Below, piece after piece: positions 1 through 64,000 of a DNA stretch of 64,000 nt. The DNA comes from Anaerorhabdus furcosa (GTDB lineage Bacteria > Bacillota_I > Bacilli_A > Erysipelotrichales > Erysipelotrichaceae). The stretch covers positions 186,001 to 250,000 of the forward strand of contig NZ_FUWY01000003.1 of assembly GCF_900167375.1 (NCBI RefSeq). Direction: 5' to 3'. A program made the translations under genes and the position numbers. Each line of letters starts with the position of its first letter. Positions within the stretch are counted from its first letter, which is position 1. The notes under the pieces were generated by a model. It ran no database searches, was not told the DNA's origin, and saw only the letters and a list, made by a program, of their open reading frames with translations.

Positions 1-162
1 CTCTTTATCTAACTTGATTAATGTTGGTTTCCATAAAGATAGTTCTCTTGCCTCTTGAATACATTCTTCTACTGTTTCTATTGTATTTCTTTGATCATCT
101 TTTACATGTAAATCTAAAACATCTTCAAGACAATTAAATGCATTTTCAAATTCTATCAACAT
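1..162 (-). CDS. Hypothetical protein, N-terminal part only
   Basis: Open frame of 54 codons running off the left edge of the window; its C-terminus is not visible. The start at 162 is preferred over an in-frame ATG at 171 because an AAAGGATGA ribosome site ends a few bases before the second ATG, while the first ATG overlaps it. The visible protein begins MLIEFENAFNCLED and is acidic and helical-looking, with no recognisable motif. It lies downstream of trxB but behind the trxB terminator, so it is probably a separate unit. Function unknown. Confidence 0.55.
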   Translation of the reverse strand, partial: MLIEFENAFNCLEDVLDLHVKDDQRNTIETVEECIQEARELSLWKPTLIKLDKE

Positions 163-227
163 ATATTTCATCCTTTAGCCGTAGTTATCAATATAGTACA
201 ACTTTTGAATCTTTTATTCTACACCCG

Positions 228-257
228 TTGTCTAAGTGGTCATTTTATTGTCTAAGT
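228..257. repeat. Tandem 10-bp repeat, possible insertion-sequence end debris
   Basis: TTGTCTAAGT occurs at 228-237 and again at 248-257, exactly 20 bases apart, in the gap between trxB and the partial left-hand gene. Repeated terminal motifs of this general kind are known at the ends of IS21-family elements, but no transposase is present here, so this is at most a relic or solo end. It could equally be a two-site operator. Confidence 0.35.
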
Positions 258-267
258 CGCATAAGAA

Positions 268-287
268 AAACTACTCGAAAGTAGTTT
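268..287 (-). terminator. Intrinsic terminator of trxB
   Basis: Read on the minus strand: AAACTACT, loop TTCG, AGTAGTTT, then TTCTTAT. An 8-bp perfect stem that overlaps the last bases of trxB. Confidence 0.85.
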
Positions 288-1203
288 AACCTTTAATATA
301 ATGGAATGCACTTTGAGCAGCTACCGCACCATCTCCACAAGCAGTAATTACTTGACGAAGTACTTTACTAATGCAATCTCCTGCCGCAAAAATACCTTTA
401 ACACTTGTTTCCATATTTTCATCCACAAGGATATAACCTTGCTTATCCATAATTCCCAAATCTTTAGCGAATTCAGTATTTGGATCTGCACCAATATAAG
501 GGAATACAGCTTTTGTTTCCACAGTCATTCTTTCTTTAGTATCAACATCCTCAAGAACGATTGCTCCAACTTTTCCATCTTGTTCAATGATTTCAACTGG
601 AATGTGTTTTTTAATAAGATTAATTTTTGACTCTTGTTCAATCTTCGATTGAATGATTGGTTCCGCTCTAAATACATCGCGGCGAATAACAATATTTACT
701 TGTGATGCAAATTGAGTTAAATAAAGTGATTCTTCCAATGCTGAATTTCCTCCACCAATGACTGTAACTACTTTATCTCTAAAGAAGGCTCCATCACAAA
801 CTGCACAATAAGAAACCCCTTTACCTGTTAACTTATCTTCATTAGGTATATTTAGTAAACGCTCTTTTGTACCTGTTGCAATAATAATTGCGTGCGCTGT
901 ATATTCAGTTCCATCTGCCGCAATTATTTTTTTGACCTCTCCGTCTTCAATTTTAGCTATATCGCCATACAAATACTCAGCACCAAAATGAGTTGAATGT
1001 TCAAACATCTGATACGCTAAGTCTGCACCATTCATTTCTTTAATACTTGGATAGTTTTGAATTTCAAATGTTTTAATTAGTTTTCCACCTGGTGCTTCTT
1101 TTTCTAACATCGCTACTTTAAGTCCTGCGCGACTTGCATAAATAGCTGCAGTCATCCCAGCTGGTCCACCACCGATTATTACTACATCATATTGTACGTC
1201 CAT
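286..1203 (-). CDS. trxB: Thioredoxin reductase (NADPH)
   Basis: Flavoprotein of 305 residues that transfers electrons from NADPH through FAD to thioredoxin in the cytosol. Visible motifs in order: FAD-binding GGGPAG at residues 11-16, the redox-active CAVC at 133-136, NADPH-binding GGGNSA at 150-155, and the C-terminal FAAGDC FAD contact at 272-277. Length is normal for the low-molecular-weight bacterial enzyme. It is the last gene of the uvrA-hprK-lgt/ppaX-trxB unit and its start lies 22 bases inside the preceding fusion gene, which implies translational coupling. CAVC instead of CATC is ordinary for Bacillota. Confidence 0.96.
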   Translation of the reverse strand: MDVQYDVVIIGGGPAGMTAAIYASRAGLKVAMLEKEAPGGKLIKTFEIQNYPSIKEMNGADLAYQMFEHSTHFGAEYLYGDIAKIEDGEVKKIIAADGTEYTAHAIIIATGTKERLLNIPNEDKLTGKGVSYCAVCDGAFFRDKVVTVIGGGNSALEESLYLTQFASQVNIVIRRDVFRAEPIIQSKIEQESKINLIKKHIPVEIIEQDGKVGAIVLEDVDTKERMTVETKAVFPYIGADPNTEFAKDLGIMDKQGYILVDENMETSVKGIFAAGDCISKVLRQVITACGDGAVAAQSAFHYIKG

Positions 1204-2648
1204 GGATGATCCTCCTTCACTATTTCTTTAATATCTTTTAAATCATGAATAATTACATTTGGTTTTGCATCTTTAAGAGCTTGAATACGATCCTCATTAA
1301 ATATATAACCAATTGAGTACACACCTGCATTGTGAGCAGCAACAATATCTGTTGCACTATCGCCAACATAAATGCATGAATCATGACCCTCGTTGAGCAT
1401 TTGACAAGCCTTGAAGATTCCTTCTGGATTAGGTTTGCCATGTTGCACATCATTTTGACCCACTATAACATCCACATATTGTGTTAAATTAAACAAATCT
1501 AAACCTAATTTAACACCATCATTAAATTTTGTAGATACGATACCTATTTTATATCCTTCTTCCTTTAATGATTTAAGTAAGTCTTCTGCATTCTCCATTG
1601 GTTTAACAAACTCAGGGTGAATTTTAAAATTGTATTCTCGATATTCATTAATTAATTCATCAACGTTTTTATCTGGAAAATATTTTGGGAACATCTTCGC
1701 GAGCGGAGGTCCTAACACTTCCAATTGTTTTTCTTTATCAAACTCATCTGCAGTACGATATTTTTCAAACAGATGACGATATGTTTCTAGTATTGCAGGT
1801 TCTGTATCCAGTAAAGTACCATCCAAATCAAATAACATTAATGGTTTTGACTCTTTCATAAATTTCCTAAATAAACCTAAATAACCAAGGACTCCTACAA
1901 AAATGAAAACTACCGATATAAGTTGTGCCATACGAATTGGTCCAAACATTAAACTATCTGTTCTCATTCCCTCTACAATGAAACGACTCCATCCATACCA
2001 CACAAGATAGAAGTAAACACCATCTCCACGTTTCATAAAATGATATTTTTCGTTTAGTTTCTTAATCACAAAATAAATTAATACAAAACCTAATAAGTTA
2101 AGCACACTCTCATACAAGAAAGTCGGTGCATAGTATTGTCCACCAATAAACATATTGTTTTTAATGAACTCTGGAAAGTGATTGAAGTAGGCTTCAGTAA
2201 CAGGTGCACCATGTGCTTCTTGATTAATGAAATTACCCCAACGACCAATTGCTTGTGCAATCAACATGTTTGGCACAATACAATCTGCAAGTCTCATAAA
2301 GTTAAATTTGTGTTTGTTTGCATAATATAAACCATATAATGCACCCGCAAACAGGCCACCTTGAATCGCTAGTCCTCCATTATATATTTGGAAAATTCGA
2401 ATTGGATCTTGTAGGTAATAGCTTATATCAAAAAATAAGCAATACCATAATCTTGCACCTACAATACCCCATAAGAAACAACCAATCGCAAGGTCTTCTG
2501 CAACCTCGATGTTGTAACCACACTTCTTCATCTCTCTTAAACTAAATAGGAAAGTTACTCCTACTCCAGTAATCATCAATACGGCATACCATTTAATCCC
2601 AATATTACCGAATTGGACCAATGTCTGTGCATCTGGAAAAAATGTCAT
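1182..2648 (-). CDS. lgt: Fused prolipoprotein diacylglyceryl transferase and PpaX/Gph-type HAD phosphatase
   Basis: A single uninterrupted frame of 488 residues carries two enzymes. Residues 1 to about 262 are Lgt, a multi-spanning membrane enzyme that moves diacylglycerol from phosphatidylglycerol to the lipobox cysteine of prolipoproteins; GGLAIQGG (91-98) and the family signature GRWGNFINQE (135-144) are clear. Residues about 268-485 are a soluble HAD hydrolase with FDLDGTLLDT (nucleophile D274, acid D276), a motif II serine in IVSTKF, a motif III lysine in GKPNPEG and the acidic motif IV in YVGDSATD. This domain resembles the pyrophosphatase PpaX. In Bacillus lgt and ppaX are separate genes of the same hprK operon, so this looks like a fusion of neighbours. 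The start overlaps the hprK stop as ATGA. The HAD domain would face the cytosol. Confidence 0.9.
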   Translation of the reverse strand: MTFFPDAQTLVQFGNIGIKWYAVLMITGVGVTFLFSLREMKKCGYNIEVAEDLAIGCFLWGIVGARLWYCLFFDISYYLQDPIRIFQIYNGGLAIQGGLFAGALYGLYYANKHKFNFMRLADCIVPNMLIAQAIGRWGNFINQEAHGAPVTEAYFNHFPEFIKNNMFIGGQYYAPTFLYESVLNLLGFVLIYFVIKKLNEKYHFMKRGDGVYFYLVWYGWSRFIVEGMRTDSLMFGPIRMAQLISVVFIFVGVLGYLGLFRKFMKESKPLMLFDLDGTLLDTEPAILETYRHLFEKYRTADEFDKEKQLEVLGPPLAKMFPKYFPDKNVDELINEYREYNFKIHPEFVKPMENAEDLLKSLKEEGYKIGIVSTKFNDGVKLGLDLFNLTQYVDVIVGQNDVQHGKPNPEGIFKACQMLNEGHDSCIYVGDSATDIVAAHNAGVYSIGYIFNEDRIQALKDAKPNVIIHDLKDIKEIVKEDHPWTYNMM

Positions 2649-3613
2649 TCTGATTGAGCTCCTTTATTTGCGTTATTTTGTTGTTCTATATAGCGTAGAA
2701 CTCTTTCTTCAAATTCTTTTGCACTATTGAATCCACCTTCTTTTAATTGGAAGTTAGTTACTGCAGATTCAACAAGGACTGCCATACTTCTTCCCTCTTT
2801 TACTGGAAGTATAATTGTAGGTATATTGATATCAAGAATATTTGTATACTTATCCTCTTCAATTCCTACACGAGCATAATCCATTTTATCATCATATTTT
2901 TCAAGTTTGATAACAACATCAATGTTGTCTTTAGCAAGCAGTGAACTTGCCCCAAACATTTTCGCAACATCAATAATCCCAATACCACGGATTTCAAGCA
3001 TTCCTTGAAGTAGTTCTGGACTATGTCCAATTAGGTTGTTATGAACTTTTGATACATCAACACGGTCATCCGCCACAAGGACATGTCCTCTACGTATTAA
3101 CTCAAGCGCAATTTCACTCTTCCCCATGCCACTCTCACCAGTGATGAGCACACCCTTACCAAAGACACTGATAAGAACTCCATGCAAACTATCACTTGGT
3201 GCAAGTCTTTCATCCAAGAAACTTACTAAATCAACCATCAAACGATAACTTGGTAAATCTGATTTAAAGATCGGGAAATTCATTTCATCTGCTACTTCAA
3301 TTAATGCTAAAGGTACTTCCCTATTTCTTGAGAAAACTATCATTGGTGTATATGCATCTGTAATTATTTTAAAACGTTCATATTGCGTCGCTTTATCCAA
3401 TGTCTCAATATAAGCTAATTCTTTATCTCCAATAATTACAATACGGCGAGTTTCATTTTCTTTGAAAAATCCCGCTAGTTCAAGACCTGGACGATTCAGA
3501 TCTGGTACAATAACCCAACGATTTAAAGATTCTTCATTTCCCGTAACTTGTTCAAATTTAAAATAATCAACAAGTTCTCGTATCATTACCTTTCCTTCTA
3601 ATTCCTCCATCAT
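2645..3613 (-). CDS. hprK: HPr kinase/phosphorylase
   Basis: Bifunctional enzyme that phosphorylates or dephosphorylates Ser46 of HPr and thereby controls carbon catabolite repression and PTS activity. The C-terminal kinase domain shows the P-loop GESGMGKS and the HprK signature LEIRGIGIIDVAKMFG; the N-terminal half contains the typical PDLNRPGLELAGFF stretch. Two starts are possible: 3613 (1 base after uvrA) and 3586. The second (MIRELVDYFKFE) aligns with family N-termini and has AGAAGG seven bases upstream, giving 313 residues; the first also has an AAAGG site. Neighbours uvrA, lgt/ppaX and trxB are typical for Bacillota. Confidence 0.95.
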   Translation of the reverse strand: MMEELEGKVMIRELVDYFKFEQVTGNEESLNRWVIVPDLNRPGLELAGFFKENETRRIVIIGDKELAYIETLDKATQYERFKIITDAYTPMIVFSRNREVPLALIEVADEMNFPIFKSDLPSYRLMVDLVSFLDERLAPSDSLHGVLISVFGKGVLITGESGMGKSEIALELIRRGHVLVADDRVDVSKVHNNLIGHSPELLQGMLEIRGIGIIDVAKMFGASSLLAKDNIDVVIKLEKYDDKMDYARVGIEEDKYTNILDINIPTIILPVKEGRSMAVLVESAVTNFQLKEGGFNSAKEFEERVLRYIEQQNNANKGAQSE

Positions 3614-3614
3614 C

Positions 3615-6440
3615 TCATCCTTTCTGTAATACTTTCTTCAAGTATTGACCTGTATAACTTTCTTTGACTTTACTTACTGCCTCAGGTGTTCCAGTCGCAA
3701 CAATCGTTCCTCCACCATCGCCACCTTCAGGTCCTAAATCAATCAAGTAATCAGCACATTTAATCACATCTAAATTATGTTCAATGATTAATACTGTATC
3801 TCCATTATCCACTATTCTTTCAAGTACTGACAATAGTTTTTTTACATCATGACTATGCAATCCTGTTGTTGGCTCATCTAGGATAAATACAGTTTTTCCT
3901 GTTGCTTTCTTTTGAAGTTCACTCGCAAGTTTTACCCGTTGAGCCTCTCCCCCAGACAATGTTGTGCTTGATTGACCCAGTTTAATATAATCTAATCCAA
4001 CATCGTGTAAAGTTTGTAGTTTATCTTTGATTTTATGAATGTTATTAAAGAAGAGAATTGAATCTTCAATTGTCATATCAAGAACATCATAAATATTCTT
4101 TCCTTTATATGTAACTTGAAGCGTTTCTTCATTGTATCGCTTACCTTTACATTCTTCACAAGGAACATAAACATCTGGCAAGAAATTCATGGAAATTCTT
4201 CGAACACCATCACCTTGACAAGCTTCACAACGTCCACCCTTAACATTAAATGAGAAACGTCCTTTATCATAACCTCTTAATTTAGCTTCTGGTGTCATCG
4301 CAAATAAATCACGAATATCATCAAATACGCCTGTATAAGTAACTGGATTAGATCTTGGTGTTCTACCAATTGGATCTTGCCCAATTTCAATAACTTTATC
4401 TAGTTGATCCAATCCTTTTATTTCTTTATGCTTACCTGGTTTAATTCGAACCCTACCTAAAGAATGTTGAACTGCTTTGCATAGAATTTCATTTACAAGT
4501 GTACTTTTTCCACTACCACTAACACCTGTTACAACAGTCATTGTACCTAGTGGAATTTTAACTGAAATATTCTTTAAGTTATTTTCACTCGCTTTAATAA
4601 TTTCTAAAAAGTTTCCATTTCCTTTGCGTCTTTTCTTAGGCACTTCAACTTTCATAGTACCTGCAAGATATTGACCCGTAATTGATTTTTCATTGTGCAT
4701 TACTTCCTCTGGTGTTCCTACCGCAATAACTTCCCCGCCATGAACCCCTGCACCTGGTCCAATATCGATAATATAATCACTTTCCATCATGGTTTCTTCA
4801 TCATGTTCAACGACAATTAATGAGTTTCCCAAATCTCTCATATTCTTTAATGTTTGAATTAATTTCGCATTATCCCGTTGATGTAATCCAATAGATGGTT
4901 CATCTAAAACATAAAGTACTCCTGTTAATCTTGAACCGATTTGTGTTGCTAAACGAATACGTTGAGCCTCACCACCACTTAATGTTCCCGCAAGACGATC
5001 TAGTGTTAAATATTCTAACCCTACATCCAATAAGAAAGTTAATCTATTTTTTATTTCCTTCAAGACTAAGTCAGCAATCTTCATTTGTGTTTTGTTTAGT
5101 TTTACATTCGTGATCCAATCAAGTCCTTGTTTCACACTCATTTCTGTAAACTCTACAATATTCTTATCACCAACACGAACACTCAAAGCCATTTCATTTA
5201 GTCTTCTACCTTTACATGTTGGACAAGTACTTTCCATCATAAAACTTTGGTACCATTCTTTTGACATGGTTGACGTTGTTTCTACAAAACGACGTTCAAT
5301 CAATGTTTTTACACCTTCAATATAATCATTACGTGAATAACGATTTCCACTACTTGTTTTTATTGAATATTCGATTGGTTGATCAGAACCATACAAGATA
5401 ACTTCTAACTGTTTCTTTGTTAATTTCTCAATTGGTTTATCTAAATCAATCTTATAAAATTTACATAAGATTGCGAATGTTTGCCATTCGATATTTGTAG
5501 AATCCACGATATTCTTATAATAAACAATACCACCTTTACGAATTGATTTACTCTTATCTGGAATCAAATAATCTACATCAACTTCTTGCGTAATTCCTAG
5601 CCCCTTACATGTATCACATGCTCCAAGAGGTGCATTGAACGAGAATAGTCGAGGCTCTAAATGTGGTACTGAGAATCCACAAATATTACATGCGTAGTTG
5701 CTCGAAAATAACAATTCATCTTCTGGTGTCTTTACGATAACTGTGCCATCAGATTGTTTTAATGCATTCTCTAATGAATCATGTAGTCTTGATCTAGAAT
5801 CATCACTTTTCACAATACGATCCACTACAATTTCAATGGTATGCTTCTTATTTTTTTCAAGGATAATTTCTTCCTCTAATAACTTAACTTCACCATCTAC
5901 ACGTACTCTTACATATCCATCTTTTTGTAGTTTTACAAACAAATCTTTGTGAGTACCCTTTTGCTCTTTAATTACAGGTGATAAAATTTCTAATCGAGTT
6001 TTATCTGGTATTTCCATAATACGATCTACCATTTGGGTAATTGTTTGTGATGTAATGGGTTCATTGTGTATTGGACAATATGGAATACCTACTCGTGCAT
6101 ACAAAAGACGCAAGTAATCATAAATCTCCGTTACTGTTCCTACAGTTGAACGTGGGTTATTGCTTGTTGTTTTTTGATCGATAGAAATCGATGGTGATAA
6201 TCCTTCAATTAATTCAACATCTGGTTTTTCTACACCACCTAAAAATTGACGAGCATATGCGCTTAAAGATTCTACATATCTTCGTTGTCCTTCTGCATAA
6301 ATTGTATCAAATGCCAAAGATGTCTTTCCAGAACCTGATAACCCTGTCATGATAACAAGTTGATTACGTGGAATCTCCAAATCTATGTTTTTTAGATTGT
6401 TTTCTTTTGCACCTTTAATTACTATTTTATTTTGTTCCAT
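3615..6440 (-). CDS. uvrA: Excinuclease ABC subunit A
   Basis: Damage-recognition ATPase of nucleotide excision repair, about 941 residues. It shows two complete ABC modules: Walker A GLSGSGKTS near the N-terminus and GVSGSGKST in the second half, each followed by an LSGGEAQR signature. Two zinc modules are visible, CNIC...CDTC in the first half and CEAC...CEEC in the second. The ATG at 6440 is chosen over an in-frame GTG at 6449 because AGGTGA sits six bases before it. It opens the uvrA-hprK-lgt/ppaX-trxB unit. The partner gene uvrB, often directly upstream of uvrA in Bacillota, is not in the window. Confidence 0.96.
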   Translation of the reverse strand: MEQNKIVIKGAKENNLKNIDLEIPRNQLVIMTGLSGSGKTSLAFDTIYAEGQRRYVESLSAYARQFLGGVEKPDVELIEGLSPSISIDQKTTSNNPRSTVGTVTEIYDYLRLLYARVGIPYCPIHNEPITSQTITQMVDRIMEIPDKTRLEILSPVIKEQKGTHKDLFVKLQKDGYVRVRVDGEVKLLEEEIILEKNKKHTIEIVVDRIVKSDDSRSRLHDSLENALKQSDGTVIVKTPEDELLFSSNYACNICGFSVPHLEPRLFSFNAPLGACDTCKGLGITQEVDVDYLIPDKSKSIRKGGIVYYKNIVDSTNIEWQTFAILCKFYKIDLDKPIEKLTKKQLEVILYGSDQPIEYSIKTSSGNRYSRNDYIEGVKTLIERRFVETTSTMSKEWYQSFMMESTCPTCKGRRLNEMALSVRVGDKNIVEFTEMSVKQGLDWITNVKLNKTQMKIADLVLKEIKNRLTFLLDVGLEYLTLDRLAGTLSGGEAQRIRLATQIGSRLTGVLYVLDEPSIGLHQRDNAKLIQTLKNMRDLGNSLIVVEHDEETMMESDYIIDIGPGAGVHGGEVIAVGTPEEVMHNEKSITGQYLAGTMKVEVPKKRRKGNGNFLEIIKASENNLKNISVKIPLGTMTVVTGVSGSGKSTLVNEILCKAVQHSLGRVRIKPGKHKEIKGLDQLDKVIEIGQDPIGRTPRSNPVTYTGVFDDIRDLFAMTPEAKLRGYDKGRFSFNVKGGRCEACQGDGVRRISMNFLPDVYVPCEECKGKRYNEETLQVTYKGKNIYDVLDMTIEDSILFFNNIHKIKDKLQTLHDVGLDYIKLGQSSTTLSGGEAQRVKLASELQKKATGKTVFILDEPTTGLHSHDVKKLLSVLERIVDNGDTVLIIEHNLDVIKCADYLIDLGPEGGDGGGTIVATGTPEAVSKVKESYTGQYLKKVLQKG

Positions 6441-6463
6441 TTTCTTCACCTAATTCCTGTTCT

Positions 6464-6492
6464 ATTATACCCTCTTGTCGCTATTTCCACAA
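6464..6492 (-). promoter_or_regulatory. Promoter of the uvrA operon
   Basis: Minus strand TTGTGG at 6492-6487, 17-base spacer, consensus TATAAT at 6469-6464, about 24 bases before the uvrA start. No Gram-positive LexA box (CGAAC-N4-GTTCG type) was seen here. Confidence 0.6.
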
Positions 6493-6583
6493 TTGAAAGG
6501 ACCATAGCCACTTCTCATTTAACCTTGTTAAGTATAGCATATTTTTAGAATTACTTGAAGAATTTTCAAGTCTTTTATCAACA

Positions 6584-6612
6584 TTTTTTCATTCTTAGGA
6601 CTATGTTATAAT
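6584..6612 (+). promoter_or_regulatory. Extended -10 promoter of yigZ
   Basis: TG-T-TATAAT (6604-6612) is an extended -10 element 23 bases before the yigZ start; the -35 position is only a T-run. A palindrome ACTTGAA-GAATT-TTCAAGT at 6553-6571 lies just upstream. Confidence 0.55.
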
Positions 6613-6635
6613 CATGATGAATGAAAGAGGTTATT

Positions 6636-7250
6636 ATGCGACTAAAAGATGAGTTCTCACATACAATAGTGATTGAAAAATCTGAGTTTATTTGTTATTT
6701 AAAGAAGACATTTAATGAGCCTGAAGCTCGTGAATTCATTGAATCCATTCGTAAAAAACATCGTGATGCCACTCATCGTTGCACTGCTTTTATTTGTGGT
6801 GAAGCAAATGAAGTACAACGTTCTAACGATGATGGCGAACCAAGTGGAACCGCAGGCGCTCCCATGCTAGATGCCTTAAAAAAAAGCGATATTACTAACT
6901 GTACCGCTTGTGTTGTTCGCTACTTTGGCGGTATTAAACTAGGTGCTGGCGGATTAATTCGCGCTTATTCAAAGAGTGTATCTGAAGCACTGCATTTAGC
7001 CCCAAAGGTAAAAACTGCCAAAGTTCAGCTCTATAAATTAACATTCCCTTATGATCTAATTGGAAAGCTTGATTTCTTTTTGAAAGATCAATGTGATATC
7101 TTAACAAAAGAGTATGATGTGGATGTCATTTATACCCTACAAACAGAAAACTTTAGTTTTAAAAAGGAACTCATTGAATTCACTAGCGGCAAAATTCCTT
7201 GTGAATTTATTGAAGAAAAGATGATAGAAAAAGAAATAACGGGGGACTAA
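6636..7250 (+). CDS. YigZ/IMPACT family protein (UPF0029)
   Basis: 204-residue cytosolic protein of the YigZ/IMPACT family. The N-terminal domain carries the family hallmarks RDATHRCTAF, NDDGEPSGTAG and the glycine-rich VVRYFGGIKLGAGGL; the C-terminal part is the DUF1949-like domain. Eukaryotic IMPACT modulates Gcn2; the bacterial role is unsettled, with nucleic acid or ribosome binding suggested. The start at 6636 is chosen because GAAAGAGG ends five bases before it, inside the longer frame that begins at 6621. It stands alone and converges on the unknown gene at 7260 with a shared terminator. Confidence 0.9.
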   Translation: MRLKDEFSHTIVIEKSEFICYLKKTFNEPEAREFIESIRKKHRDATHRCTAFICGEANEVQRSNDDGEPSGTAGAPMLDALKKSDITNCTACVVRYFGGIKLGAGGLIRAYSKSVSEALHLAPKVKTAKVQLYKLTFPYDLIGKLDFFLKDQCDILTKEYDVDVIYTLQTENFSFKKELIEFTSGKIPCEFIEEKMIEKEITGD

Positions 7251-7264
7251 TGTCTCCCGTTATT
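7235..7264. terminator. Bidirectional terminator between yigZ and the 7260 gene
   Basis: AATAACGGGGGAC, loop TAAT, GTCTCCCGTTATT: a 13-position stem with one G-T wobble, T-rich on both sides. It covers both stop codons. Confidence 0.85.
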
Positions 7265-8099
7265 CTTCTGTTGTTTCTTTGTCTGTAGGTAAGTTGTCAC
7301 CTGCACAACGCCATAATTCGCTGTATGCAATAAATGGTATCGCTTTGCTATTTTCACGAGCTTGTGCTCTTTGCTTTTTCACATCACCTTGATAGCGTGA
7401 TTGTAAAATAGCTTTGTTTACCATGTATTGTACATACACGAGTTTCTTTAGTAAGAACCAAGCACCTACTGATTCTCTAATCATTGGTGTCTTATCTTCT
7501 AAAGGACGAATCATTTCAAATGCATTATCTTTAACTTCCGCTGCAATACTCATTGCATCAGCTTTTAGGCTTTCATATGAAGTATATTTATCTTGATCGA
7601 CTTTCTTTTGAAGAACTCCTGCAGGTTTAGTGAATGCTTCATTAAATATTTGCATCGTCTTCTCAATATCTTTTGAATCCATTGTTACAATATTGTTTTT
7701 GTAAGCTTCAAAAATACTAGTTGGTTCTGTTAAGCAAAAATACAATGATTTCGCAAACAAATAACTAGCACGTTTATTACGCGTTAGTAAAAACAATCTT
7801 TCTTCGTCATCTTGATTTAAATAAACTAAAAATGGACAAACCAAAGCTTTTCCTTCTAATTTAAATGCATCTTTATATCCAATGATTTGGTTTGATACTA
7901 CTTCTTTGTTGATAGCGAATCTAAGTCCGACACAAACTCGAGCATTTGGATATTGTTGTAATACTTGTTGGAATAATACTTGGAGGTGTTCTTCATGGTT
8001 ATCTAATAAATGAAGATAGTCTTCCAAGTAGCCGTTGAACAAACAGTCATCTCCATTTTTTCGAGCATCATTGAAGGTTGTAAGAATGTCTAAAATCAC
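7260..8099 (-). CDS. Hypothetical protein, 279 residues
   Basis: Not recognised. The protein is soluble, with no signal peptide and no convincing membrane helix. It begins MILDILTTFNDARKNGDDC and is rich in helix-forming residues; the C-terminal third contains a basic helical stretch (QSRYQGDVKKQRAQAREN) and ends with a very acidic DKETTEE tail. The start is GTG at 8099, with GGAGGG six bases upstream; the nearby ATG reads into a stop after two codons. It is transcribed alone, between the convergent yigZ and the divergent addB. The good ribosome site, terminator and consistent codon use argue for a real gene. Confidence 0.8.
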   Translation of the reverse strand: MILDILTTFNDARKNGDDCLFNGYLEDYLHLLDNHEEHLQVLFQQVLQQYPNARVCVGLRFAINKEVVSNQIIGYKDAFKLEGKALVCPFLVYLNQDDEERLFLLTRNKRASYLFAKSLYFCLTEPTSIFEAYKNNIVTMDSKDIEKTMQIFNEAFTKPAGVLQKKVDQDKYTSYESLKADAMSIAAEVKDNAFEMIRPLEDKTPMIRESVGAWFLLKKLVYVQYMVNKAILQSRYQGDVKKQRAQARENSKAIPFIAYSELWRCAGDNLPTDKETTEE

Positions 8100-8206
8100 T
8101 TCATTCCCTCCTGTTAACTTATTTAGTTATGCTATCATTATAACTTATTTTTTCTATTAATGACAACCATGTTTAAGAATGTGTTAAAATAAATTTGGTG
8201 ATACTT

Positions 8207-10855
8207 TTGAAAACACTTTTACTTGATTCAAAGACAAGAGATTTGGTACTTTATAATACGCTTCAAAAGAGCAAAGAAGCATCTTTAGTAAATATAAAAA
8301 CGATGCCTTTTCATGCTTGGCTAAACCAGTTTTCAAAAGAAATTAAAACAAGCGATGTTCAAACAATCCTTCTTTATAAAAAACTATCTAATCTAATTCA
8401 ACATTATCCTATCTATGGAAAAATGTTTCATTATCCCCAATTTGTAGCGCAACTCATCGAATTCAGTAAAAAATTATATCATTGTGAGACATTTAAAGCG
8501 TTTTTGTCTACTCCTTTTGAAGGAAATATCATCGATTCTTTACCTGGAAAAACTCAAAGCGAATTAGAACTAAAGTCTTTGCTTGAGCTATGTCTAGCAG
8601 ATAAATCTATTTTCTCTTTACATAGTGAACTACAGCTCCCATGTATAGATGAAGTAGACATAGAAATATATGGTTCTTTCTATTCGAATATTTTTGATTA
8701 TTTGGTCGTGTCAAAATGTATCCAACAACATTTTAAATTTAACGAAATACAAAATGTTGCTCAACCACAAATTACCTATCGTCACGCATTAAATCCTCGT
8801 ATTGAAATCGAAGCAATTGCACAGGAAATAATACAAAACAAGTTTTTGGCTGAAGATATCGCTATTATCGCCTTTGAGTCTACTTATTATGATCTGATCG
8901 AGCAAGTTTTTAATCAGTATCAAATCCCCTTTGGAATTGTGAATAAATCCGAATTATCACAATGTTATTTGCATGCATTTGCTTTATTGCAGTGCTATCT
9001 AAAACAAGATATCGCATCTATTCTTTATGCCCTCGAAGTTCGTGCACTGGATATTGAATGCAGTCAAGGAGTTTGTCACTTTATAAACCAATATATTGCC
9101 ACCATAAATGACCTCACCGATTCTTCCCACCGCTTTGAATCATCTGATTTTACAATTTTAAATAACAAAGAACTCAAAATCATGCAAAGAGAAGAACTTG
9201 ATTTTAATGATTTTTCAACCAAAATTACTCCTTTTATACAAAAAATTCAACTACTTACCAATCCAAAAGAAATACTAGAAGATGTTTATAATCAATGTGT
9301 ACTTATATCAAACCCTTCCAAACAAAAAGATTTGTATGATTTAAAGTCATACCTCGAAGACATTAGTGCTGTCATTGAAACAAAAGAAGATTTGCATCTT
9401 GTATTATTCCAAACTAAAGGCAAAATGACATCAAATTCTACTTCTTGTCTAGGTAGAGTTTGCGTGAGTGATCCTACTCATATAATCCCTTCAAGAAAAA
9501 TTGCATATGTCATTGGTGCAAGTCAAAAAAATTATCCTGGGTTTGTAGCAGAATCCGGAATTTTTGATGAGGCTTATTGCGAACAAACACCTTATCCAAG
9601 TATGCAATTTAGATTTGAAACCTATACTCAACAATTGGAATGGATTAAACATTGTGCAGAAACAATCCATTTTACATTCCCTTTGTTGGATTACCAAGGT
9701 AAGAAATCAGAAGCAGCTTTCGAAATTGAAGCCTTAGTTGAGACTGTAGAAGAAATGAACTGCATCATAAATGATAATGACCTTTATGAAATACACACCT
9801 TATCACCTAGTTTCTCTTCGGCGTTATTTTTTAAAGAACAACGACTACATGGAAGTATTTCCTCTTTTGAACAATACTTCAAATGTCCTTATTCTTACTT
9901 CTTAAAATACGGACTTCGCGTTGATGACTTTAGTTATACTGATATTGAAGCAAATACCATCGGAACATTACAACATGCCATTTTAGAAGAAGCATGCAAA
10001 CAAAAAGGAAAGAATTACGCAAAAATCACAAGAGAAGAAATGGTGACAATTGCAAAACCATATCATCAATCTCTTCTTGCTTATCTTCCAAAATCAAAGG
10101 AACGTTTAAATCTCATCTATGAGAAAATGATTTCTAATCTTCTTACTTCATTTGAATTTTTAAATGAAATGGAAATCAATACTTCTTTTGCCCCTGAACA
10201 TGTAGAATATGAATTTACAAGTGAATACTTTAAGCACATTACATTGCGAGGTATTATTGATCGCATAGATTTTTCATATGACTTACTTCGAATTATCGAT
10301 TACAAGTCTAGCTCAAAATCATTATCTGAAACCGCAATTAAATCTGGACTTCAACTTCAACTATGTACTTATCTGATTTTAGCCAATCATTTATTTAATA
10401 AGAAACCCGTTGGTGCTTATTACTATTCATTGAAAAATGATAATATTTCACTTCCTTCTATTATACAAAACAAGGAGGAATTTACTGATTGGTCTAATGA
10501 TGATACACATACTGAGTTTATCAAGAGTCACCAACTATCAGGATGGACTTTACAGGAATTGGATACATTGGATTATACCGCAACCCACATCAAAAATATT
10601 CGTTTAACAAAAAACGGACTTTCTTTTACCTTGTATGATGAAACTTTATTAGAACAATGCTTGCATGAATTATATGAACTTCTTTATGAACGTGTTTCAT
10701 CAGGCAAGATTGAAGTTAATCCCGTTGATGGTGCATGTACTTATTGTAAGTATCGTCCAATTTGTCGTTTCAAAGGACAACAAAGAGATGCGGTTGCTTT
10801 GGTCATGACTAATGAATCATTTAAGAAAGGACGTGAAACTGATGAAGTGGAATAA
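8207..10855 (+). CDS. addB: ATP-dependent helicase/nuclease AddB (RexB-like)
   Basis: Subunit of the AddAB double-strand-break processing enzyme that resects DNA ends up to Chi. The N-terminal region lacks a Walker A loop, as in streptococcal RexB and unlike Bacillus AddB. The C-terminal nuclease shows GIIDRID, the catalytic IIDYKSSS, and QLQLCTYL, i.e. a PD-(D/E)XK fold. A four-cysteine Fe-S frame is visible: one cysteine at about residue 560 (YFKCPYSYF) and three near the end (CTYCKYRPIC, about 844-853). At about 882 residues it is shorter than Bacillus AddB (about 1,166). The start is probably TTG at 8207, with GGTGAT just upstream; GTG at 8198 has no site. addA overlaps its end. Confidence 0.9.
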   Translation: MKTLLLDSKTRDLVLYNTLQKSKEASLVNIKTMPFHAWLNQFSKEIKTSDVQTILLYKKLSNLIQHYPIYGKMFHYPQFVAQLIEFSKKLYHCETFKAFLSTPFEGNIIDSLPGKTQSELELKSLLELCLADKSIFSLHSELQLPCIDEVDIEIYGSFYSNIFDYLVVSKCIQQHFKFNEIQNVAQPQITYRHALNPRIEIEAIAQEIIQNKFLAEDIAIIAFESTYYDLIEQVFNQYQIPFGIVNKSELSQCYLHAFALLQCYLKQDIASILYALEVRALDIECSQGVCHFINQYIATINDLTDSSHRFESSDFTILNNKELKIMQREELDFNDFSTKITPFIQKIQLLTNPKEILEDVYNQCVLISNPSKQKDLYDLKSYLEDISAVIETKEDLHLVLFQTKGKMTSNSTSCLGRVCVSDPTHIIPSRKIAYVIGASQKNYPGFVAESGIFDEAYCEQTPYPSMQFRFETYTQQLEWIKHCAETIHFTFPLLDYQGKKSEAAFEIEALVETVEEMNCIINDNDLYEIHTLSPSFSSALFFKEQRLHGSISSFEQYFKCPYSYFLKYGLRVDDFSYTDIEANTIGTLQHAILEEACKQKGKNYAKITREEMVTIAKPYHQSLLAYLPKSKERLNLIYEKMISNLLTSFEFLNEMEINTSFAPEHVEYEFTSEYFKHITLRGIIDRIDFSYDLLRIIDYKSSSKSLSETAIKSGLQLQLCTYLILANHLFNKKPVGAYYYSLKNDNISLPSIIQNKEEFTDWSNDDTHTEFIKSHQLSGWTLQELDTLDYTATHIKNIRLTKNGLSFTLYDETLLEQCLHELYELLYERVSSGKIEVNPVDGACTYCKYRPICRFKGQQRDAVALVMTNESFKKGRETDEVE

Positions 10856-13800
10856 AGAGCAACTAGAAGCGATTAATACCACCGGAACTAACGTTCTTGT
10901 TTCTGCATCTGCAGGTGCAGGCAAAACTGCCGTTTTAGTTGAACGTCTTGTTAAGCGTTGTTTAACTGACAAAGTACAATTAAACGAGATTTTAGCAATG
11001 ACTTTTACCGAAGCTGCTGCAAACGAAATGAAAAAGCGGTTATCAAAACGTTTAAACGAAGAATATAATTCACCTGGATCTGATCAAGAATATATTGCAA
11101 AGCAATTAGTCTATTTACAAGATGCAAAAATATCTACAATTCACTCATTTTGTTTAGATCTAATTAAAAAACATGCGGACGCAATTGGATTAAATCCTAA
11201 TTTCGCAAATACTATTTTAGAAGAAGGCCAATTGAATTTCGCAAAAGAAAATGCTTTCAATGAAGTTCTTGATGGTTGGTGTACACATCGAAAAGAAGAC
11301 ATCTCTCTCTTATCACAGTATTTTTCATCTCGGAGTGAAGACTTTAGCGAAATGAAAAATACTGTATATCAAATCATTCAAGCCGCTAATGCATCCAGTG
11401 ATGAACACACATGGTATCAAAACGCAAAATCATCTTATCAAAGAATTACAAATCAACATGATTTCTCCAATGATACTTTGCATTACTTCTTTTCTTCATG
11501 TAAATTAGATATTGAAATTCAAATTCAATATCTAATGCAATGCAAAAAAATAATGGAGTTAAGTGATATTGATAATCAGAAAGTATACACTAGTATATTA
11601 AGTAATTTAGAATTTATGTTAGCTGCAAAGAATAGTGTAGATTCAAAGACTATCGACGCTCTTGTTGACTCATTTAGAAGAGCTTGTTCAAAACCATTAG
11701 CTCCATTTGGAAAAAACAAAGAATATACAAGTGTTCGTACTGAATGTTTAAAACACAGAAGTAAGTGTATCGCTTTATATCCCGATTTAGAAACTAGCCG
11801 AATCGACTCAAATCATATGAGTGATTTCGCAATGCATCTTCTTGATTTTTCAAAAGAAGTTGGTCTTGCACTCATTAATAACAAAGTGAAATTCGAAGCT
11901 ATTCATTTTGATGACATGGAAAGATATGCTTATCAGATTTTACTTCAAGATGATTTTCGTATTGCTAAATTGTATCGAGAACTATTCAAGGAAATTCTTG
12001 TCGATGAGTTTCAAGATACAAGTGAACTACAAAATGAAATTATTTGCTTAATTTCCAATGGCAATAATATTTTTAGAGTTGGTGATGTTAAGCAATCTAT
12101 TTATCGCTTTAGAAAAGCAAAGCCAGAAATTATGCGCAGTCTTATGGTTGATTCAACTACCAAGCAAATTAATCTAGCTTTCAATTATCGCTCGAATCAC
12201 TCAATCGTTTCTTTTACAAATGATCTTTTTGATAAATTGATGAATGTTGAAGGTTGTAAAGATAGTTATCGATCCATTGATCATGTACAAGCCGGAACTG
12301 ATCTTCAACACAGTTTCGATTCACCAGTTGAATTCTATGCTTTACATACAAAAGAGATTTATGAAAACTTAGATAGTAAGCAAGCTAAAGCAAGATTCAT
12401 CGCTCAGAAAATTATCGAAATGAAAGAGACTACAAATTTTAAAAAATGGAGCGATTACGTAATCCTCGCAAAATCTCACGCAGATAAAAATCTTTTAAAA
12501 CAAGTCTTCTCAGAATACAACATACCTCATAGCATTGATGCAAAAGAAGGATTCTATCAATCTACTTGCTGCCATATAGTTGTTAGTATGTTACGGCTTA
12601 TTGATGCAATCGATGATATATCACTTGTCGCAGTCTTAACATCTCCTTTGTATAAAATGAGTGATGATGAACTTGCCTTACTCAAGCTCAATTACAAATC
12701 TATTTACGATGGTTGTTTAAAATCCAATCATCCGCTTATTCGTGATATTAAGTTTTGCCGTCAAACAATTCGAGAAGAAGGTCTATGCAAATGTCTCAAC
12801 TACATTGCAACAATAAATAATTTTGTAGAAGAACAACTTGATATACAACAAAGAACAAATTTTGATTTATTATTTCAAAAAGCTTCTTCTTTCCAATTAC
12901 AATCAAATAGTTTAAAACAATTTATTAATCAAATTGATTTGAATATTGATGAGAAATCAGATGAGGCTACATCACTTGGTCCTGAAGAAGATGTTGTTCG
13001 TGCTATTACGATTCACCATTCAAAAGGATTACAATACAAAGTTGTTTTCTATTGGAGTACTTCAAGTAATCGTCAATTAGAAAAAGCTGATTCTGTATTA
13101 GTTGATCCTGATTTGGGGATTGGATTGTATGGATTTTATTTACCTTATCGATTACGCCGTGCTACGATTCAACGTATCGCTATTGAACACAAGAGTAATC
13201 TTGAGGACTTAGAAGAAGCAATCAGGGTGTTGTATGTAGCCCTTACTCGAGCAGAAACGAAACTTATCATCGTGGATAAAGTAGACAAAGAAATCGAGAA
13301 AACAATCATTACTCTTTCCCTACTCAATGCAAGAAAGGGAATGACACAACTTATTCTCTCTGCATTAAGTAGCCAAGTTAACTTCACAAGATTTGATGTA
13401 TTCTCAATCGATAATCATATTGCTACAAGTAAAGAGAAAGAAAATATAAGTTTCAAGATGAAATACAGTTTGGAAGATCATACAATTAAAACTCTTTCAC
13501 CAAGTTCCACTGAAAATTACTTTGTGCCTAAGTTAAATTTCCATGACTCAACAAATCGCGGTACAACTTTACACGAAATTATTGAAAGACTACCCAATAG
13601 AGTATGGAATGAAAATGATTTTGATTCAAGTCAAATCTCTATGAATGATATTCAGAAATGTATTCACTTTAGTCAAACAGATCTCTATGCAAAATGCATT
13701 ACTATGGATATAAAAAAAGAGTATCCATTTACTCTTCTTGATCACCAAACATTAATTCAGGGAAGCTTTGACTTTATCGCTACAGATGAATCAAATTGTA

Positions 13801-13973
13801 TCTTAATCGATTTTAAAACTGATCGAAATGTATTAAAGGATGATTTGTGTTTGCGCTACACAAAACAAATTGAAACGTATTGTCATGTTCTAACTAATCT
13901 CTATCCTTCATTAAAAATTAAAGCTTATTTATACAGTTTTGAATTAGAACAATTTATAGAAATAGAAAGCTAG
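10842..13973 (+). CDS. addA: ATP-dependent helicase/nuclease AddA
   Basis: UvrD/PcrA-type helicase plus RecB-type nuclease, partner of AddB. Seen in order: ASAGAGKT (22-29), LVDEFQDTSELQ (motif II), VGDVKQSIYRFR, AITIHHSKGLQY, RVLYVALTRAE (motif VI), and the C-terminal nuclease motif GSFDFI...CILIDFKTDR...QIETYC. About 1,043 residues, shorter than Bacillus AddA (about 1,232). The ATG at 10842 overlaps the last 14 bases of addB, so the two are translationally coupled; a longer frame from 10812 has no ribosome site. It ends in a 13-bp terminator shared with the facing small gene. Confidence 0.95.
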   Translation: MKWNKEQLEAINTTGTNVLVSASAGAGKTAVLVERLVKRCLTDKVQLNEILAMTFTEAAANEMKKRLSKRLNEEYNSPGSDQEYIAKQLVYLQDAKISTIHSFCLDLIKKHADAIGLNPNFANTILEEGQLNFAKENAFNEVLDGWCTHRKEDISLLSQYFSSRSEDFSEMKNTVYQIIQAANASSDEHTWYQNAKSSYQRITNQHDFSNDTLHYFFSSCKLDIEIQIQYLMQCKKIMELSDIDNQKVYTSILSNLEFMLAAKNSVDSKTIDALVDSFRRACSKPLAPFGKNKEYTSVRTECLKHRSKCIALYPDLETSRIDSNHMSDFAMHLLDFSKEVGLALINNKVKFEAIHFDDMERYAYQILLQDDFRIAKLYRELFKEILVDEFQDTSELQNEIICLISNGNNIFRVGDVKQSIYRFRKAKPEIMRSLMVDSTTKQINLAFNYRSNHSIVSFTNDLFDKLMNVEGCKDSYRSIDHVQAGTDLQHSFDSPVEFYALHTKEIYENLDSKQAKARFIAQKIIEMKETTNFKKWSDYVILAKSHADKNLLKQVFSEYNIPHSIDAKEGFYQSTCCHIVVSMLRLIDAIDDISLVAVLTSPLYKMSDDELALLKLNYKSIYDGCLKSNHPLIRDIKFCRQTIREEGLCKCLNYIATINNFVEEQLDIQQRTNFDLLFQKASSFQLQSNSLKQFINQIDLNIDEKSDEATSLGPEEDVVRAITIHHSKGLQYKVVFYWSTSSNRQLEKADSVLVDPDLGIGLYGFYLPYRLRRATIQRIAIEHKSNLEDLEEAIRVLYVALTRAETKLIIVDKVDKEIEKTIITLSLLNARKGMTQLILSALSSQVNFTRFDVFSIDNHIATSKEKENISFKMKYSLEDHTIKTLSPSSTENYFVPKLNFHDSTNRGTTLHEIIERLPNRVWNENDFDSSQISMNDIQKCIHFSQTDLYAKCITMDIKKEYPFTLLDHQTLIQGSFDFIATDESNCILIDFKTDRNVLKDDLCLRYTKQIETYCHVLTNLYPSLKIKAYLYSFELEQFIEIES

Positions 13974-13996
13974 TTCAATGTGCTGAACTAGCTTTC
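13965..13996. terminator. Bidirectional terminator after addA
   Basis: Perfect 13-bp stem GAAAGCTAGTTCA / TGAACTAGCTTTC with a 6-base loop (ATGTGC), T-rich on the plus side. It covers the stop codons of addA and of the facing small membrane protein. Confidence 0.88.
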
Positions 13997-14169
13997 TTCT
14001 TATCTTGATCATAATCTTCTTTTAAATTTTTTATGCGACATGATGTTTCTTGGGCACAGCCAAGACATGTTCCCGAACAATTTTCTTTCTTTGTTTTTCT
14101 CATCAAAACAATCGTAATCAAAATACCTATTCCAAAAAAAAGCAATATCATAGCATCAGTAAAATTCAT
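13975..14169 (-). CDS. FeoB-associated Cys-rich membrane protein
   Basis: Small protein of 64 residues: one N-terminal membrane helix (residues about 5-23), a basic stretch RKTKKEN, then a cysteine cluster CSGTCLGCAQETSC (about 32-45) and a charged tail. This layout matches the FeoB-associated Cys-rich membrane proteins that are usually encoded beside ferrous-iron transporter genes. No feoA or feoB lies in the window, so the assignment rests on architecture only. The start at 14169 has GAGGTGG five bases upstream. Confidence 0.65.
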   Translation of the reverse strand: MNFTDAMILLFFGIGILITIVLMRKTKKENCSGTCLGCAQETSCRIKNLKEDYDQDKKKASSAH

Positions 14170-14225
14170 ATGACCACCTCTTTGAGATACTACTATAATT
14201 CATTTATTATTTTCATGCAATTGAT

Positions 14226-14816
14226 TTACTCAACATCTTCAATCAAGTGATCATATTTATTCCAATATCCCATATATGTGAAGTCATTATCTATAAAGTT
14301 TAGTTGATACATACGGAATGTGACCATGAAATTTTTAGGTTGCCATATTTCGTGATACGAATATTTATATTGCATACCTAGTTTTTTCATTACTTTTCCA
14401 CTATTTGGATTATTTACATCATGAGTTGCAGTTATATATTCTATTCCGTCCTGTTTTAGCTGTTTAAGTACTGCTTCACATACTTCACTTGCATATCCTT
14501 GATGCCAATAGTCTTCATGGATTGCATATCCAAAATCATTACACTCACTTTGACTTAGACCGACATAACCAATTACCTTATTAATATCTTTTACACATAC
14601 TGCATAGCGATAACTTGATACATTATTGTATTTCTCAATATGACTTTTTATTAGAAATTCTTTTGCTTCATCTTTTGATTTAAATGGTAATAATGGTATG
14701 TATTTATTTACTCTCTCATTACTCATCAACTCATAGAAATCATCCACATCATCTAATGTAAACTTTCTAAGTATACATCTTTTTGTTTCAATTGTTGGTG
14801 TATTATTTTCAATCAT
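14226..14816 (-). CDS. GNAT family N-acetyltransferase (RimJ/RimL-like)
   Basis: 196-residue acetyl-CoA-dependent acetyltransferase. The N-terminus (TKRCILRKFTLDDVDDFYELMSNERV) is typical of the RimJ/RimL/Acetyltransf_3 group, followed by VIGYVGLSQ and the acetyl-CoA region DYWHQGYASEV, then NPNSGKVMKKLGM. The substrate cannot be read from sequence; relatives act on ribosomal proteins, amino acids or antibiotics. The ATG overlaps the stop of the upstream ABC ATPase gene as TAATG, so it is translated with that gene. Confidence 0.85.
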   Translation of the reverse strand: MIENNTPTIETKRCILRKFTLDDVDDFYELMSNERVNKYIPLLPFKSKDEAKEFLIKSHIEKYNNVSSYRYAVCVKDINKVIGYVGLSQSECNDFGYAIHEDYWHQGYASEVCEAVLKQLKQDGIEYITATHDVNNPNSGKVMKKLGMQYKYSYHEIWQPKNFMVTFRMYQLNFIDNDFTYMGYWNKYDHLIEDVE

Positions 14817-15913
14817 TATCCAATCCTTTCTTCTGTATCCTTGTCAAACATATGAAGTGATGCACTTTCAAAATGCAAATCAATCTTTTTATTAGTTTGG
14901 ATTTCATCTGATGCATTTACACGGATTGTAATTGTATTTCCATTACAATCCACATAGAGATAAGCTTCTGCACCTATTAGTTCATATAATGAAACTGTTC
15001 CAATTAGCTTATTACACTCTGTTAAGTTATTATCATTAATAAATAGTGCTTCTGGTCTTATACCAATTGTAATTTTCTTTCCTACATAATTACGCAAGAC
15101 ATTTTCTTGTTCTTTAATTAATTGTATTCTACTTTGATTCACTGTTAAGAAAATACTAATTCCATCACTTTTTACTTCCGCATCAAGAAAATTCATTGGA
15201 TAATTTCCAATAAAACCTGCTACAAATAGATTACTCGGGTTTTGATAAATTTCTTTTGGCGTTCCTACCTGTTGGATAAGCCCATCTTTCATAACTACTA
15301 CTCTAGTACCAAGAGTTAGTGCTTCTGTTTGATCATGTGTTACATATACAATTGTATTTTCGAGACGCTTGTGTAATTTCGATATTTCTACTCGCATTTG
15401 TACTCTTAATTTTGCATCCAAACTACTCAATGGTTCATCCATAAGTAATATCTTAGGATTTCGTACAATCGCTCTTCCTATTGAAACACGTTGATTTTGA
15501 CCCCCAGATAATTCTCCTGGCTTTCTTTTTAATTGATTTTCTAGTTCTAATATTTTCGCTACTCTGAACACTTCTTCACTAATTTGTTGTTGAGTATAAC
15601 CTTTATACTTTAAACCAAAAGCAATATTATCAAAAACAGTCATATGAGGAAACAATGCATTACTTTGAAATACCATTGATAGATTACGATCTTTTGGTTC
15701 TAGTTCATTGATACATTGTCCATCCAAAATTAATTCTCCAGACGTCACTTGCTCTAGACCTGCAATCATTCTTAAAACTGTGGTTTTCCCACATCCTGAA
15801 GGCCCAACTAAAATTAAAAATTCTTTGTCACCTAGTTCCAAGTTGAAGTCTTTTATTGCCTCAATATGATTAGGATATGTTTTGTTTATATTTCTTAATT
15901 GTAATGATGACAT
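14816..15913 (-). CDS. ABC transporter ATPase, MsmK/UgpC/MalK type
   Basis: 365-residue ATPase of carbohydrate (CUT1) importers. Visible: Walker A GPSGCGKTT, Q-loop VFQSNALFPHMTV, signature LSGGQNQRVSIGRA, Walker B ILLMDEPLSSLD, switch histidine in YVTHDQTEA, and a C-terminal TOBE/MalK regulatory domain with IGIRPEA. The ATG at 15913 is chosen (GGAGG five bases upstream) over a TTG at 15925. No permease or binding protein adjoins it, which fits the MsmX/MsmK situation where one orphan ATPase energises several sugar importers. That sharing is inferred from family knowledge. Confidence 0.88.
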   Translation of the reverse strand: MSSLQLRNINKTYPNHIEAIKDFNLELGDKEFLILVGPSGCGKTTVLRMIAGLEQVTSGELILDGQCINELEPKDRNLSMVFQSNALFPHMTVFDNIAFGLKYKGYTQQQISEEVFRVAKILELENQLKRKPGELSGGQNQRVSIGRAIVRNPKILLMDEPLSSLDAKLRVQMRVEISKLHKRLENTIVYVTHDQTEALTLGTRVVVMKDGLIQQVGTPKEIYQNPSNLFVAGFIGNYPMNFLDAEVKSDGISIFLTVNQSRIQLIKEQENVLRNYVGKKITIGIRPEALFINDNNLTECNKLIGTVSLYELIGAEAYLYVDCNGNTITIRVNASDEIQTNKKIDLHFESASLHMFDKDTEERIG

Positions 15914-15971
15914 AGTATCCTCCAACTGTAATTCTTAGTACTATTTTACCACACTCACTTCAATAATTATA

Positions 15972-15998
15972 AAAGCATTACCAATATGGCAATGCTTT
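15972..15998 (-). terminator. Terminator downstream of tRNA-Glu
   Basis: Stem AAAGCATT / AATGCTTT with an inner CC/GG extension and one mismatch around the loop AATAT. On the minus strand it is followed by TATAATTATT, after the 3' end of the tRNA. Confidence 0.6.
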
Positions 15999-16015
15999 CT
16001 TTTAATTTTAAATCC

Positions 16016-16088
16016 TACTCCCAAGGGGATTCGAACCCCTGTTTCACGGATGAGAACCGCGTTTCCTAACCGATTAGAAGATGGGAGC
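16016..16088 (-). tRNA. tRNA-Glu, anticodon CUC
   Basis: 73 bases fold as a cloverleaf: acceptor GCTCCCA/TGGGAGT with a G1-U72 wobble, D arm TTCT/GGAA with a 9-base loop, anticodon stem CGCGG/CCGTG (one G-U) enclosing TTCTCAT, i.e. anticodon CTC reading GAG, four-base variable loop, and T arm AGGGG/CCCCT with loop TTCGAAT. Discriminator base A. The 3' CCA is not encoded (AGGA follows), so it must be added after transcription. Confidence 0.88.
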
Positions 16089-16141
16089 AGATTACTCTTT
16101 TAGTATATTCCTTTCTTAAAAGCTTTCAATACCTAATTTGA

Positions 16142-16843
16142 TTAATTTTCTCTCATATCAAATAAAATAGTATGTGATTGAGTAATTGCCTTTAATGTAA
16201 TCATGGATTCATCTTGGATTTCTACACCATCTTTTTCATCGATTAAAACACCATTGATGCTGCCTTGTCCTTCTATTTGAACAAGATATGCTTGACGTCC
16301 TTCCTCAAGTTTATAACTTATTGATTCTCCTTCTTTCAATTCTGTAACAAAGACATTGATATCTTGATGAATTTTGATTGGAGCATTTCCTTTTGTACTT
16401 GATACAATTTCCAACCATTTCCCTACGCGTTCATCCCAATTAAAGTTATAATCACCATAGTTTGGTTCATACCCTTCTTTATCTGGTAATATCCAAATTT
16501 GTAGTATTCGTAATGGATCATCTTTTAAGTTATATTCGCTATGTGTTACACCTTTACCAGCACTCATATATTGAACTTGGCCTCTAGTCAATTCTTTCAT
16601 ATTTCCCATGCTATCTTGATGACTTAATGTTCCTTTGACAACATAGCTAATGATTTCCATATTTTGATGAGGATGTGTAGGAAATCCGCTTTGAGCATCA
16701 ATAATATCATCGTTGATTACTCGGATAACTCCAAAGTGTATATTCTTTGGATTATAATATTCTGCAAATGAGAAATGAAAGATACTATGCAACCAACCTC
16801 GTTCACTTTTTCCCATTTGTTTGTGATTAATAATTTTTATCAT
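16142..16843 (-). CDS. Pirin family protein (YhhW/quercetinase-like)
   Basis: 233-residue bicupin of the pirin family. The metal-binding cupin shows the expected histidines in FPTHPHQNMEI and SHQD, with a later AGKGVTHSEYN containing the fourth metal contact. Close bacterial relatives (YhhW) have quercetin 2,3-dioxygenase activity in vitro; the physiological substrate is unknown. The start at 16843 has AGGAGG six bases upstream. It appears monocistronic, between the two-component system and the tRNA. Confidence 0.85.
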   Translation of the reverse strand: MIKIINHKQMGKSERGWLHSIFHFSFAEYYNPKNIHFGVIRVINDDIIDAQSGFPTHPHQNMEIISYVVKGTLSHQDSMGNMKELTRGQVQYMSAGKGVTHSEYNLKDDPLRILQIWILPDKEGYEPNYGDYNFNWDERVGKWLEIVSSTKGNAPIKIHQDINVFVTELKEGESISYKLEEGRQAYLVQIEGQGSINGVLIDEKDGVEIQDESMITLKAITQSHTILFDMREN

Positions 16844-16907
16844 ATTTAACCTCCTACTTTAGTTATATTTCATATTTTAAATATTACCAGACATATGCCC
16901 AAAGAAA

Positions 16908-16934
16908 AAGGAATCGCATTTTTTGCAATTCCTT
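16908..16934 (-). terminator. Terminator of the two-component operon
   Basis: On the minus strand AAGGAATTGC, A-rich loop, GCGATTCCTT, then TTTCTTT, directly after the sensor kinase stop codon. Confidence 0.75.
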
Positions 16935-16939
16935 ACTTA

Positions 16940-19129
16940 TTAGTCTTTAACAAACCTAACAATGACTTTAAAATAATCTCCATCTGTTTCAATATTGAAC
17001 TTACCATTTTGTGCTTCTGCGAAACCTTTAGCAATCGCAAGACCTAATCCTGAACCATCAGAATTTCTTGATTTATCCCCACGTACAAATCGCTCAACTA
17101 AATCATTTGGATCAAACATAATTTCTTCTACCGATACATTTCTTATCGAGAAAATAACATCGTATTCATTTTCCACAATATCAATATATACGCGTGTACC
17201 CTCAACCGAATACTTATAAGCATTTGTAATTACATTTTCAATGATGCGATATGTTTTATGTGCATCAAGCTTCAAGATGATTTTATCGCGAGAGTATGTT
17301 GTTTTGAATTTAATGTTTGCTTTATCAATTTGTGGTCTACATTCAAACAATGTTTGATTCACAAGAGATACTATATCAACATCCATGACTTCAAGTTTTA
17401 TATCACCGCTGTTTGCTTTACTAACTTCAAACAAGTCTTCAATTAAATGTTTTAATCGAAGTGAATTTCTTTCTACTGTTTCTAAGTATTCTTTTTTCTT
17501 TTTAGCATCTTTTTCTTTCTTTAGCAAATCGATGTATGAAATCATCGAGGTCAAAGGTGTCTTTAAATCATGTGATACATTGGATATTAATTCCGTTTTC
17601 ATTTTTTGACTCTTTGTTTCTTCATCAATAGCCACTTTAAATCCAATACGAATATTTTCCAACTCATTCTTTAATGGTTCAAATGCTCCTAGATTTTCTT
17701 CGATTTCAGTTGATAGATCTCCATTAGATAAGCGTTGAGTACATTCTAGCAATTTTTGATAATTTTTTTGAATTTCTTTCATGAAGTAAATTGCACAGAA
17801 AGCTAATGCAATGGAATAAATAATTGATCCAAACCAATAACCAAAGATTAGAATCAATCCACTAAGTAACAATACATTTAATACAAGGATTCCTGCAAGC
17901 TTAATATAAGCATCTTTTGATAATTTAATAGTTACTAGACTTAGCATCCAGTTTCTACATATTTGCAAGAAACTAACAATTAATGATTTTGTTTTAAACT
18001 TCTTTATGTTAACTTTCCATCCATCTTTGAAAATAGATTTAAACCAGTAAACACTTATTATGATTCCAATATATTCAAATACAAGGACACCAAATTGCGT
18101 TAATGATTGAATTAATATTTCAAAGATTGCACTACCCTTGGTATATGTTGACAAAGAATAGGCAAGTCCACTAAAAATATCAAATGGGATTGCAATACAA
18201 ATCAAAAAGATTACCGCAACAATTACCAAGCGTATTTCCCACCAAGTTTTATCCAATACTTCACCATAATGTGTAGCTCTTACTTGGTTAAATGAAACGA
18301 AGAATGCTAAGATAGTGAACACAAACATGCTCATGATATATAAACTTTCGATTTGATAATAAGGTAATCCACCAGAATAATTTTCAATAATACTGGTAAT
18401 TGAATCGTATTCTCCAAATGTACTTGGAATAGAAAAGATAATCGTACAGTCCTTAATTTGTGGAATTTTTAAATCGGATTGAGGTAACCTATCCTCAATT
18501 AGCATGGTTGAATTATCATCACTCATAGATGATGAATACCCCGATGTGTCATTATTTGTTTGATTACCATACGCATATTTTAAATCCATCACTACTCTAG
18601 TAATCGGATTATTGTTATAAACTACTTTTGAATCTAAACTTGAAATTGTTTGATTTCCTTTAGAATCAAAATCTACGCGATACCAAAATTTAACATCATT
18701 AGCATTCACACTTCCTAAATCGTGTGCAATCATTGAACCTTTATTAAAATAGATTTGTTTATTTGTCGTGTTATCAATAAAGACTGCATCTAAATTATAA
18801 ATATCACCTAAATAATCTATATAATTTCTTCTTAAATAGGTTTCTAAAATTTCTTTTTCTTCTTTAGTTATATCACTACTCTCATTGATGAAAATATCAA
18901 TATAATCTGATTTATTCGTTTTGAATATTTCATTTTCTGCAAATAATTTTAGTGTTACATCATTTATGAGCGATTCAAGGTGAGCATTTTGTCTGAATAC
19001 ATCCTTAAAATCTGTTCCAGCTAAATTTCTTCTATATAATCCAATTCCTGATACACAAAGTATTAATAGAATAGCGAATGAGATTGCGAGTAAAATTATT
19101 TGTTTCCAAATTTTTTCAAATTTAATCAT
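16940..19129 (-). CDS. Membrane sensor histidine kinase
   Basis: 729 residues. An N-terminal membrane helix (about 10-32) precedes an extracytoplasmic region of about 230 residues (33-260), then a cluster of further membrane helices (about 262-282, 300-318, 340-362, 408-450). A short linker leads to HisKA with the phospho-acceptor H520 in SNVSHDLKTPLT, followed by an HATPase domain with N box ENVITNAYKYS and G box GSGLGLAIAKG. It would autophosphorylate and pass phosphate to the regulator encoded just upstream (3 bases between genes). The unusually large membrane section could sense a membrane or cell-wall signal; no specific ligand can be inferred. AAGGAG precedes the start. Confidence 0.92.
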   Translation of the reverse strand: MIKFEKIWKQIILLAISFAILLILCVSGIGLYRRNLAGTDFKDVFRQNAHLESLINDVTLKLFAENEIFKTNKSDYIDIFINESSDITKEEKEILETYLRRNYIDYLGDIYNLDAVFIDNTTNKQIYFNKGSMIAHDLGSVNANDVKFWYRVDFDSKGNQTISSLDSKVVYNNNPITRVVMDLKYAYGNQTNNDTSGYSSSMSDDNSTMLIEDRLPQSDLKIPQIKDCTIIFSIPSTFGEYDSITSIIENYSGGLPYYQIESLYIMSMFVFTILAFFVSFNQVRATHYGEVLDKTWWEIRLVIVAVIFLICIAIPFDIFSGLAYSLSTYTKGSAIFEILIQSLTQFGVLVFEYIGIIISVYWFKSIFKDGWKVNIKKFKTKSLIVSFLQICRNWMLSLVTIKLSKDAYIKLAGILVLNVLLLSGLILIFGYWFGSIIYSIALAFCAIYFMKEIQKNYQKLLECTQRLSNGDLSTEIEENLGAFEPLKNELENIRIGFKVAIDEETKSQKMKTELISNVSHDLKTPLTSMISYIDLLKKEKDAKKKKEYLETVERNSLRLKHLIEDLFEVSKANSGDIKLEVMDVDIVSLVNQTLFECRPQIDKANIKFKTTYSRDKIILKLDAHKTYRIIENVITNAYKYSVEGTRVYIDIVENEYDVIFSIRNVSVEEIMFDPNDLVERFVRGDKSRNSDGSGLGLAIAKGFAEAQNGKFNIETDGDYFKVIVRFVKD

Positions 19130-19132
19130 TCC

Positions 19133-19837
19133 CTACTCCTTTTCTATCTTGTATCCAACTCCCCATACAACTTTTAGATATCTTGGGTTCTTTGAATCGA
19201 TTTCTATTTTTTCTCTTATATTTCTAATATGTACCATTACTGTATCTGTCGCAATTGCTTCTTCATTCCAGACAAGTTCATAAATACTTTCCAAACTATA
19301 TACTCTTCCAGGATTTTTTATAAGAAGTAATAGTATTTTAAATTCAATGGGTGTACACTTCACTATCTCTCCATCAATTTTCACTTCTTTTGTGTCTTCA
19401 TTAACTTCAAGACCACCTACCACATAAGTAGTATTTGAATCATCTTGTTCATTGATTTTTTCTAAAAATCGATTGTATCTTCGCAATTGCGAATTTACTC
19501 GAGCCAGTAATTCCATCGGTTTAAAAGGTTTTGTAATATAATCATCTGCCCCCATATTTAAACCTGTAATCTTATCTAAATCTTCCGATTTAGCAGATAA
19601 AATCAAAACCGGAAAATCATTGCTCTCCCTTAATTTCATAATCATAGTTAAACCATCCATCTCCGGCATCATCATATCAACGATAGCTAAATGAATCTTG
19701 TTTTTGCTAATGACATCCAATCCTTCTTTACCATTGTAAGCACGAAGTACCTCATAATTTTGATTTTTTAGATATATCTCAATTGCATTACCAATTTCGA
19801 TATCATCTTCAACAACTAAAATTGTCTGATTTCCCAT
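19133..19837 (-). CDS. OmpR/PhoB-family response regulator
   Basis: 234-residue DNA-binding regulator. The receiver domain has the acidic pair ED11-D12 in VVEDD, the phospho-acceptor D54 in IVDMMMPEMDG and the conserved lysine in YITKPFKP. The C-terminal winged helix includes CTPIEFKILLLL and VMVHIRNIREKI. GGGGGC precedes the ATG by about six bases. It forms a two-gene operon with the sensor kinase that follows. Targets are unknown; it is not assignable to PhoP or another named regulator from sequence alone. Confidence 0.93.
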   Translation of the reverse strand: MGNQTILVVEDDIEIGNAIEIYLKNQNYEVLRAYNGKEGLDVISKNKIHLAIVDMMMPEMDGLTMIMKLRESNDFPVLILSAKSEDLDKITGLNMGADDYITKPFKPMELLARVNSQLRRYNRFLEKINEQDDSNTTYVVGGLEVNEDTKEVKIDGEIVKCTPIEFKILLLLIKNPGRVYSLESIYELVWNEEAIATDTVMVHIRNIREKIEIDSKNPRYLKVVWGVGYKIEKE

Positions 19838-19886
19838 ATTCTTGCCCCCATAATATGTCTAGTATACTACACTCTTTATGATTCTG

Positions 19887-20756
19887 TTACCGATGAATTT
19901 TCATATCTTGATGAAAGATTCTTGGTTGAATTTCAAATATTTTACGTAATGCTTCTTTGTTAAACTGATAATTTTTAAGTAAACTCATCGCTGCAATGAC
20001 TTTGTTTCTAAGTAACATTCTATTTACTTCTGGTTTAAGTGTTGGATCAAATTCAAGTATATTTTCAGCTTGAATTCTACATGCCTCCATCATATCATTC
20101 AATATTTCTGGTTTTAGACCATAAGTAATACTACCAGTTGATGCAACATTATAATGATAATAAATCGAAGGAATAATTACCGTTTTCTTACTTTTAATTA
20201 ATACCTTATGAACTGTTGCGATATCCTCAAATACTTTATTTATTGGAAATTCTACTTGATTCCAAAGTTCTTTTTTCATAAGTTTTCCCCATGCATAATT
20301 TCGAACACTTCTATCCTTCAATAAATATTTTAGTACTTCTCTTCGATTTGGACAAATTTGTGAGTGAACACAATTTTTTATACCAAACACTCCTTGGAGA
20401 TCATTACCACAAACTACTACTTCAGCACTTGTCTTTTCAACAACTTTCATCATGGATTCAATTGTTTCAGGACTGATGAAGTCATCTGCATCGAGGAAGA
20501 AAACATATTCACCTCTTGCTTCATAAAGAAGACGATTCCTAGCAGCTGATACACCCATATGACTTGCTTGAATTACTCTTAACTGATTATTGTAATGCTT
20601 TGCATATTGATTTAAACGTACTTTCGTATTATCTGTTGAACCATCATCGACAACAATGACTTCTAAATCTTTATATGTTTGTTTAATTGCTGAGCGAATG
20701 CTTGTGTAGATTGTATCTTGTGAATTATATGCTGGAATTAATATACTGACTTTCAT
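19887..20756 (-). CDS. Family 2 glycosyltransferase
   Basis: 289-residue GT-A glycosyltransferase. The N-terminus SILIPAYNSQDTI, the nucleotide-binding VVDDGSTDNT and the DXD-type FLDADDFISPE are typical of GT2 enzymes that use a nucleotide sugar. No membrane segment is visible, so it is probably a soluble or peripheral enzyme making a cell-surface glycan. The start at 20756 is chosen because AAGGAG lies nine bases upstream; the longer frame to 20801 starts inside the preceding gene without a site. It overlaps the VTT-domain gene by 32 bases, suggesting the two are co-expressed. Confidence 0.88.
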   Translation of the reverse strand: MKVSILIPAYNSQDTIYTSIRSAIKQTYKDLEVIVVDDGSTDNTKVRLNQYAKHYNNQLRVIQASHMGVSAARNRLLYEARGEYVFFLDADDFISPETIESMMKVVEKTSAEVVVCGNDLQGVFGIKNCVHSQICPNRREVLKYLLKDRSVRNYAWGKLMKKELWNQVEFPINKVFEDIATVHKVLIKSKKTVIIPSIYYHYNVASTGSITYGLKPEILNDMMEACRIQAENILEFDPTLKPEVNRMLLRNKVIAAMSLLKNYQFNKEALRKIFEIQPRIFHQDMKIHR

Positions 20757-21441
20757 CTTTAATTTCTCCTTTTCCTTTTTTAACAATATTTCTATATACA
20801 AACCAACCTACTATACTAAATAGAAATGTAATTGCATAGATTCCTGCAACCATCCAGAAATCTTGTTGCATTAGATAATCTCCTGCGATTGTTGATGTTA
20901 CTACTGAAGGTATTCTCGCAATTGTTGTTAGTCCTATGAAATTCCAAATTTTAACTGAAGTAAGTCCTGCAAAATAAGTAATGAAATCTTTGGGAGTTCC
21001 TGGAATAAAGAAAATCAAGAAGACTAACTTATTCATTTTCTTTTCATCTTGTAAGAATGATAATTGTGTTATTTTTTCTTTTGGCATGAAGTATTCAACC
21101 ATTTTAATTCCGAATTTTTTAACAAGAATTAATATAATATAACTTCCTAGTGCTGCACCTATTAAACAAAGTACCATGCCTTCAAATGTTCCATAAGCAA
21201 CTCCAGCCCCTAGTTCAATAATCTCCCCTGGAAGAAACGCAACAAGGACTTGCAAACACATCATGATAACTAAGACAACTTTACCAAACCAACCAAATTG
21301 TTCTAACCATGTTTTGAAATGTTGCGGGTCATTTGCAATAGAAGTAAAGAATGCATACAAAGCAAATCCCATTACAACTAGAAAGAATAAACCACCTATG
21401 ATTGATACTATCTTTAATATCTTGAATACTTTCTCTTGCAT
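20725..21441 (-). CDS. TVP38/TMEM64 family (VTT domain) membrane protein
   Basis: About 238 residues with five or six hydrophobic segments. The VTT/SNARE-associated core is seen around FLPGEIIELGAGVAYG and the re-entrant loop FFIPGTPKDFITYFAGL. DedA/TVP38 relatives are linked to undecaprenyl-phosphate or phospholipid flipping, which would suit its glycosyltransferase partner; that link is inference. ATG at 21441 is favoured by AGAGG about eight bases upstream; a GTG/ATG pair at 21450-21447 is nearer the site. Confidence 0.85.
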   Translation of the reverse strand: MQEKVFKILKIVSIIGGLFFLVVMGFALYAFFTSIANDPQHFKTWLEQFGWFGKVVLVIMMCLQVLVAFLPGEIIELGAGVAYGTFEGMVLCLIGAALGSYIILILVKKFGIKMVEYFMPKEKITQLSFLQDEKKMNKLVFLIFFIPGTPKDFITYFAGLTSVKIWNFIGLTTIARIPSVVTSTIAGDYLMQQDFWMVAGIYAITFLFSIVGWFVYRNIVKKGKGEIKDESQYINSSI

Positions 21442-21529
21442 TTCCATCACCTCTTGATGATTAAATGATACAAGTCAAAAATAAAGAAATAGTTTATCTA
21501 TTTCTAAAGGTTTCCTTAAGAAAAAAGAA

Positions 21530-21552
21530 AAAAGCCTTTAATAAAGGCTTTT
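21530..21552 (-). terminator. Intrinsic terminator of the YeiH gene
   Basis: AAAAGCCTTT / AAAGGCTTTT with a three-base loop, followed on the minus strand by TTTTCTTTTTTCTT. It overlaps the end of the gene. Confidence 0.9.
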
Positions 21553-22564
21553 AGAAGAATAATTTTACTGCAATTAATGTCGAAACAAATAACGAAACCC
21601 ATGTAATACCTCCAAGAATCACCGCTTGTTTTCCTTCTTGGAATATTGTATTGAATTTGATTTTGAAACCCACTCCACACAATGCAATCGTCATAAGGAA
21701 TTTACTTAAATCTTTAATTAATGATGGTAAGTAGCTTTTGCTATTAAACATTGTTTCACTAGCAAGTTCAAAGACACCAAATGTATTTAGTAGTGATGCA
21801 ACAATAAACATCAAAATAAATGGTGGTAATACCTTAGTTAATTTTAATGATGATCCTGTTTCTTTTTCGCTTTTTGATTGAACAAATGATAAACCAAGTG
21901 AAACAAGCAAGAGTAATGTCGTTCTTGTTAGTTTAACTGTTAACGCATTACTGATATCTAAGCCATGAAGAACATTGTATGTAGCTTCTGCAGCCGCAAC
22001 ACTTGATGTGTCATTAATTGAAGCTCCCGCAAAAACTCCGAACTGCTCTGGTGTTAAGCTTAGTATTGTTGCAAGATATGGATATGCTACTGCAGCCAAT
22101 AAATCAAAGAAGAAGATTGCAGCCATTGCATACGCTATTTCTTGTTCTTTTGCTTTTATGATTGATGCGATTGTAGCAATTGCACTACCCCCACAAATAC
22201 TAGTCCCACCACCAATCATCAAATATGTATTTCGTGATATACCTTTTTTCTTACCAAAATATCGTGCAACTGCAAAGGCAATAAGAATGTTAATTATTAA
22301 TAGTGGAACTGCTTTACCACCATACCCAATGATTTGTTTTAAATTCAATGTTGCCCCAACAAATATGATGGATAGATTTAATATCCTTTTTGCACAATAT
22401 TTAGCTCCTTCAAGAAATTCAGATTTAAATGAAAAAATATTCATCATAATCATTCCTAAGATTAATCCAATCATTGGACCACTAATAACACTTTGAACCT
22501 TTGATAAACCTGTTGCAATGATTGCCAAGATCAAACAACAAAGAACCCCGTATTTTTTATCCAT
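21551..22564 (-). CDS. YeiH family putative sulfate exporter (UPF0324)
   Basis: About 337 residues, strongly hydrophobic with roughly ten membrane helices. Family landmarks are GPMIGLILGMIMMN near the N-terminus, the glycine-rich GGGTSICGGSAIA and the central FGVFAGASINDTSSVAAA. The family is annotated as putative sulfate exporters, with limited experimental proof. The ATG at 22564 has AAGGGGGG seven bases upstream; the longer frame to 22594 does not. It is monocistronic; the LysR regulator that often neighbours yeiH is absent here. Confidence 0.9.
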   Translation of the reverse strand: MDKKYGVLCCLILAIIATGLSKVQSVISGPMIGLILGMIMMNIFSFKSEFLEGAKYCAKRILNLSIIFVGATLNLKQIIGYGGKAVPLLIINILIAFAVARYFGKKKGISRNTYLMIGGGTSICGGSAIATIASIIKAKEQEIAYAMAAIFFFDLLAAVAYPYLATILSLTPEQFGVFAGASINDTSSVAAAEATYNVLHGLDISNALTVKLTRTTLLLLVSLGLSFVQSKSEKETGSSLKLTKVLPPFILMFIVASLLNTFGVFELASETMFNSKSYLPSLIKDLSKFLMTIALCGVGFKIKFNTIFQEGKQAVILGGITWVSLFVSTLIAVKLFF

Positions 22565-22723
22565 TTCTTTTCCCCCCTTAAAATGTGATAACAAATCCCC
22601 AACTTATTTTTTAATTAAATCTATAATATACATTTTTTCGTATTTTGACAATGATTATCGTAAAATATTTATTTTATCTATTCTTTTAATTTATCAAATT
22701 TAATATCAAAGTGTCCAATACAA

Positions 22724-22756
22724 AAGGAAGACTATTTAACTTCCATAGTCTTCCTT
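22724..22756 (-). terminator. Likely terminator of glmU-prs
   Basis: Perfect 12-bp stem AAGGAAGACTAT / ATAGTCTTCCTT with a nine-base loop, followed on the minus strand by TTG after a short T run. Lies about 30 bases after prs. The rest of the gap to the YeiH gene (22757-22788 and 22565-22723) shows only AT-rich DNA. Confidence 0.7.
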
Positions 22757-22788
22757 CATTCTTTATTAATCGTTACAAATTTATCTAA

Positions 22789-23751
22789 TTAATCATTTTT
22801 AGGATTAAATAAATTATATACATCAGATACAGGTGAATGTGTTTCGATTGCTTCGATTGTTTTTGAAATCATATATCCTACTGATAGCGATGTGATTTTC
22901 TTTGTACTTGCTTTTTGTTCATTTGATAATGGAATTGTATTTGTAATAACTAGTTCACGTATTGGTGAATTTTCAATACGTTCAATTGCAGGTCCTGAAA
23001 GAACTCCATGTGTACATGCACAATATACATCTTTTGCACCTTTATCAACCAAGATGTTAATACTCGCTACCAAACTTCCAGCAGTATCAACGATATCATC
23101 AATGACGATTACAGTTTTACCTTCAACCTCACCAATTACATTCATTGCTTCAGCAACATTTGGTTTTGGTCTACGTTTATCTACGATTGCAAGTGGTGCA
23201 CCTAATGCATCTGCTAGTTTTCTAGCACGAGTTGTTCCCCCATGATCTGGTGATACAACAACAACATCATCTAATGCTTTTGACTTAAAGTATTGTCCAA
23301 TCATTGGTACTGCTGTTAAATCATCAATTGGAACATTGAAGAAACCTTGAATTTGAGAAGCATGTAGGTCGATTGTAATTAATCGATTAGCTCCTGCAGT
23401 TTGTAGTAAATCTGCTACCAATTTAGATGTTATAGGTTGGCGAGCTCTTGCTTTGCGGTCTTGACGTGCATACCCATAATAAGGCATTACCACATTGATT
23501 TCTCCAGCACTTGCTCTTTTACAAGCATCAATACAAATTAAAACTTCCATTAATCTTTCTGTTACTGGAGCACATGTAGATTGAACAATATATACTGATC
23601 TTCCACGAACGGTCTCCTCTGGTTCAACAAGAATCTCACCATCAGCAAAATGTTTAACACTTATCTTACCCAAAGGTAATCCTAAATGATCAACTATTTC
23701 ATTGGCTAATTCAACACTTGATGTTAATGCAAATACAATCGTCTCATTCAT
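22789..23751 (-). CDS. prs: Ribose-phosphate pyrophosphokinase (PRPP synthetase)
   Basis: Makes 5-phosphoribosyl 1-diphosphate from ribose 5-phosphate and ATP for nucleotide, His and Trp synthesis. 320 residues, normal length. Seen: MPYYGYARQDRKARARQPI, the flexible-loop region; TIDLHASQIQGFF; VVSPDHGGTTRAR; and the PRPP-binding VIVIDDIVDTAGS. The frame is open much further upstream (to 23877, inside glmU), but GAGGGTGG eight bases before the ATG at 23751 and the family N-terminus fix this start. It follows glmU by 16 bases, as in Bacillus. Confidence 0.97.
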   Translation of the reverse strand: MNETIVFALTSSVELANEIVDHLGLPLGKISVKHFADGEILVEPEETVRGRSVYIVQSTCAPVTERLMEVLICIDACKRASAGEINVVMPYYGYARQDRKARARQPITSKLVADLLQTAGANRLITIDLHASQIQGFFNVPIDDLTAVPMIGQYFKSKALDDVVVVSPDHGGTTRARKLADALGAPLAIVDKRRPKPNVAEAMNVIGEVEGKTVIVIDDIVDTAGSLVASINILVDKGAKDVYCACTHGVLSGPAIERIENSPIRELVITNTIPLSNEQKASTKKITSLSVGYMISKTIEAIETHSPVSDVYNLFNPKND

Positions 23752-23767
23752 TTTCTTTTCCACCCTC

Positions 23768-25126
23768 TTATTTGTTTTTGTATTTTGTTCCATACCCTGG
23801 TTTGTTTTCTTGGCGACATCTTGCGATTGCCATATCACCATCAGGCACATCTTTTGTTGCGGTTGATCCTGCTGCAACTACCGCATTCTCACCTACAGTT
23901 ACAGGTGCAATCAAATTTACATTACTTCCTATAAATGCTCCATCTTTTACAACAGTTCTGAATTTATTCTTACCATCATAATTGACAGTTACAACACCAC
24001 ATCCAATATTAACTTTACTTCCTATATCGCTATCTCCGATATAAGTTAAATGAGCACAACGGCTATCATAGCCGAAATTTGTATTTTTAAATTCTACAAA
24101 GTTGCCAATTCTATTTTTACTATCAACTACCGTATGCATACGTAAGTGAGCATATGGCCCTACTGTACAATCATCTTTAACTTCACTATCAGTGATTCTT
24201 GAACTATCAATCGTACATCTTTCTCCAATTCTTGCATCAACAAGGAAACTATTTGGTAGAATCACAGTTCCTTTAGCAATCTTAGTTTTTCCTTCTAGGT
24301 AAACATTTGGATAAATTGTTGTATCTGCTTCTATTTCTACCTCTGCTCCAATATAAGTTGCATCAGGATTAATAAGTGTAACACCTTTTCTCATCCAATT
24401 ACTATTAATTCTTTGTTGCATTGTATGATTAGCATAAGCTAGTTCTACTTTATCATTAACTCCTGCAACTTCATCATTATCAGTAGCTACAACAGCACTC
24501 ACTTTAATTCCTTTATTATTTAGTATTGCTACTAAATCTGTAATATAATATTCGCTTTGAGCATTGTTATTTTGAATCTCTGTAAGATTTGAAAACAATG
24601 TTTTATTATCAAACGCATAAATACCTGTATTAATTTCTTTTATTTTCTTTTCTTCTTCTGTACAATCTTTAAACTCTACAATTTTAGTTACATATCCATT
24701 CTCATCACGAATAACTCTTCCATATGCAGATGGATCATCTAAAATTGCTGTTAAGATTACCATTTTTGTATTGTCTTTTAATTCTAATGCCAATGTAGAT
24801 AAAGTTTCATTTGTTAAACAAGGACAATCTCCATTAATAACGAGTGTTTCTCCATCTTCACTTGCACATTGCTTTGCTTGCATAACTGCATGCCCTGTTC
24901 CAAGTTGAGGTTCTTGTAATGCAAAGTCTGTTTTACCCTTCATTGCTTCTTCAATGACTTCATGGCCATATCCAACAACTGTTACAACACGTGTTGCACC
25001 AGCTAATTTTGATTGATCAATTAGGTGTTCAACCATTGTCTTTTGGCAAACCTTGTGCATTACTTTAGGTAATTCAGACATCATTCTTGTCCCTTTACCA
25101 GCCGCCATAATAATTGCTTGTCTCAT
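23768..25126 (-). CDS. glmU: Bifunctional GlmU: UDP-GlcNAc pyrophosphorylase / GlcN-1-P acetyltransferase
   Basis: 452 residues. The N-terminal uridylyltransferase begins with MAAGKGTRMMSELPK and has NGDCPCL and ITDLVAI. From about residue 250 a left-handed beta-helix of hexapeptide repeats forms the acetyltransferase, with RIGNFVEFKNTNFG, HLTYIGDSDIG and CGVVTVNYDGKNK typical of the active site. Supplies UDP-GlcNAc for peptidoglycan and teichoic acids. GGAGG lies seven bases before the start. Followed by prs in one unit; separated from ispE by a terminator. Confidence 0.96.
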   Translation of the reverse strand: MRQAIIMAAGKGTRMMSELPKVMHKVCQKTMVEHLIDQSKLAGATRVVTVVGYGHEVIEEAMKGKTDFALQEPQLGTGHAVMQAKQCASEDGETLVINGDCPCLTNETLSTLALELKDNTKMVILTAILDDPSAYGRVIRDENGYVTKIVEFKDCTEEEKKIKEINTGIYAFDNKTLFSNLTEIQNNNAQSEYYITDLVAILNNKGIKVSAVVATDNDEVAGVNDKVELAYANHTMQQRINSNWMRKGVTLINPDATYIGAEVEIEADTTIYPNVYLEGKTKIAKGTVILPNSFLVDARIGERCTIDSSRITDSEVKDDCTVGPYAHLRMHTVVDSKNRIGNFVEFKNTNFGYDSRCAHLTYIGDSDIGSKVNIGCGVVTVNYDGKNKFRTVVKDGAFIGSNVNLIAPVTVGENAVVAAGSTATKDVPDGDMAIARCRQENKPGYGTKYKNK

Positions 25127-25170
25127 AGTCGTTCCTCCACCCTTATATTCTACTCAAAAAGACACTATAA

Positions 25171-25192
25171 AAAAAGTCAATTTACACTTTTT
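25171..25192 (-). terminator. Terminator of ispE
   Basis: AAAAAGT / ACTTTTT stem with an eight-base loop, followed on the minus strand by TTTATAG; overlaps the last codons of ispE. Confidence 0.65.
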
Positions 25193-26060
25193 TACTTATG
25201 TTTGGTAAACTTTTGTTATTTTTTGCAAGAATTTTGGTAATACGCACAAAATTTGAATTCACTTTCATTTTTCGTGCAACCTCTTTTACTAGTTGTTCAT
25301 TTTTTGACAAAGCAAATACAGTAGAACCACTACCTGACATTAATGCCCCATCCATACCAAGTTCCAATAACTCTTGTTTTATCTTCGCAATTGAAGGTAC
25401 CATTTTGAATGCTGGTTGTTCTAATGTATTTCCCAAGGAATTTACTATTCCTTCATAATCTTGATTCATTAAAGCACTTATCATTTTTACACAGTCAGGA
25501 TGTATAGCTGTACTGAAATCTAAACTTTCAAATGCCACCTTTGTTGACACACCCTTAAATGGTTTAACAAGAAGCACATAGAAATCCGTATTGAATTCAA
25601 ATGGTTCCAACACTTCACCAATTCCTGATACAAGGGATGGCTTATTGATACAACAGAAAGGAACATCTGCTCCTACTTTTTTAGCAAGTTCTATCATTTT
25701 TGATTGATTCATTTGGAGGTTCAATAATCGCTTTAGCAATCGAATTGTTGCAGCTCCATCCGCACTACCTCCTGCAAGACCACCTTGCGTTGGTATGTGT
25801 TTCATCAAATCTATTTTGAAATTTTCTTTAAATCCATATTCCTCACGTAATACTTCAATCGCTTTAATTATTGAGTTCTTTTCATTCATTGGCAAATAAC
25901 CCGCATTGCTACTTAATGACATTTCATCAGCAATTTCTATATCCAATACATCATAAAAATCAAGTGGTACCATAATCATATTTAGTTCATGATATCCATC
26001 ATCTCTTTTACGTACAACATCTAAACAAAGATTTATTTTTGCGTAAGCTCTTTCTTTCAT
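25182..26060 (-). CDS. ispE: 4-diphosphocytidyl-2-C-methyl-D-erythritol kinase
   Basis: GHMP kinase of the non-mevalonate (MEP) isoprenoid pathway, 292 residues. YAKINLCLDVV at the N-terminus, the ATP loop GGLAGGSADGAATIR and the C-terminal MSGSGSTVFAL are all present. The ATG at 26060 overlaps the rsmA stop as ATGA and has GGAGAG four bases upstream, so it is preferred over a GTG-type start at 26072. Its position after rsmA matches other Bacillota. Confidence 0.96.
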   Translation of the reverse strand: MKERAYAKINLCLDVVRKRDDGYHELNMIMVPLDFYDVLDIEIADEMSLSSNAGYLPMNEKNSIIKAIEVLREEYGFKENFKIDLMKHIPTQGGLAGGSADGAATIRLLKRLLNLQMNQSKMIELAKKVGADVPFCCINKPSLVSGIGEVLEPFEFNTDFYVLLVKPFKGVSTKVAFESLDFSTAIHPDCVKMISALMNQDYEGIVNSLGNTLEQPAFKMVPSIAKIKQELLELGMDGALMSGSGSTVFALSKNEQLVKEVARKMKVNSNFVRITKILAKNNKSLPNISKKV

Positions 26061-26911
26061 AACTCTCTCCACAAATTGTATAATTCAATAAATTTATCTA
26101 AATCACATGCCTCAGCACGAATTGTTTCACTTAGTCCTGCATCATCAATGCATTTCTTGATAACCTCTGGTTGTTTCCCTAATTCTTTTAAATTATTATA
26201 AAGAGTTTTTCTTCTTTGTTTAAAACATCCCTTAACAAATTCAAAGAATGCTGCTTCATTATCAACTGTATTCTTTTCACTCTTCTTATTAAATTGCACA
26301 ACTGCAGAATCAATATTTGGTTTTGGATTGAAGATTGTTCGTGGTATTTTCATAATCGTTTTTGCATCATATAAATACTGGGTTATAACACTCAATGCAT
26401 TATAATCTTTTGTTGATTTGTTTGCACAAAACCGGTCCGCAACTTCTTTTTGTACCATGACAGTTATACAATCAACTTCCTCTTTGCTTTCGAATATCTT
26501 AAACAAGATTGGCGTTGTAATATAGTAAGGAAGATTAGCACAAACAACTATTTTCTCATATTGTTTCTTTAATTCCTTTATAAGTTGATCAAAATCCATT
26601 TGCAAGAAATCTTCATGTATAATCTCAACATTATTGTACTCACTTAACGAATAAGCTAACACATCGATTAAGCGATCATCAATTTCATAGGCAATTACTC
26701 GTTTTGCACGAAGAGCTAATTGTTCAGTCAACGCTCCAATTCCAGGACCAATCTCAATAATACATTGATTATCTCCTTGAGCATTCTCTGCTATTTTCCT
26801 TACAATACCTGGCTCTATAATAAAATTTTGACCATATCCTTTTTTCGCATACAAGTCAAACTTCTTTAATATTTCATTTGTTCTTGCAACACTAGCAATG
26901 GGTTTGTTCAT
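26057..26911 (-). CDS. rsmA: 16S rRNA (adenine1518-N6/adenine1519-N6)-dimethyltransferase
   Basis: KsgA, dimethylates two adjacent adenines in the 16S rRNA helix 45 during late 30S maturation. 284 residues. SAM-binding motif I is IEIGPGIGALTEQL, the acidic motif is VIAYEID, and the catalytic motif is NLPYYITTP; a C-terminal helical domain contains FKQRRKTLYNNL. GAGGAG precedes the ATG. It is separated from rnmV, its usual neighbour, by an inserted GGDEF gene. Confidence 0.96.
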   Translation of the reverse strand: MNKPIASVARTNEILKKFDLYAKKGYGQNFIIEPGIVRKIAENAQGDNQCIIEIGPGIGALTEQLALRAKRVIAYEIDDRLIDVLAYSLSEYNNVEIIHEDFLQMDFDQLIKELKKQYEKIVVCANLPYYITTPILFKIFESKEEVDCITVMVQKEVADRFCANKSTKDYNALSVITQYLYDAKTIMKIPRTIFNPKPNIDSAVVQFNKKSEKNTVDNEAAFFEFVKGCFKQRRKTLYNNLKELGKQPEVIKKCIDDAGLSETIRAEACDLDKFIELYNLWREL

Positions 26912-26980
26912 TTTGACTCCTCACTTTGCAGTAATATCATAGCTTATTACACCAAATTATACAATCTACACCCAAAAGAA

Positions 26981-27005
26981 AAGGAGTGATTTTCATCTTC
27001 TCCTT
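26981..27005 (-). terminator. Probable terminator of the TPR-GGDEF gene
   Basis: AAGGAG / CTCCTT six-base stem with a 13-base loop, followed on the minus strand by TTCTTTT. Short stem, so moderate support. Confidence 0.5.
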
Positions 27006-27013
27006 AGTCCGTT

Positions 27014-28564
27014 TTAAACTATTGTGAATTGATTTCTTCCGTTCTTTTTACTTTGATACAAAGCTTCATCTGCTCGTTTGAATAATGGATCAAATTTTTG
27101 CTCACCGTTATTTACCGCAATACCGATACTAAAGGTAATGTGCGGCATATCCACAATCGAAGTCTTTATTGCTTTTGTTTCCTTTAAAAGTTTGTTTGCA
27201 ATCTCCTTCACCATTCCATTAGATTCTGCATTTTTAATATAAAGGATGAACTCATCTCCACCATATCTTCCAACGATATAGTTTTCTTGTTTGTATTTTC
27301 TTAAGACATCTGCAACACCTAACAAAATACTATCTCCTACATCATGCCCTAACTCATCATTTACACGTTTGAAATAATCAATATCAATGACAAATAATAC
27401 TTGATGACCAGCTTTTGAATTTTTCAATAAATCTTCGCTTATTTTGTTTTCCACATAAATTTTGTTGTAGATTTCAGTAAAAGGATCTATTTCAAGTTTC
27501 TTTTGAAGCAATATTTTTTCTTCAGCCGTATCTTTGTGTGTTTCTTTTTCTTCTTCCAATTCAATTTGAACTAATAAACTTTTACTATAAGTATTTCTTA
27601 GCATCATAAACGCTTTTTTGCTATTTCTATAATAATTCGAAAAGTTTTCATCGACTGTTTTATTTTCATACTTAAAGTCAAAGAGGCAAAGTACAGAGTC
27701 AAATTCTAAATCAAATGTAGCTATTTCACTTTTATTACGCTTCTCGTGCATCATTTTTATTAAATGCCTACATGCTTTTTCATCTGCTTTTTCAACTGCA
27801 ATTTCCAATATCTTAATTGCCATTCTAAAAATATAGATAAAGTCATCAATGGATTCACATTTATTAGTGAATCTTTCAATTTCATTTACTAGTTCATCCG
27901 TCGTAAATACATCTTGTTTCTTTACAATTGTATTCATTTGGATCATGCATTCTACAATTTCTTTTCCTTCATATTCAAAGAAATTGTCTTCTAAACTTGT
28001 CCAATAATCTACTTTATCAAAGTGATGGGCAAAAGAATGAAGTTCAATTAGATTAATCATGAGTTGCATCACCATTAATGGTTCTTTGTCTTTTTTTGAC
28101 ATGTACTTGTTGTAGGCAGATTCAATGAAAGAAACTCCACTCTCATAATCTTCTATCCACACAAATAGATTCCCAATATTATTTAGCACTACCCAATCTA
28201 AATCATATTCTTCATATTTTGTAGCCAAATAATAAGCTTTTAAATAGTTTTGAAGACTTTTTATATAGTCTGCTTTTTCTGAGTAGTCAATTCCTAAACA
28301 GTTATATGATTTTACTTGAATATAAACATTACCACTTGTTTCAGCAAGTCGTAATGATTTTTCAGTAATCTCAATTCTTTCATCAATTGGATAACTTAAT
28401 GCATGATAAAAATAATAGGCAGCATAAATGTACGAATCATTATTTTTTTCAGCTAACTCTTTTAAATGGTTCAAGGCTGCAATTTTCTTGTCATCCATTT
28501 CAAGCAACTGAAAATCTAAGATTTTTATAATTTCATTGTATTCTTTTTCACTTTGAAATTTCAT
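27014..28564 (-). CDS. Cytosolic TPR-repeat diguanylate cyclase (GGDEF)
   Basis: 516 residues without membrane segments. Residues about 1-320 are helical repeats of TPR character (for example AYYFYHALSYP, VYIQVKSYNCLGIDYSEKADYIKSL split over successive helices). A GGDEF domain occupies about 345-516, with FVIDIDYFKRVNDELGHDVGD and the active-site GGDEF at 435-439, so it should make cyclic di-GMP from GTP. The inhibitory RxxD site five residues before GGDEF is missing. The TPR part presumably senses a protein or peptide partner. It is inserted between rnmV and rsmA, which are adjacent in most Bacillota. Confidence 0.88.
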   Translation of the reverse strand: MKFQSEKEYNEIIKILDFQLLEMDDKKIAALNHLKELAEKNNDSYIYAAYYFYHALSYPIDERIEITEKSLRLAETSGNVYIQVKSYNCLGIDYSEKADYIKSLQNYLKAYYLATKYEEYDLDWVVLNNIGNLFVWIEDYESGVSFIESAYNKYMSKKDKEPLMVMQLMINLIELHSFAHHFDKVDYWTSLEDNFFEYEGKEIVECMIQMNTIVKKQDVFTTDELVNEIERFTNKCESIDDFIYIFRMAIKILEIAVEKADEKACRHLIKMMHEKRNKSEIATFDLEFDSVLCLFDFKYENKTVDENFSNYYRNSKKAFMMLRNTYSKSLLVQIELEEEKETHKDTAEEKILLQKKLEIDPFTEIYNKIYVENKISEDLLKNSKAGHQVLFVIDIDYFKRVNDELGHDVGDSILLGVADVLRKYKQENYIVGRYGGDEFILYIKNAESNGMVKEIANKLLKETKAIKTSIVDMPHITFSIGIAVNNGEQKFDPLFKRADEALYQSKKNGRNQFTIV

Positions 28565-28652
28565 ATCTTTTCCTGTCCTTTTATTTTATCCATTATAACA
28601 TTTTTATGTGAATTTTATATCAATATTCTCGACTATAGTCACAAATTCATCT

Positions 28653-29192
28653 CTATCCAAATAGATTTTTCATTAATTCTTCGAATTGACATCGAGTATA
28701 CCCAAGTAAAATTAATCTTTTATATAATGTTTTCGCGTTGGACTCTCCTACTTTCAAATAATCAGTTACTTTTTTTCTTCTTATTTTACTCTCACTTGTA
28801 CTTATCAGACCGTATTCAAGTAAATCTGATATTGTTAAATCTGATGTCTTTTCTTCATCAAATGTCACACAATTCGAAAGAGCTTCTTCCAAGTCTTTCT
28901 TGTTTGCGTGCTCTACACCCACTTTTTTAGTTGTTTTTGATTTTTCTTTATCGATAAATGCATTTTTGCATCCTTTTACCTTCTCATTAATCTTATTTCT
29001 AATCATTGTCCCTGGATAATCTGGATCTGTAAAAATAATCACTCCTCGTGATTGATTTACTTGAGCAATTAATTCCAACGTTTTTTCACTCAGGTGTGTC
29101 CCATGAGTTTCAATTGTATCGCACTCAAAATATGATTGAAGGACATTTGTATCATTTTTACCTTCAACTACAATTACTTCTTTGATTTTCAA
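28653..29192 (-). CDS. rnmV: Ribonuclease M5
   Basis: Toprim-domain nuclease that matures the 5S rRNA precursor. VIVVEGKNDT and IIFTDPDYPG are the Toprim motifs; DLLEYGLI and KRLILLGYT lie in the C-terminal part. TTG at 29192 is the favoured start: GGTGAT lies four bases upstream and it gives about 179 residues. An in-frame ATG at 29210 overlaps the -10 box TATAAT (29214-29209), so it would probably lie outside the transcript. If that promoter is not used, the ATG remains possible. Sits between tatD and the GGDEF gene. Confidence 0.88.
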   Translation of the reverse strand: MKIKEVIVVEGKNDTNVLQSYFECDTIETHGTHLSEKTLELIAQVNQSRGVIIFTDPDYPGTMIRNKINEKVKGCKNAFIDKEKSKTTKKVGVEHANKKDLEEALSNCVTFDEEKTSDLTISDLLEYGLISTSESKIRRKKVTDYLKVGESNAKTLYKRLILLGYTRCQFEELMKNLFG

Positions 29193-29208
29193 CTTTATCA
29201 CCAACTTC

Positions 29209-29214
29209 ATTATA
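29209..29214 (-). promoter_or_regulatory. -10 element of rnmV
   Basis: TG-TATAAT-type box on the minus strand just after the tatD terminator; the leader would be only about ten bases. No good -35 is seen. Confidence 0.45.
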
Positions 29215-29222
29215 CATCAAAA

Positions 29223-29247
29223 AGGAGAATCACAAACCCATTCTCCT
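29223..29247 (-). terminator. Intrinsic terminator of mnmE-RDD-tatD
   Basis: AGGAGAAT / ATTCTCCT stem with a nine-base loop and TTTTTG after it on the minus strand, directly after the tatD stop. Confidence 0.8.
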
Positions 29248-29253
29248 AGTTAC

Positions 29254-30033
29254 TTACCGATTTACTTTGAATAATTTATCATAATTCTTATGGATTGCTT
29301 CTTGGAGCTCTTCATTTGGGATTTCTTTTAATTCACAAATGTACTCCCCTACATGCTTTACATATCCTGGTTCATTCTCTTTGCCACGATGAGGTTCTGG
29401 TGTTAAGTAGGGAGAATCAGTTTCAATTAATAGACAGTCCATTGGTACCATCTTCGCTACTTCTTTAGGTTCTCTTGCGTTTTTAAATGTAACAGGCCCC
29501 GCAAGCGAAAGAATATACCTTAGTTTAATAAACTCTTTTGCCATTTCTACACTATATGAGTAACAGTGCATAACTCCAAAATGGTTTACTTCTTTTAGAA
29601 GATCAATGGTATCTTTTGCTGCATCTCTTGAATGAATTAAAATTGGTTTATTAACTCTTTTTGCTATCTCAATTTGTCGCTTAAGATTTATTCTTTGAAC
29701 TTCTCTTTGCTTTTCATCTTTTTCCCAATAGTAATCTAATCCCATTTCACCTATCGCAACAATACGTTGATCTTGCGACACCTCTTCTAATCGTTTCCAA
29801 TTTTCTTCTGTGTACAAATCATAATCTGTTGGGAATAGACCCATCGCAATATCGACTTGTGGAAAACGTTTCTTCACTTCAAATGCTTTTTCTAGTTCTT
29901 CAAAATTTAAACATATTGTAAGAATTTTATCCACATTGTTTTCTTCGCATTTCGCTATTACTTCATCTATTCTATTATATAGTCGATCATCACTTAAATG
30001 TGCATGACTATCTAACCATCCGAATTTTCCCAT
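29254..30033 (-). CDS. tatD: TatD family metal-dependent deoxyribonuclease
   Basis: 259-residue TIM-barrel hydrolase of the TatD/YabD family. Metal ligands are visible in DSHAHLSDDRL (HxH), GEMGLDYYW (Glu), KPILIHSRDA, MHCYSYS and IETDSPYLTPEPHRG. TatD enzymes show 3'-5' exonuclease activity on DNA; the exact cellular role is not settled. GAGGA lies seven bases before the ATG, which is 22 bases inside the RDD gene. Neighbours mnmE and rnmV are typical. Confidence 0.92.
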   Translation of the reverse strand: MGKFGWLDSHAHLSDDRLYNRIDEVIAKCEENNVDKILTICLNFEELEKAFEVKKRFPQVDIAMGLFPTDYDLYTEENWKRLEEVSQDQRIVAIGEMGLDYYWEKDEKQREVQRINLKRQIEIAKRVNKPILIHSRDAAKDTIDLLKEVNHFGVMHCYSYSVEMAKEFIKLRYILSLAGPVTFKNAREPKEVAKMVPMDCLLIETDSPYLTPEPHRGKENEPGYVKHVGEYICELKEIPNEELQEAIHKNYDKLFKVNR

Positions 30034-30455
30034 ACACCTGTCCTCACTATCTTGTCATGAATTGAAGTACTATAATCATTCGTCATTAACAACAATGACA
30101 ATACTGCCGGAATTGAATAAATCGCAAATAAAGATATCGACTTACTACAAGAACGAATAAGTTGTCTTCTTTGAGATATTCTTCTTTTTCCTCTATCTGT
30201 TTCAATATGAATTCGAAATTTATTTTTACCAATTGTTGTGCGAAATTTTCGCATATATCCATAATCATAGATTGCATAAAAAATAATATAGAGCGTTGAT
30301 ATTTGAACCAAGAAATCAAATTGACCCAAGAATGAATTAACTTGTGGAATTTCTTTTAACAAATGTCCTACTGCTGCAAAAATAAGTGTAGGAATTGAAA
30401 CAATACCGATATCGACTAAAGTTGCGAGCACACGTCTAACTAATAAATTGTCCAT
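30012..30455 (-). CDS. RDD family membrane protein
   Basis: 147 residues with three hydrophobic segments (about 13-31, 44-64 and 105-125). The RDD-type signature is read as RRVLATLVDIGIV at the start, the TIGKNKFRI segment after the second helix, and a basic loop RGKRRISQRRQLIRS. Function unknown; the family is sometimes linked to ion transport. The ATG overlaps the mnmE stop as TAATG and tatD begins before its end, so the three genes form a tightly coupled operon. Confidence 0.8.
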   Translation of the reverse strand: MDNLLVRRVLATLVDIGIVSIPTLIFAAVGHLLKEIPQVNSFLGQFDFLVQISTLYIIFYAIYDYGYMRKFRTTIGKNKFRIHIETDRGKRRISQRRQLIRSCSKSISLFAIYSIPAVLSLLLMTNDYSTSIHDKIVRTGVWENSDG

Positions 30456-31777
30456 TATTTACCTAAACAGAAATTGCTAAATAAAGCATCTAGCAAATCA
30501 TCTCGACTTACTTCACCAAGAATTTCTTTTAATGATGTGTACGCATCTTGTAGATCAATTGTAACCAAATCCAATTCAACTTTATTCTCCAATGCATCAA
30601 TTGCTTGTTTCATTGATTGACGAGCAGCTATCGCTAAACCAATTTGTCTTTCATTGTTTAGTGTTACTTCATTGCTATCATGAATTTGAGATTCGTATCT
30701 TTTATTAATCTCATCAATTAAAATATCTATCTCTTGATTTAAAGCACTTATCGATATTCCTTCTTCAGGTTTATTTAAATCATTCTTATTGTAAACAAGA
30801 ATACGGTTTGTATTTTCTGTTAATGCAAGTAATTTCTTATCTTCATCATCAAGTTCTTTTGATGCATCTAAGACAACAAGAATTAACTCAGCTTTGTCTA
30901 ATGCCTTAAGTGATCGTTCTATTCCAATTTGTTCAACAATATCAACCGTATCGTGTATACCCGCTGTATCAATTAAATTCAATGTCACATTTTTACAATG
31001 TACAACTCCTTCAACTAAATCACGAGTTGTTCCTGCAATATCAGTAACTATTGCTTTGTCTTCTTCTAGTAATGCATTTAATAAACTACTCTTTCCAACA
31101 TTGGGTTTTCCTAGAATAACAGTATTAATTCCCTTTTTTATTTGGTATGAGTTTTCCGCTTGTTTGATAATCTTTTCGATTCGACGATACCATTCTTTTG
31201 CTTGTGGTAATACAACTTCTTGAGAAAGTTGTTCAACATCCTCATATTCTGGATAATCTATATTCACTTCAATATGTGCAATGATTTGTAATAAATCCTC
31301 ACATAGAGGATGAATTAAGCGAGTTACAGACCCTTTCATTGATGAAAGAGCTTTTGATGCACCTTGTGTATTTTCGGCTTGTATCAAATCCAATACTGCT
31401 TCCGCTTGTGTTAAATCAATTCTACCATTCAAAAACGCTCTCTCTGTAAATTCCCCTGGTCTTGCTACTCTAGCACCAGCACCTACACAAAGACTTAAAA
31501 CTTTTCGCGTAATATAAATCCCACCATGACAATTAATCTCAACAACATCTTCTTTTGTATAGGTTTTAGGCGCTCTAAATACACTAATCAATACTTCATC
31601 CACCGGTTGATCATTATCTTGAATCATTCCATAATGAATTGTATGACTAGGTACATCTAGTAAATTACGACTAAAAAGGCGGTTTGCGATTTCAATTGCA
31701 TCATCACCACTTAGTCGAATAATAGAGATAGCTCCTTCTTGAAAAGCTGTAGATATTGCTACGATTGTATCGTTCAT
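30455..31777 (-). CDS. mnmE: tRNA modification GTPase MnmE
   Basis: 440-residue GTPase which with MnmG installs the carboxymethylaminomethyl (or aminomethyl) group on wobble U34. The N-terminal tetrahydrofolate-binding domain starts DTIVAISTAFQEGAISIIR; the G domain has GKPNVGKSSLLN, DIAGTTRD, DTAGIHD and YNKNDL; the conserved C-terminus FCLGK supplies the cysteine (C437). ATG at 31777 is preferred over GTG at 31783 on the basis of GAGGTG upstream. Its partner mnmG is about 30 kb away in the window rather than adjacent as in Bacillus. Confidence 0.96.
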   Translation of the reverse strand: MNDTIVAISTAFQEGAISIIRLSGDDAIEIANRLFSRNLLDVPSHTIHYGMIQDNDQPVDEVLISVFRAPKTYTKEDVVEINCHGGIYITRKVLSLCVGAGARVARPGEFTERAFLNGRIDLTQAEAVLDLIQAENTQGASKALSSMKGSVTRLIHPLCEDLLQIIAHIEVNIDYPEYEDVEQLSQEVVLPQAKEWYRRIEKIIKQAENSYQIKKGINTVILGKPNVGKSSLLNALLEEDKAIVTDIAGTTRDLVEGVVHCKNVTLNLIDTAGIHDTVDIVEQIGIERSLKALDKAELILVVLDASKELDDEDKKLLALTENTNRILVYNKNDLNKPEEGISISALNQEIDILIDEINKRYESQIHDSNEVTLNNERQIGLAIAARQSMKQAIDALENKVELDLVTIDLQDAYTSLKEILGEVSRDDLLDALFSNFCLGK

Positions 31778-31843
31778 AGGCACCTCTTTCTATTTATTAT
31801 TTTATCACAACTGCTCTTTATTTTGTTATTTATCAGATAATCA

Positions 31844-31872
31844 TTGCATATTGTGCCCAAACACTTTACACT
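31844..31872 (+). promoter_or_regulatory. Promoter giving a probable leaderless helicase mRNA
   Basis: TTGCAT (31844-31849), 17-base spacer, TACACT (31867-31872); the seven-base distance to the ATG at 31879 would put the transcription start at or next to the start codon. No Shine-Dalgarno sequence is present. Confidence 0.45.
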
Positions 31873-31878
31873 TACAAC

Positions 31879-33267
31879 ATGAAAACTAAATTTAATGAAT
31901 ATCACTTAGACAAAAGAATATTACAAGCAATCGATGATTGTGGCTACACAGACTGCACAGAAATACAAAAACAGGCTTTCCCACTACTATTAGAAAAGAA
32001 AAACTGTTTGATTCAGTCAAAAACTGGATCTGGTAAAACTGCTGCTTTTTGTATACCATTAATAGAATCAATTAATTTTGATGATCCAACAAGTGCTTTG
32101 ATCTTGGCACCAACCAGAGAATTAGCACAACAAATCCAACATGAATTTAATCGTTTGGCAATCTACAAGAAAATTAACTGTGTTTGTTTAATTGGAAGAC
32201 AAGATTTCCAGAAACAAGCTCTCCAACTTAAACAAAAAGCACATGTTGTTGTAGGAACTCCTGGAAGAATATTTGATCATCTTGAATCTGACAATATTAA
32301 TCTAGATCATATTAAAACGCTTGTACTTGATGAAGCAAATGAAATGGTAACCTTAGGTTTACTTGAACAAGTTGAAACCATCGTTAAGAAATTACCACAA
32401 CACAACACATGGTTATTCTCTGCAACTATGGACTCTGAACTTTTATTAAATAAATTAAAAGTGAACGACGCAAATATCATCACCATTGATTCTCCTCTAC
32501 AAATTAGTAATCAAATTGATACATATCATATTAAAACAAATGATAAAGAAAATTGTTTGCTTGAATTATGTACACACCTACATATCGAATCAATGTGTGT
32601 TTTTGTTAACACACGAGAAGAAACAAAACAAATCGCTACATTGCTTCAAAAAGAAAATTATTTATGTAGTATTCTACATGGTGGTATGGAGCAAAAAGAA
32701 AGAACACAATCACTTGCTAAATTCAAACAAGGAAAAACAAGAATTCTTGTATCAACTGATATCGCTGCAAGAGGCATTGATGTAGATCAAATCACAACCG
32801 TTATTCACTATGATTGTCCATTAACAATTGACAGTTATATCCATCGCTCTGGAAGAACTGGAAGAAAAGATGAACAAGGCACATCCATTACACTCATTTC
32901 AAAAGATGACACTTCAAGCATCAAAAATCAAATCTTAAATGAAACTGATTCATTTGTTATTCCTCTTGAAAGAGTAGATAATCATTTAAATAAATCCGTT
33001 CATAAAGAGGATAAAGATTCTACAATTAAAGCAAAGAATACCCAATTATTCATACGAGCTGGTAAAAAAGATAAAATTCGAAATCTAGATGTAGTTGGAG
33101 CATTGTGTTCATTGGATGAATTTAATTCTGATAATATTGGGATTATTGATATTCAACAAAACTACACAACAGTTACTTTATTAAACATGAATCAGGATAT
33201 TATTCAGAATATACAATCCGTGAAAATAAAAGGAAAAAATAGAAAAGTTGAACTTAAAATAAAATAA
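31879..33267 (+). CDS. DbpA/YxiN-type ATP-dependent RNA helicase with a DEAN motif II
   Basis: 462 residues. Helicase motifs in order: Q motif region GYTDCTEIQKQAF, motif I SKTGSGKT (47-54), PTRELAQQ, VGTPGR, motif II DEAN (151-154) instead of DEAD, LFSATM, STDIAARGIDV and HRSGRTGR. The C-terminal region around VVGALCSLDEFNSDNIGIIDI resembles the DbpA RNA-binding domain that targets 23S rRNA helix 92. So the probable role is 50S assembly. The final Asp of motif II helps couple ATP hydrolysis to RNA unwinding, so an Asn may alter activity. No ribosome site precedes the ATG. The gene is divergent from mnmE. Confidence 0.85.
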   Translation: MKTKFNEYHLDKRILQAIDDCGYTDCTEIQKQAFPLLLEKKNCLIQSKTGSGKTAAFCIPLIESINFDDPTSALILAPTRELAQQIQHEFNRLAIYKKINCVCLIGRQDFQKQALQLKQKAHVVVGTPGRIFDHLESDNINLDHIKTLVLDEANEMVTLGLLEQVETIVKKLPQHNTWLFSATMDSELLLNKLKVNDANIITIDSPLQISNQIDTYHIKTNDKENCLLELCTHLHIESMCVFVNTREETKQIATLLQKENYLCSILHGGMEQKERTQSLAKFKQGKTRILVSTDIAARGIDVDQITTVIHYDCPLTIDSYIHRSGRTGRKDEQGTSITLISKDDTSSIKNQILNETDSFVIPLERVDNHLNKSVHKEDKDSTIKAKNTQLFIRAGKKDKIRNLDVVGALCSLDEFNSDNIGIIDIQQNYTTVTLLNMNQDIIQNIQSVKIKGKNRKVELKIK

Positions 33268-33278
33268 GTTCAACTTTT
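33243..33278. terminator. Bidirectional terminator between the helicase and phnE
   Basis: Perfect 14-bp stem AAAAGTTGAACTTA / TAAGTTCAACTTTT with an A-rich loop, followed by a T run on the plus strand. It covers the helicase stop codon and ends 2 bases before the facing permease gene. Confidence 0.88.
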
Positions 33279-33279
33279 T

Positions 33280-34119
33280 TTAGTCTATCGTATTTGTGCG
33301 TAACCTATTGATTAACAGTTCAAATAGAAAGGCAACAATGAACACACACAAGATTGAAAATCCAAGCCCTGGATAAAACCCACTTCTTGAGTATGCATTA
33401 ATCACGCTACCAATTGTTCCAGCTACTCCAATGGCAGGACCTACCACTACCGCTACCGCAAAGTTAATTTCACTTCTCATCGCAAGCCATGCAATAATTC
33501 TTGTTGCACATGTTGGCAATACTGCCTCCGTTATGACTTGGAACCAGCTTGCTCCACTTGCTTTTAAAGCTTCAATAATTCCTGCATCAACTTCTTCAAA
33601 ACTTTCACTATATGACTTTACAAAGAATGCCCAGCCATGGAAAATCATTCCCACAACTGCAGTCGTTGCACTTAGTCCATAAGATGATATAAAAATTAAT
33701 ACCCATATAATTGTTGGAACAGCTCTTACAAAACTAGCGACCGCTTTAATACAATTGGATACTCGAAGACTCGATAAGTTTGTAGCCGCTAGTAATCCAA
33801 AAGGAAATGCAATTACTGCCGCTAGTATAGTTGATAAAACCCCCAAGAATACTGTATTAATTAATAACGAAGCAATATAAGTCATTTCACTAAATTTTAA
33901 AGCATCAAAGCGAAGAAATGAAACAGCCATATTCATAATGATTTCTGGTCTAAATTGATCCCATTTATAGGTAGTCGTTGATAAGAAAACAACTAAAGAA
34001 ATACAAAATAAGCATAGTATGATTTTTATTAGCTTATCACTAAAATCTTTATTTTTTAATTTATATCGTTTTGATTTACTCGTTCTATATTCGTTATTTA
34101 CTAATTGAATTTCACTCAT
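33280..34119 (-). CDS. phnE: Phosphonate ABC transporter permease (second copy)
   Basis: 279-residue inner-membrane permease with about six helices. The EAA loop contacting the ATPase is EALKASGASWFQVI. A charged cytosolic N-terminus (TSKSKRYKLKNKD) precedes the first helix. Its ATG overlaps the stop of the preceding permease gene as TAATG. Two different PhnE subunits probably form a heterodimeric channel served by PhnC and PhnD. Last gene of the locus. Confidence 0.9.
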   Translation of the reverse strand: MSEIQLVNNEYRTSKSKRYKLKNKDFSDKLIKIILCLFCISLVVFLSTTTYKWDQFRPEIIMNMAVSFLRFDALKFSEMTYIASLLINTVFLGVLSTILAAVIAFPFGLLAATNLSSLRVSNCIKAVASFVRAVPTIIWVLIFISSYGLSATTAVVGMIFHGWAFFVKSYSESFEEVDAGIIEALKASGASWFQVITEAVLPTCATRIIAWLAMRSEINFAVAVVVGPAIGVAGTIGSVINAYSRSGFYPGLGFSILCVFIVAFLFELLINRLRTNTID

Positions 34120-34895
34120 TATTCCATTATCCTCCTTCGTATGTAACTTGAAGTTTGGTCAAACACAAGAATCACAAGTACTACTAAGATAATTGCAGTA
34201 AACAAGGATGTGAACTCTCTAAAGTGTTTATAATTACTGATTAAGTATCCAATACCACTACCTGTTAACATACCAATAATTGTAGAAGAACGGATATTGT
34301 TTTCTGTGGAATATAATCCCCAAGAAATTAGAGATGGCATGACCTCGGGGATTACAGCACAGAAGATGATTTGCCAATAAGAAGCACCAGTAGCTTCTAA
34401 GGCTTCTATACATGCAGAATTGGTCTCATCAATCGCATCTGCATAAACACGTGTTAAGAATCCATAAGAGATGATTGATAACACAAGGAAAGCTAAGAAT
34501 TCACCAAACCAGAAGCTAATAAGAAGAATAATAGCCCATACTCCTTCTGGTATATTTCGCGTTAACGATGCAATAAATCTTATAACTCCTTTTAGTATTT
34601 TATTTTTCCCAGTCTTTTTTGAAATCGCTATTGCAGATAATAATCCAAGAATCATACCTACACACGACCCTGCAGCCGCAAGTAGAATTGTGATTCCCAT
34701 TTGTGCAATCATTGCATTTAGATTTGTTAAGTCAGGTGGTAAATAGAGTTCTATAAATCGTGATACACCTTTAGAGAAATTAGTTATGGAATTTATCCAC
34801 TCAAATGAAATCATATTTCCAATTAAAATTGTTCCAAACAGAAGTATGAATAGTCCAATGATGAGTTGATTTCTTTTTTTATTCAAATAACTCAT
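34119..34895 (-). CDS. phnE: Phosphonate ABC transporter permease (first copy)
   Basis: 258-residue permease with five or six membrane helices and the ATPase-contacting loop EALEATGASYWQII. It starts four bases inside phnC (ATGA) and ends in TAATG with the second permease. Sequence differs substantially from the second copy, so these are paralogues rather than a recent duplication. Confidence 0.9.
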   Translation of the reverse strand: MSYLNKKRNQLIIGLFILLFGTILIGNMISFEWINSITNFSKGVSRFIELYLPPDLTNLNAMIAQMGITILLAAAGSCVGMILGLLSAIAISKKTGKNKILKGVIRFIASLTRNIPEGVWAIILLISFWFGEFLAFLVLSIISYGFLTRVYADAIDETNSACIEALEATGASYWQIIFCAVIPEVMPSLISWGLYSTENNIRSSTIIGMLTGSGIGYLISNYKHFREFTSLFTAIILVVLVILVFDQTSSYIRRRIME

Positions 34896-35674
34896 CGGCT
34901 GTGATTTTCCTGACTAATTAATTCTTCCATTTTGACACCATATATTTTCTCTATCACTTCATCTGTAAGTTCTGATGGTTTACCATTAAACACAATTTCA
35001 CCTTGATGCATCCCAATAATACGATCTGAATAGTGGATAGCAACATCTACTTGATGAAGATTCACAAGACAAGGAATTTTTGTGGTTTGTACAATATCTT
35101 TTAAATATTCCATAATTACTTTACTTGATTGCGGATCCAATGATGCAATGGGCTCATCACATAAAATCATTTTTGGATTTTGTACTAGTGCTCTAGCAAT
35201 ACCTACACGTTGTTTTTGACCGCCTGATAATTTCGAACAACGATCATATGCTCTAGATTCTAATCCTAACATTTTTAATATACTCATTGCGGAATCAATA
35301 TCTTCTTTACGATATTGTTTGAATAGTGATTGATACCAAGTATAATTCGCAAGTCTTCCATGAAGTACGTTTTCCAATACACTTGAACGATAAACTAAAT
35401 TGTAGTGTTGAAAAACCATTCCTATATTCTTACGAATCGTTTTTAATTCTTTTTTATTAGCCTTAACAACATCTACTCCATTGAATATGATGTTTCCTTC
35501 AGTCACATCAATCATACGATTGATTGTTCTTAACAAAGTTGATTTTCCTGCACCACTTGGTCCGATAATCGAAACCAACTCTCCTACATGAACTTCAACC
35601 GAAACATTCTCTAATGCTTTAATTTTATTATCGTATACCTTGTATACGGAATCCATTTGTAATACTTGCGTCAT
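34892..35674 (-). CDS. phnC: Phosphonate ABC transporter ATPase
   Basis: 260 residues. Walker A GPSGAGKST, Q-loop VFQHYNLVYRSSVLENVLHGRL (typical of PhnC), signature LSGGQKQRVGIARA, Walker B MILCDEPIASLDP. Drives uptake of phosphonates delivered by PhnD. It starts 12 bases after phnD. Confidence 0.94.
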   Translation of the reverse strand: MTQVLQMDSVYKVYDNKIKALENVSVEVHVGELVSIIGPSGAGKSTLLRTINRMIDVTEGNIIFNGVDVVKANKKELKTIRKNIGMVFQHYNLVYRSSVLENVLHGRLANYTWYQSLFKQYRKEDIDSAMSILKMLGLESRAYDRCSKLSGGQKQRVGIARALVQNPKMILCDEPIASLDPQSSKVIMEYLKDIVQTTKIPCLVNLHQVDVAIHYSDRIIGMHQGEIVFNGKPSELTDEVIEKIYGVKMEELISQENHSR

Positions 35675-35685
35675 GATATTCTCCT

Positions 35686-36657
35686 TTAATCTTTATACAT
35701 TTCGTATAAGAAGTCGTAGAATCCTTCAGGTATTTTTACAAAGCGATTTGCTCCAGCCCCATCGCTTTCAAAGAAGAACCCATTTTCATTATCAAAGAAA
35801 TTCTCTACTGAATTTTCTGGTGTCATTGCTACAAAATGATTAATAATTGCTTCTTGCATCTCTGCATTAATATAGTCTGAATTTACCCATAATGGTCCAT
35901 TTGGTACATCTACTTCATCAATAATATAAAGTTGATCCATATAATCATCGCCATATTTACAACAGAATGCTCCTGCATAAACTTTATTTTCTACAATTAA
36001 TTGAACACTTCCTGGATGATTTCCTCCAAATTGAACTTCTGAGAAAATTCCACCATCTTTAGTTGTCTTTTCGAATACTTGAGTTTTTGTTGTTACTTTA
36101 CCATTACCCTCTGGTCCAAACGCCATAAACAATGTTGTTGTTGGTACAAGTCTTCCAGAGGTAGATGTTGCTGATACAAATGAAAATGATTTATCTACTA
36201 ATTGACTATATTGTTCTTCTTTAGTTTTTCCAGCAAAATCTGCTTCATTTGCTTTGTTAGTAGCAATAAATGCAGGGTATGATGCTTGATTAACATCGCC
36301 ATCTACTCCATAAGTAACAAGTGGGATAATAGCATCATCTTCCATCTTTGTTGCAACAAATGTTGCTCCAGATTCCCAAGCAATTTGTGCTGTGCCCGTT
36401 AACATAGCTTCTGTTACCGCAGAGTAGTCATCACACACAATACCATTGATTTTTACTCCATCACCTAATGCTTTTTGTAATTCATTAATTAACATTTGAT
36501 CTACAGTACTAATTGTTCCAGAACCCTCATTTGGTAAGAACGCTACTGTAATTGTATCTAATGTTTTATTTCCTGAATCTGAATTTGTTTCACTATTTTT
36601 TGTTTGACATCCCACAAGTAACACAAGTGAGAAAAGTGCTAGTAATAATTTCTTCAT
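35686..36657 (-). CDS. phnD: Phosphonate-binding lipoprotein
   Basis: 323-residue periplasmic-type binding protein anchored as a lipoprotein: signal peptide ending LLVGCQTK puts the lipid cysteine at residue 17. The body matches the PhnD/SsuA group, including VAFLPNEGSG near the start, GTAQIAWESGATFV and SFSFVSATSTSGRLVPT. It would capture phosphonates, phosphite or related anions outside the membrane. GGAGG precedes the ATG by four bases. An intrinsic terminator lies between it and the phnG...phosphatase genes upstream, so transport genes may be expressed separately. Confidence 0.92.
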   Translation of the reverse strand: MKKLLLALFSLVLLVGCQTKNSETNSDSGNKTLDTITVAFLPNEGSGTISTVDQMLINELQKALGDGVKINGIVCDDYSAVTEAMLTGTAQIAWESGATFVATKMEDDAIIPLVTYGVDGDVNQASYPAFIATNKANEADFAGKTKEEQYSQLVDKSFSFVSATSTSGRLVPTTTLFMAFGPEGNGKVTTKTQVFEKTTKDGGIFSEVQFGGNHPGSVQLIVENKVYAGAFCCKYGDDYMDQLYIIDEVDVPNGPLWVNSDYINAEMQEAIINHFVAMTPENSVENFFDNENGFFFESDGAGANRFVKIPEGFYDFLYEMYKD

Positions 36658-36708
36658 ATATCCTCCACGTAGTTCGCCTACACTAGTACTATAGTTTTTA
36701 TTTATGAA

Positions 36709-36748
36709 AATGGAATTAACTCTTTGTTAAAACTGAGTTAATTCCATT
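36709..36748 (-). terminator. Terminator inside the phn locus
   Basis: Perfect 14-bp stem AATGGAATTAACTC / GAGTTAATTCCATT with a 12-base loop, followed on the minus strand by TTCATAAAT. It overlaps the stop codon of the inositol-monophosphatase-like gene and precedes phnD by about 50 bases. Confidence 0.75.
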
Positions 36749-37547
36749 CATTACATTCGCTAATAAATTGTTGAAGTAATTCTTTTGATGTTGCAGCAAT
36801 GCACGTTTGATTACACTCTAACGTATTTAAAGTGTAATAAACATCCATATTACCTCCCACCTCTTCCAATATAATTCTCGCTGCAGCATAATCCCATATC
36901 TTAATATGATTCGATATGAATAATTGTTCTTTGTTTTGCGCAAGATGACATATCGCAAGTGAACTACATCCTAAACTACGATGTGCTCTTATTTTTTTAC
37001 TGATTTCTTCTAAATTTAATCCATGCTGCTTATTGAATCCCAGCAATGATTTAATACTTCCGTTGAGTATACTTTCCTTCATTTCTGAAATTGGTAACTT
37101 CATTAATCTTGTTTGATTAACAAATGCACCTTGATCAGTTATGCAATGAAATACTTCATCATTTACTACATCATATACAATACCAAATGTTGGTTTACCT
37201 TGATGATAATAAGCAAGAGATACGGCATAGTTACAACGTTGACTAATGAAATTAGTCGTTCCATCAATTGGATCTAAAATCCACAAATTACTATTTAGTA
37301 TTTCATTGACATTTTCTTCGCAAAGCCATGAATCCTCTACATACTTTTCTTTTAAAGAATTCATAATTTTATTTTGAACTTCAACATCACAATTTGTTAC
37401 AAGATCACTAATATCATTATTTTTCATTTCGATGATGATTTCATTTTTTTCTTTTAATTCTTTTCCTACTAGTTTTACAATTGCATAGGCATCTTTAAAT
37501 TTGCTTGATATAAGTTCCAATTTCTGGTTCATTTCCATACTCACCAT
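36738..37547 (-). CDS. Inositol monophosphatase-family phosphatase in the phn locus
   Basis: About 269 residues of the Mg-dependent IMPase/CysQ family. Metal-binding motifs are CEEN in place of the usual GEE(S/T) element, then LDPIDGTTNF, and WDYAAARIILEEVGG near the C-terminus. Start is uncertain: a TTG at 37571 lacks a site, ATG at 37547 lies 11 bases after GGAGG, and ATG at 37532 follows GGTGAG. All overlap the preceding PHP gene. Its position suggests it removes a phosphate from a sugar phosphate arising from C-P lyase action; that is inference and the substrate is unknown. Confidence 0.8.
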   Translation of the reverse strand: MVSMEMNQKLELISSKFKDAYAIVKLVGKELKEKNEIIIEMKNNDISDLVTNCDVEVQNKIMNSLKEKYVEDSWLCEENVNEILNSNLWILDPIDGTTNFISQRCNYAVSLAYYHQGKPTFGIVYDVVNDEVFHCITDQGAFVNQTRLMKLPISEMKESILNGSIKSLLGFNKQHGLNLEEISKKIRAHRSLGCSSLAICHLAQNKEQLFISNHIKIWDYAAARIILEEVGGNMDVYYTLNTLECNQTCIAATSKELLQQFISECNEWN

Positions 37548-38283
37548 GATTATCACTACCTCCTGTTTCAATCAATTTATATTGAAGTGCTAGTTCATGA
37601 CATATCGCAACTTCTTTTTGATTGTGTGAACTGTGATATGTTTCGATACCATCTATTCCTAATTGATGATAGCGATGTATTTCTTTGATACATTGGCTAT
37701 TAAATGGGTGTGCTAGCACTGCTATTCCACCATCTTGATGAATTGCATTAATTGCATCTTCGATACTAGGTAACTCTAGTTTCATAAGACATGGACCACC
37801 ACTTTTAAACATTGTTTTATAGAATGTACCATAGTATTGATCTGTAACTTCTTTTTCAATTAATACTTTTAAAATATGTTGTTTATAAATCGTTGTACTG
37901 TTTTTTTGATTTTGATAAACATCATTCATCGAAATGTCATAACCCAAGTTCTTTAAAACTTCTACTTGTTTATAAGCAATTTCTTTTCTTTGCTTTAATG
38001 TGTTTTCACATAATTGTTTTATCTTCGTTGCTTCTAAGTTGAAATGATATCCAAGAATATGAATTTCTCTATTTAGTGTTCTATCCCATGTACTTATTTC
38101 TATTCCAGTGATGACTTCCATTTCACTATCATTATGTTTTAAGGCTTCTAATGTTCCTTCAAATGTATCATGATCTGTAATTGAGATTGAATTGCACCCT
38201 CGTATTTTACTTATCGCAATGATTTCCTCAATACTTCTTGATGAATCAGAATAGCTTGAATGGATATGCCAATCCTTATTCAT
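37495..38283 (-). CDS. PHP-domain phosphoesterase of C-P lyase pathway (PhnPP-like)
   Basis: About 262 residues of the PHP family: DWHIHSSYSD (HxH), SITDHDTFEG, GIEIST, LAHPFN and the C-terminal GGSDNHG supply the metal ligands. A PHP enzyme of Eggerthella lenta in a comparable phn setting hydrolyses the 5-phosphoribosyl 1,2-cyclic phosphate made by PhnJ down to ribose 5-phosphate and phosphate; this gene probably replaces PhnP and PhnN in that way. ATG at 38283 has AGAGGAG six bases upstream and overlaps the phnL stop by eight bases. Confidence 0.8.
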   Translation of the reverse strand: MNKDWHIHSSYSDSSRSIEEIIAISKIRGCNSISITDHDTFEGTLEALKHNDSEMEVITGIEISTWDRTLNREIHILGYHFNLEATKIKQLCENTLKQRKEIAYKQVEVLKNLGYDISMNDVYQNQKNSTTIYKQHILKVLIEKEVTDQYYGTFYKTMFKSGGPCLMKLELPSIEDAINAIHQDGGIAVLAHPFNSQCIKEIHRYHQLGIDGIETYHSSHNQKEVAICHELALQYKLIETGGSDNHGEYGNEPEIGTYIKQI

Positions 38284-38977
38284 CAATAACTCCTCTTTGC
38301 ATATTGAATTCTTTATCGCAAAGTCCTTCCATAAACTCTAAGTCATGGAAAATACCAAGCATTGTTGTTCCATCATTTTTAAGTTGCTCTATGAGTGTTC
38401 TTACCTTTGACTTACTTGCATTATCAAGTGATGCAGTTGGTTCGTCTAACAAAAGAAGTTTTGGTTTTTTTACCATTGCCATCGCAATATTTACTCTTAA
38501 TTTCTCTCCACCTGAAAATGTATTTGGATAAGCATCCCATAATGTTTCGTCTAAATCAAAATGCTTTAAAATTGTTTCTGCTTTCTCTTTTGCTTCTTCT
38601 TCACTTCCACCTGTTTCTAATACTGCATTTTCTACAAGTTGTCTCGCAGTAGTTCTAGGCATTATTTTTAGAAACTGAGATACATAACCAATTTCATGTT
38701 TTCTTAAATGAACAATTTGTCGTTCACTTGCTTTACATAAATCTATCCACCCATATTCATCACTATCGTAGTGAATTTCACCTTTTTGTGGATAGTTTGT
38801 GCGATAGATTCCTTTTAAAATTGTGGATTTTCCACTGCCACTTCTACCTGTTATTCCAATAAACTCACCTTTCTTTAATGAAAGGTTGACATCTTCGCAT
38901 GCTTTTACTATTTTGTTGGCATTATATACAATAAACTCTTTTGATAGATTTTTAATTTCTAAACAAATTTCACTCAT
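38276..38977 (-). CDS. phnL: C-P lyase accessory ABC-type ATPase PhnL
   Basis: 233 residues. Walker A GRSGSGKST, family-specific KGIYRTNYPQKGEI, the HEIGYVSQFL Q-loop region, signature FSGGEKLRVNIAMA, Walker B LLLLDEPTASLD and switch HDLEF. PhnL is not a transporter ATPase; with PhnK it acts on the PhnGHIJ core complex. The ATG overlaps the stop of the hexapeptide gene (ATGA). Confidence 0.93.
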   Translation of the reverse strand: MSEICLEIKNLSKEFIVYNANKIVKACEDVNLSLKKGEFIGITGRSGSGKSTILKGIYRTNYPQKGEIHYDSDEYGWIDLCKASERQIVHLRKHEIGYVSQFLKIMPRTTARQLVENAVLETGGSEEEAKEKAETILKHFDLDETLWDAYPNTFSGGEKLRVNIAMAMVKKPKLLLLDEPTASLDNASKSKVRTLIEQLKNDGTTMLGIFHDLEFMEGLCDKEFNMQRGVIDE

Positions 38978-39585
38978 ATAGTTTCCTCATATTTCTTTAT
39001 GAATTCATCGATAGGTAAAACAAAATCTTGCCAGTTTTGAATTACTTTCTCTGCTGGCCAATTCCACCATGAAATTTTTTCTAAAGCTTCAATTTGTTGT
39101 GTATTGAAGCGATATTTTAATACTCTAGCTGGATTCCCTACTACAATAGCATAAGGTTCAACATCTTTTGTAACGACTGCTCCACTTCCTACAACACAAC
39201 CATTCCCTAGTGTTATTCCTGGTTTAATAATCGCTCCATGACCAATCCATGTATCGTGACCAATTGTTGTAATTCTTGATGCCCTAGTTTTAAAAAACTC
39301 TACATCATCTTCATCTGCTAAACCAAACATACGCCTACGGTAGGTAAAGTGATGCAGTGTTGGTCTCTCAATCGGATGATCAGTTGCTCCAATTCTCACC
39401 ATTGCTGCAATATTTGAAAAGTTTTTTACAATAACATTTTGCAAAATACAATACTCACCTGTATATGAAAATTTTCCTAAATCTACATTTTCCAAACGAT
39501 TAGAACAACCTACTTCTGTATACTCTTTCAAATCACACTCATGAATGATACAGTTTGAATTTATTGTCGGCTTCTTTGTAATCAT
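38974..39585 (-). CDS. Hexapeptide-repeat transferase of phosphonate metabolism
   Basis: 203-residue left-handed beta-helix acetyltransferase of the xenobiotic/CatB type. Repeats include VDLGKFSYTG, the active-site histidine region GHDTWIGHGA, and the closing CVVGSGAVVTKDVEPYAIVVGNPARV. A family of this type is recurrently found in C-P lyase loci; it may N-acetylate aminoalkylphosphonates as the unrelated PhnO does in E. coli. Acceptor substrate not provable from sequence. It starts one base after the phnM stop, implying re-initiation. Confidence 0.85.
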   Translation of the reverse strand: MITKKPTINSNCIIHECDLKEYTEVGCSNRLENVDLGKFSYTGEYCILQNVIVKNFSNIAAMVRIGATDHPIERPTLHHFTYRRRMFGLADEDDVEFFKTRASRITTIGHDTWIGHGAIIKPGITLGNGCVVGSGAVVTKDVEPYAIVVGNPARVLKYRFNTQQIEALEKISWWNWPAEKVIQNWQDFVLPIDEFIKKYEETI

Positions 39586-39586
39586 A

Positions 39587-40750
39587 TTAAACGCGATAGT
39601 TCATGTTGGATACAAGAACCCCTTCAACAAAGACATGTGTGATTGCTGGGTATTTATCAGGTAAACGCATTACAATTAACATATCTGCTTTTTTACCTAC
39701 TTCAATAGAACCTACTTCATGATCAATGTTTACTGCTTTGGCTGCATTTAAACTAACCTTATTAATCATTTCATGTAGAGGTTGCCCTTGATCTACCATC
39801 ATAAATACTGCATGTAATAATGATGCTGGATAGTAGTCAGAGCAAAGTATTTTTGCACATCCCGAATCAATCGCTTCTTTTGCACTAAGATTTCCTGCAT
39901 GAGAGCCACCCAATAATATATTAGGTGCACCAACAACTGTATCAAATCCTTGTTTATATGCTTCTTCTAGCACTTCCATGGTGATTGGAAATTCTGATAT
40001 TGTTGCATGGAAATTTTTAATTACTTCTAGTTTTTCCAATGTATCATCATCATGAGAAGCAATTGGAATTTTCTTCTCTTTTGCCAAATCAGCAATTTTA
40101 ATTATTTTATCTAATGTCAGTTTTTCTTTTGTCATTAAATCATTTACTTTTTGATTTACTTGCTCTTCAGTTAACCCTTCGTCATTCAAATATGATTTCT
40201 TGTAGATTTCTAAGTCGCGATACTGTCCTTGCCCTGGAGTATGGTCCATAAATGAGATAAGATGGACCTTATCTTCTTTAATGTAATTTACTACATCATT
40301 GTATACATCAATATTATCTAATTCTAAACGCAAGTGAAAACGATGATGTACTAAGTGAAGTTGTTTATGACTTTTATCGATAAGTTCTATCATCTTCTTC
40401 ACATTTTCAGGTTTACGTAATGCCTTTTTACCAGTTTCCTTTAGAAATGAAATTGAATGATACATTGTTGTAATTCCATGTGTAACAAGTTCTCTTTCAA
40501 ACTCATAAAGCGCTAAACTAAAATCCATTACACTTGTAACACGTGGGGCAGCAAGTTGTTCAATATAATCTGAATGAATATCAATAAATCCTGGAACAAG
40601 ATACCCTCCTTGCCCATCAATAATTTCATTGATTCCTTCATCTTCAATTGAGTATGCAATTTTTTGAATTATTCCATCTTTAATTAATACTTCGTAATTT
40701 TCAAGTACTCCATCTTTTGTTACAACATCTATATTTTTTATTTTTTTCAT
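39587..40750 (-). CDS. phnM: Alpha-D-ribose 1-methylphosphonate 5-triphosphate diphosphatase
   Basis: 387-residue amidohydrolase-superfamily enzyme that releases pyrophosphate from the ribose phosphonate triphosphate made by PhnGHIL, giving the PhnJ substrate. The metal motif DIHSDYIEQ is the PhnM form; further metal or active-site stretches are HLVHHRFHLR, SFMDHTPGQGQ, IASHDDDT and GAPNILLGGSHAGN. AGGAG lies five bases upstream of the ATG. Nine bases separate it from phnK. Confidence 0.94.
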   Translation of the reverse strand: MKKIKNIDVVTKDGVLENYEVLIKDGIIQKIAYSIEDEGINEIIDGQGGYLVPGFIDIHSDYIEQLAAPRVTSVMDFSLALYEFERELVTHGITTMYHSISFLKETGKKALRKPENVKKMIELIDKSHKQLHLVHHRFHLRLELDNIDVYNDVVNYIKEDKVHLISFMDHTPGQGQYRDLEIYKKSYLNDEGLTEEQVNQKVNDLMTKEKLTLDKIIKIADLAKEKKIPIASHDDDTLEKLEVIKNFHATISEFPITMEVLEEAYKQGFDTVVGAPNILLGGSHAGNLSAKEAIDSGCAKILCSDYYPASLLHAVFMMVDQGQPLHEMINKVSLNAAKAVNIDHEVGSIEVGKKADMLIVMRLPDKYPAITHVFVEGVLVSNMNYRV

Positions 40751-40758
40751 ATCATCTC

Positions 40759-41598
40759 CTATAGTAATGAGTAAACTAATTGTTGTGTATATGGATGTTG
40801 AGGGTCTTCCATAATTTGATCGGTAAGTCCAGATTCAACTATTTTTCCATTGAGCATAACAATGGTTCTATCTGCCAACATCTTAATAACACTCAAGTCA
40901 TGTGATACAACAATCATCGATACTTTACTTTCTCTTTGTATTTGTTTTATTAAATCCAATACATTTGCTTGCACTGACAAATCTAATCCCGTTGTAACTT
41001 CATCTAGTAAAAGAATAGGTGGATTATTCGACAATGCTTTAGCAATTTGAACTCTTTGTTGCATACCTCCAGAAAAGTTTTTAGGACACTCTTTCATACG
41101 ATATTCTGCAATATTCACTTTGTTCAATAAGTTCTTTCCTATTGTTGTCATCTGTTCAACATTTTGATGATTTGCAGCTATTAACTTTTCTGCAATATTT
41201 GAAATAGAAGAAAAATTCATTTTTAATCCTAAGTATGGGTTTTGATAAACCATACCTAAAATTGTGTTTCTAATCATTCTTTTTTGTTGATCTGTTTCTT
41301 CAAACACATTTTTCTTACCCTCTTTATGTCGTGCTAGTAAATATTGACCACTAGTTGCTTGTTGGTCAAAGTATAGACATTGAACTAGTGTAGACTTCCC
41401 ACTTCCTGACTCTCCAACAACCCCTAGGATTTCTCCTTCATAAAGTTCAATATTGATATCATTGCACGCATATACTGTTTTGCATTTTGGGCAATAATTA
41501 CCTTGCAATGTTTGACTTTGTTCATCACGACAAAAGTCACAACCAGGTCCAAATTGTTTATATAAATGTTTTACTTGAAATATTGGTTGTTCACTCAT
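40759..41598 (-). CDS. phnK: C-P lyase ATPase PhnK with an inserted zinc-ribbon-like motif
   Basis: About 279 residues. ABC core: Walker A GESGSGKST, Q-loop MVYQNPYLGL, signature FSGGMQQRVQIAKA, Walker B LLLDEVTTGLD, then SMIVVSHDLSVI. Between the first strand and Walker A there is an extra segment with C20-x2-C23 and C36-x2-C39, which E. coli PhnK lacks and which looks like a zinc ribbon. PhnK binds the PhnGHIJ core and is needed for activity. ATG at 41598 overlaps the phnJ stop as ATGA, with GGAG seven bases upstream. Confidence 0.92.
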   Translation of the reverse strand: MSEQPIFQVKHLYKQFGPGCDFCRDEQSQTLQGNYCPKCKTVYACNDINIELYEGEILGVVGESGSGKSTLVQCLYFDQQATSGQYLLARHKEGKKNVFEETDQQKRMIRNTILGMVYQNPYLGLKMNFSSISNIAEKLIAANHQNVEQMTTIGKNLLNKVNIAEYRMKECPKNFSGGMQQRVQIAKALSNNPPILLLDEVTTGLDLSVQANVLDLIKQIQRESKVSMIVVSHDLSVIKMLADRTIVMLNGKIVESGLTDQIMEDPQHPYTQQLVYSLL

Positions 41599-42437
41599 TG
41601 TATTTCTCCATTTCGTCTTTTTAAGCAATAACTTGTATCATTACATTGATAACTTACACTGCCAGATTCTTGATCAATAATTTCATCTAAATAAACATGA
41701 CTTGCACCACAATGACTACAACTTTTTCCTTTAAAGTTTTCTACTTCAAATGGAACATCTTCAAAATCAAGAGATATAACTTTAGTATAAGGAGGCACTG
41801 CATAAATTTTCTTTTCTCTTCCTGCACCAAGAAGAATTGTTGCTTTTGATTCGTTTAGTTTTGGATTGTCAAACTTTGGAATTGGACTTGGTGCCATAAC
41901 ATAACGATTATTTACTTCAACTGGATGATCTGCACCTGTTGCCATTGTGTTATATTTCATGATTTGTTCAAACAGTAATAGTTTTGCACCCGTGTACTCT
42001 TTTTCTCCGTGAAGAATTTTCGTTTTTGTTTCACTTGGTTCATAGTCACGAAGAGGTTCAGGGGTTGGGACTTGTAGAACGATAATTTGATTTTCATTTA
42101 ATTCTTCTTCTGGCACTCGATGGCGAGATTGAATAATCGTTGCATCTGTTGTTGATGTTGTTATTTCTACATCAGTTGTATCTGTGATTAGCTTTTTAAT
42201 ACTAATTGCATTAACACTTTCATCACTTCCCTGGTCGATTACCTTAACCACATCTTTTTGTCCAATACAAGAAAGTGTCAATTGAATACCTCCTGTACCC
42301 CACCCACGAGCTACTGGCATTTCTCTTGAAGCAAATGGTACTTGATATCCTGGAATTGCGATTGCTTTTAAAATTGATCTTCTTATTTCTCGTTTACTTC
42401 CTTCATCAAAGAAGGCAAAATTAAATTTCTTTTTCAT
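41595..42437 (-). CDS. phnJ: Carbon-phosphorus lyase catalytic subunit PhnJ
   Basis: 280-residue radical-SAM enzyme that cleaves the C-P bond of ribose 1-phosphonate 5-phosphate, giving an alkane and the 1,2-cyclic phosphate. All four conserved C-terminal cysteines are present (C240, C243, C265, C271; spacing C-x2-C-x21-C-x5-C), as is the glycyl-radical glycine (G30 in AIPGYQVPF). The block GWGTGGIQLT and GREKKIYAVPP are also conserved. ATG at 42437 has AAGGG eight bases upstream and overlaps phnI by 17 bases. The site looks intact, so the pathway should be functional. Confidence 0.96.
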   Translation of the reverse strand: MKKKFNFAFFDEGSKREIRRSILKAIAIPGYQVPFASREMPVARGWGTGGIQLTLSCIGQKDVVKVIDQGSDESVNAISIKKLITDTTDVEITTSTTDATIIQSRHRVPEEELNENQIIVLQVPTPEPLRDYEPSETKTKILHGEKEYTGAKLLLFEQIMKYNTMATGADHPVEVNNRYVMAPSPIPKFDNPKLNESKATILLGAGREKKIYAVPPYTKVISLDFEDVPFEVENFKGKSCSHCGASHVYLDEIIDQESGSVSYQCNDTSYCLKRRNGEIQ

Positions 42438-43527
42438 CACTATTTCCCTTTACTTTTCTTGCACTATTTAGTTTTGCTTGGAATGTAACATAATGCGGAA
42501 GTTTTAAATGTGATATAAAACCTGTTGCTTCTATACTATCTACATGGTACAAAACAAATTCCTCATCACTCGTCGCAAATCCTTCATCTTTTCTTTCCAA
42601 ACATTGATCTAGTATACTCATTGCTATCGCTTTGGTTTCATTTTGTCCCAGTGTAACTCCATAGCCAATTTCAAAATTAATTTCATGACTTCCATCTTTC
42701 AAAAGTTTTGTAACTGGAACTAAACTTTCAACTTCTGTTATTTCAATACTCCCAATTGAGTAAGAATCTTCTTCACTTGTTGGATTGTTTGGATTTTCAA
42801 TTGTGATTGGAAGTTGCCCAACTCTTAATTCTGCAACTGTTGGATGAACTGCTCCATATCCTCTTAATGATGCATAACCTAAACCGATAACTGCTTGACT
42901 CATTCCACGCTGTAAGATTTGTAATCTTTCGGAACGACTTGCTGGAAATTTTAATGTTTCTTTTGTTGTATCTCTTGGTTCAGTATCATCATTATCAATC
43001 TTTGCTATTAATCCTTCACTTTTTAAATAATCAACAACTTTAGGAAACTGCTCAATTTCACTTTCCTCTTTTTTAAATTTTGATTCTATTTTTCTAAAGA
43101 ATTTTCTTGCATCCTCATCTGTTTCATCTTTTAATTCAAAATCAACTAAACGATGCGTATAATCAAATGATGCTCCAAGAATTTGTCCTTTCGGAATATC
43201 TTTGAATGCTGCAGATATTCTTCTTTCTACAAACATCGATGAACTCTCTGCATTTCTTGAGTAATATTTTCTTGGTAATGTGGAACGATAAGCTCGTAAT
43301 AAGAATACCGCTTCTTCTACTGAGCCTTCAGCTTGTTTCAATGCAATTGCTGCAAGTTCTCTTGAATATAAAGATGATTCTGATAACACTTGATCAATCA
43401 ACAGACGAAATGAAGCTTCTATATCTTCTGTCTTGATTGATTTCTTTTTTTCTAGTCTTTTATATTTAAGCCGTTCAATACTTTTCTCTATTGCTTTTTG
43501 ACCGCCTCTAACCGCTACATATGCCAT
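42421..43527 (-). CDS. phnI: C-P lyase core subunit PhnI
   Basis: 368 residues, normal length. PhnI with PhnG, PhnH and PhnL attaches the phosphonate to the ribose of ATP, displacing adenine. The family start MAYVAVRGGQKAIEKS, the AFKDIPKGQILGASFDYTHRL stretch (read in parts), and GYASLRGYGAVHPTVAELR are recognisable. It follows phnH by 3 bases and overlaps phnJ. Confidence 0.95.
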   Translation of the reverse strand: MAYVAVRGGQKAIEKSIERLKYKRLEKKKSIKTEDIEASFRLLIDQVLSESSLYSRELAAIALKQAEGSVEEAVFLLRAYRSTLPRKYYSRNAESSSMFVERRISAAFKDIPKGQILGASFDYTHRLVDFELKDETDEDARKFFRKIESKFKKEESEIEQFPKVVDYLKSEGLIAKIDNDDTEPRDTTKETLKFPASRSERLQILQRGMSQAVIGLGYASLRGYGAVHPTVAELRVGQLPITIENPNNPTSEEDSYSIGSIEITEVESLVPVTKLLKDGSHEINFEIGYGVTLGQNETKAIAMSILDQCLERKDEGFATSDEEFVLYHVDSIEATGFISHLKLPHYVTFQAKLNSARKVKGNSDEKEI

Positions 43528-43530
43528 ACG

Positions 43531-44112
43531 TTACACTCTTTCTACTTGCGTTGTGCGTGGTAATGCAAGCAAGTTATAATTCTTATCTACAAAGATCAAA
43601 TCAACTCCTAGTGGAAATTCAATATTCTTTTCATTGCGTGCATCTAACCAATCACTTTGAATGTTAATTTTAATTTCTTTTGTTTCTTTAATCCCTGGCC
43701 CTTTACATCTATATACTTTCCCCGATGTACAACTATTACATTCAACAATAATTGTTGCGCTAAGATGCGGATCAATTAATGTCCCAATTTTTGCTTGTGA
43801 AATGATTTTATCTAACTCAGATTGGTTTTCATTAGGGATGAAAATATAATCTGCATTGGCTATATCATTTTTTCTGCAATATGTAATCATTGCCAATTTC
43901 TCATCAATGTTTTTACTTCCAATCACGTTGTAACTTGTATCTGCATCCAATAAAGAAATTGCAATTGCCTGAGTAGTTTTAAATAAGTCCATTGAATAAT
44001 CACAACCATTACAAATAGAATGAACATTCTTAACACTTGCAGCATATGACATACTATCAAGTACTTGTCTAAATAATTTTTGAGTATCAAAGACTCTATG
44101 AAATTTTGACAT
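43531..44112 (-). CDS. phnH: C-P lyase core subunit PhnH
   Basis: 193-residue homodimeric core protein. HRVFDTQKLFRQVLDSMS at the N-terminus and ERTTQV-like residues (LPRTTQVERV) at the C-terminus match the family, with GVDLIFVDKN before it. AGGAGG lies six bases before the ATG; the gene follows phnG by one base. Confidence 0.92.
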   Translation of the reverse strand: MSKFHRVFDTQKLFRQVLDSMSYAASVKNVHSICNGCDYSMDLFKTTQAIAISLLDADTSYNVIGSKNIDEKLAMITYCRKNDIANADYIFIPNENQSELDKIISQAKIGTLIDPHLSATIIVECNSCTSGKVYRCKGPGIKETKEIKINIQSDWLDARNEKNIEFPLGVDLIFVDKNYNLLALPRTTQVERV

Positions 44113-44113
44113 A

Positions 44114-44539
44114 TTATTCCTCCTGCATTGTATCGAATGATACTCTTGTTTTTAATATCGCTTGCATTTCTTGTCTTTGTTTTTGATCTTGTTTTTGCTT
44201 TTCTATTTCAATTGTTTTTTCAATTTTATAGCAGAGAGAACTCTCTGCATTAAATGCTGCATCAATAATCGCAAGAAGCTTTGCTTTCTTTAAATCAAAT
44301 CCTTGTAATATACCAAATCCAATGTGATTATCAATAATTACTCTACACTCACTTACAACAACTTCGCTTAAATAAAACAAACTATTCTTTGCACCTTCTC
44401 TTTTTCTAATCATTACCAAGCTATGAGATGGTGCTTCTATCTCTTTTACTTCATGCTGTTCATTTATCTTCTTAGCTAATGAACGAAGTAAACTTGTGTT
44501 CATGTTGATTAATACATTAGTCCTATCTTTTCTATTCAT
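44114..44539 (-). CDS. phnG: C-P lyase core subunit PhnG
   Basis: 141 residues. The family pattern is seen in SLLRSLAKKINEQHEV, a central VVVSECRVIIDNHIGFGILQG (read in parts) and AKLLAIIDAAF. First gene of the locus, with AGGAGG five bases before the ATG. No phnF regulator gene precedes it; a possible Pho-type promoter lies just upstream. Confidence 0.92.
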   Translation of the reverse strand: MNRKDRTNVLINMNTSLLRSLAKKINEQHEVKEIEAPSHSLVMIRKREGAKNSLFYLSEVVVSECRVIIDNHIGFGILQGFDLKKAKLLAIIDAAFNAESSLCYKIEKTIEIEKQKQDQKQRQEMQAILKTRVSFDTMQEE

Positions 44540-44589
44540 ACATTCCTCCTGTATTCAAATGTATTCTATCAATTCTTTTTCCTTGATTA

Positions 44590-44626
44590 GTTAAATCGAT
44601 GTAATATTTGATTAAGACTTTGTAAA
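44590..44626 (-). promoter_or_regulatory. phn operon promoter with possible Pho box
   Basis: Minus strand from 44626: TTTACA, TTAATC, TTACAT, TTAACT begin at roughly 0, 11, 22 and 32, close to the 11-base spacing of Gram-positive PhoP direct repeats (TTHACA-N5). TTTACA with a 17-base spacer to TACATC could also act as the -35/-10 pair. Tentative. Confidence 0.35.
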
Positions 44627-44666
44627 GTTATAATCCTGATTATTAAATTTTTATTGCAGAAAAAAA

Positions 44667-44685
44667 GGAGACTTTTTTATTCTCC
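44667..44685 (-). terminator. Minus-strand terminator upstream of phnG with no matching gene
   Basis: GGAGA / TCTCC stem, nine-base loop, then TTTTTTT on the minus strand. No convincing minus-strand gene lies between it and 44834; two ORFs of 17 and 20 codons are possible. It may end a small RNA or insulate the phn promoter. Confidence 0.55.
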
Positions 44686-44706
44686 CTTAGTTTAAAATAC
44701 TTCATG

Positions 44707-44725
44707 ATACTGTTATTTACAGTAT
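44707..44725. repeat. Palindrome ATACTGT-N5-ACAGTAT
   Basis: Perfect 7-bp inverted repeat with a TATTT centre, in the gap between divergent phnG and the binding-protein gene, about 30 bases before the -35 region of the latter. Operator-like. The rest of this 295-base gap shows the two promoters and the orphan terminator. Confidence 0.5.
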
Positions 44726-44756
44726 GTTTCATCATCAATTGAAATCAAGCTATTAC

Positions 44757-44785
44757 TTTCAATCATTTTAGTTAACTGTTATAAT
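44757..44785 (+). promoter_or_regulatory. Extended -10 promoter of the 44835 gene
   Basis: TTTCAA, 17 bases, TATAAT at 44780-44785, preceded by TG-T (extended -10). About 50 bases before the start codon. Confidence 0.6.
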
Positions 44786-44834
44786 AAAATGTGCCAGAGT
44801 TATTATTCACTTATAGTTATGAAAGGAAATAAAC

Positions 44835-46340
44835 ATGCATAAACTATCGAAAAAAATATATTTTTTTGCTTTAATATCATTACTTATATTTACTACCAGT
44901 TGCTCCAAACAAGACAAGCCAGTTGTTGTTGAAAAACCTATCCAAATTGCTCTAACACAAGATATCTTGTCTTTTGATCCAATAAAAACTTCAGATATTT
45001 ACTCCGAAGCAGTGCTGCGCTGTATTTATACTTCTTTATTCGATTTTGATGATGAGTTGAACTTAAGATTCAAACTTGCCAAAGAAGTAGAAACGATTGA
45101 TGATCTTACATGGAAAATCACGATTCATGATAATGTAAAATTTCATGATGGTTCTCCATTAACTACTGATGATGTATTATTTAGTATTCAACGCGCTTTG
45201 ACTGGAGAGCGAACTCAAAAATCATTAGAGATAGTTGATTATGTTGAGAAAGTTGACGATACTACATTTATTATTAAATCAAAAGAACCATATTCTGATT
45301 TACTTTCTCTATTCGCAAAAGCTGAAACATCAATTGTTTCAAAAAATATTGTTGAGAAACCCGACTATGACTTTACAACTCCTGTAGGAGCTGGACCATT
45401 TAAGTTTGTTTCTAGAGAAGTAGAAAAAGAAATTGCACTTGCACGATTCGATGATTATTTTCTTGAAATGGCTGCATGGCCATTAATTAATTTTAAAGTT
45501 ATTGTTTCTGAACAAGAGCGTACTACCGCTTTCCTTAACAAAGAAGTTGATATTTTATTTAGTGTTTCTGCTTATGATTGCGAGAAATTGAGTTTATCAC
45601 CTGATGTAGAAATACTACAATCACCTTCAACAAAAATAGAGTACCTCTCACTAAATACTCAACATGCACCATTGGATAATCCTAAAGTTCGTTTAGCAAT
45701 AAGTTATGCAATCAATCGTGATACAATCACTGATAATGTCTATCATGGTTACAGTGTTCCTGCTTCAAGTACTATCCCTAAGGGTATTATCGGCTTTGTG
45801 GAATCACCTATTACATATGATCCCGAAAAAGCCAAAGAGTTGCTTAAAGAAGCAGGTTATGAAAACGGTTTTGAATTTACTGTGATTACAATCAATACAA
45901 TTCGTAAAAATACTTTAGAATACATTAAGCTTGATTTAGCAGCTGTTGGTATTCAACTTAACTATAATCTTGTAACAATGCAAGAAGCGGTGGATATGAT
46001 GAATGCTGGAGAACATGATGGAATTCTTGTTGGTTGGGCTTTCAATTCTGATCCAAATGGCGTTCTCCCTGTTTTACTTGGAACAGGTAGTGGGAAAACG
46101 ATGAATTCTAGTAATTATAGTAATCCCATTGTGGACGACTTAATTAAAGAAGGTCGTATTGAATCTAATGTTGATAAGAAAAAAGCAATTTATGAAGAAA
46201 TAAATAAAATTGTTACTAGTGATTCACCTATTGTAGTTTTACAAAACCCTATGGTCTTAAGTGCTTCATTGAATGATATTGAAGGAATTCACTTTAACTC
46301 TCAAGGATTAATTCAATACGAATCTTTATATAGAAAATAA
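44835..46340 (+). CDS. Oligopeptide/nickel-type ABC substrate-binding lipoprotein
   Basis: 501 residues of the SBP_bac_5 (OppA/DppA) family. Signal peptide with lipobox TTSC puts the lipid cysteine at residue 24. Family stretches: ALTQDILSFDPIKTSD, VKFHDGSPLTTDDVLFSI (read in parts), NVYHGYSVPASSTIP and DPEKAKELLKEAGY. It would bind peptides or a related solute and deliver them to a permease, but no permease or ATPase is adjacent. AAGGA lies seven bases before the ATG. It is divergent from the phn locus and ends in a strong terminator. Confidence 0.88.
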   Translation: MHKLSKKIYFFALISLLIFTTSCSKQDKPVVVEKPIQIALTQDILSFDPIKTSDIYSEAVLRCIYTSLFDFDDELNLRFKLAKEVETIDDLTWKITIHDNVKFHDGSPLTTDDVLFSIQRALTGERTQKSLEIVDYVEKVDDTTFIIKSKEPYSDLLSLFAKAETSIVSKNIVEKPDYDFTTPVGAGPFKFVSREVEKEIALARFDDYFLEMAAWPLINFKVIVSEQERTTAFLNKEVDILFSVSAYDCEKLSLSPDVEILQSPSTKIEYLSLNTQHAPLDNPKVRLAISYAINRDTITDNVYHGYSVPASSTIPKGIIGFVESPITYDPEKAKELLKEAGYENGFEFTVITINTIRKNTLEYIKLDLAAVGIQLNYNLVTMQEAVDMMNAGEHDGILVGWAFNSDPNGVLPVLLGTGSGKTMNSSNYSNPIVDDLIKEGRIESNVDKKKAIYEEINKIVTSDSPIVVLQNPMVLSASLNDIEGIHFNSQGLIQYESLYRK

Positions 46341-46346
46341 ACAACT

Positions 46347-46371
46347 AAAGATAGTGAAAACTATCTTTTTT
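46347..46371 (+). terminator. Intrinsic terminator of the binding-protein gene
   Basis: AAAGATAGT, GAAA tetraloop, ACTATCTTT, then TTT: 9-bp perfect stem. Confidence 0.9.
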
Positions 46372-46382
46372 CATATCAAAAA

Positions 46383-46414
46383 AGTTGTTACATATCTTTC
46401 ATCATGTAACAACT
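46383..46414 (-). terminator. Intrinsic terminator of the membrane GGDEF gene
   Basis: 11-bp perfect stem AGTTGTTACAT / ATGTAACAACT, ten-base loop, T run on the minus strand. Confidence 0.88.
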
Positions 46415-46420
46415 CTACTA

Positions 46421-48355
46421 TTAATTTCCTTGTTTAACTCGTTTTTTAGCTTGGTACATTTCTTTATCTGCTTTAACTAGTAATTCTTCAAGACTAGTAG
46501 CATCTTGATTCCAATAAGATATTCCAATACTTGCAGTAATCGCAAATGATTCATCATCAAACTTGAAAGGGAATACCAATTGTTTATGCAATTTATCAAC
46601 TAATTTTGTTATATCTTCTTTTGTAGTATTCGGTATAAAGACTGCAAATTCATCGCCACCATGACGAGACGCAACCCCTGTATCGCCTATTGTATCTTTC
46701 AATACTTTTGCAACAGAACGCAATAATTCATCCCCTACATTATGACCCAAATTATCATTAACCATTTTGAAGTAATCCATATCCAAGAACAAGATAGCAT
46801 GATTACCAGTTGCTCCTTCTTTTGATATGATTTGTTCAACACGACGTGTAAATCCTAAACGATTATATAATCCAGTTAAAGGATCTTTTCTAGCTTCCTC
46901 ATTAGATTCTAATTCTTGTTTTTTAAATCCACTGATATCTCGCAACTGAATAAATAGATGAGACAAGCTATCATTTTCATAAGTTGGAACTATTAAAGCA
47001 TGGAACCACTTTTCACCAAGATGTGGCATATATACTTCAGCCTCACAAGGTGTTGATAAATGGTTATCTCGCATATTTACAAAAACGTTCATTAAATGTG
47101 CTTGATCTTTCGCACTAAAACAATGGATAAATCGTTCAACAATACATGCACCCTCTGGCACCACTAATTCAGACATAATCTTTTGGAAAATATCTTTATT
47201 ACTTGATATGGTTTGTTGCCTTGTATCGATATCAATATTTGTATCACTCATGTTTGCAGATTGATATAATTGTGAAACTCCTTCATAGTTATGTTGTACC
47301 AATAAAATACGTTTCATTAACTCTAAAAACTTTGTGCTTAGATAACGTGTTTCTGCATAACCACTTTTCTCTAATAGTTTAACATCATCATCCGTTATTG
47401 TTTTTGGATATCCTTCAATAACATAAATTAAATTATTAATTGGACTTACTACACGATGACTAAAATAAATTGCAAGAAGTATATCCACAATAACTACACC
47501 TATAATTATGAATCCATATGCAAAAATATATTGATTCGCAAATGCTCGAATAAAGGAATAATCTACAAATCCAACTAAATACCAAGGAGTATTTGTCACA
47601 TTTCTATAGTACCCTGTGATATATGATGATTTTACTTTTTCGTCAATTTCTCCATTACTTGCAAGATCGACTTGGGACAAAGTATTCTTCGCAACATACT
47701 CTTGATCTTGATTAGCAAATTCTTTGAAACTAACTGCATCGCCATTATCTCTACATATATAACTTGATGTATTTGCAATCTTATAATAACTACTAATAAT
47801 TTTAAATAGATACGCATGGTCATAGATTGAAATCAAACTACCAATATAATTATCCTCATTATCAAACATCGGCGTAATGATTCCTAAACTATACACTTCA
47901 TCTGTTAACTCGAACTCTGCAATTGACTGTTTCTTCAATGTTTCAAGTTTTGGTAAATTTGTTTTAACTATTTCTGTTTCTTTTGCTTCTCCAATAGTAT
48001 AAATTGGATTGTTCTCTTTATCCAATAACAATGAAATCGCAATTCGATCTCCAGTCGTTTCCAAATAAGATTGATAAGATTTAAATAAATCACTTTGTCC
48101 AACAAAACTTTCATCATTATCAATTTCTAAAAGTGACAACTTATTTTGTTTAGCAAATCGATTATCTAGAATCATATCATTGATAATAGTTTGTTCAATA
48201 TAATCTGCTTGAACAGATATACTTTCTCTTAAATTACGAACATAGGATTCTTTTGCCAACTTGTATCCACTTTGATACAACAAAACTGAAACTATCACAA
48301 TTGGTGTGAGGGTCAGTGTTAGAAAAACTATAATCAACATTCTTCTTAATTTCAT
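46421..48355 (-). CDS. Membrane-bound sensor diguanylate cyclase (GGDEF)
   Basis: 644 residues. A first membrane helix (about 6-26) and a second (about 272-296) bracket an extracytoplasmic region of about 245 residues that resembles a double-Cache sensor. A middle cytosolic section (about 370-480) has PAS-like features (PHLGEKWFHALIV). The GGDEF domain follows from about 485, with FLDMDYFKMVNDNLGHNVGD and the active-site GGDEF at 566-570, so it should synthesise cyclic di-GMP in response to an external small molecule. No RxxD inhibitory site is present. GAGG lies eight bases before the ATG. Transcribed alone. Confidence 0.9.
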   Translation of the reverse strand: MKLRRMLIIVFLTLTLTPIVIVSVLLYQSGYKLAKESYVRNLRESISVQADYIEQTIINDMILDNRFAKQNKLSLLEIDNDESFVGQSDLFKSYQSYLETTGDRIAISLLLDKENNPIYTIGEAKETEIVKTNLPKLETLKKQSIAEFELTDEVYSLGIITPMFDNEDNYIGSLISIYDHAYLFKIISSYYKIANTSSYICRDNGDAVSFKEFANQDQEYVAKNTLSQVDLASNGEIDEKVKSSYITGYYRNVTNTPWYLVGFVDYSFIRAFANQYIFAYGFIIIGVVIVDILLAIYFSHRVVSPINNLIYVIEGYPKTITDDDVKLLEKSGYAETRYLSTKFLELMKRILLVQHNYEGVSQLYQSANMSDTNIDIDTRQQTISSNKDIFQKIMSELVVPEGACIVERFIHCFSAKDQAHLMNVFVNMRDNHLSTPCEAEVYMPHLGEKWFHALIVPTYENDSLSHLFIQLRDISGFKKQELESNEEARKDPLTGLYNRLGFTRRVEQIISKEGATGNHAILFLDMDYFKMVNDNLGHNVGDELLRSVAKVLKDTIGDTGVASRHGGDEFAVFIPNTTKEDITKLVDKLHKQLVFPFKFDDESFAITASIGISYWNQDATSLEELLVKADKEMYQAKKRVKQGN

Positions 48356-48423
48356 ACATTTTTCCTCATTTGATATTATATAATTTTTATTTGAATTTAA
48401 GACCCAACACTTAGATCAACTAG

Positions 48424-48449
48424 AAATAAATAGTGTAAACACTATTTAT
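48424..48449 (-). terminator. 26-base palindrome, probable terminator of the CorC-family gene
   Basis: AATAAATAGTGT / ACACTATTTATT, 12 bp perfect with a two-base centre, followed on the minus strand by TCTAG. The tight centre also suits an operator. It lies about 105 bases after the upstream gene and 70 bases before the GGDEF gene; it also sits inside a possible 18-codon ORF. The rest of the 48356-48553 gap is AT-rich, with no further signal seen. Confidence 0.4.
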
Positions 48450-48553
48450 TAATTTTATATAATCATTCTTTTTCATTTATACCTTGTGTAATTATTCTAT
48501 CATATTGTGCTTAAAATGACTAGTTTGGCAAAGCAACCTATGATGTATTTTGT

Positions 48554-49867
48554 TTAGTTTTGTTCTGTTTTTGTTACGATAGCTTTTTCTATACGGTAAT
48601 GTTTTATTTCAACGATCTCTATTTCTAAGTGATATTCATTCAAACTGAACTTTGCTCCAACTTTTGGTAGTTCTTCAAATGTTCCAAAAACAAACCCTCC
48701 AAACGTATCATATGTATCTGTTGGCAAACTTATCTCTAATTCTTCAGCAACATCTTCTAGACTTGCATTACCTATAATTTCCCAGGCATTATTTGATATC
48801 TTCGTTATTTCTTCCTCATTTTTTTGATAGATATCATTTTCTAAATCACCCACTAATTCTTCTAGTAAATCATTCATCGTAATAATACCAAACATACCAC
48901 CATATTCATCTAATACAACCGAGAAATGATTTTTTGTTAATCGCATTTTTTTGAACAGAACATCTGCAGTCATTGTCTCTAAAGCATATTGTGCTGGATG
49001 AATCAATGTATTCACAACCAACTCTTTCGTTTTATTTTTAAGTCTAAAATATTCTTTAATGTTTAAAACACCTACGATGTGATCAACTGTTCCATCACAC
49101 ACTGGGTAAGTTGAATAACGACTTGTCTTCATTTCTTCTTCCCAGTCTTCTAAACTACCTGAGATATCCAATGCTCTAACATCCAAACGATGTGTTGCGA
49201 TTTCTGATAATTCAGTATCATTGAATTCGAATACATTTTGAATCATTTCTTTTTCTTCTTCTTCAATAACACCTTTTTTATTTCCAATATCAACCATCAT
49301 TCTTATTTCTTCTTCACTCACTTCTTCATCTTCTTGATTAGGATCAATACCAAGCAATCTCAAAATTCCATTTGTGGAAGCTGTTAATGCCCATACAATT
49401 GGTTTGAATAAATTTGATATTGAAGTGATTAACGCTGACATACTTAAAGCTAACTCTTCTGCTTTTTTCATTGCCAAACGCTTTGGAACCAACTCTCCAA
49501 ATACCAATGTAAAGTAAGAAAGAATCAATGTAATCACAATGACTGAAATCGTATCCAACGTAGCTACTGGTAAATTCACCCCTACGCTTAGTAACCAATC
49601 CACCAACATTTCTGAGAAGTTATCCGCAGCAAATGCACTACCTAAAAATCCAGATAATGTAATTGCTACTTGAATGGTTGCTAAAAACTTTGCAGGTTGA
49701 TCTGTAAGTTTTTTTAAACGGATTGCCTTTTTATTTTTTTCATTAACTAGTTGTTCTAGTTTGGCATCATTCATTGATATAACTGCAATTTCAGCACATG
49801 CAAACACTGCATTTAATAATATCAAGAATGCTTGTAATAATAATTGAAAAATTAACTGACTACTCAT
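48554..49867 (-). CDS. CNNM/CorC family transporter (DUF21-CBS-CorC_HlyC)
   Basis: 437 residues in the usual three-part order: a DUF21 membrane domain with three or four helices (about 1-185; NAVFACAEIAVISMND, VTLSGFLGSAFA), a CBS pair (about 205-330; YSTYPVCDGTVDHIVGVL, SVVLDEYGGMFGIITMNDLLEELVG read in parts), and a C-terminal CorC_HlyC domain (about 350-435; DTYDTFGGFVFGTFEELP). Relatives are implicated in Mg(2+) efflux or resistance and sometimes Co(2+). ATG at 49867 has GGAGG four bases upstream; the 27-base longer frame is ignored. Upstream lies an unusual leader with a short ORF and hairpin. Confidence 0.9.
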   Translation of the reverse strand: MSSQLIFQLLLQAFLILLNAVFACAEIAVISMNDAKLEQLVNEKNKKAIRLKKLTDQPAKFLATIQVAITLSGFLGSAFAADNFSEMLVDWLLSVGVNLPVATLDTISVIVITLILSYFTLVFGELVPKRLAMKKAEELALSMSALITSISNLFKPIVWALTASTNGILRLLGIDPNQEDEEVSEEEIRMMVDIGNKKGVIEEEEKEMIQNVFEFNDTELSEIATHRLDVRALDISGSLEDWEEEMKTSRYSTYPVCDGTVDHIVGVLNIKEYFRLKNKTKELVVNTLIHPAQYALETMTADVLFKKMRLTKNHFSVVLDEYGGMFGIITMNDLLEELVGDLENDIYQKNEEEITKISNNAWEIIGNASLEDVAEELEISLPTDTYDTFGGFVFGTFEELPKVGAKFSLNEYHLEIEIVEIKHYRIEKAIVTKTEQN

Positions 49868-49886
49868 ATTTCCTCCACAAAATGAA

Positions 49887-49922
49887 AAACACACAAAAAT
49901 CTATCATTGATAGTGTGTGTTT
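49887..49922 (-). promoter_or_regulatory. Attenuator-like hairpin in the CorC-family leader
   Basis: Outer stem AAACACAC / GTGTGTTT and inner stem CTATC-ATT-GATAG with an internal A/T-rich bulge, followed on the minus strand by TTCATTTT. It starts at the stop codon of the 15-codon leader ORF and ends about 20 bases before the transporter start, with no room for another promoter between. Confidence 0.6.
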
Positions 49923-49968
49923 AATTTAAATATTGATTGTGACATTTCTGCCAACTATCTTCGTCCAT
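49921..49968 (-). CDS. Possible 15-residue leader peptide
   Basis: ATG to TAA encodes MDEDSWQKCHNQYLN. AGGAGAG lies about nine to eleven bases before the ATG and about 20 bases after a near-consensus -10. The acidic run Asp-Glu-Asp directly after Met resembles nascent chains known to destabilise ribosomes at low Mg(2+), as described for the E. coli mgtL leader. Too short for any homology claim; treated as a putative regulatory uORF. Confidence 0.5.
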   Translation of the reverse strand: MDEDSWQKCHNQYLN

Positions 49969-49994
49969 TTATTAGTTCTCTCCTAATTGATATA

Positions 49995-50023
49995 TTTATA
50001 GTATAAATTCAGGATAATGTCAA
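49995..50023 (-). promoter_or_regulatory. Near-consensus promoter of the CorC-family gene
   Basis: TTGACA (50023-50018), 17-base spacer, TATAAA (50000-49995). Start of transcription near 49988 gives a leader of about 120 bases. The -35 overlaps the end of the HAD phosphatase gene. Confidence 0.8.
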
Positions 50024-50802
50024 TCAATTAAACCTAAACGTACACATGCATTATAAATACCATCACTATCAGAATCCTCTGTTATATGTGTTGCTATTTC
50101 TTTTAATGCATCAATTGCATTCCCCATTGCTACACTTGTTTTTGCATTTTCAAACATCTTTAAATCATTTATCCCATCACCAAAGACAATGATATCATCT
50201 TCATGTCCACCCTGCATTTCTACAAGTTTTTTAATTCCTCTGTATTTATCATCTGGTTCAATAAACGCAAACAAACTACCCGCATAATGCATAAATCCAA
50301 TTTTCTTAATCTCTTCTATTTGATTATACAATTCTTCGTTATTTTCAATAATGATTCTTCTTATACAAGTTTCATTTGAATAATCATAGTCAGGTTTAAC
50401 TAAAATCTTCCTCATAAATTTAGCGTTTGAAATGATTTGATTCATTCTTTCATTTTTTGTAACTAATTCCTCATTATCACTTATTGATACTGCCCAAGCA
50501 AGACCAAGTTCATCACAACGTTTAAGTATATTAATCGCAATATTCATATCAATTGGTTCATATGATTTTAATTCGCCGTCGACAATGATACCATGACCAC
50601 CTTCACAAACTAAACTTTTGACTCCTGTCTTTTTAGCAATTTCTTTGGTTAAGTATACTGCTCTCCCTGTTGCCAGTGATATGAAATGTCCGTTCTCTTT
50701 TAATTTTTTTAGTGCTAGAATCGTTGATTCACTAATATAATCTCTTATTGTATGTGATATTAATGTTCCATCTATATCAAAAAATATATATTTCTTTTCC
50801 AT
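50020..50802 (-). CDS. Cof-type HAD-IIB phosphatase
   Basis: 260 residues. Motif I FFDIDGTLI with nucleophile and acid aspartates, motif II SLATGR, lysine of motif III in YRGIKKL, motif IV FGDGINDLKMF, and a C2B cap between about 80 and 190. Such enzymes dephosphorylate sugar phosphates, FMN or PLP; the substrate is not predictable. ATG at 50802 follows GAGGT by four bases; the longer frame from 50823 has no site. It lies just upstream of, and in the same direction as, the CorC-family gene, which has its own promoter. Confidence 0.88.
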   Translation of the reverse strand: MEKKYIFFDIDGTLISHTIRDYISESTILALKKLKENGHFISLATGRAVYLTKEIAKKTGVKSLVCEGGHGIIVDGELKSYEPIDMNIAINILKRCDELGLAWAVSISDNEELVTKNERMNQIISNAKFMRKILVKPDYDYSNETCIRRIIIENNEELYNQIEEIKKIGFMHYAGSLFAFIEPDDKYRGIKKLVEMQGGHEDDIIVFGDGINDLKMFENAKTSVAMGNAIDALKEIATHITEDSDSDGIYNACVRLGLID

Positions 50803-50888
50803 TTTTACCTCAAATCTATCCAAATGTACTGGTTTATTATCTCAAATGTCTACATCAAAATAAAGGATTACTTCTGTTAAATAAAAGA

Positions 50889-50916
50889 AAAAATTCTATA
50901 AAAATATAGAATTTTT
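50889..50916 (-). terminator. Intrinsic terminator of the DegV gene
   Basis: 12-bp perfect stem AAAAATTCTATA / TATAGAATTTTT, A4 loop, then TCTTTTATTT on the minus strand. Confidence 0.85.
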
Positions 50917-50921
50917 CTTAT

Positions 50922-51773
50922 TTATTCACTAAATCCAATAATACCAAATGCCCCTGGCCCACTGTGTGTAGAAACAACACAACCTGCTTGAATCCACATA
51001 CATGATTCATATCCACATTCTTTCGCAGTTTTTTCTGCCTTCTCTTTTAGTAAAGGATTTAACTCACCAGAATATACAAATACTGCACGGTCTTTCTTTA
51101 AATGATGCGTTTCCGAAAATTCTTTTATTAATTTCATACCCGATGTCATAATTGATCCACGATATTTTTTTGCTGACATTAGTTTTCCATCAACTATTTC
51201 AATTACTGGTGAAAGATTTAAAATCTTAGCTCCTAAGTATGCCGCGTTGCTTACTCGACCGCCTGCTTTTAAATAGACTAAATCACCTGGTATAAATCCC
51301 ATATGTATTTTATTGATTAAATCTATAACTGTTTCCTTCACTTCTTCAAGTGGTGCTTCTGGATTTTTTTCTAACCATTCCGCTACAGTAAGCACAAGAA
51401 ATGCTTGTCCAGCTGAAACACATTTTGTATCAATGCTTGTAACATAATCTAATTCTTCCGCAGCTATAATAGCACTTTGATATGAACAGGTTGTGATTGC
51501 TGAATAAGCTAAATGCAAAATATGAGCATCTGGATTTTCTGCATGAATTTCATTAAAAACTGTTTCAAAATCTGCAGGAGTTGATCCACTTGTTTTTGGA
51601 AGTGTTCCTGTTTTTTGATAATAGTCAAAAATATCTGTAATTGGAAAAGTCATGTCATCCTTCGTTTCTGTACCAAATGACACATGCATCGGAACTATTT
51701 TAATTTGATATCTATTTACAATTTCATTTGGAATATCGGCACCGGTTTCCGCAACTATCACATATTTATTCAT
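50922..51773 (-). CDS. DegV family fatty-acid-binding protein (FakB-like)
   Basis: 283 residues of the DegV fold. ETGADIPNEIVNRYQIKIVPMHV at the start (in parts), the fatty-acid carboxylate-binding PKTSGSTPADF, DTKCVSAGQ and the C-terminal HSGPGAFGIIGF are characteristic. FakB proteins present a fatty acid to the kinase FakA so it can enter phospholipids. No fakA in the window. Transcribed alone, with its own terminator. Confidence 0.9.
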   Translation of the reverse strand: MNKYVIVAETGADIPNEIVNRYQIKIVPMHVSFGTETKDDMTFPITDIFDYYQKTGTLPKTSGSTPADFETVFNEIHAENPDAHILHLAYSAITTCSYQSAIIAAEELDYVTSIDTKCVSAGQAFLVLTVAEWLEKNPEAPLEEVKETVIDLINKIHMGFIPGDLVYLKAGGRVSNAAYLGAKILNLSPVIEIVDGKLMSAKKYRGSIMTSGMKLIKEFSETHHLKKDRAVFVYSGELNPLLKEKAEKTAKECGYESCMWIQAGCVVSTHSGPGAFGIIGFSE

Positions 51774-51867
51774 TTACTTGCCCATCCTATTTTTCTAAAT
51801 AAAACCGTGAAAACACGTTCTTATGGTCTTCATTATACCATGCTTTCTCTTTAATTTAGATTAATTT

Positions 51868-52872
51868 TTAGTCTGTATAGTATGGAATTGGTACTGTTAC
51901 ACGAATTGATTTAATATTAAATTCATCCTTATCATAGGCATTTACTATTTTCCACTTACCACTTTCTTTTTTTAAATCGATGACTTCTACGACTTTATTA
52001 AAATAATTTTTTTCACTTTCTGTATAACTTTTTTGACCCATTACCTCGACTCTTAAATTATTGCCTTCTTTTTTAACTGAAATGATTTCATCTAGAAACG
52101 GACTAATTGTTGAATAATTCTCACCGCCACATTGACAAATAAAGCGATAAGGTATTCCATCCTTATCAATAAGATATGTCGATGAGTTTTTTGTATATGC
52201 CGACTTCAGTATTTCATCAACTTTTTCACTCACGATACCAGCCCTATAAAAGTCTATAATATCTTGTGTCGAGTTAATTCTTACACTATCTTTTATACCA
52301 TGAATTTTTGGTACCATTTCACCATTACCATCCCCTTCATTACCAACATCATTAAAAACCCTACCCATAAATAAATTAGTATAGTCTTTTAAATAATCCT
52401 TTAAGCTTTCGATTATCCTACGTTCTTCTTTATACAATTTTTTATCTGTTTCATAGAAGTTTAATACAATGCCATACACTTTATACTCAACATTTAACTC
52501 ATCGGAATCTAACAAGACATTTAAAGCATATTTCTCATTCAAGTAAATATTATATTCACCTTGATTGCCATTAGTGACTTCTGTTGGCGATAATATTTGA
52601 ATTTTTGAGTCTTTAGTTATTGGGTCTATCTCTTGGAGATCAATGTATTTATCTTTCGCATCACGCGCATTATAATCCACAATTAATTTATTTACTTCAT
52701 CAAGCAATTGCTGAGGTAACAAATCTATCATTTTATATTCTGTTTTGGTTACTACTGGCATTGGTGTTGGTGACACCGTTGGTTCACTTATTGGTGTTGT
52801 AGTGAGTTGTTTGGGCGATGAGCATCCACTCAACATTAAAAATGCTAAAAGAAAAGCTAGTAATTTAATCAT
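51868..52872 (-). CDS. Hypothetical lipoprotein
   Basis: 334 residues. Signal peptide MIKLLAFLLAFLMLSGC gives a lipobox LSGC with the lipid cysteine at 17. A Ser/Thr/Pro-rich linker (TTTPISEPTVSPTPMP) follows, then a globular region of about 285 residues that I do not recognise. The C-terminal third is lysine-rich with alternating strand-like segments, and CQCGG at about 245-249 is the only cysteine motif. Surface-anchored, function unknown. Upstream (52873-53140) is an AT-rich gap of 268 bases with no feature except the PHP terminator. Confidence 0.75.
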   Translation of the reverse strand: MIKLLAFLLAFLMLSGCSSPKQLTTTPISEPTVSPTPMPVVTKTEYKMIDLLPQQLLDEVNKLIVDYNARDAKDKYIDLQEIDPITKDSKIQILSPTEVTNGNQGEYNIYLNEKYALNVLLDSDELNVEYKVYGIVLNFYETDKKLYKEERRIIESLKDYLKDYTNLFMGRVFNDVGNEGDGNGEMVPKIHGIKDSVRINSTQDIIDFYRAGIVSEKVDEILKSAYTKNSSTYLIDKDGIPYRFICQCGGENYSTISPFLDEIISVKKEGNNLRVEVMGQKSYTESEKNYFNKVVEVIDLKKESGKWKIVNAYDKDEFNIKSIRVTVPIPYYTD

Positions 52873-53120
52873 ATAATCTCCTTAGGTAAATAAGTCTACT
52901 ATTGTAGTTCTTAACTATATAATACCATAGAAATAAAATATTTCTATGCTAAAATTATGCACTAAATACTTAATACCTTCTTCTATGTTTTTCACCTTGA
53001 ACAATCACTAGCAAACTTTAATTTTCGAATTTTCAATTATTTCTTTTTTAGCAACTCATCTATAATTACACTTGGTCTTATTGATAAATTTCTACCGTAA
53101 TTATTACTTATTTACAAATA

Positions 53121-53143
53121 AAAAGTTCAATACGAACTTTTTA
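53121..53143 (-). terminator. Intrinsic terminator of the PHP gene
   Basis: AAAAAGTTC / GAACTTTTT stem, five-base loop, then ATTTGT on the minus strand; overlaps the stop codon. Confidence 0.85.
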
Positions 53144-53962
53144 TTTATCTATTCCTTTTAACTTATCCATTGTTATATCAAGTTGTCCTATGGTTGTTTT
53201 CTCAAAACTTCCATGACAATCATTACCACATGTAATCATTAAGTCTTTTTCATTACAAATACTTAAACAAATCTGTGTTATTTCTTCAGAATGTGATGGA
53301 TAGTAGCATTCAATCCCATCCAAATCATTACTATCTATTATTTGTCTTAGTTGTTTTTCAAACATGGCTAAATCATCTGTTTTTATCACTTTCCCTGGAT
53401 GTGCTAAAATCGCTTTTCCTCCTGCATGATGTATTTCTGTGCATACTTCATTTATTGGTGGAAAATCAACACTTTCATACGTATGATTGTACTTAAAATA
53501 ATAGCCAAAACTCTCACTTATGTCTGAAGCTAAACCTTTATCTACAAAATAATGTAGTGCTTTCCAGCCGCCTAGTTTTGGATCATAAGTATACTTATTA
53601 AACTCTTTTAGTGATACTTCTGAATAATCTTTTTCCATTTTAATTATCAACTTTTCACTAACTTCATCGAGTTTTCTTTTAACATCATTTAAATATTTTT
53701 TGAATTTTATATCATCTAAATCATATCCATATGCAAGTACATGATAATTTACTCCTTGTTCTAGTGTATCTACTTCTGCACCTGGTATGCATGTTATTCC
53801 AGCTTCTTGTGCTAGTTCCATCATTTCTTTACATCCTGTGCTTTGATTATGATCTGTCAAAGACATATAACCTACCTGATTCTTAATCGCTTCATCCACA
53901 ATTTCTCTTGGTGATAGTGTCCCATCTGAATAAAATGAATGAATATGTAAATCTACCTTCAT
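53141..53962 (-). CDS. PHP-domain phosphoesterase (paralogue of the phn-locus PHP protein)
   Basis: 273 residues. Metal-binding motifs: DLHIHSFYSDGT, SLTDHNQS, PGAEVDT, ILAHPG and CGNDCHGS. The order and the DGIECYYPSHSEE segment closely parallel the PHP protein at 37495, so the two are distant paralogues. Related enzymes (YciV/RNase AM type) remove 3'-phosphates from 3',5'-bisphosphonucleotides or trim RNA 5' ends; the function here is open. It is downstream of parB but behind the parB terminator. Confidence 0.82.
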   Translation of the reverse strand: MKVDLHIHSFYSDGTLSPREIVDEAIKNQVGYMSLTDHNQSTGCKEMMELAQEAGITCIPGAEVDTLEQGVNYHVLAYGYDLDDIKFKKYLNDVKRKLDEVSEKLIIKMEKDYSEVSLKEFNKYTYDPKLGGWKALHYFVDKGLASDISESFGYYFKYNHTYESVDFPPINEVCTEIHHAGGKAILAHPGKVIKTDDLAMFEKQLRQIIDSNDLDGIECYYPSHSEEITQICLSICNEKDLMITCGNDCHGSFEKTTIGQLDITMDKLKGIDK

Positions 53963-53985
53963 TATTTTACCTCCGTATTTTATAA

Positions 53986-54007
53986 AAGAGTAAGTTACCT
54001 TACTCTT
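53986..54007 (-). terminator. Intrinsic terminator of rsmG-noc-parA-parB
   Basis: 9-bp perfect stem AAGAGTAAG / CTTACTCTT around a TTAC loop, followed on the minus strand by TTATAAAA; overlaps the parB stop. Confidence 0.85.
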
Positions 54008-54890
54008 CGATGCATCCTAATAATTCTAAAATTCGATTTAAATCATCATTGCTTGTATATTTAATTCTAATTTCATTCTTATCTAAAGTAACATAAGTTT
54101 GTAGTTTAAGTTCCATTAAATTTTCCACATATACTAAATTTGGATCTTTTTCTTTTAATGGTTTTACTTTAGTCTTTTTCTTAATATTACCTTCAGAAAC
54201 ATCTTTAGCAATCGCTTCTACTGCTCTTACTGATAATCCTTCTTTGTATACTTTTTCTGCAATTTCAATCGCAACATCTTCGTCTTCGATTGTTACAAGT
54301 GGACGTACATGTCCAATTGATAATTTCTTATCCGTTACCATTTTTTGAATTGGTTGAGGTAACTTTAACAAACGCATAATGTTTGTTACATAGACACGTG
54401 ATTTACCAACTCGTTGCGCTAACACTTCTTGTGTATAATTTAATCTTTCAGCTAAATGTTGATATGCACTTGCTTCTTCTAACGGATTTAAGTCTTCCCG
54501 TTGCACATTTTCTAGAATAGATATTTCCATCATTTGTGCATCTGTAAAGTCCATGATGATTGCAGGTATTCTATCTTTCTTCGCAATTTTACTTGCACGC
54601 CAACGTCTTTCACCCGCAATGATTTCATATCCTTGCATACTCTTGCGAATAAGAATTGGTGTAAATACACCATGTTCACGAATTGAATCTGCAAGATCAT
54701 TTAGAGCTGCTTCATCAAATATTTTTCTTGGTTGATATGGATTGGGTCTAATTTCACTTATTGCGATTTCATTTGTTTTTCCACCAGCATCCACTTTACC
54801 TTGTTGGATATCTTCAATGGCTTCCATCATGTCTTCGCCAAATATTGCCTCTAATCCTCTACCTAATCCTTTTTTCTTTTCTGTACTCAT
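54000..54890 (-). CDS. parB: Chromosome partitioning protein ParB (Spo0J)
   Basis: 296-residue CTP-dependent clamp that loads at parS and spreads to organise the origin region. N-terminus GLGRGLEAIFGED provides the ParA-contacting segment; ISEIRPNPYQPR opens the CTPase domain, with the CTP-binding AGERRWRA; the helix-turn-helix is in EVLAQRVGKSRVYVTNIMRLL, read in parts; the C-terminus is a dimerisation domain. Starts in an ATGA overlap with parA. No parS palindrome was seen in the window. Confidence 0.95.
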   Translation of the reverse strand: MSTEKKKGLGRGLEAIFGEDMMEAIEDIQQGKVDAGGKTNEIAISEIRPNPYQPRKIFDEAALNDLADSIREHGVFTPILIRKSMQGYEIIAGERRWRASKIAKKDRIPAIIMDFTDAQMMEISILENVQREDLNPLEEASAYQHLAERLNYTQEVLAQRVGKSRVYVTNIMRLLKLPQPIQKMVTDKKLSIGHVRPLVTIEDEDVAIEIAEKVYKEGLSVRAVEAIAKDVSEGNIKKKTKVKPLKEKDPNLVYVENLMELKLQTYVTLDKNEIRIKYTSNDDLNRILELLGCIEE

Positions 54891-55672
54891 GCTTTAGCCG
54901 CCTCCTTTTGAGAACTGTTTATCACTTCTTTTGCAAGTGATGCATAAGCTTTTGCACCCTCAGATCTTACTTCATATTCAAAAATTGTTTGCTCACGGCT
55001 AGGTGCTTCTGATAACTTAATATTTCTAGGTATATAACTCTTATATACTCTTTCTTTAAAGTATTTTCTTACTTCTTGTTGAACTTCTACAGATAACTTT
55101 GTACGTGCATCAAACATTGTAAGCAATACGCCTTCAATTGTTAATGCAGGATTGAATAAACGTTGTACTAAACGGATTGTGCTTAATAGTTGAGTCAATC
55201 CTTCTAAAGCATAGTATTCACATTGAACAGGAATGATAACCGAATCCGCAGCTGTTAAAGCATTTGTATTTAATAGTCCTAAAGATGGTGGACAATCAAT
55301 AATGATAAAATCATAATCATCTTTAATTTCAATTAATTTATTTCTCAATAATTTTTCTCTTCCAACTTTAAATTCAGCCATTTCTAAATCCGCTCCAGCT
55401 AAATTAATATTTGCAGGAATAACAGCACATGGAGGAATTTTTAGTTTAACAACCGCATCTTTTGCTTTAATATCACCCAGCAAAACTTCATAAACAGTTG
55501 AATCATGTTTCTTCTTATTTGCACCTATCCCTTGTGATGCATTTCCTTGAGGATCAAAGTCTACCATTAAGACCTTTTTCCCTAGATATGCTAGCCCTGC
55601 AGATAGATTAATACTCGTTGTTGTTTTACCAACGCCACCTTTTTGATTAGCGATTGCAATTATTTTCCCCAT
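54887..55672 (-). CDS. parA: Chromosome partitioning ATPase ParA (Soj)
   Basis: 261 residues. Deviant Walker A KGGVGKTTTS, Walker A' DFDPQGNAS, Walker B IIIDCPPSLGLL. ATP-dependent DNA binding and ParB-stimulated hydrolysis drive origin segregation and tune DnaA. Fifteen bases after noc, coupled to parB. Confidence 0.96.
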   Translation of the reverse strand: MGKIIAIANQKGGVGKTTTSINLSAGLAYLGKKVLMVDFDPQGNASQGIGANKKKHDSTVYEVLLGDIKAKDAVVKLKIPPCAVIPANINLAGADLEMAEFKVGREKLLRNKLIEIKDDYDFIIIDCPPSLGLLNTNALTAADSVIIPVQCEYYALEGLTQLLSTIRLVQRLFNPALTIEGVLLTMFDARTKLSVEVQQEVRKYFKERVYKSYIPRNIKLSEAPSREQTIFEYEVRSEGAKAYASLAKEVINSSQKEAAKA

Positions 55673-55687
55673 ATGACACCATCCTCA

Positions 55688-56452
55688 CTATTTAGGAAAT
55701 TTTATGATAACTCTTACATCTGTTAATGTCTCATCAATTTCTGATGTCACATCAATTCCAGTTTTCTTAATCATTTGTATACATTGATTTACACTATTAA
55801 TTCCAATTTGAGTATTTCTAGTAAACCCTTTTGTTGACTGTTTCTTCTTTTTTGGTTTATCTTCTTTTAATTCTTCGATATACCCTTCAGCTTGTCTTAC
55901 ATTGTATTGTCGATCAACAATATTGTGATACGCTTCAATTTGTTTATCACCACTTAGACTAAGTAAAGCTCTTGCATGTCTTTCGGTAATTTGCCTTTGT
56001 ATTATCCCATCACGAATTTCTTCAGGTAAATTTAATAGTCTTATTTTATTTGCTACTGTTGATTGTGTTTTTCCAATTTTCCTCGCTACTTCTTCTTGTG
56101 TTAATGAAGCCTGTCTCATGATTTGAACATATGCTCTAGCTTCTTCAATTGCAGTTAAATTTTCACGTTGGACATTTTCTACTAAGGCCATTTGAGCTGC
56201 TTGCTCTTCAGTAGGTGTCATGATATAACATGGCACTCTATCAAAACCTGCTAATTGACAAGCTCTAAATCTTCTTTCACCTGCTATGATTTCATAAGTA
56301 TCATTGTACTCACGAACTGTAATCGGTTGAATTAATCCATTCTCTTTTATAGATTGTGCTAATTCCTCCAAAGCAACTTGATCAAATTCTAATCTTGGTT
56401 GATAGCGATTTGGTCTAATTCTATTTACTTCTATATTTAATATTTCTTTCAT
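55688..56452 (-). CDS. noc: ParB-like nucleoid occlusion factor Noc, short form
   Basis: 254 residues. ParB-type domain: VNRIRPNRYQPRLEF, CTP motif AGERRFRAC, ENVQRENLTAIEEA, and the recognition helices KIGKTQSTVANKI and ITERHARALL. The position between rsmG and parA is that of noc. It starts only about ten residues before the first ParB strand, so the N-terminal amphipathic membrane helix of Bacillus Noc is missing. It may therefore be a second ParB paralogue without membrane recruitment, or use another anchor. The start follows rsmG by 11 bases. Confidence 0.85.
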   Translation of the reverse strand: MKEILNIEVNRIRPNRYQPRLEFDQVALEELAQSIKENGLIQPITVREYNDTYEIIAGERRFRACQLAGFDRVPCYIMTPTEEQAAQMALVENVQRENLTAIEEARAYVQIMRQASLTQEEVARKIGKTQSTVANKIRLLNLPEEIRDGIIQRQITERHARALLSLSGDKQIEAYHNIVDRQYNVRQAEGYIEELKEDKPKKKKQSTKGFTRNTQIGINSVNQCIQMIKKTGIDVTSEIDETLTDVRVIIKFPK

Positions 56453-56463
56453 GTTACTCCTTT

Positions 56464-57162
56464 TTAAAGCGGATTTTTCTTAATCTTCGCAAACATTCTT
56501 GGGTACTCAATTGGTGTTGATTTTACTTTTCGATAAAACAAGTTAATTCTACTTGAACCATCATTCAATGTTCTTGTTTCTTCTTTGAAAAGCTCACATC
56601 CAAGTTTAGTCGTAGCACGAAGTGCTCCATTATATTCTTCCATTCCATTGGCACCTTTCATAGCTAAGAATATTCCTTCTTTCTTAACAAGTGGAATACA
56701 TAACTCTGCCAACATATTTAAGTTTGCAACAGCTCTTGCTGTTACAACATCAAAACACTCTCTATTTTTTACTGCATAGTCTTCTGCTCTAACATCAATA
56801 CAATTCACATTGTTTAATTCTAATTCTTTTTTTACAGCTTCTAAAAATGTAACTCTTTTCTTTAAGGGTTCTAGAATTGTGATTTCTAATTCAGGATATG
56901 CGATTTTCAACGGAATTGATGGAAATCCAGCACCTGACCCAACATCACATAAATGTCCTTCTATTTTAGTAGTAAATGAGGGTAATAGCGAATCATAGAA
57001 GTGTTTATCTAGAACTTCTTCAAATTCAACAATTGCTGTTAGATTCATTTTTTCATTCCACTCTTTTAATAATTCAGCATACTGACAAAATTGTTTTATT
57101 TGTACTTCAGTAAGTTCTAAACCTTGTTTTGAACAAGCTTCTTTAAATTCTTCTAATTTCAT
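56464..57162 (-). CDS. rsmG: 16S rRNA (guanine527-N7)-methyltransferase
   Basis: GidB, methylates G527 in the 530 loop. 232 residues. LKEWNEKMNLTAI, the SAM site DVGSGAGFPSIPL and TARAVANLNMLAEL are diagnostic. ATG at 57162 follows GGAGGG by four bases; the open frame reaches 57255 without a site. An extended -10 (TG-G-TATAAT, 57186-57181) lies about 20 bases upstream, so the transcript leader is short. First gene of rsmG-noc-parA-parB. Confidence 0.95.
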   Translation of the reverse strand: MKLEEFKEACSKQGLELTEVQIKQFCQYAELLKEWNEKMNLTAIVEFEEVLDKHFYDSLLPSFTTKIEGHLCDVGSGAGFPSIPLKIAYPELEITILEPLKKRVTFLEAVKKELELNNVNCIDVRAEDYAVKNRECFDVVTARAVANLNMLAELCIPLVKKEGIFLAMKGANGMEEYNGALRATTKLGCELFKEETRTLNDGSSRINLFYRKVKSTPIEYPRMFAKIKKNPL

Positions 57163-57180
57163 ACTTCCCTCCGCTACATT

Positions 57181-57189
57181 ATTATACCA
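57181..57189 (-). promoter_or_regulatory. Extended -10 promoter of rsmG-noc-parA-parB
   Basis: TGGTATAAT on the minus strand, about 20 bases before the rsmG start; no good -35 seen. Confidence 0.6.
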
Positions 57190-57256
57190 AAAATTATTCC
57201 TAACCTCTATCATTATTTCCCAAATATTTCCAACCTTAATTTGTGTTAATCTCATT

Positions 57257-57283
57257 AAAATAAAGGGAATATCCCTTTATTTT
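57257..57283 (-). terminator. Intrinsic terminator of the GHL10 lipoprotein gene
   Basis: 12-bp perfect stem AAAATAAAGGGA / TCCCTTTATTTT with a three-base loop, overlapping the stop codon. Confidence 0.85.
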
Positions 57284-58410
57284 GTGCTTATTTTCAAGTT
57301 TTCCTTGTTGATTTCTGTAAGTTCATTACATTGAGTAAATAAAGAATGATAAGAAAAAATCGCAATTCCTCTCGTATTTCTATCAATAGCGTCTACTGCT
57401 TGCTTCTTTAAAATAGATTCATCACTATTCCATTCTTCTTGATCGCTATCATTACTTGCTACACCAATTTTATAGCCAGCTAAACCAACAATTAAATCGA
57501 CATTGTTTTTTCCTGCTAGTTCTTGCCATGCTTCTAGTGTTTCTAAATATGGTTTTGTTTTATTTGTATAGCCCCAATAAATTTGTGGCACTAGATAATC
57601 AATAGAACCTTCCTGTACCCAAGCATCAACATCACCAAAAATAACATCTCTCGAGTATTCTATATTGCCTGATGGACTAATACCAAATATTTTATTCTTA
57701 CTATTTACTAATTCATGAATTTTAGTAACAAGTTGATTTACGCTATTTTTTCTAAAGGTTGAACTATCTATTTCTCCACTTTGAATAAATTGCTCATAAT
57801 CAAAATCTTCTATAACTTTTGCAGGGTAGAAGTAATCATCCATATGTATCCCATCAATATCATAATTAGTACATAACTCATCAACTACATCTAGAATCAG
57901 TTTTTGTGCTTCTTGCATTGAAGGATTTAAATAATAACGGTTTTCAAATAAACGGATTGCAGAATTGTTTTCATTTACCCATTGTTTTATAAGATACTCA
58001 TCACTTATATCCTTCATTTGTTCGCTAGTGTAGGAGCGCATTGGATTAATCCACGCCTCAATATGCATTCCCTTTTCATGAGCTTTTTCAACAAATATCT
58101 TTAGATAATCAATGCTATCTGAATGCGATGATCTTGGATATATTTTCGATTCATACATTGCATCTGTGAATGCAACAGCATGTACAAATATTGTATTAAT
58201 ACCTAGTTCATCACAATTATTTATAATTTCTTCTACTTTTGATTCTACATCACCATCTGCTATGTTTTTAAACTCTGCGTTAAAATCCACATAGGAAAAC
58301 CACATTGCTTTTACCTTCTCTGGTAAATCAATGTTTATTGTTTCTTTTTTACTTGTACAACCAACAAGTAATCCAATTGAAATCAATATGATGAATAATT
58401 TCTTAATCAT
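57277..58410 (-). CDS. Glycosyl hydrolase-like 10 (YngK-type) lipoprotein
   Basis: 377 residues. Signal peptide ending LLVGCTSK puts the lipid cysteine at 18. The GHL10/DUF187 TIM barrel is recognised by KAMWFSYVDF, GMHIEAWINPMRSY, YYLNPSMQEAQ, DIDGIHMDDYFYP and DYLVPQIYWGY; the paired acidic residues of HMDDYFYP are the likely catalytic site. Probably acts on a cell-wall or extracellular glycan. It follows the AAA gene by 1 base and is separated from rsmG by a terminator. Confidence 0.87.
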   Translation of the reverse strand: MIKKLFIILISIGLLVGCTSKKETINIDLPEKVKAMWFSYVDFNAEFKNIADGDVESKVEEIINNCDELGINTIFVHAVAFTDAMYESKIYPRSSHSDSIDYLKIFVEKAHEKGMHIEAWINPMRSYTSEQMKDISDEYLIKQWVNENNSAIRLFENRYYLNPSMQEAQKLILDVVDELCTNYDIDGIHMDDYFYPAKVIEDFDYEQFIQSGEIDSSTFRKNSVNQLVTKIHELVNSKNKIFGISPSGNIEYSRDVIFGDVDAWVQEGSIDYLVPQIYWGYTNKTKPYLETLEAWQELAGKNNVDLIVGLAGYKIGVASNDSDQEEWNSDESILKKQAVDAIDRNTRGIAIFSYHSLFTQCNELTEINKENLKISTK

Positions 58411-58411
58411 T

Positions 58412-59683
58412 TCAGTTTTTCCTATCTCTTAATAACCATTTTGGCGCAGATATAATACTGATTTTTATGCCTTCTATTTCAATTTCTTTTTCTTCATTTT
58501 CAGTAATAATGATGTATTTCTCACATTCTTTAATTTTTGCAAAATTGATTAATCCTTTTATTTCTCTATTGCTTGTTTCTGCTTTCTCTAGTGAATAGCA
58601 TACTTGAATTGCTATATTTTCACTAGGAATATAAAAGTCTACTTCAATTTCTTTTTTATAGAAGTATACTTGATTATCTTTTCCATATTTTTCGATTAAA
58701 TCAATAGCAATTAAATTTTCAAGTAACTGTGATTTTGAATTAGCTAAAAATAAATTCAAGATTCCATTGTCTACAAAATAATATTTTGGATTACTTTCTT
58801 TTTCACCCAATGTTAGTACATAGTTCTTAATATTAAATAATAGCCATGCTTCTTGTATATATTGAACGTAATTGATTACCGTGCTTTTACCTATTTCTGT
58901 TCCAGTCGACTTCACAATATTGAAAATTCGACTAAAAGAAATTGAATCGCCTACACTTTCAGCAATTTTTTTCAATATGATTTTCAACGCATATTCATTA
59001 TTCAAATTATACCTTGAGATGATATCTCCTAAGTATATTTTTTGATAAACACTACTTAGATAGTCTCTTTTTGCCATTATATTTATTAATTCTGGAAAAC
59101 CTCCAAATTGCAAATACTCGTCAAAACTTTTAACAATATATGCGTATTGCTTTATTGAGTAAAACGATTCCTCTGTTATAACCACTTGATTTGCTTTCAA
59201 AAATTCAGTAAATGAATACGGATATACATTGATGATTATAAATCTTCCTCCTAGTGTTGTTGCGATTTCAGCACTCAGCATTTTGGCGTTACTACCCGTT
59301 ATATAAATTGTGTATTTTGTATCAGCTAAGCGTCTTACAAACTTTTCCCAACCATCAATTAATTGAATTTCATCAAAGAATAAAATTGGCTTCTCCTCAT
59401 TCATTTCATAATATGCTTCTAGAATCTGATTTAAGTTTTCTGTTTTCATTTCAAGTAAGCGCTCATCTTCAAAATTAATATAAAGTATACGCTTCTTATT
59501 TATTCCACTTTGAACCAACTCTTTTATTCGCTGAAATAAAATCGTGGACTTTCCGCTTCTTCTTATCCCCACTAAAACATAGTTCAAATTAGGTTCAAAT
59601 TTTATTGGACGTTCATTAATTTGAATGCTCTCAATAAATTCTCTTGAATCTATGATTATTGACTTTAGTATATTTTTATCCAC
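58412..59683 (-). CDS. AAA ATPase with DUF4143
   Basis: About 423 residues of the AAA_14/DUF4143 family. Walker A GIRRSGKST, Walker B ILFFDEIQLIDGWE, sensor region YITGSNAKMLS and GGRFIIINVYPYSFTEFL, then the C-terminal DUF4143 with YFVDNGILNLF and EVDFYIPSENIAIQVCYSL (in parts), a nuclease-like fold. Function unknown; the family is patchily distributed and often multiplied in genomes. The start is probably GTG at 59683, with GGTGG four bases upstream; TTG at 59710 lacks a site. Repeated DNA lies at its promoter. Confidence 0.82.
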   Translation of the reverse strand: MDKNILKSIIIDSREFIESIQINERPIKFEPNLNYVLVGIRRSGKSTILFQRIKELVQSGINKKRILYINFEDERLLEMKTENLNQILEAYYEMNEEKPILFFDEIQLIDGWEKFVRRLADTKYTIYITGSNAKMLSAEIATTLGGRFIIINVYPYSFTEFLKANQVVITEESFYSIKQYAYIVKSFDEYLQFGGFPELINIMAKRDYLSSVYQKIYLGDIISRYNLNNEYALKIILKKIAESVGDSISFSRIFNIVKSTGTEIGKSTVINYVQYIQEAWLLFNIKNYVLTLGEKESNPKYYFVDNGILNLFLANSKSQLLENLIAIDLIEKYGKDNQVYFYKKEIEVDFYIPSENIAIQVCYSLEKAETSNREIKGLINFAKIKECEKYIIITENEEKEIEIEGIKISIISAPKWLLRDRKN

Positions 59684-59700
59684 ACTACCACCGTCCTGTT

Positions 59701-59749
59701 CACAAGACAATTTTATATCATTATTGTCTTATACACAAGACAATTTTAT
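59701..59749. repeat. Two 16-bp direct repeats with an internal inverted repeat
   Basis: CACAAGACAATTTTAT at 59701-59716 and 59734-59749, 33 bases apart. Between them ATTGTCTT (59723-59730) pairs with AAGACAAT (59737-59744). It occupies the short gap between the HAM1-type gene and the AAA gene, so it looks like a multi-site operator for the AAA gene. Confidence 0.7.
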
Positions 59750-60364
59750 TTATTCTTCTAGTATACTTTTGAAGAAATCAATAAAGCCCTTTGGGATTTT
59801 ACTTTCATCTTCTTCTTTTTTAGACAAATCATAAACGTATTGATTTGTTTCCAAATCTAAACTTATTGGGTCAATTGGGAAACCTTGAACACGCTTTGGA
59901 TGAGGTTTAGATGTAAGCTTAAATCGTTTCCCATTAAGTGATTCATCCATACTAGAAACTATCTTGTCATCACTAAGGATGAAGCAAATTGCATTTTGGT
60001 ATTTCCCTATGAGTCCATTTTCATACTGGGAAGCTAAATTTCCATAATATTCAGTCATTTCTTCATCACTTAGTTCTTTTCCGTTGACTCTTCTTACATG
60101 AGTACCTGGTTGTAATGAACCTTCAAGTCCTTCAAAGAACAAACCTGAATCACAAGAAAAAACGGGCATCTTGTATTCTTGATAATAAGTTTTTGCTTTT
60201 ATGATAGCATTTTCTAGTGGATTTGAACCACTTTCATCTACCTGAGGAATTGGTAAGTTTAAATCATTTAATCCAATGATTTCTAAATCCAAATCACTAT
60301 CTTTTAACCATTCTCTCATCCCATTTAATTTCCCTTGGTTTTGTGTTCCATATAATACTTTCAT
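59750..60364 (-). CDS. Divergent HAM1/RdgB-type nucleoside triphosphate pyrophosphatase
   Basis: 204 residues. The ITPase-like pattern is seen in YGTQNQGKLNGMREWL (TxNxxK), NPLENAIIKAK, FSCDSGLFFEGL and the late GFPIDPISL. RdgB enzymes hydrolyse dITP/XTP to keep them out of DNA. Several positions deviate from the canonical SHR and GYDP motifs, so substrate preference may differ. ATG at 60364 has GAGGG seven bases upstream; the open frame reaches into the preceding gene to 60502. A terminator separates it from the ThyX-like gene. Confidence 0.7.
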   Translation of the reverse strand: MKVLYGTQNQGKLNGMREWLKDSDLDLEIIGLNDLNLPIPQVDESGSNPLENAIIKAKTYYQEYKMPVFSCDSGLFFEGLEGSLQPGTHVRRVNGKELSDEEMTEYYGNLASQYENGLIGKYQNAICFILSDDKIVSSMDESLNGKRFKLTSKPHPKRVQGFPIDPISLDLETNQYVYDLSKKEEDESKIPKGFIDFFKSILEE

Positions 60365-60406
60365 ACTTGATCCCTCTAAATTTAGTTTACCATTTTTCAC
60401 ATAATA

Positions 60407-60431
60407 AAACTGCCAAAATCTTCGGCAGTTT
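60407..60431 (-). terminator. Intrinsic terminator of mnmG and the ThyX-like gene
   Basis: 8-bp perfect stem AAACTGCC / GGCAGTTT, nine-base loop, TATTATG after it on the minus strand. Confidence 0.8.
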
Positions 60432-60437
60432 GGTTTG

Positions 60438-61070
60438 TTAATCTTTTTTAGGTAGTATAAATTCACTATAAGGTAATGTTTCAACCCAGTCACAAAATGC
60501 ATGCCATTCAGGTAATCGATGTGTTCTTCGTTGCAGATAAATTGTTTTTAATTGACGATAATTTGTTGTCATTCTTGCAGTAATTTTAAAACCAGCCGGA
60601 TTAGAATATAGTACTTCTAAATAGAGATGTTTTGCCTTCTCATTTAATTCAGTAATATCAACTCCTTGTTCCTTTAAAGTTTTTATTTCTTCTTGCAAGT
60701 CATTATATGCTTTTGTTTTTTCCTTCATGATTTCAACCATGCGAGGATCTACATATTCTATAAATGCTTTATCCATATCGAATCGACAAATTCTATGCAT
60801 AGTCGATTGACTGCTAATAAAATCAATAAAGTGATAACGTTCAAGCTCTACCCATGCTTTATTCGTAAAAGTTAAGTCAAATTGAACAATAATTCCATTT
60901 AAGAAATTATCATGTCCTTCTCCTACTTTGCTAGATGCTAGTTTATGAGTTGTTGGCGTAACTTCTCCTGTAACTGCATCCGTGTCAATTGCCATTGGAT
61001 ATTTGCTACCACGAACAGCACTTTCAATTCCATAAACCTCTACATTATTAATTACATCATTAATCTTCAT
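60438..61070 (-). CDS. ThyX-like protein (possible flavin-dependent thymidylate synthase relative)
   Basis: 210 residues. The C-terminal GFKITARMTTNYRQLKTIYLQRRTHRLPEW stretch (read in parts) and the central RYHFIDFISSQSTMHRI recall the architecture of ThyX, which makes dTMP from dUMP with FAD. The canonical RHRxxSxNExSxR signature is not present, so catalysis is doubtful and it may be a family of its own. ATG at 61070 has AAGGG five bases upstream and overlaps the mnmG stop by 11 bases. The longer frame to 61121 lies inside mnmG. Confidence 0.5.
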   Translation of the reverse strand: MKINDVINNVEVYGIESAVRGSKYPMAIDTDAVTGEVTPTTHKLASSKVGEGHDNFLNGIIVQFDLTFTNKAWVELERYHFIDFISSQSTMHRICRFDMDKAFIEYVDPRMVEIMKEKTKAYNDLQEEIKTLKEQGVDITELNEKAKHLYLEVLYSNPAGFKITARMTTNYRQLKTIYLQRRTHRLPEWHAFCDWVETLPYSEFILPKKD

Positions 61071-62949
61071 TCGATCCCTTCTTTCTACGTCTTTGTTCAA
61101 GGGCAATCGCAAGCACCGCAATATCTGCTGGATTTACTCCTGATATTCTTGAAGCTTGCCCCATTGTTCTTGGACGAATTTTTTCTAATTTTTGTTTTCC
61201 TTCTAATGATAAATTATCAATCTCTAAATAGTTAATATCTTCTGGAAGTATCACTTTCTCCATTTGATTAAGTCGATTTGCTTCCTTTAATGCCTTATTA
61301 ATATATCCTTCATATTTAACTTCAATTTCTATTTCTTTAGCAATTTCAGCTTCGATTTCATATCCTAATTCTTTGCATAGTTTACTACATTCTACATTAG
61401 GACGTTTCAATAAATCATAACCCGTAATTCCTTCGGTTAATTTCTCATAACCTAAACTTTCTAAGTAAGTATTCACAGAATCTTTTGGTGTAAATCGAAT
61501 TTCTTTCAATTTTGCTTTACCCTCATTGATTTTACTCATTTTGCTTAAAAATTCTTGGTAGCGCTCTTCCTTGATGATTCCGAGATTATATCCCTTCTCT
61601 AGCAATCTTTGATCTGCATTGTCATGACGAAGTAATAATCTAAACTCTGCTCGTGAAGTTAATAAACGATAAGGCTCTAGTGTACCTTTTGTAACTAAAT
61701 CGTCAATCATAACGCCAATATATGCTTCGTCTCTTCTTAATACTAGTGGTTCTTTGTTATTTAGTTTATTGACTGCGTTAATACCCGCCATTAACCCTTG
61801 GCCTGCAGCCTCTTCATAACCAGAGGTTCCATTTATTTGACCAGCAGTAAATAAGTTTTTTATTTTCATTGTTTCAAGCGTTGGTTTCAATTGTAAAGGA
61901 TCTATTGCATCATATTCAATGGCATATGCATATTTATCAATTATTGCATTTTCAAGTCCCGGTAATGAATGGACCATTTCTTCTTGGATATCATAGGGTA
62001 GTGATGTAGAAAAACCCTGCACATAAGTTGTATCCAAATGAAGAGATTCTGGTTCTAAGAATAATTGATGTCTTTCTTTATCTGAGAAGCGAACTAACTT
62101 ATCTTCAATTGATGGACAATATCTTGGCCCCACGCCTTTTACCACACCTGAATACATACTGGATTTATTTAAATTTTCTTTAATAATTTCGTGTGTCTTT
62201 GGTGCTGTATAGGTTAAGTAACACACAACTTGTTGATCATAAGGGAGTATTTCCTTTGTAGTCGTACTAAATGATACAAATTGATCAGTTCCTGGTTGAA
62301 TTTCTGTTTTTGTAAAATCAATCGTATTGGTTTTAACTCGTGGTGGTGTTCCTGTTTTTAATCTGAATGTTTCCAAACCTGCCGCGCGAAGTGACGCTGA
62401 TAAATCATGAGTTGTTGGTTCAGAATCAGGACCACTTTCTGTTACATTCTTAGATACCATTACCAAACTAGACATATATGTACCTGTTGTAAGAATGACA
62501 ATCTTTGAATTAATGATTTCACCCGTCATCATTGTGATACCCGTTACGGTATCATTTTCAAAATTACAACATTTTACCTGACCTTCAATGACAGTTAAAT
62601 TTTCTTGATGTAAACATAACTCTTGCATCATTTTTGAATATTCTATTTTATCAGATTGGACGCGTAGTGATTGAACCCCTGGCCCTTTTGTCGTATTTAA
62701 CATTTTAAATTGAAGCGCTGTTTTATCAGCAGTAATACCCATTTGCCCACCAAGTGCATCAATTTCACGAACAACGATTCCTTTTGCAGGCCCTCCAATT
62801 GATGGATTACATGGCATCTTAGCGATGTTTTCTATACTCAATGTTACTAATGCAGTTTTCTTATTACAACGCGCAGAAACAAGTGCTGCCTCTACACCTG
62901 CATGACCTGCACCGACTACGATGATTTCATAATTTTTTGATGCATCCAT
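61060..62949 (-). CDS. mnmG: tRNA uridine-5-carboxymethylaminomethyl modification enzyme MnmG (GidA)
   Basis: 629-residue FAD protein, partner of MnmE in wobble-uridine modification. FAD motif VVGAGHAGVEAAL, the conserved MPCNPSIGGPAKG with its active-site cysteine, RLKTGTPPRV, CPSIEDKLVRF, EYDAIDPLQL and GQINGTSGYEEAAGQGL (in parts). Normal length. It heads a two-gene unit with the ThyX-like gene. Its usual neighbour rsmG lies about 4 kb downstream, separated by accessory genes. Confidence 0.97.
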   Translation of the reverse strand: MDASKNYEIIVVGAGHAGVEAALVSARCNKKTALVTLSIENIAKMPCNPSIGGPAKGIVVREIDALGGQMGITADKTALQFKMLNTTKGPGVQSLRVQSDKIEYSKMMQELCLHQENLTVIEGQVKCCNFENDTVTGITMMTGEIINSKIVILTTGTYMSSLVMVSKNVTESGPDSEPTTHDLSASLRAAGLETFRLKTGTPPRVKTNTIDFTKTEIQPGTDQFVSFSTTTKEILPYDQQVVCYLTYTAPKTHEIIKENLNKSSMYSGVVKGVGPRYCPSIEDKLVRFSDKERHQLFLEPESLHLDTTYVQGFSTSLPYDIQEEMVHSLPGLENAIIDKYAYAIEYDAIDPLQLKPTLETMKIKNLFTAGQINGTSGYEEAAGQGLMAGINAVNKLNNKEPLVLRRDEAYIGVMIDDLVTKGTLEPYRLLTSRAEFRLLLRHDNADQRLLEKGYNLGIIKEERYQEFLSKMSKINEGKAKLKEIRFTPKDSVNTYLESLGYEKLTEGITGYDLLKRPNVECSKLCKELGYEIEAEIAKEIEIEVKYEGYINKALKEANRLNQMEKVILPEDINYLEIDNLSLEGKQKLEKIRPRTMGQASRISGVNPADIAVLAIALEQRRRKKGSNED

Positions 62950-63033
62950 GACTTCACAACCTCTCTTAATTTCTATACAATCATACCATACTTTTATATC
63001 ACTTTATTTGTGAGTTTATTCACTTTGTAAAAA

Positions 63034-63059
63034 AAGAAAGAGTTATATTTCTCTTTCTT
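63034..63059 (-). terminator. Intrinsic terminator of the GH1 gene
   Basis: AAGAAAGAG / CTCTTTCTT stem, eight-base loop, T run on the minus strand. Confidence 0.8.
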
Positions 63060-63066
63060 CTTTCTG

Positions 63067-64000
<934 letters not shown>

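Follow-up and report, generated by a model that had tools for sequence, protein, structure and literature searches.

A predicted acidic leader peptide conserved upstream of CNNM/CorC-type transporter genes, and a candidate attenuator in Anaerorhabdus furcosa

The gene encoding a CNNM/CorC-type cation transporter of Anaerorhabdus furcosa is preceded by a short open reading frame with an acidic start, and the comparison of orthologous loci indicates that such predicted acidic leader peptides upstream of CNNM exporter genes are real, conserved in the class and more general than was first noted. The locus is located in a stretch of 64,000 nucleotides (positions 186,001 to 250,000 of contig NZ_FUWY01000003.1), which was analysed as a whole and is referred to here as the window. 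In the window, the leader ORF runs directly into a terminator-like hairpin, and we see about an even chance that the leader acts as a ribosome-mediated attenuator for an exporter of divalent cations, most likely of Mg2+.

The genetic organization of the locus is summarized in Table 1. The sequence-only reading had described a promoter, a Shine-Dalgarno sequence, a 15-codon ORF, a hairpin starting from the stop codon, a T-rich tail, a second Shine-Dalgarno sequence and the start of the CNNM gene, and all of these elements are present on the minus strand. The locus accordingly shows a predicted short ORF with initiation signals of its own upstream of a predicted cation transport gene. The predicted leader peptide begins with Met-Asp-Glu-Asp (MDED) and contains neither a proline residue nor a run of regulatory codons. 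The gene upstream of the CNNM gene is located on the same strand and encodes a Cof-type HAD hydrolase; about 98 nt separate its end from the hairpin, and transcripts reading through from it would likewise cross the hairpin.

Table 1. Features of the window around the start of the CNNM gene, and the conserved RNA of family f2
Feature	Position	Strand	Remark
-35 box TTGACA	50018..50023	minus	overlaps stop codon of upstream HAD hydrolase gene
-10 box TATAAA	49995..50000	minus	17-nt spacer to -35 box
Shine-Dalgarno sequence of leader ORF, AGGAGAG	49978..49984	minus
Leader ORF MDEDSWQKCHNQYLN, 15 codons + TAA	49921..49968	minus	ATG at 49968; acidic residues 2-4
Terminator-like hairpin	49887..49922	minus	5' arm from second base of leader stop codon
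T-rich tail TTTTTCATTTT	49879..49889	minus	3' side of hairpin
Shine-Dalgarno sequence of CNNM gene, GGAGG	49872..49876	minus
CNNM/CorC-type cation transporter gene, 437 aa	48554..49867	minus	N-terminus MSSQLIFQLLLQ, without acidic residues
Conserved RNA of family f2	L176:1328-1445, L179:1321-1444, L181, L183, L185		R1 model matches L256-L285

According to Pfam, the transporter encoded in the window is composed of CNNM, CBS and CorC_HlyC domains. The nearest solved structures are 7m1u and 7m1t, which are deposited as hemolysin with CBS domains and which we take to be archaeal CorB (PMC8242095). Among NCBIfam equivalogs, the polyamine exporter PaeA comes nearest, with a match below the cut-off. 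The stretch of the relative L086 that corresponds to the N-terminus listed in Table 1 reads MDDPLIGQLLLQ. Additionally, a second CNNM paralogue (L002, G000:C3:56863-58071) is present in the same genome, and a candidate uORF with a TTG start (MDDSPIPIRLREN...) is located about 146 nt upstream of it; this candidate is also acidic and is uncertain because of overlapping frames.

As a single genome stands for the genus, the conservation of the leader ORF was followed through the GTDB family, the order and a sample of the phylum. By fixed criteria, an acidic uORF was detected in 41 of the 116 CNNM 5' regions, compared with an acidic uORF preceded by a Shine-Dalgarno sequence in 3.4% of dinucleotide shuffles of such regions and in 9 of 202 other genes of the CNNM loci that served as a control. 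In many genera a short acidic-start ORF is located immediately upstream of the orthologous CNNM gene, with leader starts such as MTEDSSDERW, MSDDGSDERK, MNDDTGCDQRW, MNDDPGDADR, MENSDQDSYPKR, MDEDSSGIIPCC and MTEDSEGCDR, and the leaders of other families of the class start with MEDSSSGQRTT, MDDTSSGQRTI, MEDNSCGQRTI, MEDSNPRSS or MEDCSSRIDD. The peptides, ranging in length from 14 to 53 codons, share little past this acidic and serine-rich start, which is often followed by R or C. Aspartate and glutamate account for 43% of the residues at positions 2-6 of about 50 leaders and for 11% of those at later positions, a contrast that stems in part from the selection of the set. Within related groups, the differences in codons 2-9 were distributed as 42/54/111 over codon positions 1/2/3 in pairwise counts that are not independent of each other; the third position is thus about twice as variable as the first two, as expected under selection on the peptide. 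The protein tree contains a clade with 25 uORFs among 27 CNNM proteins, and at least eight changes of uORF status are required on the tree as a whole. The check for conservation among relatives that had been proposed from the sequence alone consequently turned out in favour of the leader, which is kept in position and acidity among the orthologues. An accidental origin of the short ORF is rejected on the basis of this conservation together with the shuffle and neighbour-gene controls.

Acidic residues at the beginning of a nascent chain destabilise the translating ribosome, most strongly at low Mg2+, a phenomenon termed intrinsic ribosome destabilisation (PMC11282234). In the case of MgtL, the leader peptide of mgtA in Escherichia coli and Salmonella, the drop-off of the ribosome at low Mg2+ decides on transcription (PMC11282234). 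MgtL (MEPDPTPLP...) resembles the predicted leaders described here in being a 17-codon peptide with an acidic start ahead of a Mg2+ transport gene. MgtL differs in that it is Rho-dependent, makes use of alternative RNA folds and switches an importer on upon abortion of translation, whereas the window combines an intrinsic-type hairpin placed directly on the leader stop codon with an exporter-type CNNM protein that would be switched off by abortion. A further difference concerns proline, which adjoins the acidic residues of MgtL (EPDP) and is absent from the leader of the window; in the leaders of some relatives, proline stands beside acidic residues (DDP or EDP). For MgtQ, the leader of Salmonella mgtB, the proline codon is reported not to be required (PMC8092293), so that proline appears to be a feature of MgtL and not of this class of leaders. 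MgtQ shares with the leaders the early acidic residues, Asp2 and Glu5, that destabilise the ribosome and control a Mg2+ transporter encoded downstream, but it acts on translation by means of alternative stem-loops and is switched on at low Mg2+ (PMC8092293).

Among the systems described, CorC/YbeX and MgpA/YoaE are likewise CorC-domain cation efflux proteins. The N-terminus of CorC/YbeX is reported to contain a destabilising sequence, high Mg2+ induces corC and mgpA of Salmonella, and loss of the YoaL start codon lowers the translation of MgpA, with a regulatory mechanism of CorC/YbeX and YoaL-MgpA that the authors called unclear (PMC12421838). The start of CorC/YbeX of E. coli (MSDDNSHSSD) is close to leaders such as MSDDGSDERK, and YoaL (MDRHRRHFS) overlaps the start of yoaE as coupled uORFs do, but YoaL is not acidic beyond Asp2. 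Moreover, both systems belong to Gammaproteobacteria, and a terminator hairpin is not described there. Attenuators of the trp type also consist of a leader ORF followed by a terminator hairpin, with the position of the ribosome being decisive; they differ from the window, in which neither regulatory codons in a run nor an antiterminator hairpin were detected and for which occlusion by a ribosome at the stop codon is proposed instead. The sequence-only reading knew of no described system of this form for corC genes in Bacillota. None was found for Bacillota in the literature searched, but close enteric relatives exist in the form of the CorC/YbeX N-terminus, YoaL, MgtL and MgtQ. With its clustered early acidic residues, the leader of the window can be placed among the acidic leaders that destabilise the ribosome, as a new form in which ribosome drop-off itself would be expected by analogy.

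The hairpin of the window has a predicted free energy of -11.7 kcal/mol, with z-scores of -3.5 for a 46-mer and -2.3 in a longer frame, and belongs to the best 0.44% of 2500 T-tract sites sampled across the window. It is AT-rich and of modest stability, and it was not flagged by a simple terminator scan. Over its full length of 133 nt, the leader is no more structured than its shuffles (z -1.0), and its predicted fold contains neither an antiterminator nor another competing helix. An Rfam search of the whole window returned a tRNA as the sole match and nothing relevant in the leader at E-values up to 2; a known riboswitch was detected by Rfam neither in the leader of the window nor in those of 20 related loci, and RF00080 had no match in the genome of the window.

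A comparable arrangement was identified in L085, a sister lineage with 53% identity, in which a 14-codon acidic uORF, MNDGDSSHNVIFKT with its stop codon, is followed by a 16-bp hairpin with a T-tract (-18 kcal/mol), as well as in four g30 species with the leader MSSTEDPGRSC... and hairpins of about -15. The hairpin form is probable for L160, which represents the same gene as L211 and has the leader MSDDCDSNCRIALVLRE. In the window, in L085 and in g30 the end of the uORF and the CNNM gene are 53-66 nt apart, and the terminator hairpin with its T-tract is located in between. The earlier proposal of a leader combined with a hairpin is thereby supported as far as the conservation of the acidic ORF and the repeated leader-plus-terminator layout are concerned, and the recurrence of this layout in L085 and g30 argues that it is not due to chance. 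In the protein tree the window pairs with L085 (95/88), g30 adjoins lineages with an acidic N-terminus and L160 is placed elsewhere; since these places are scattered, the architecture with uORF and hairpin probably arose more than once. The leader ATG of L085 and of L088-L091 follows a predicted -10 box at a distance of only about 6-14 nt and has no Shine-Dalgarno sequence, and these leaders may be translated from leaderless or nearly leaderless mRNA.

The register of stop codon and stem is the same in the window and in L085, where the last two nucleotides of the leader stop codon lie within the stem. A ribosome at the stop codon was modelled as covering 10-14 nt from the first base of this codon. 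For the window, the predicted folding energy of -12.6 was thereby reduced to values between -5.6 and -3.8, and for L085 that of -21.0 to values between -6.0 and -4.3; the stem was lost in both predictions. In g30, the core stem begins 7-10 nt past the stop codon and is predicted largely to survive the occlusion, being weakened just in part, which indicates that the occlusion step is not general.

With respect to the position of the acidic residues, the CNNM genes can be divided into three architectures. In the first one, to which most uORFs belong, only a few bases lie between the uORF end and the start of the CNNM gene, and this ATGA-type overlap suggests translational coupling. The second comprises CNNM genes without a uORF, whose proteins usually begin with acidic residues themselves, as in MDSIPRQ, MDTDPAG, MDDPQG or MDPEPSH. 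In the third, a hairpin and a T-tract follow a uORF of 14-17 codons, as found in the window, in L085, in the four g30 species and probably in L160. A uORF and an acidic N-terminus tend not to occur together: a uORF precedes 31 of the 39 CNNM genes with non-acidic N-termini, compared with 10 of the 51 with acidic ones, six of these ten having a lone glutamate; after correction for relatedness, four independent pairs against one (p 0.375) follow the expected direction and are not significant. In L085 a uORF occurs together with Asp2 in the CNNM protein, and the acidic N-termini of CNNM proteins could instead serve membrane topology. Acidic starts occur widely across the family: in Armatimonadota, Chloroflexota and other groups (L023, L028, L033, L034, L037, L038 and further loci), CNNM proteins have GTG or TTG starts and open with acidic residues and proline, e.g. 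MDEDPNRIL and MDPDPNRI. Furthermore, the ORF of the long coupled leaders of genus g8 (L118, L147) includes an inner hairpin, AAGGGCA...TGCCCTT with T's behind it, at about -52 to -33 relative to the CNNM start; this hairpin is possibly another element acting at the level of transcription.

These architectures lead to the following model for the window. Transcription would start just 5' of the 15-codon leader ORF, the translation of which would yield a nascent chain starting with Met-Asp-Glu-Asp, of the type that destabilises ribosomes. At a low level of the ribosome-stabilising cation, the ribosome would tend to abort within the first leader codons, leaving the RNA behind the RNA polymerase free to fold into the hairpin, and transcription would end before the exporter gene. 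When the cation is plentiful, the leader would be completed and the ribosome would be positioned on the stop codon, with which the 5' arm of the hairpin begins; the blocked hairpin could not fold, the polymerase would read through and the exporter would be made. Relatives might reach the same output by a leader stop codon that overlaps the exporter start, thus by coupling, or by acidic residues in the N-terminus of the exporter. In each of the three architectures, a ribosome that fails to get past the acidic residues could only diminish the output of exporter, since the coupling, the protein itself or the ribosome that keeps the terminator open would be lacking. The comparative anatomy therefore favours an exporter that would be off when the cation is scarce and on when it is abundant, a sign opposite to that of MgtL.

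The strongest competitor of the attenuator model, although unlikely, is that the leader ORF merely assists initiation as a ribosome landing site for translational coupling, with an acidic start that senses nothing and a hairpin that sets the expression level as a constitutive partial terminator. The short overlap, of a few nucleotides, between most related uORFs and the CNNM start is the usual layout for coupling, and the hairpin of the window is weak. However, pure coupling requires no acidity, and the acidity of residues 2-6 kept across otherwise unrelated peptides of widely differing length, along with the excess of changes at the third codon position, counts against this explanation, as does the hairpin-containing gap between uORF and gene in the window, L085 and g30.

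It appears distinctly improbable that the sign corresponds to that of MgtL, with abortion at low Mg2+ blocking termination and turning on a transporter that serves as importer or in adaptation to low Mg2+. The acidic leaders MgtL (PMC11282234) and MgtQ (PMC8092293) do act in this way, but the predicted fold of the window provides no alternative antiterminator that competes with the hairpin, and in relatives with an overlapping uORF or an acidic N-terminus abortion could only switch the gene off. Moreover, the induction of CorC-type genes of Salmonella by high Mg2+ (PMC12421838) and the riboswitch-like leader of an f2 orthologue, also found before efflux-type genes for MntP-like proteins and a P-type cation pump, speak against this sign. 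Least probable of all is a terminator of the HAD hydrolase operon next to an accidental ORF, which fits the strand and proximity of the HAD gene but not the promoter that precedes the hairpin, so that the CNNM gene's own transcripts cross it, nor the enrichment of uORFs over controls, and which was rejected since L085 and L088 keep the uORF-hairpin layout with the upstream gene on the opposite strand, so that the hairpin belongs to the CNNM transcript.

With regard to the cation that the attenuator would sense, the CNNM orthologues of family f2 are informative. They have no acidic uORF, and a conserved structured RNA, GGGAGUAG...CGUCACCACGC...AACGAGAC with a terminator, is located upstream of the CNNM gene instead. 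Copies matching the R1 model of this RNA precede genes for MntP-like proteins, CaCA-type exchangers and P-type cation ATPases, as judged by reading their sequences. RF00080 did not recognise the RNA upstream of CNNM in the genomes of family f2, and covariation is slight among the seven close sequences. By its architecture and gene contexts the RNA looks like a divergent yybP-ykoY Mn2+ riboswitch, and these contexts support the efflux of divalent cations, with Mn2+ being possible. Taken with the PaeA match below the cut-off, this RNA leaves Mg2+, Mn2+ and a polyamine as candidates, of which Mg2+ is the best guess by analogy because the leader type responds to Mg2+.

The ways by which Gram-positive bacteria turn on cation exporters are poorly known. 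Somewhat more tentatively than for the window itself, we propose for the Bacilli as a whole that an acidic nascent-chain sensor sets CNNM exporters on at high cation, as a mirror of MgtL, and that this sensor may have moved repeatedly among the N-terminus of the exporter, a leader overlapping its start and a leader with its stop codon embedded in a terminator, with a related family adding or substituting a divergent RNA that resembles an Mn2+ riboswitch. If this is true, ribosome stability would serve as a sensor for uptake, as in MgtL and MgtQ, and for export alike, with opposite wiring, and a simple leader of 14-16 codons ending in a terminator would suffice for this task. The putative destabilising peptides exist in dozens of natural versions, which may moreover allow the sequence rules of such leaders to be defined.
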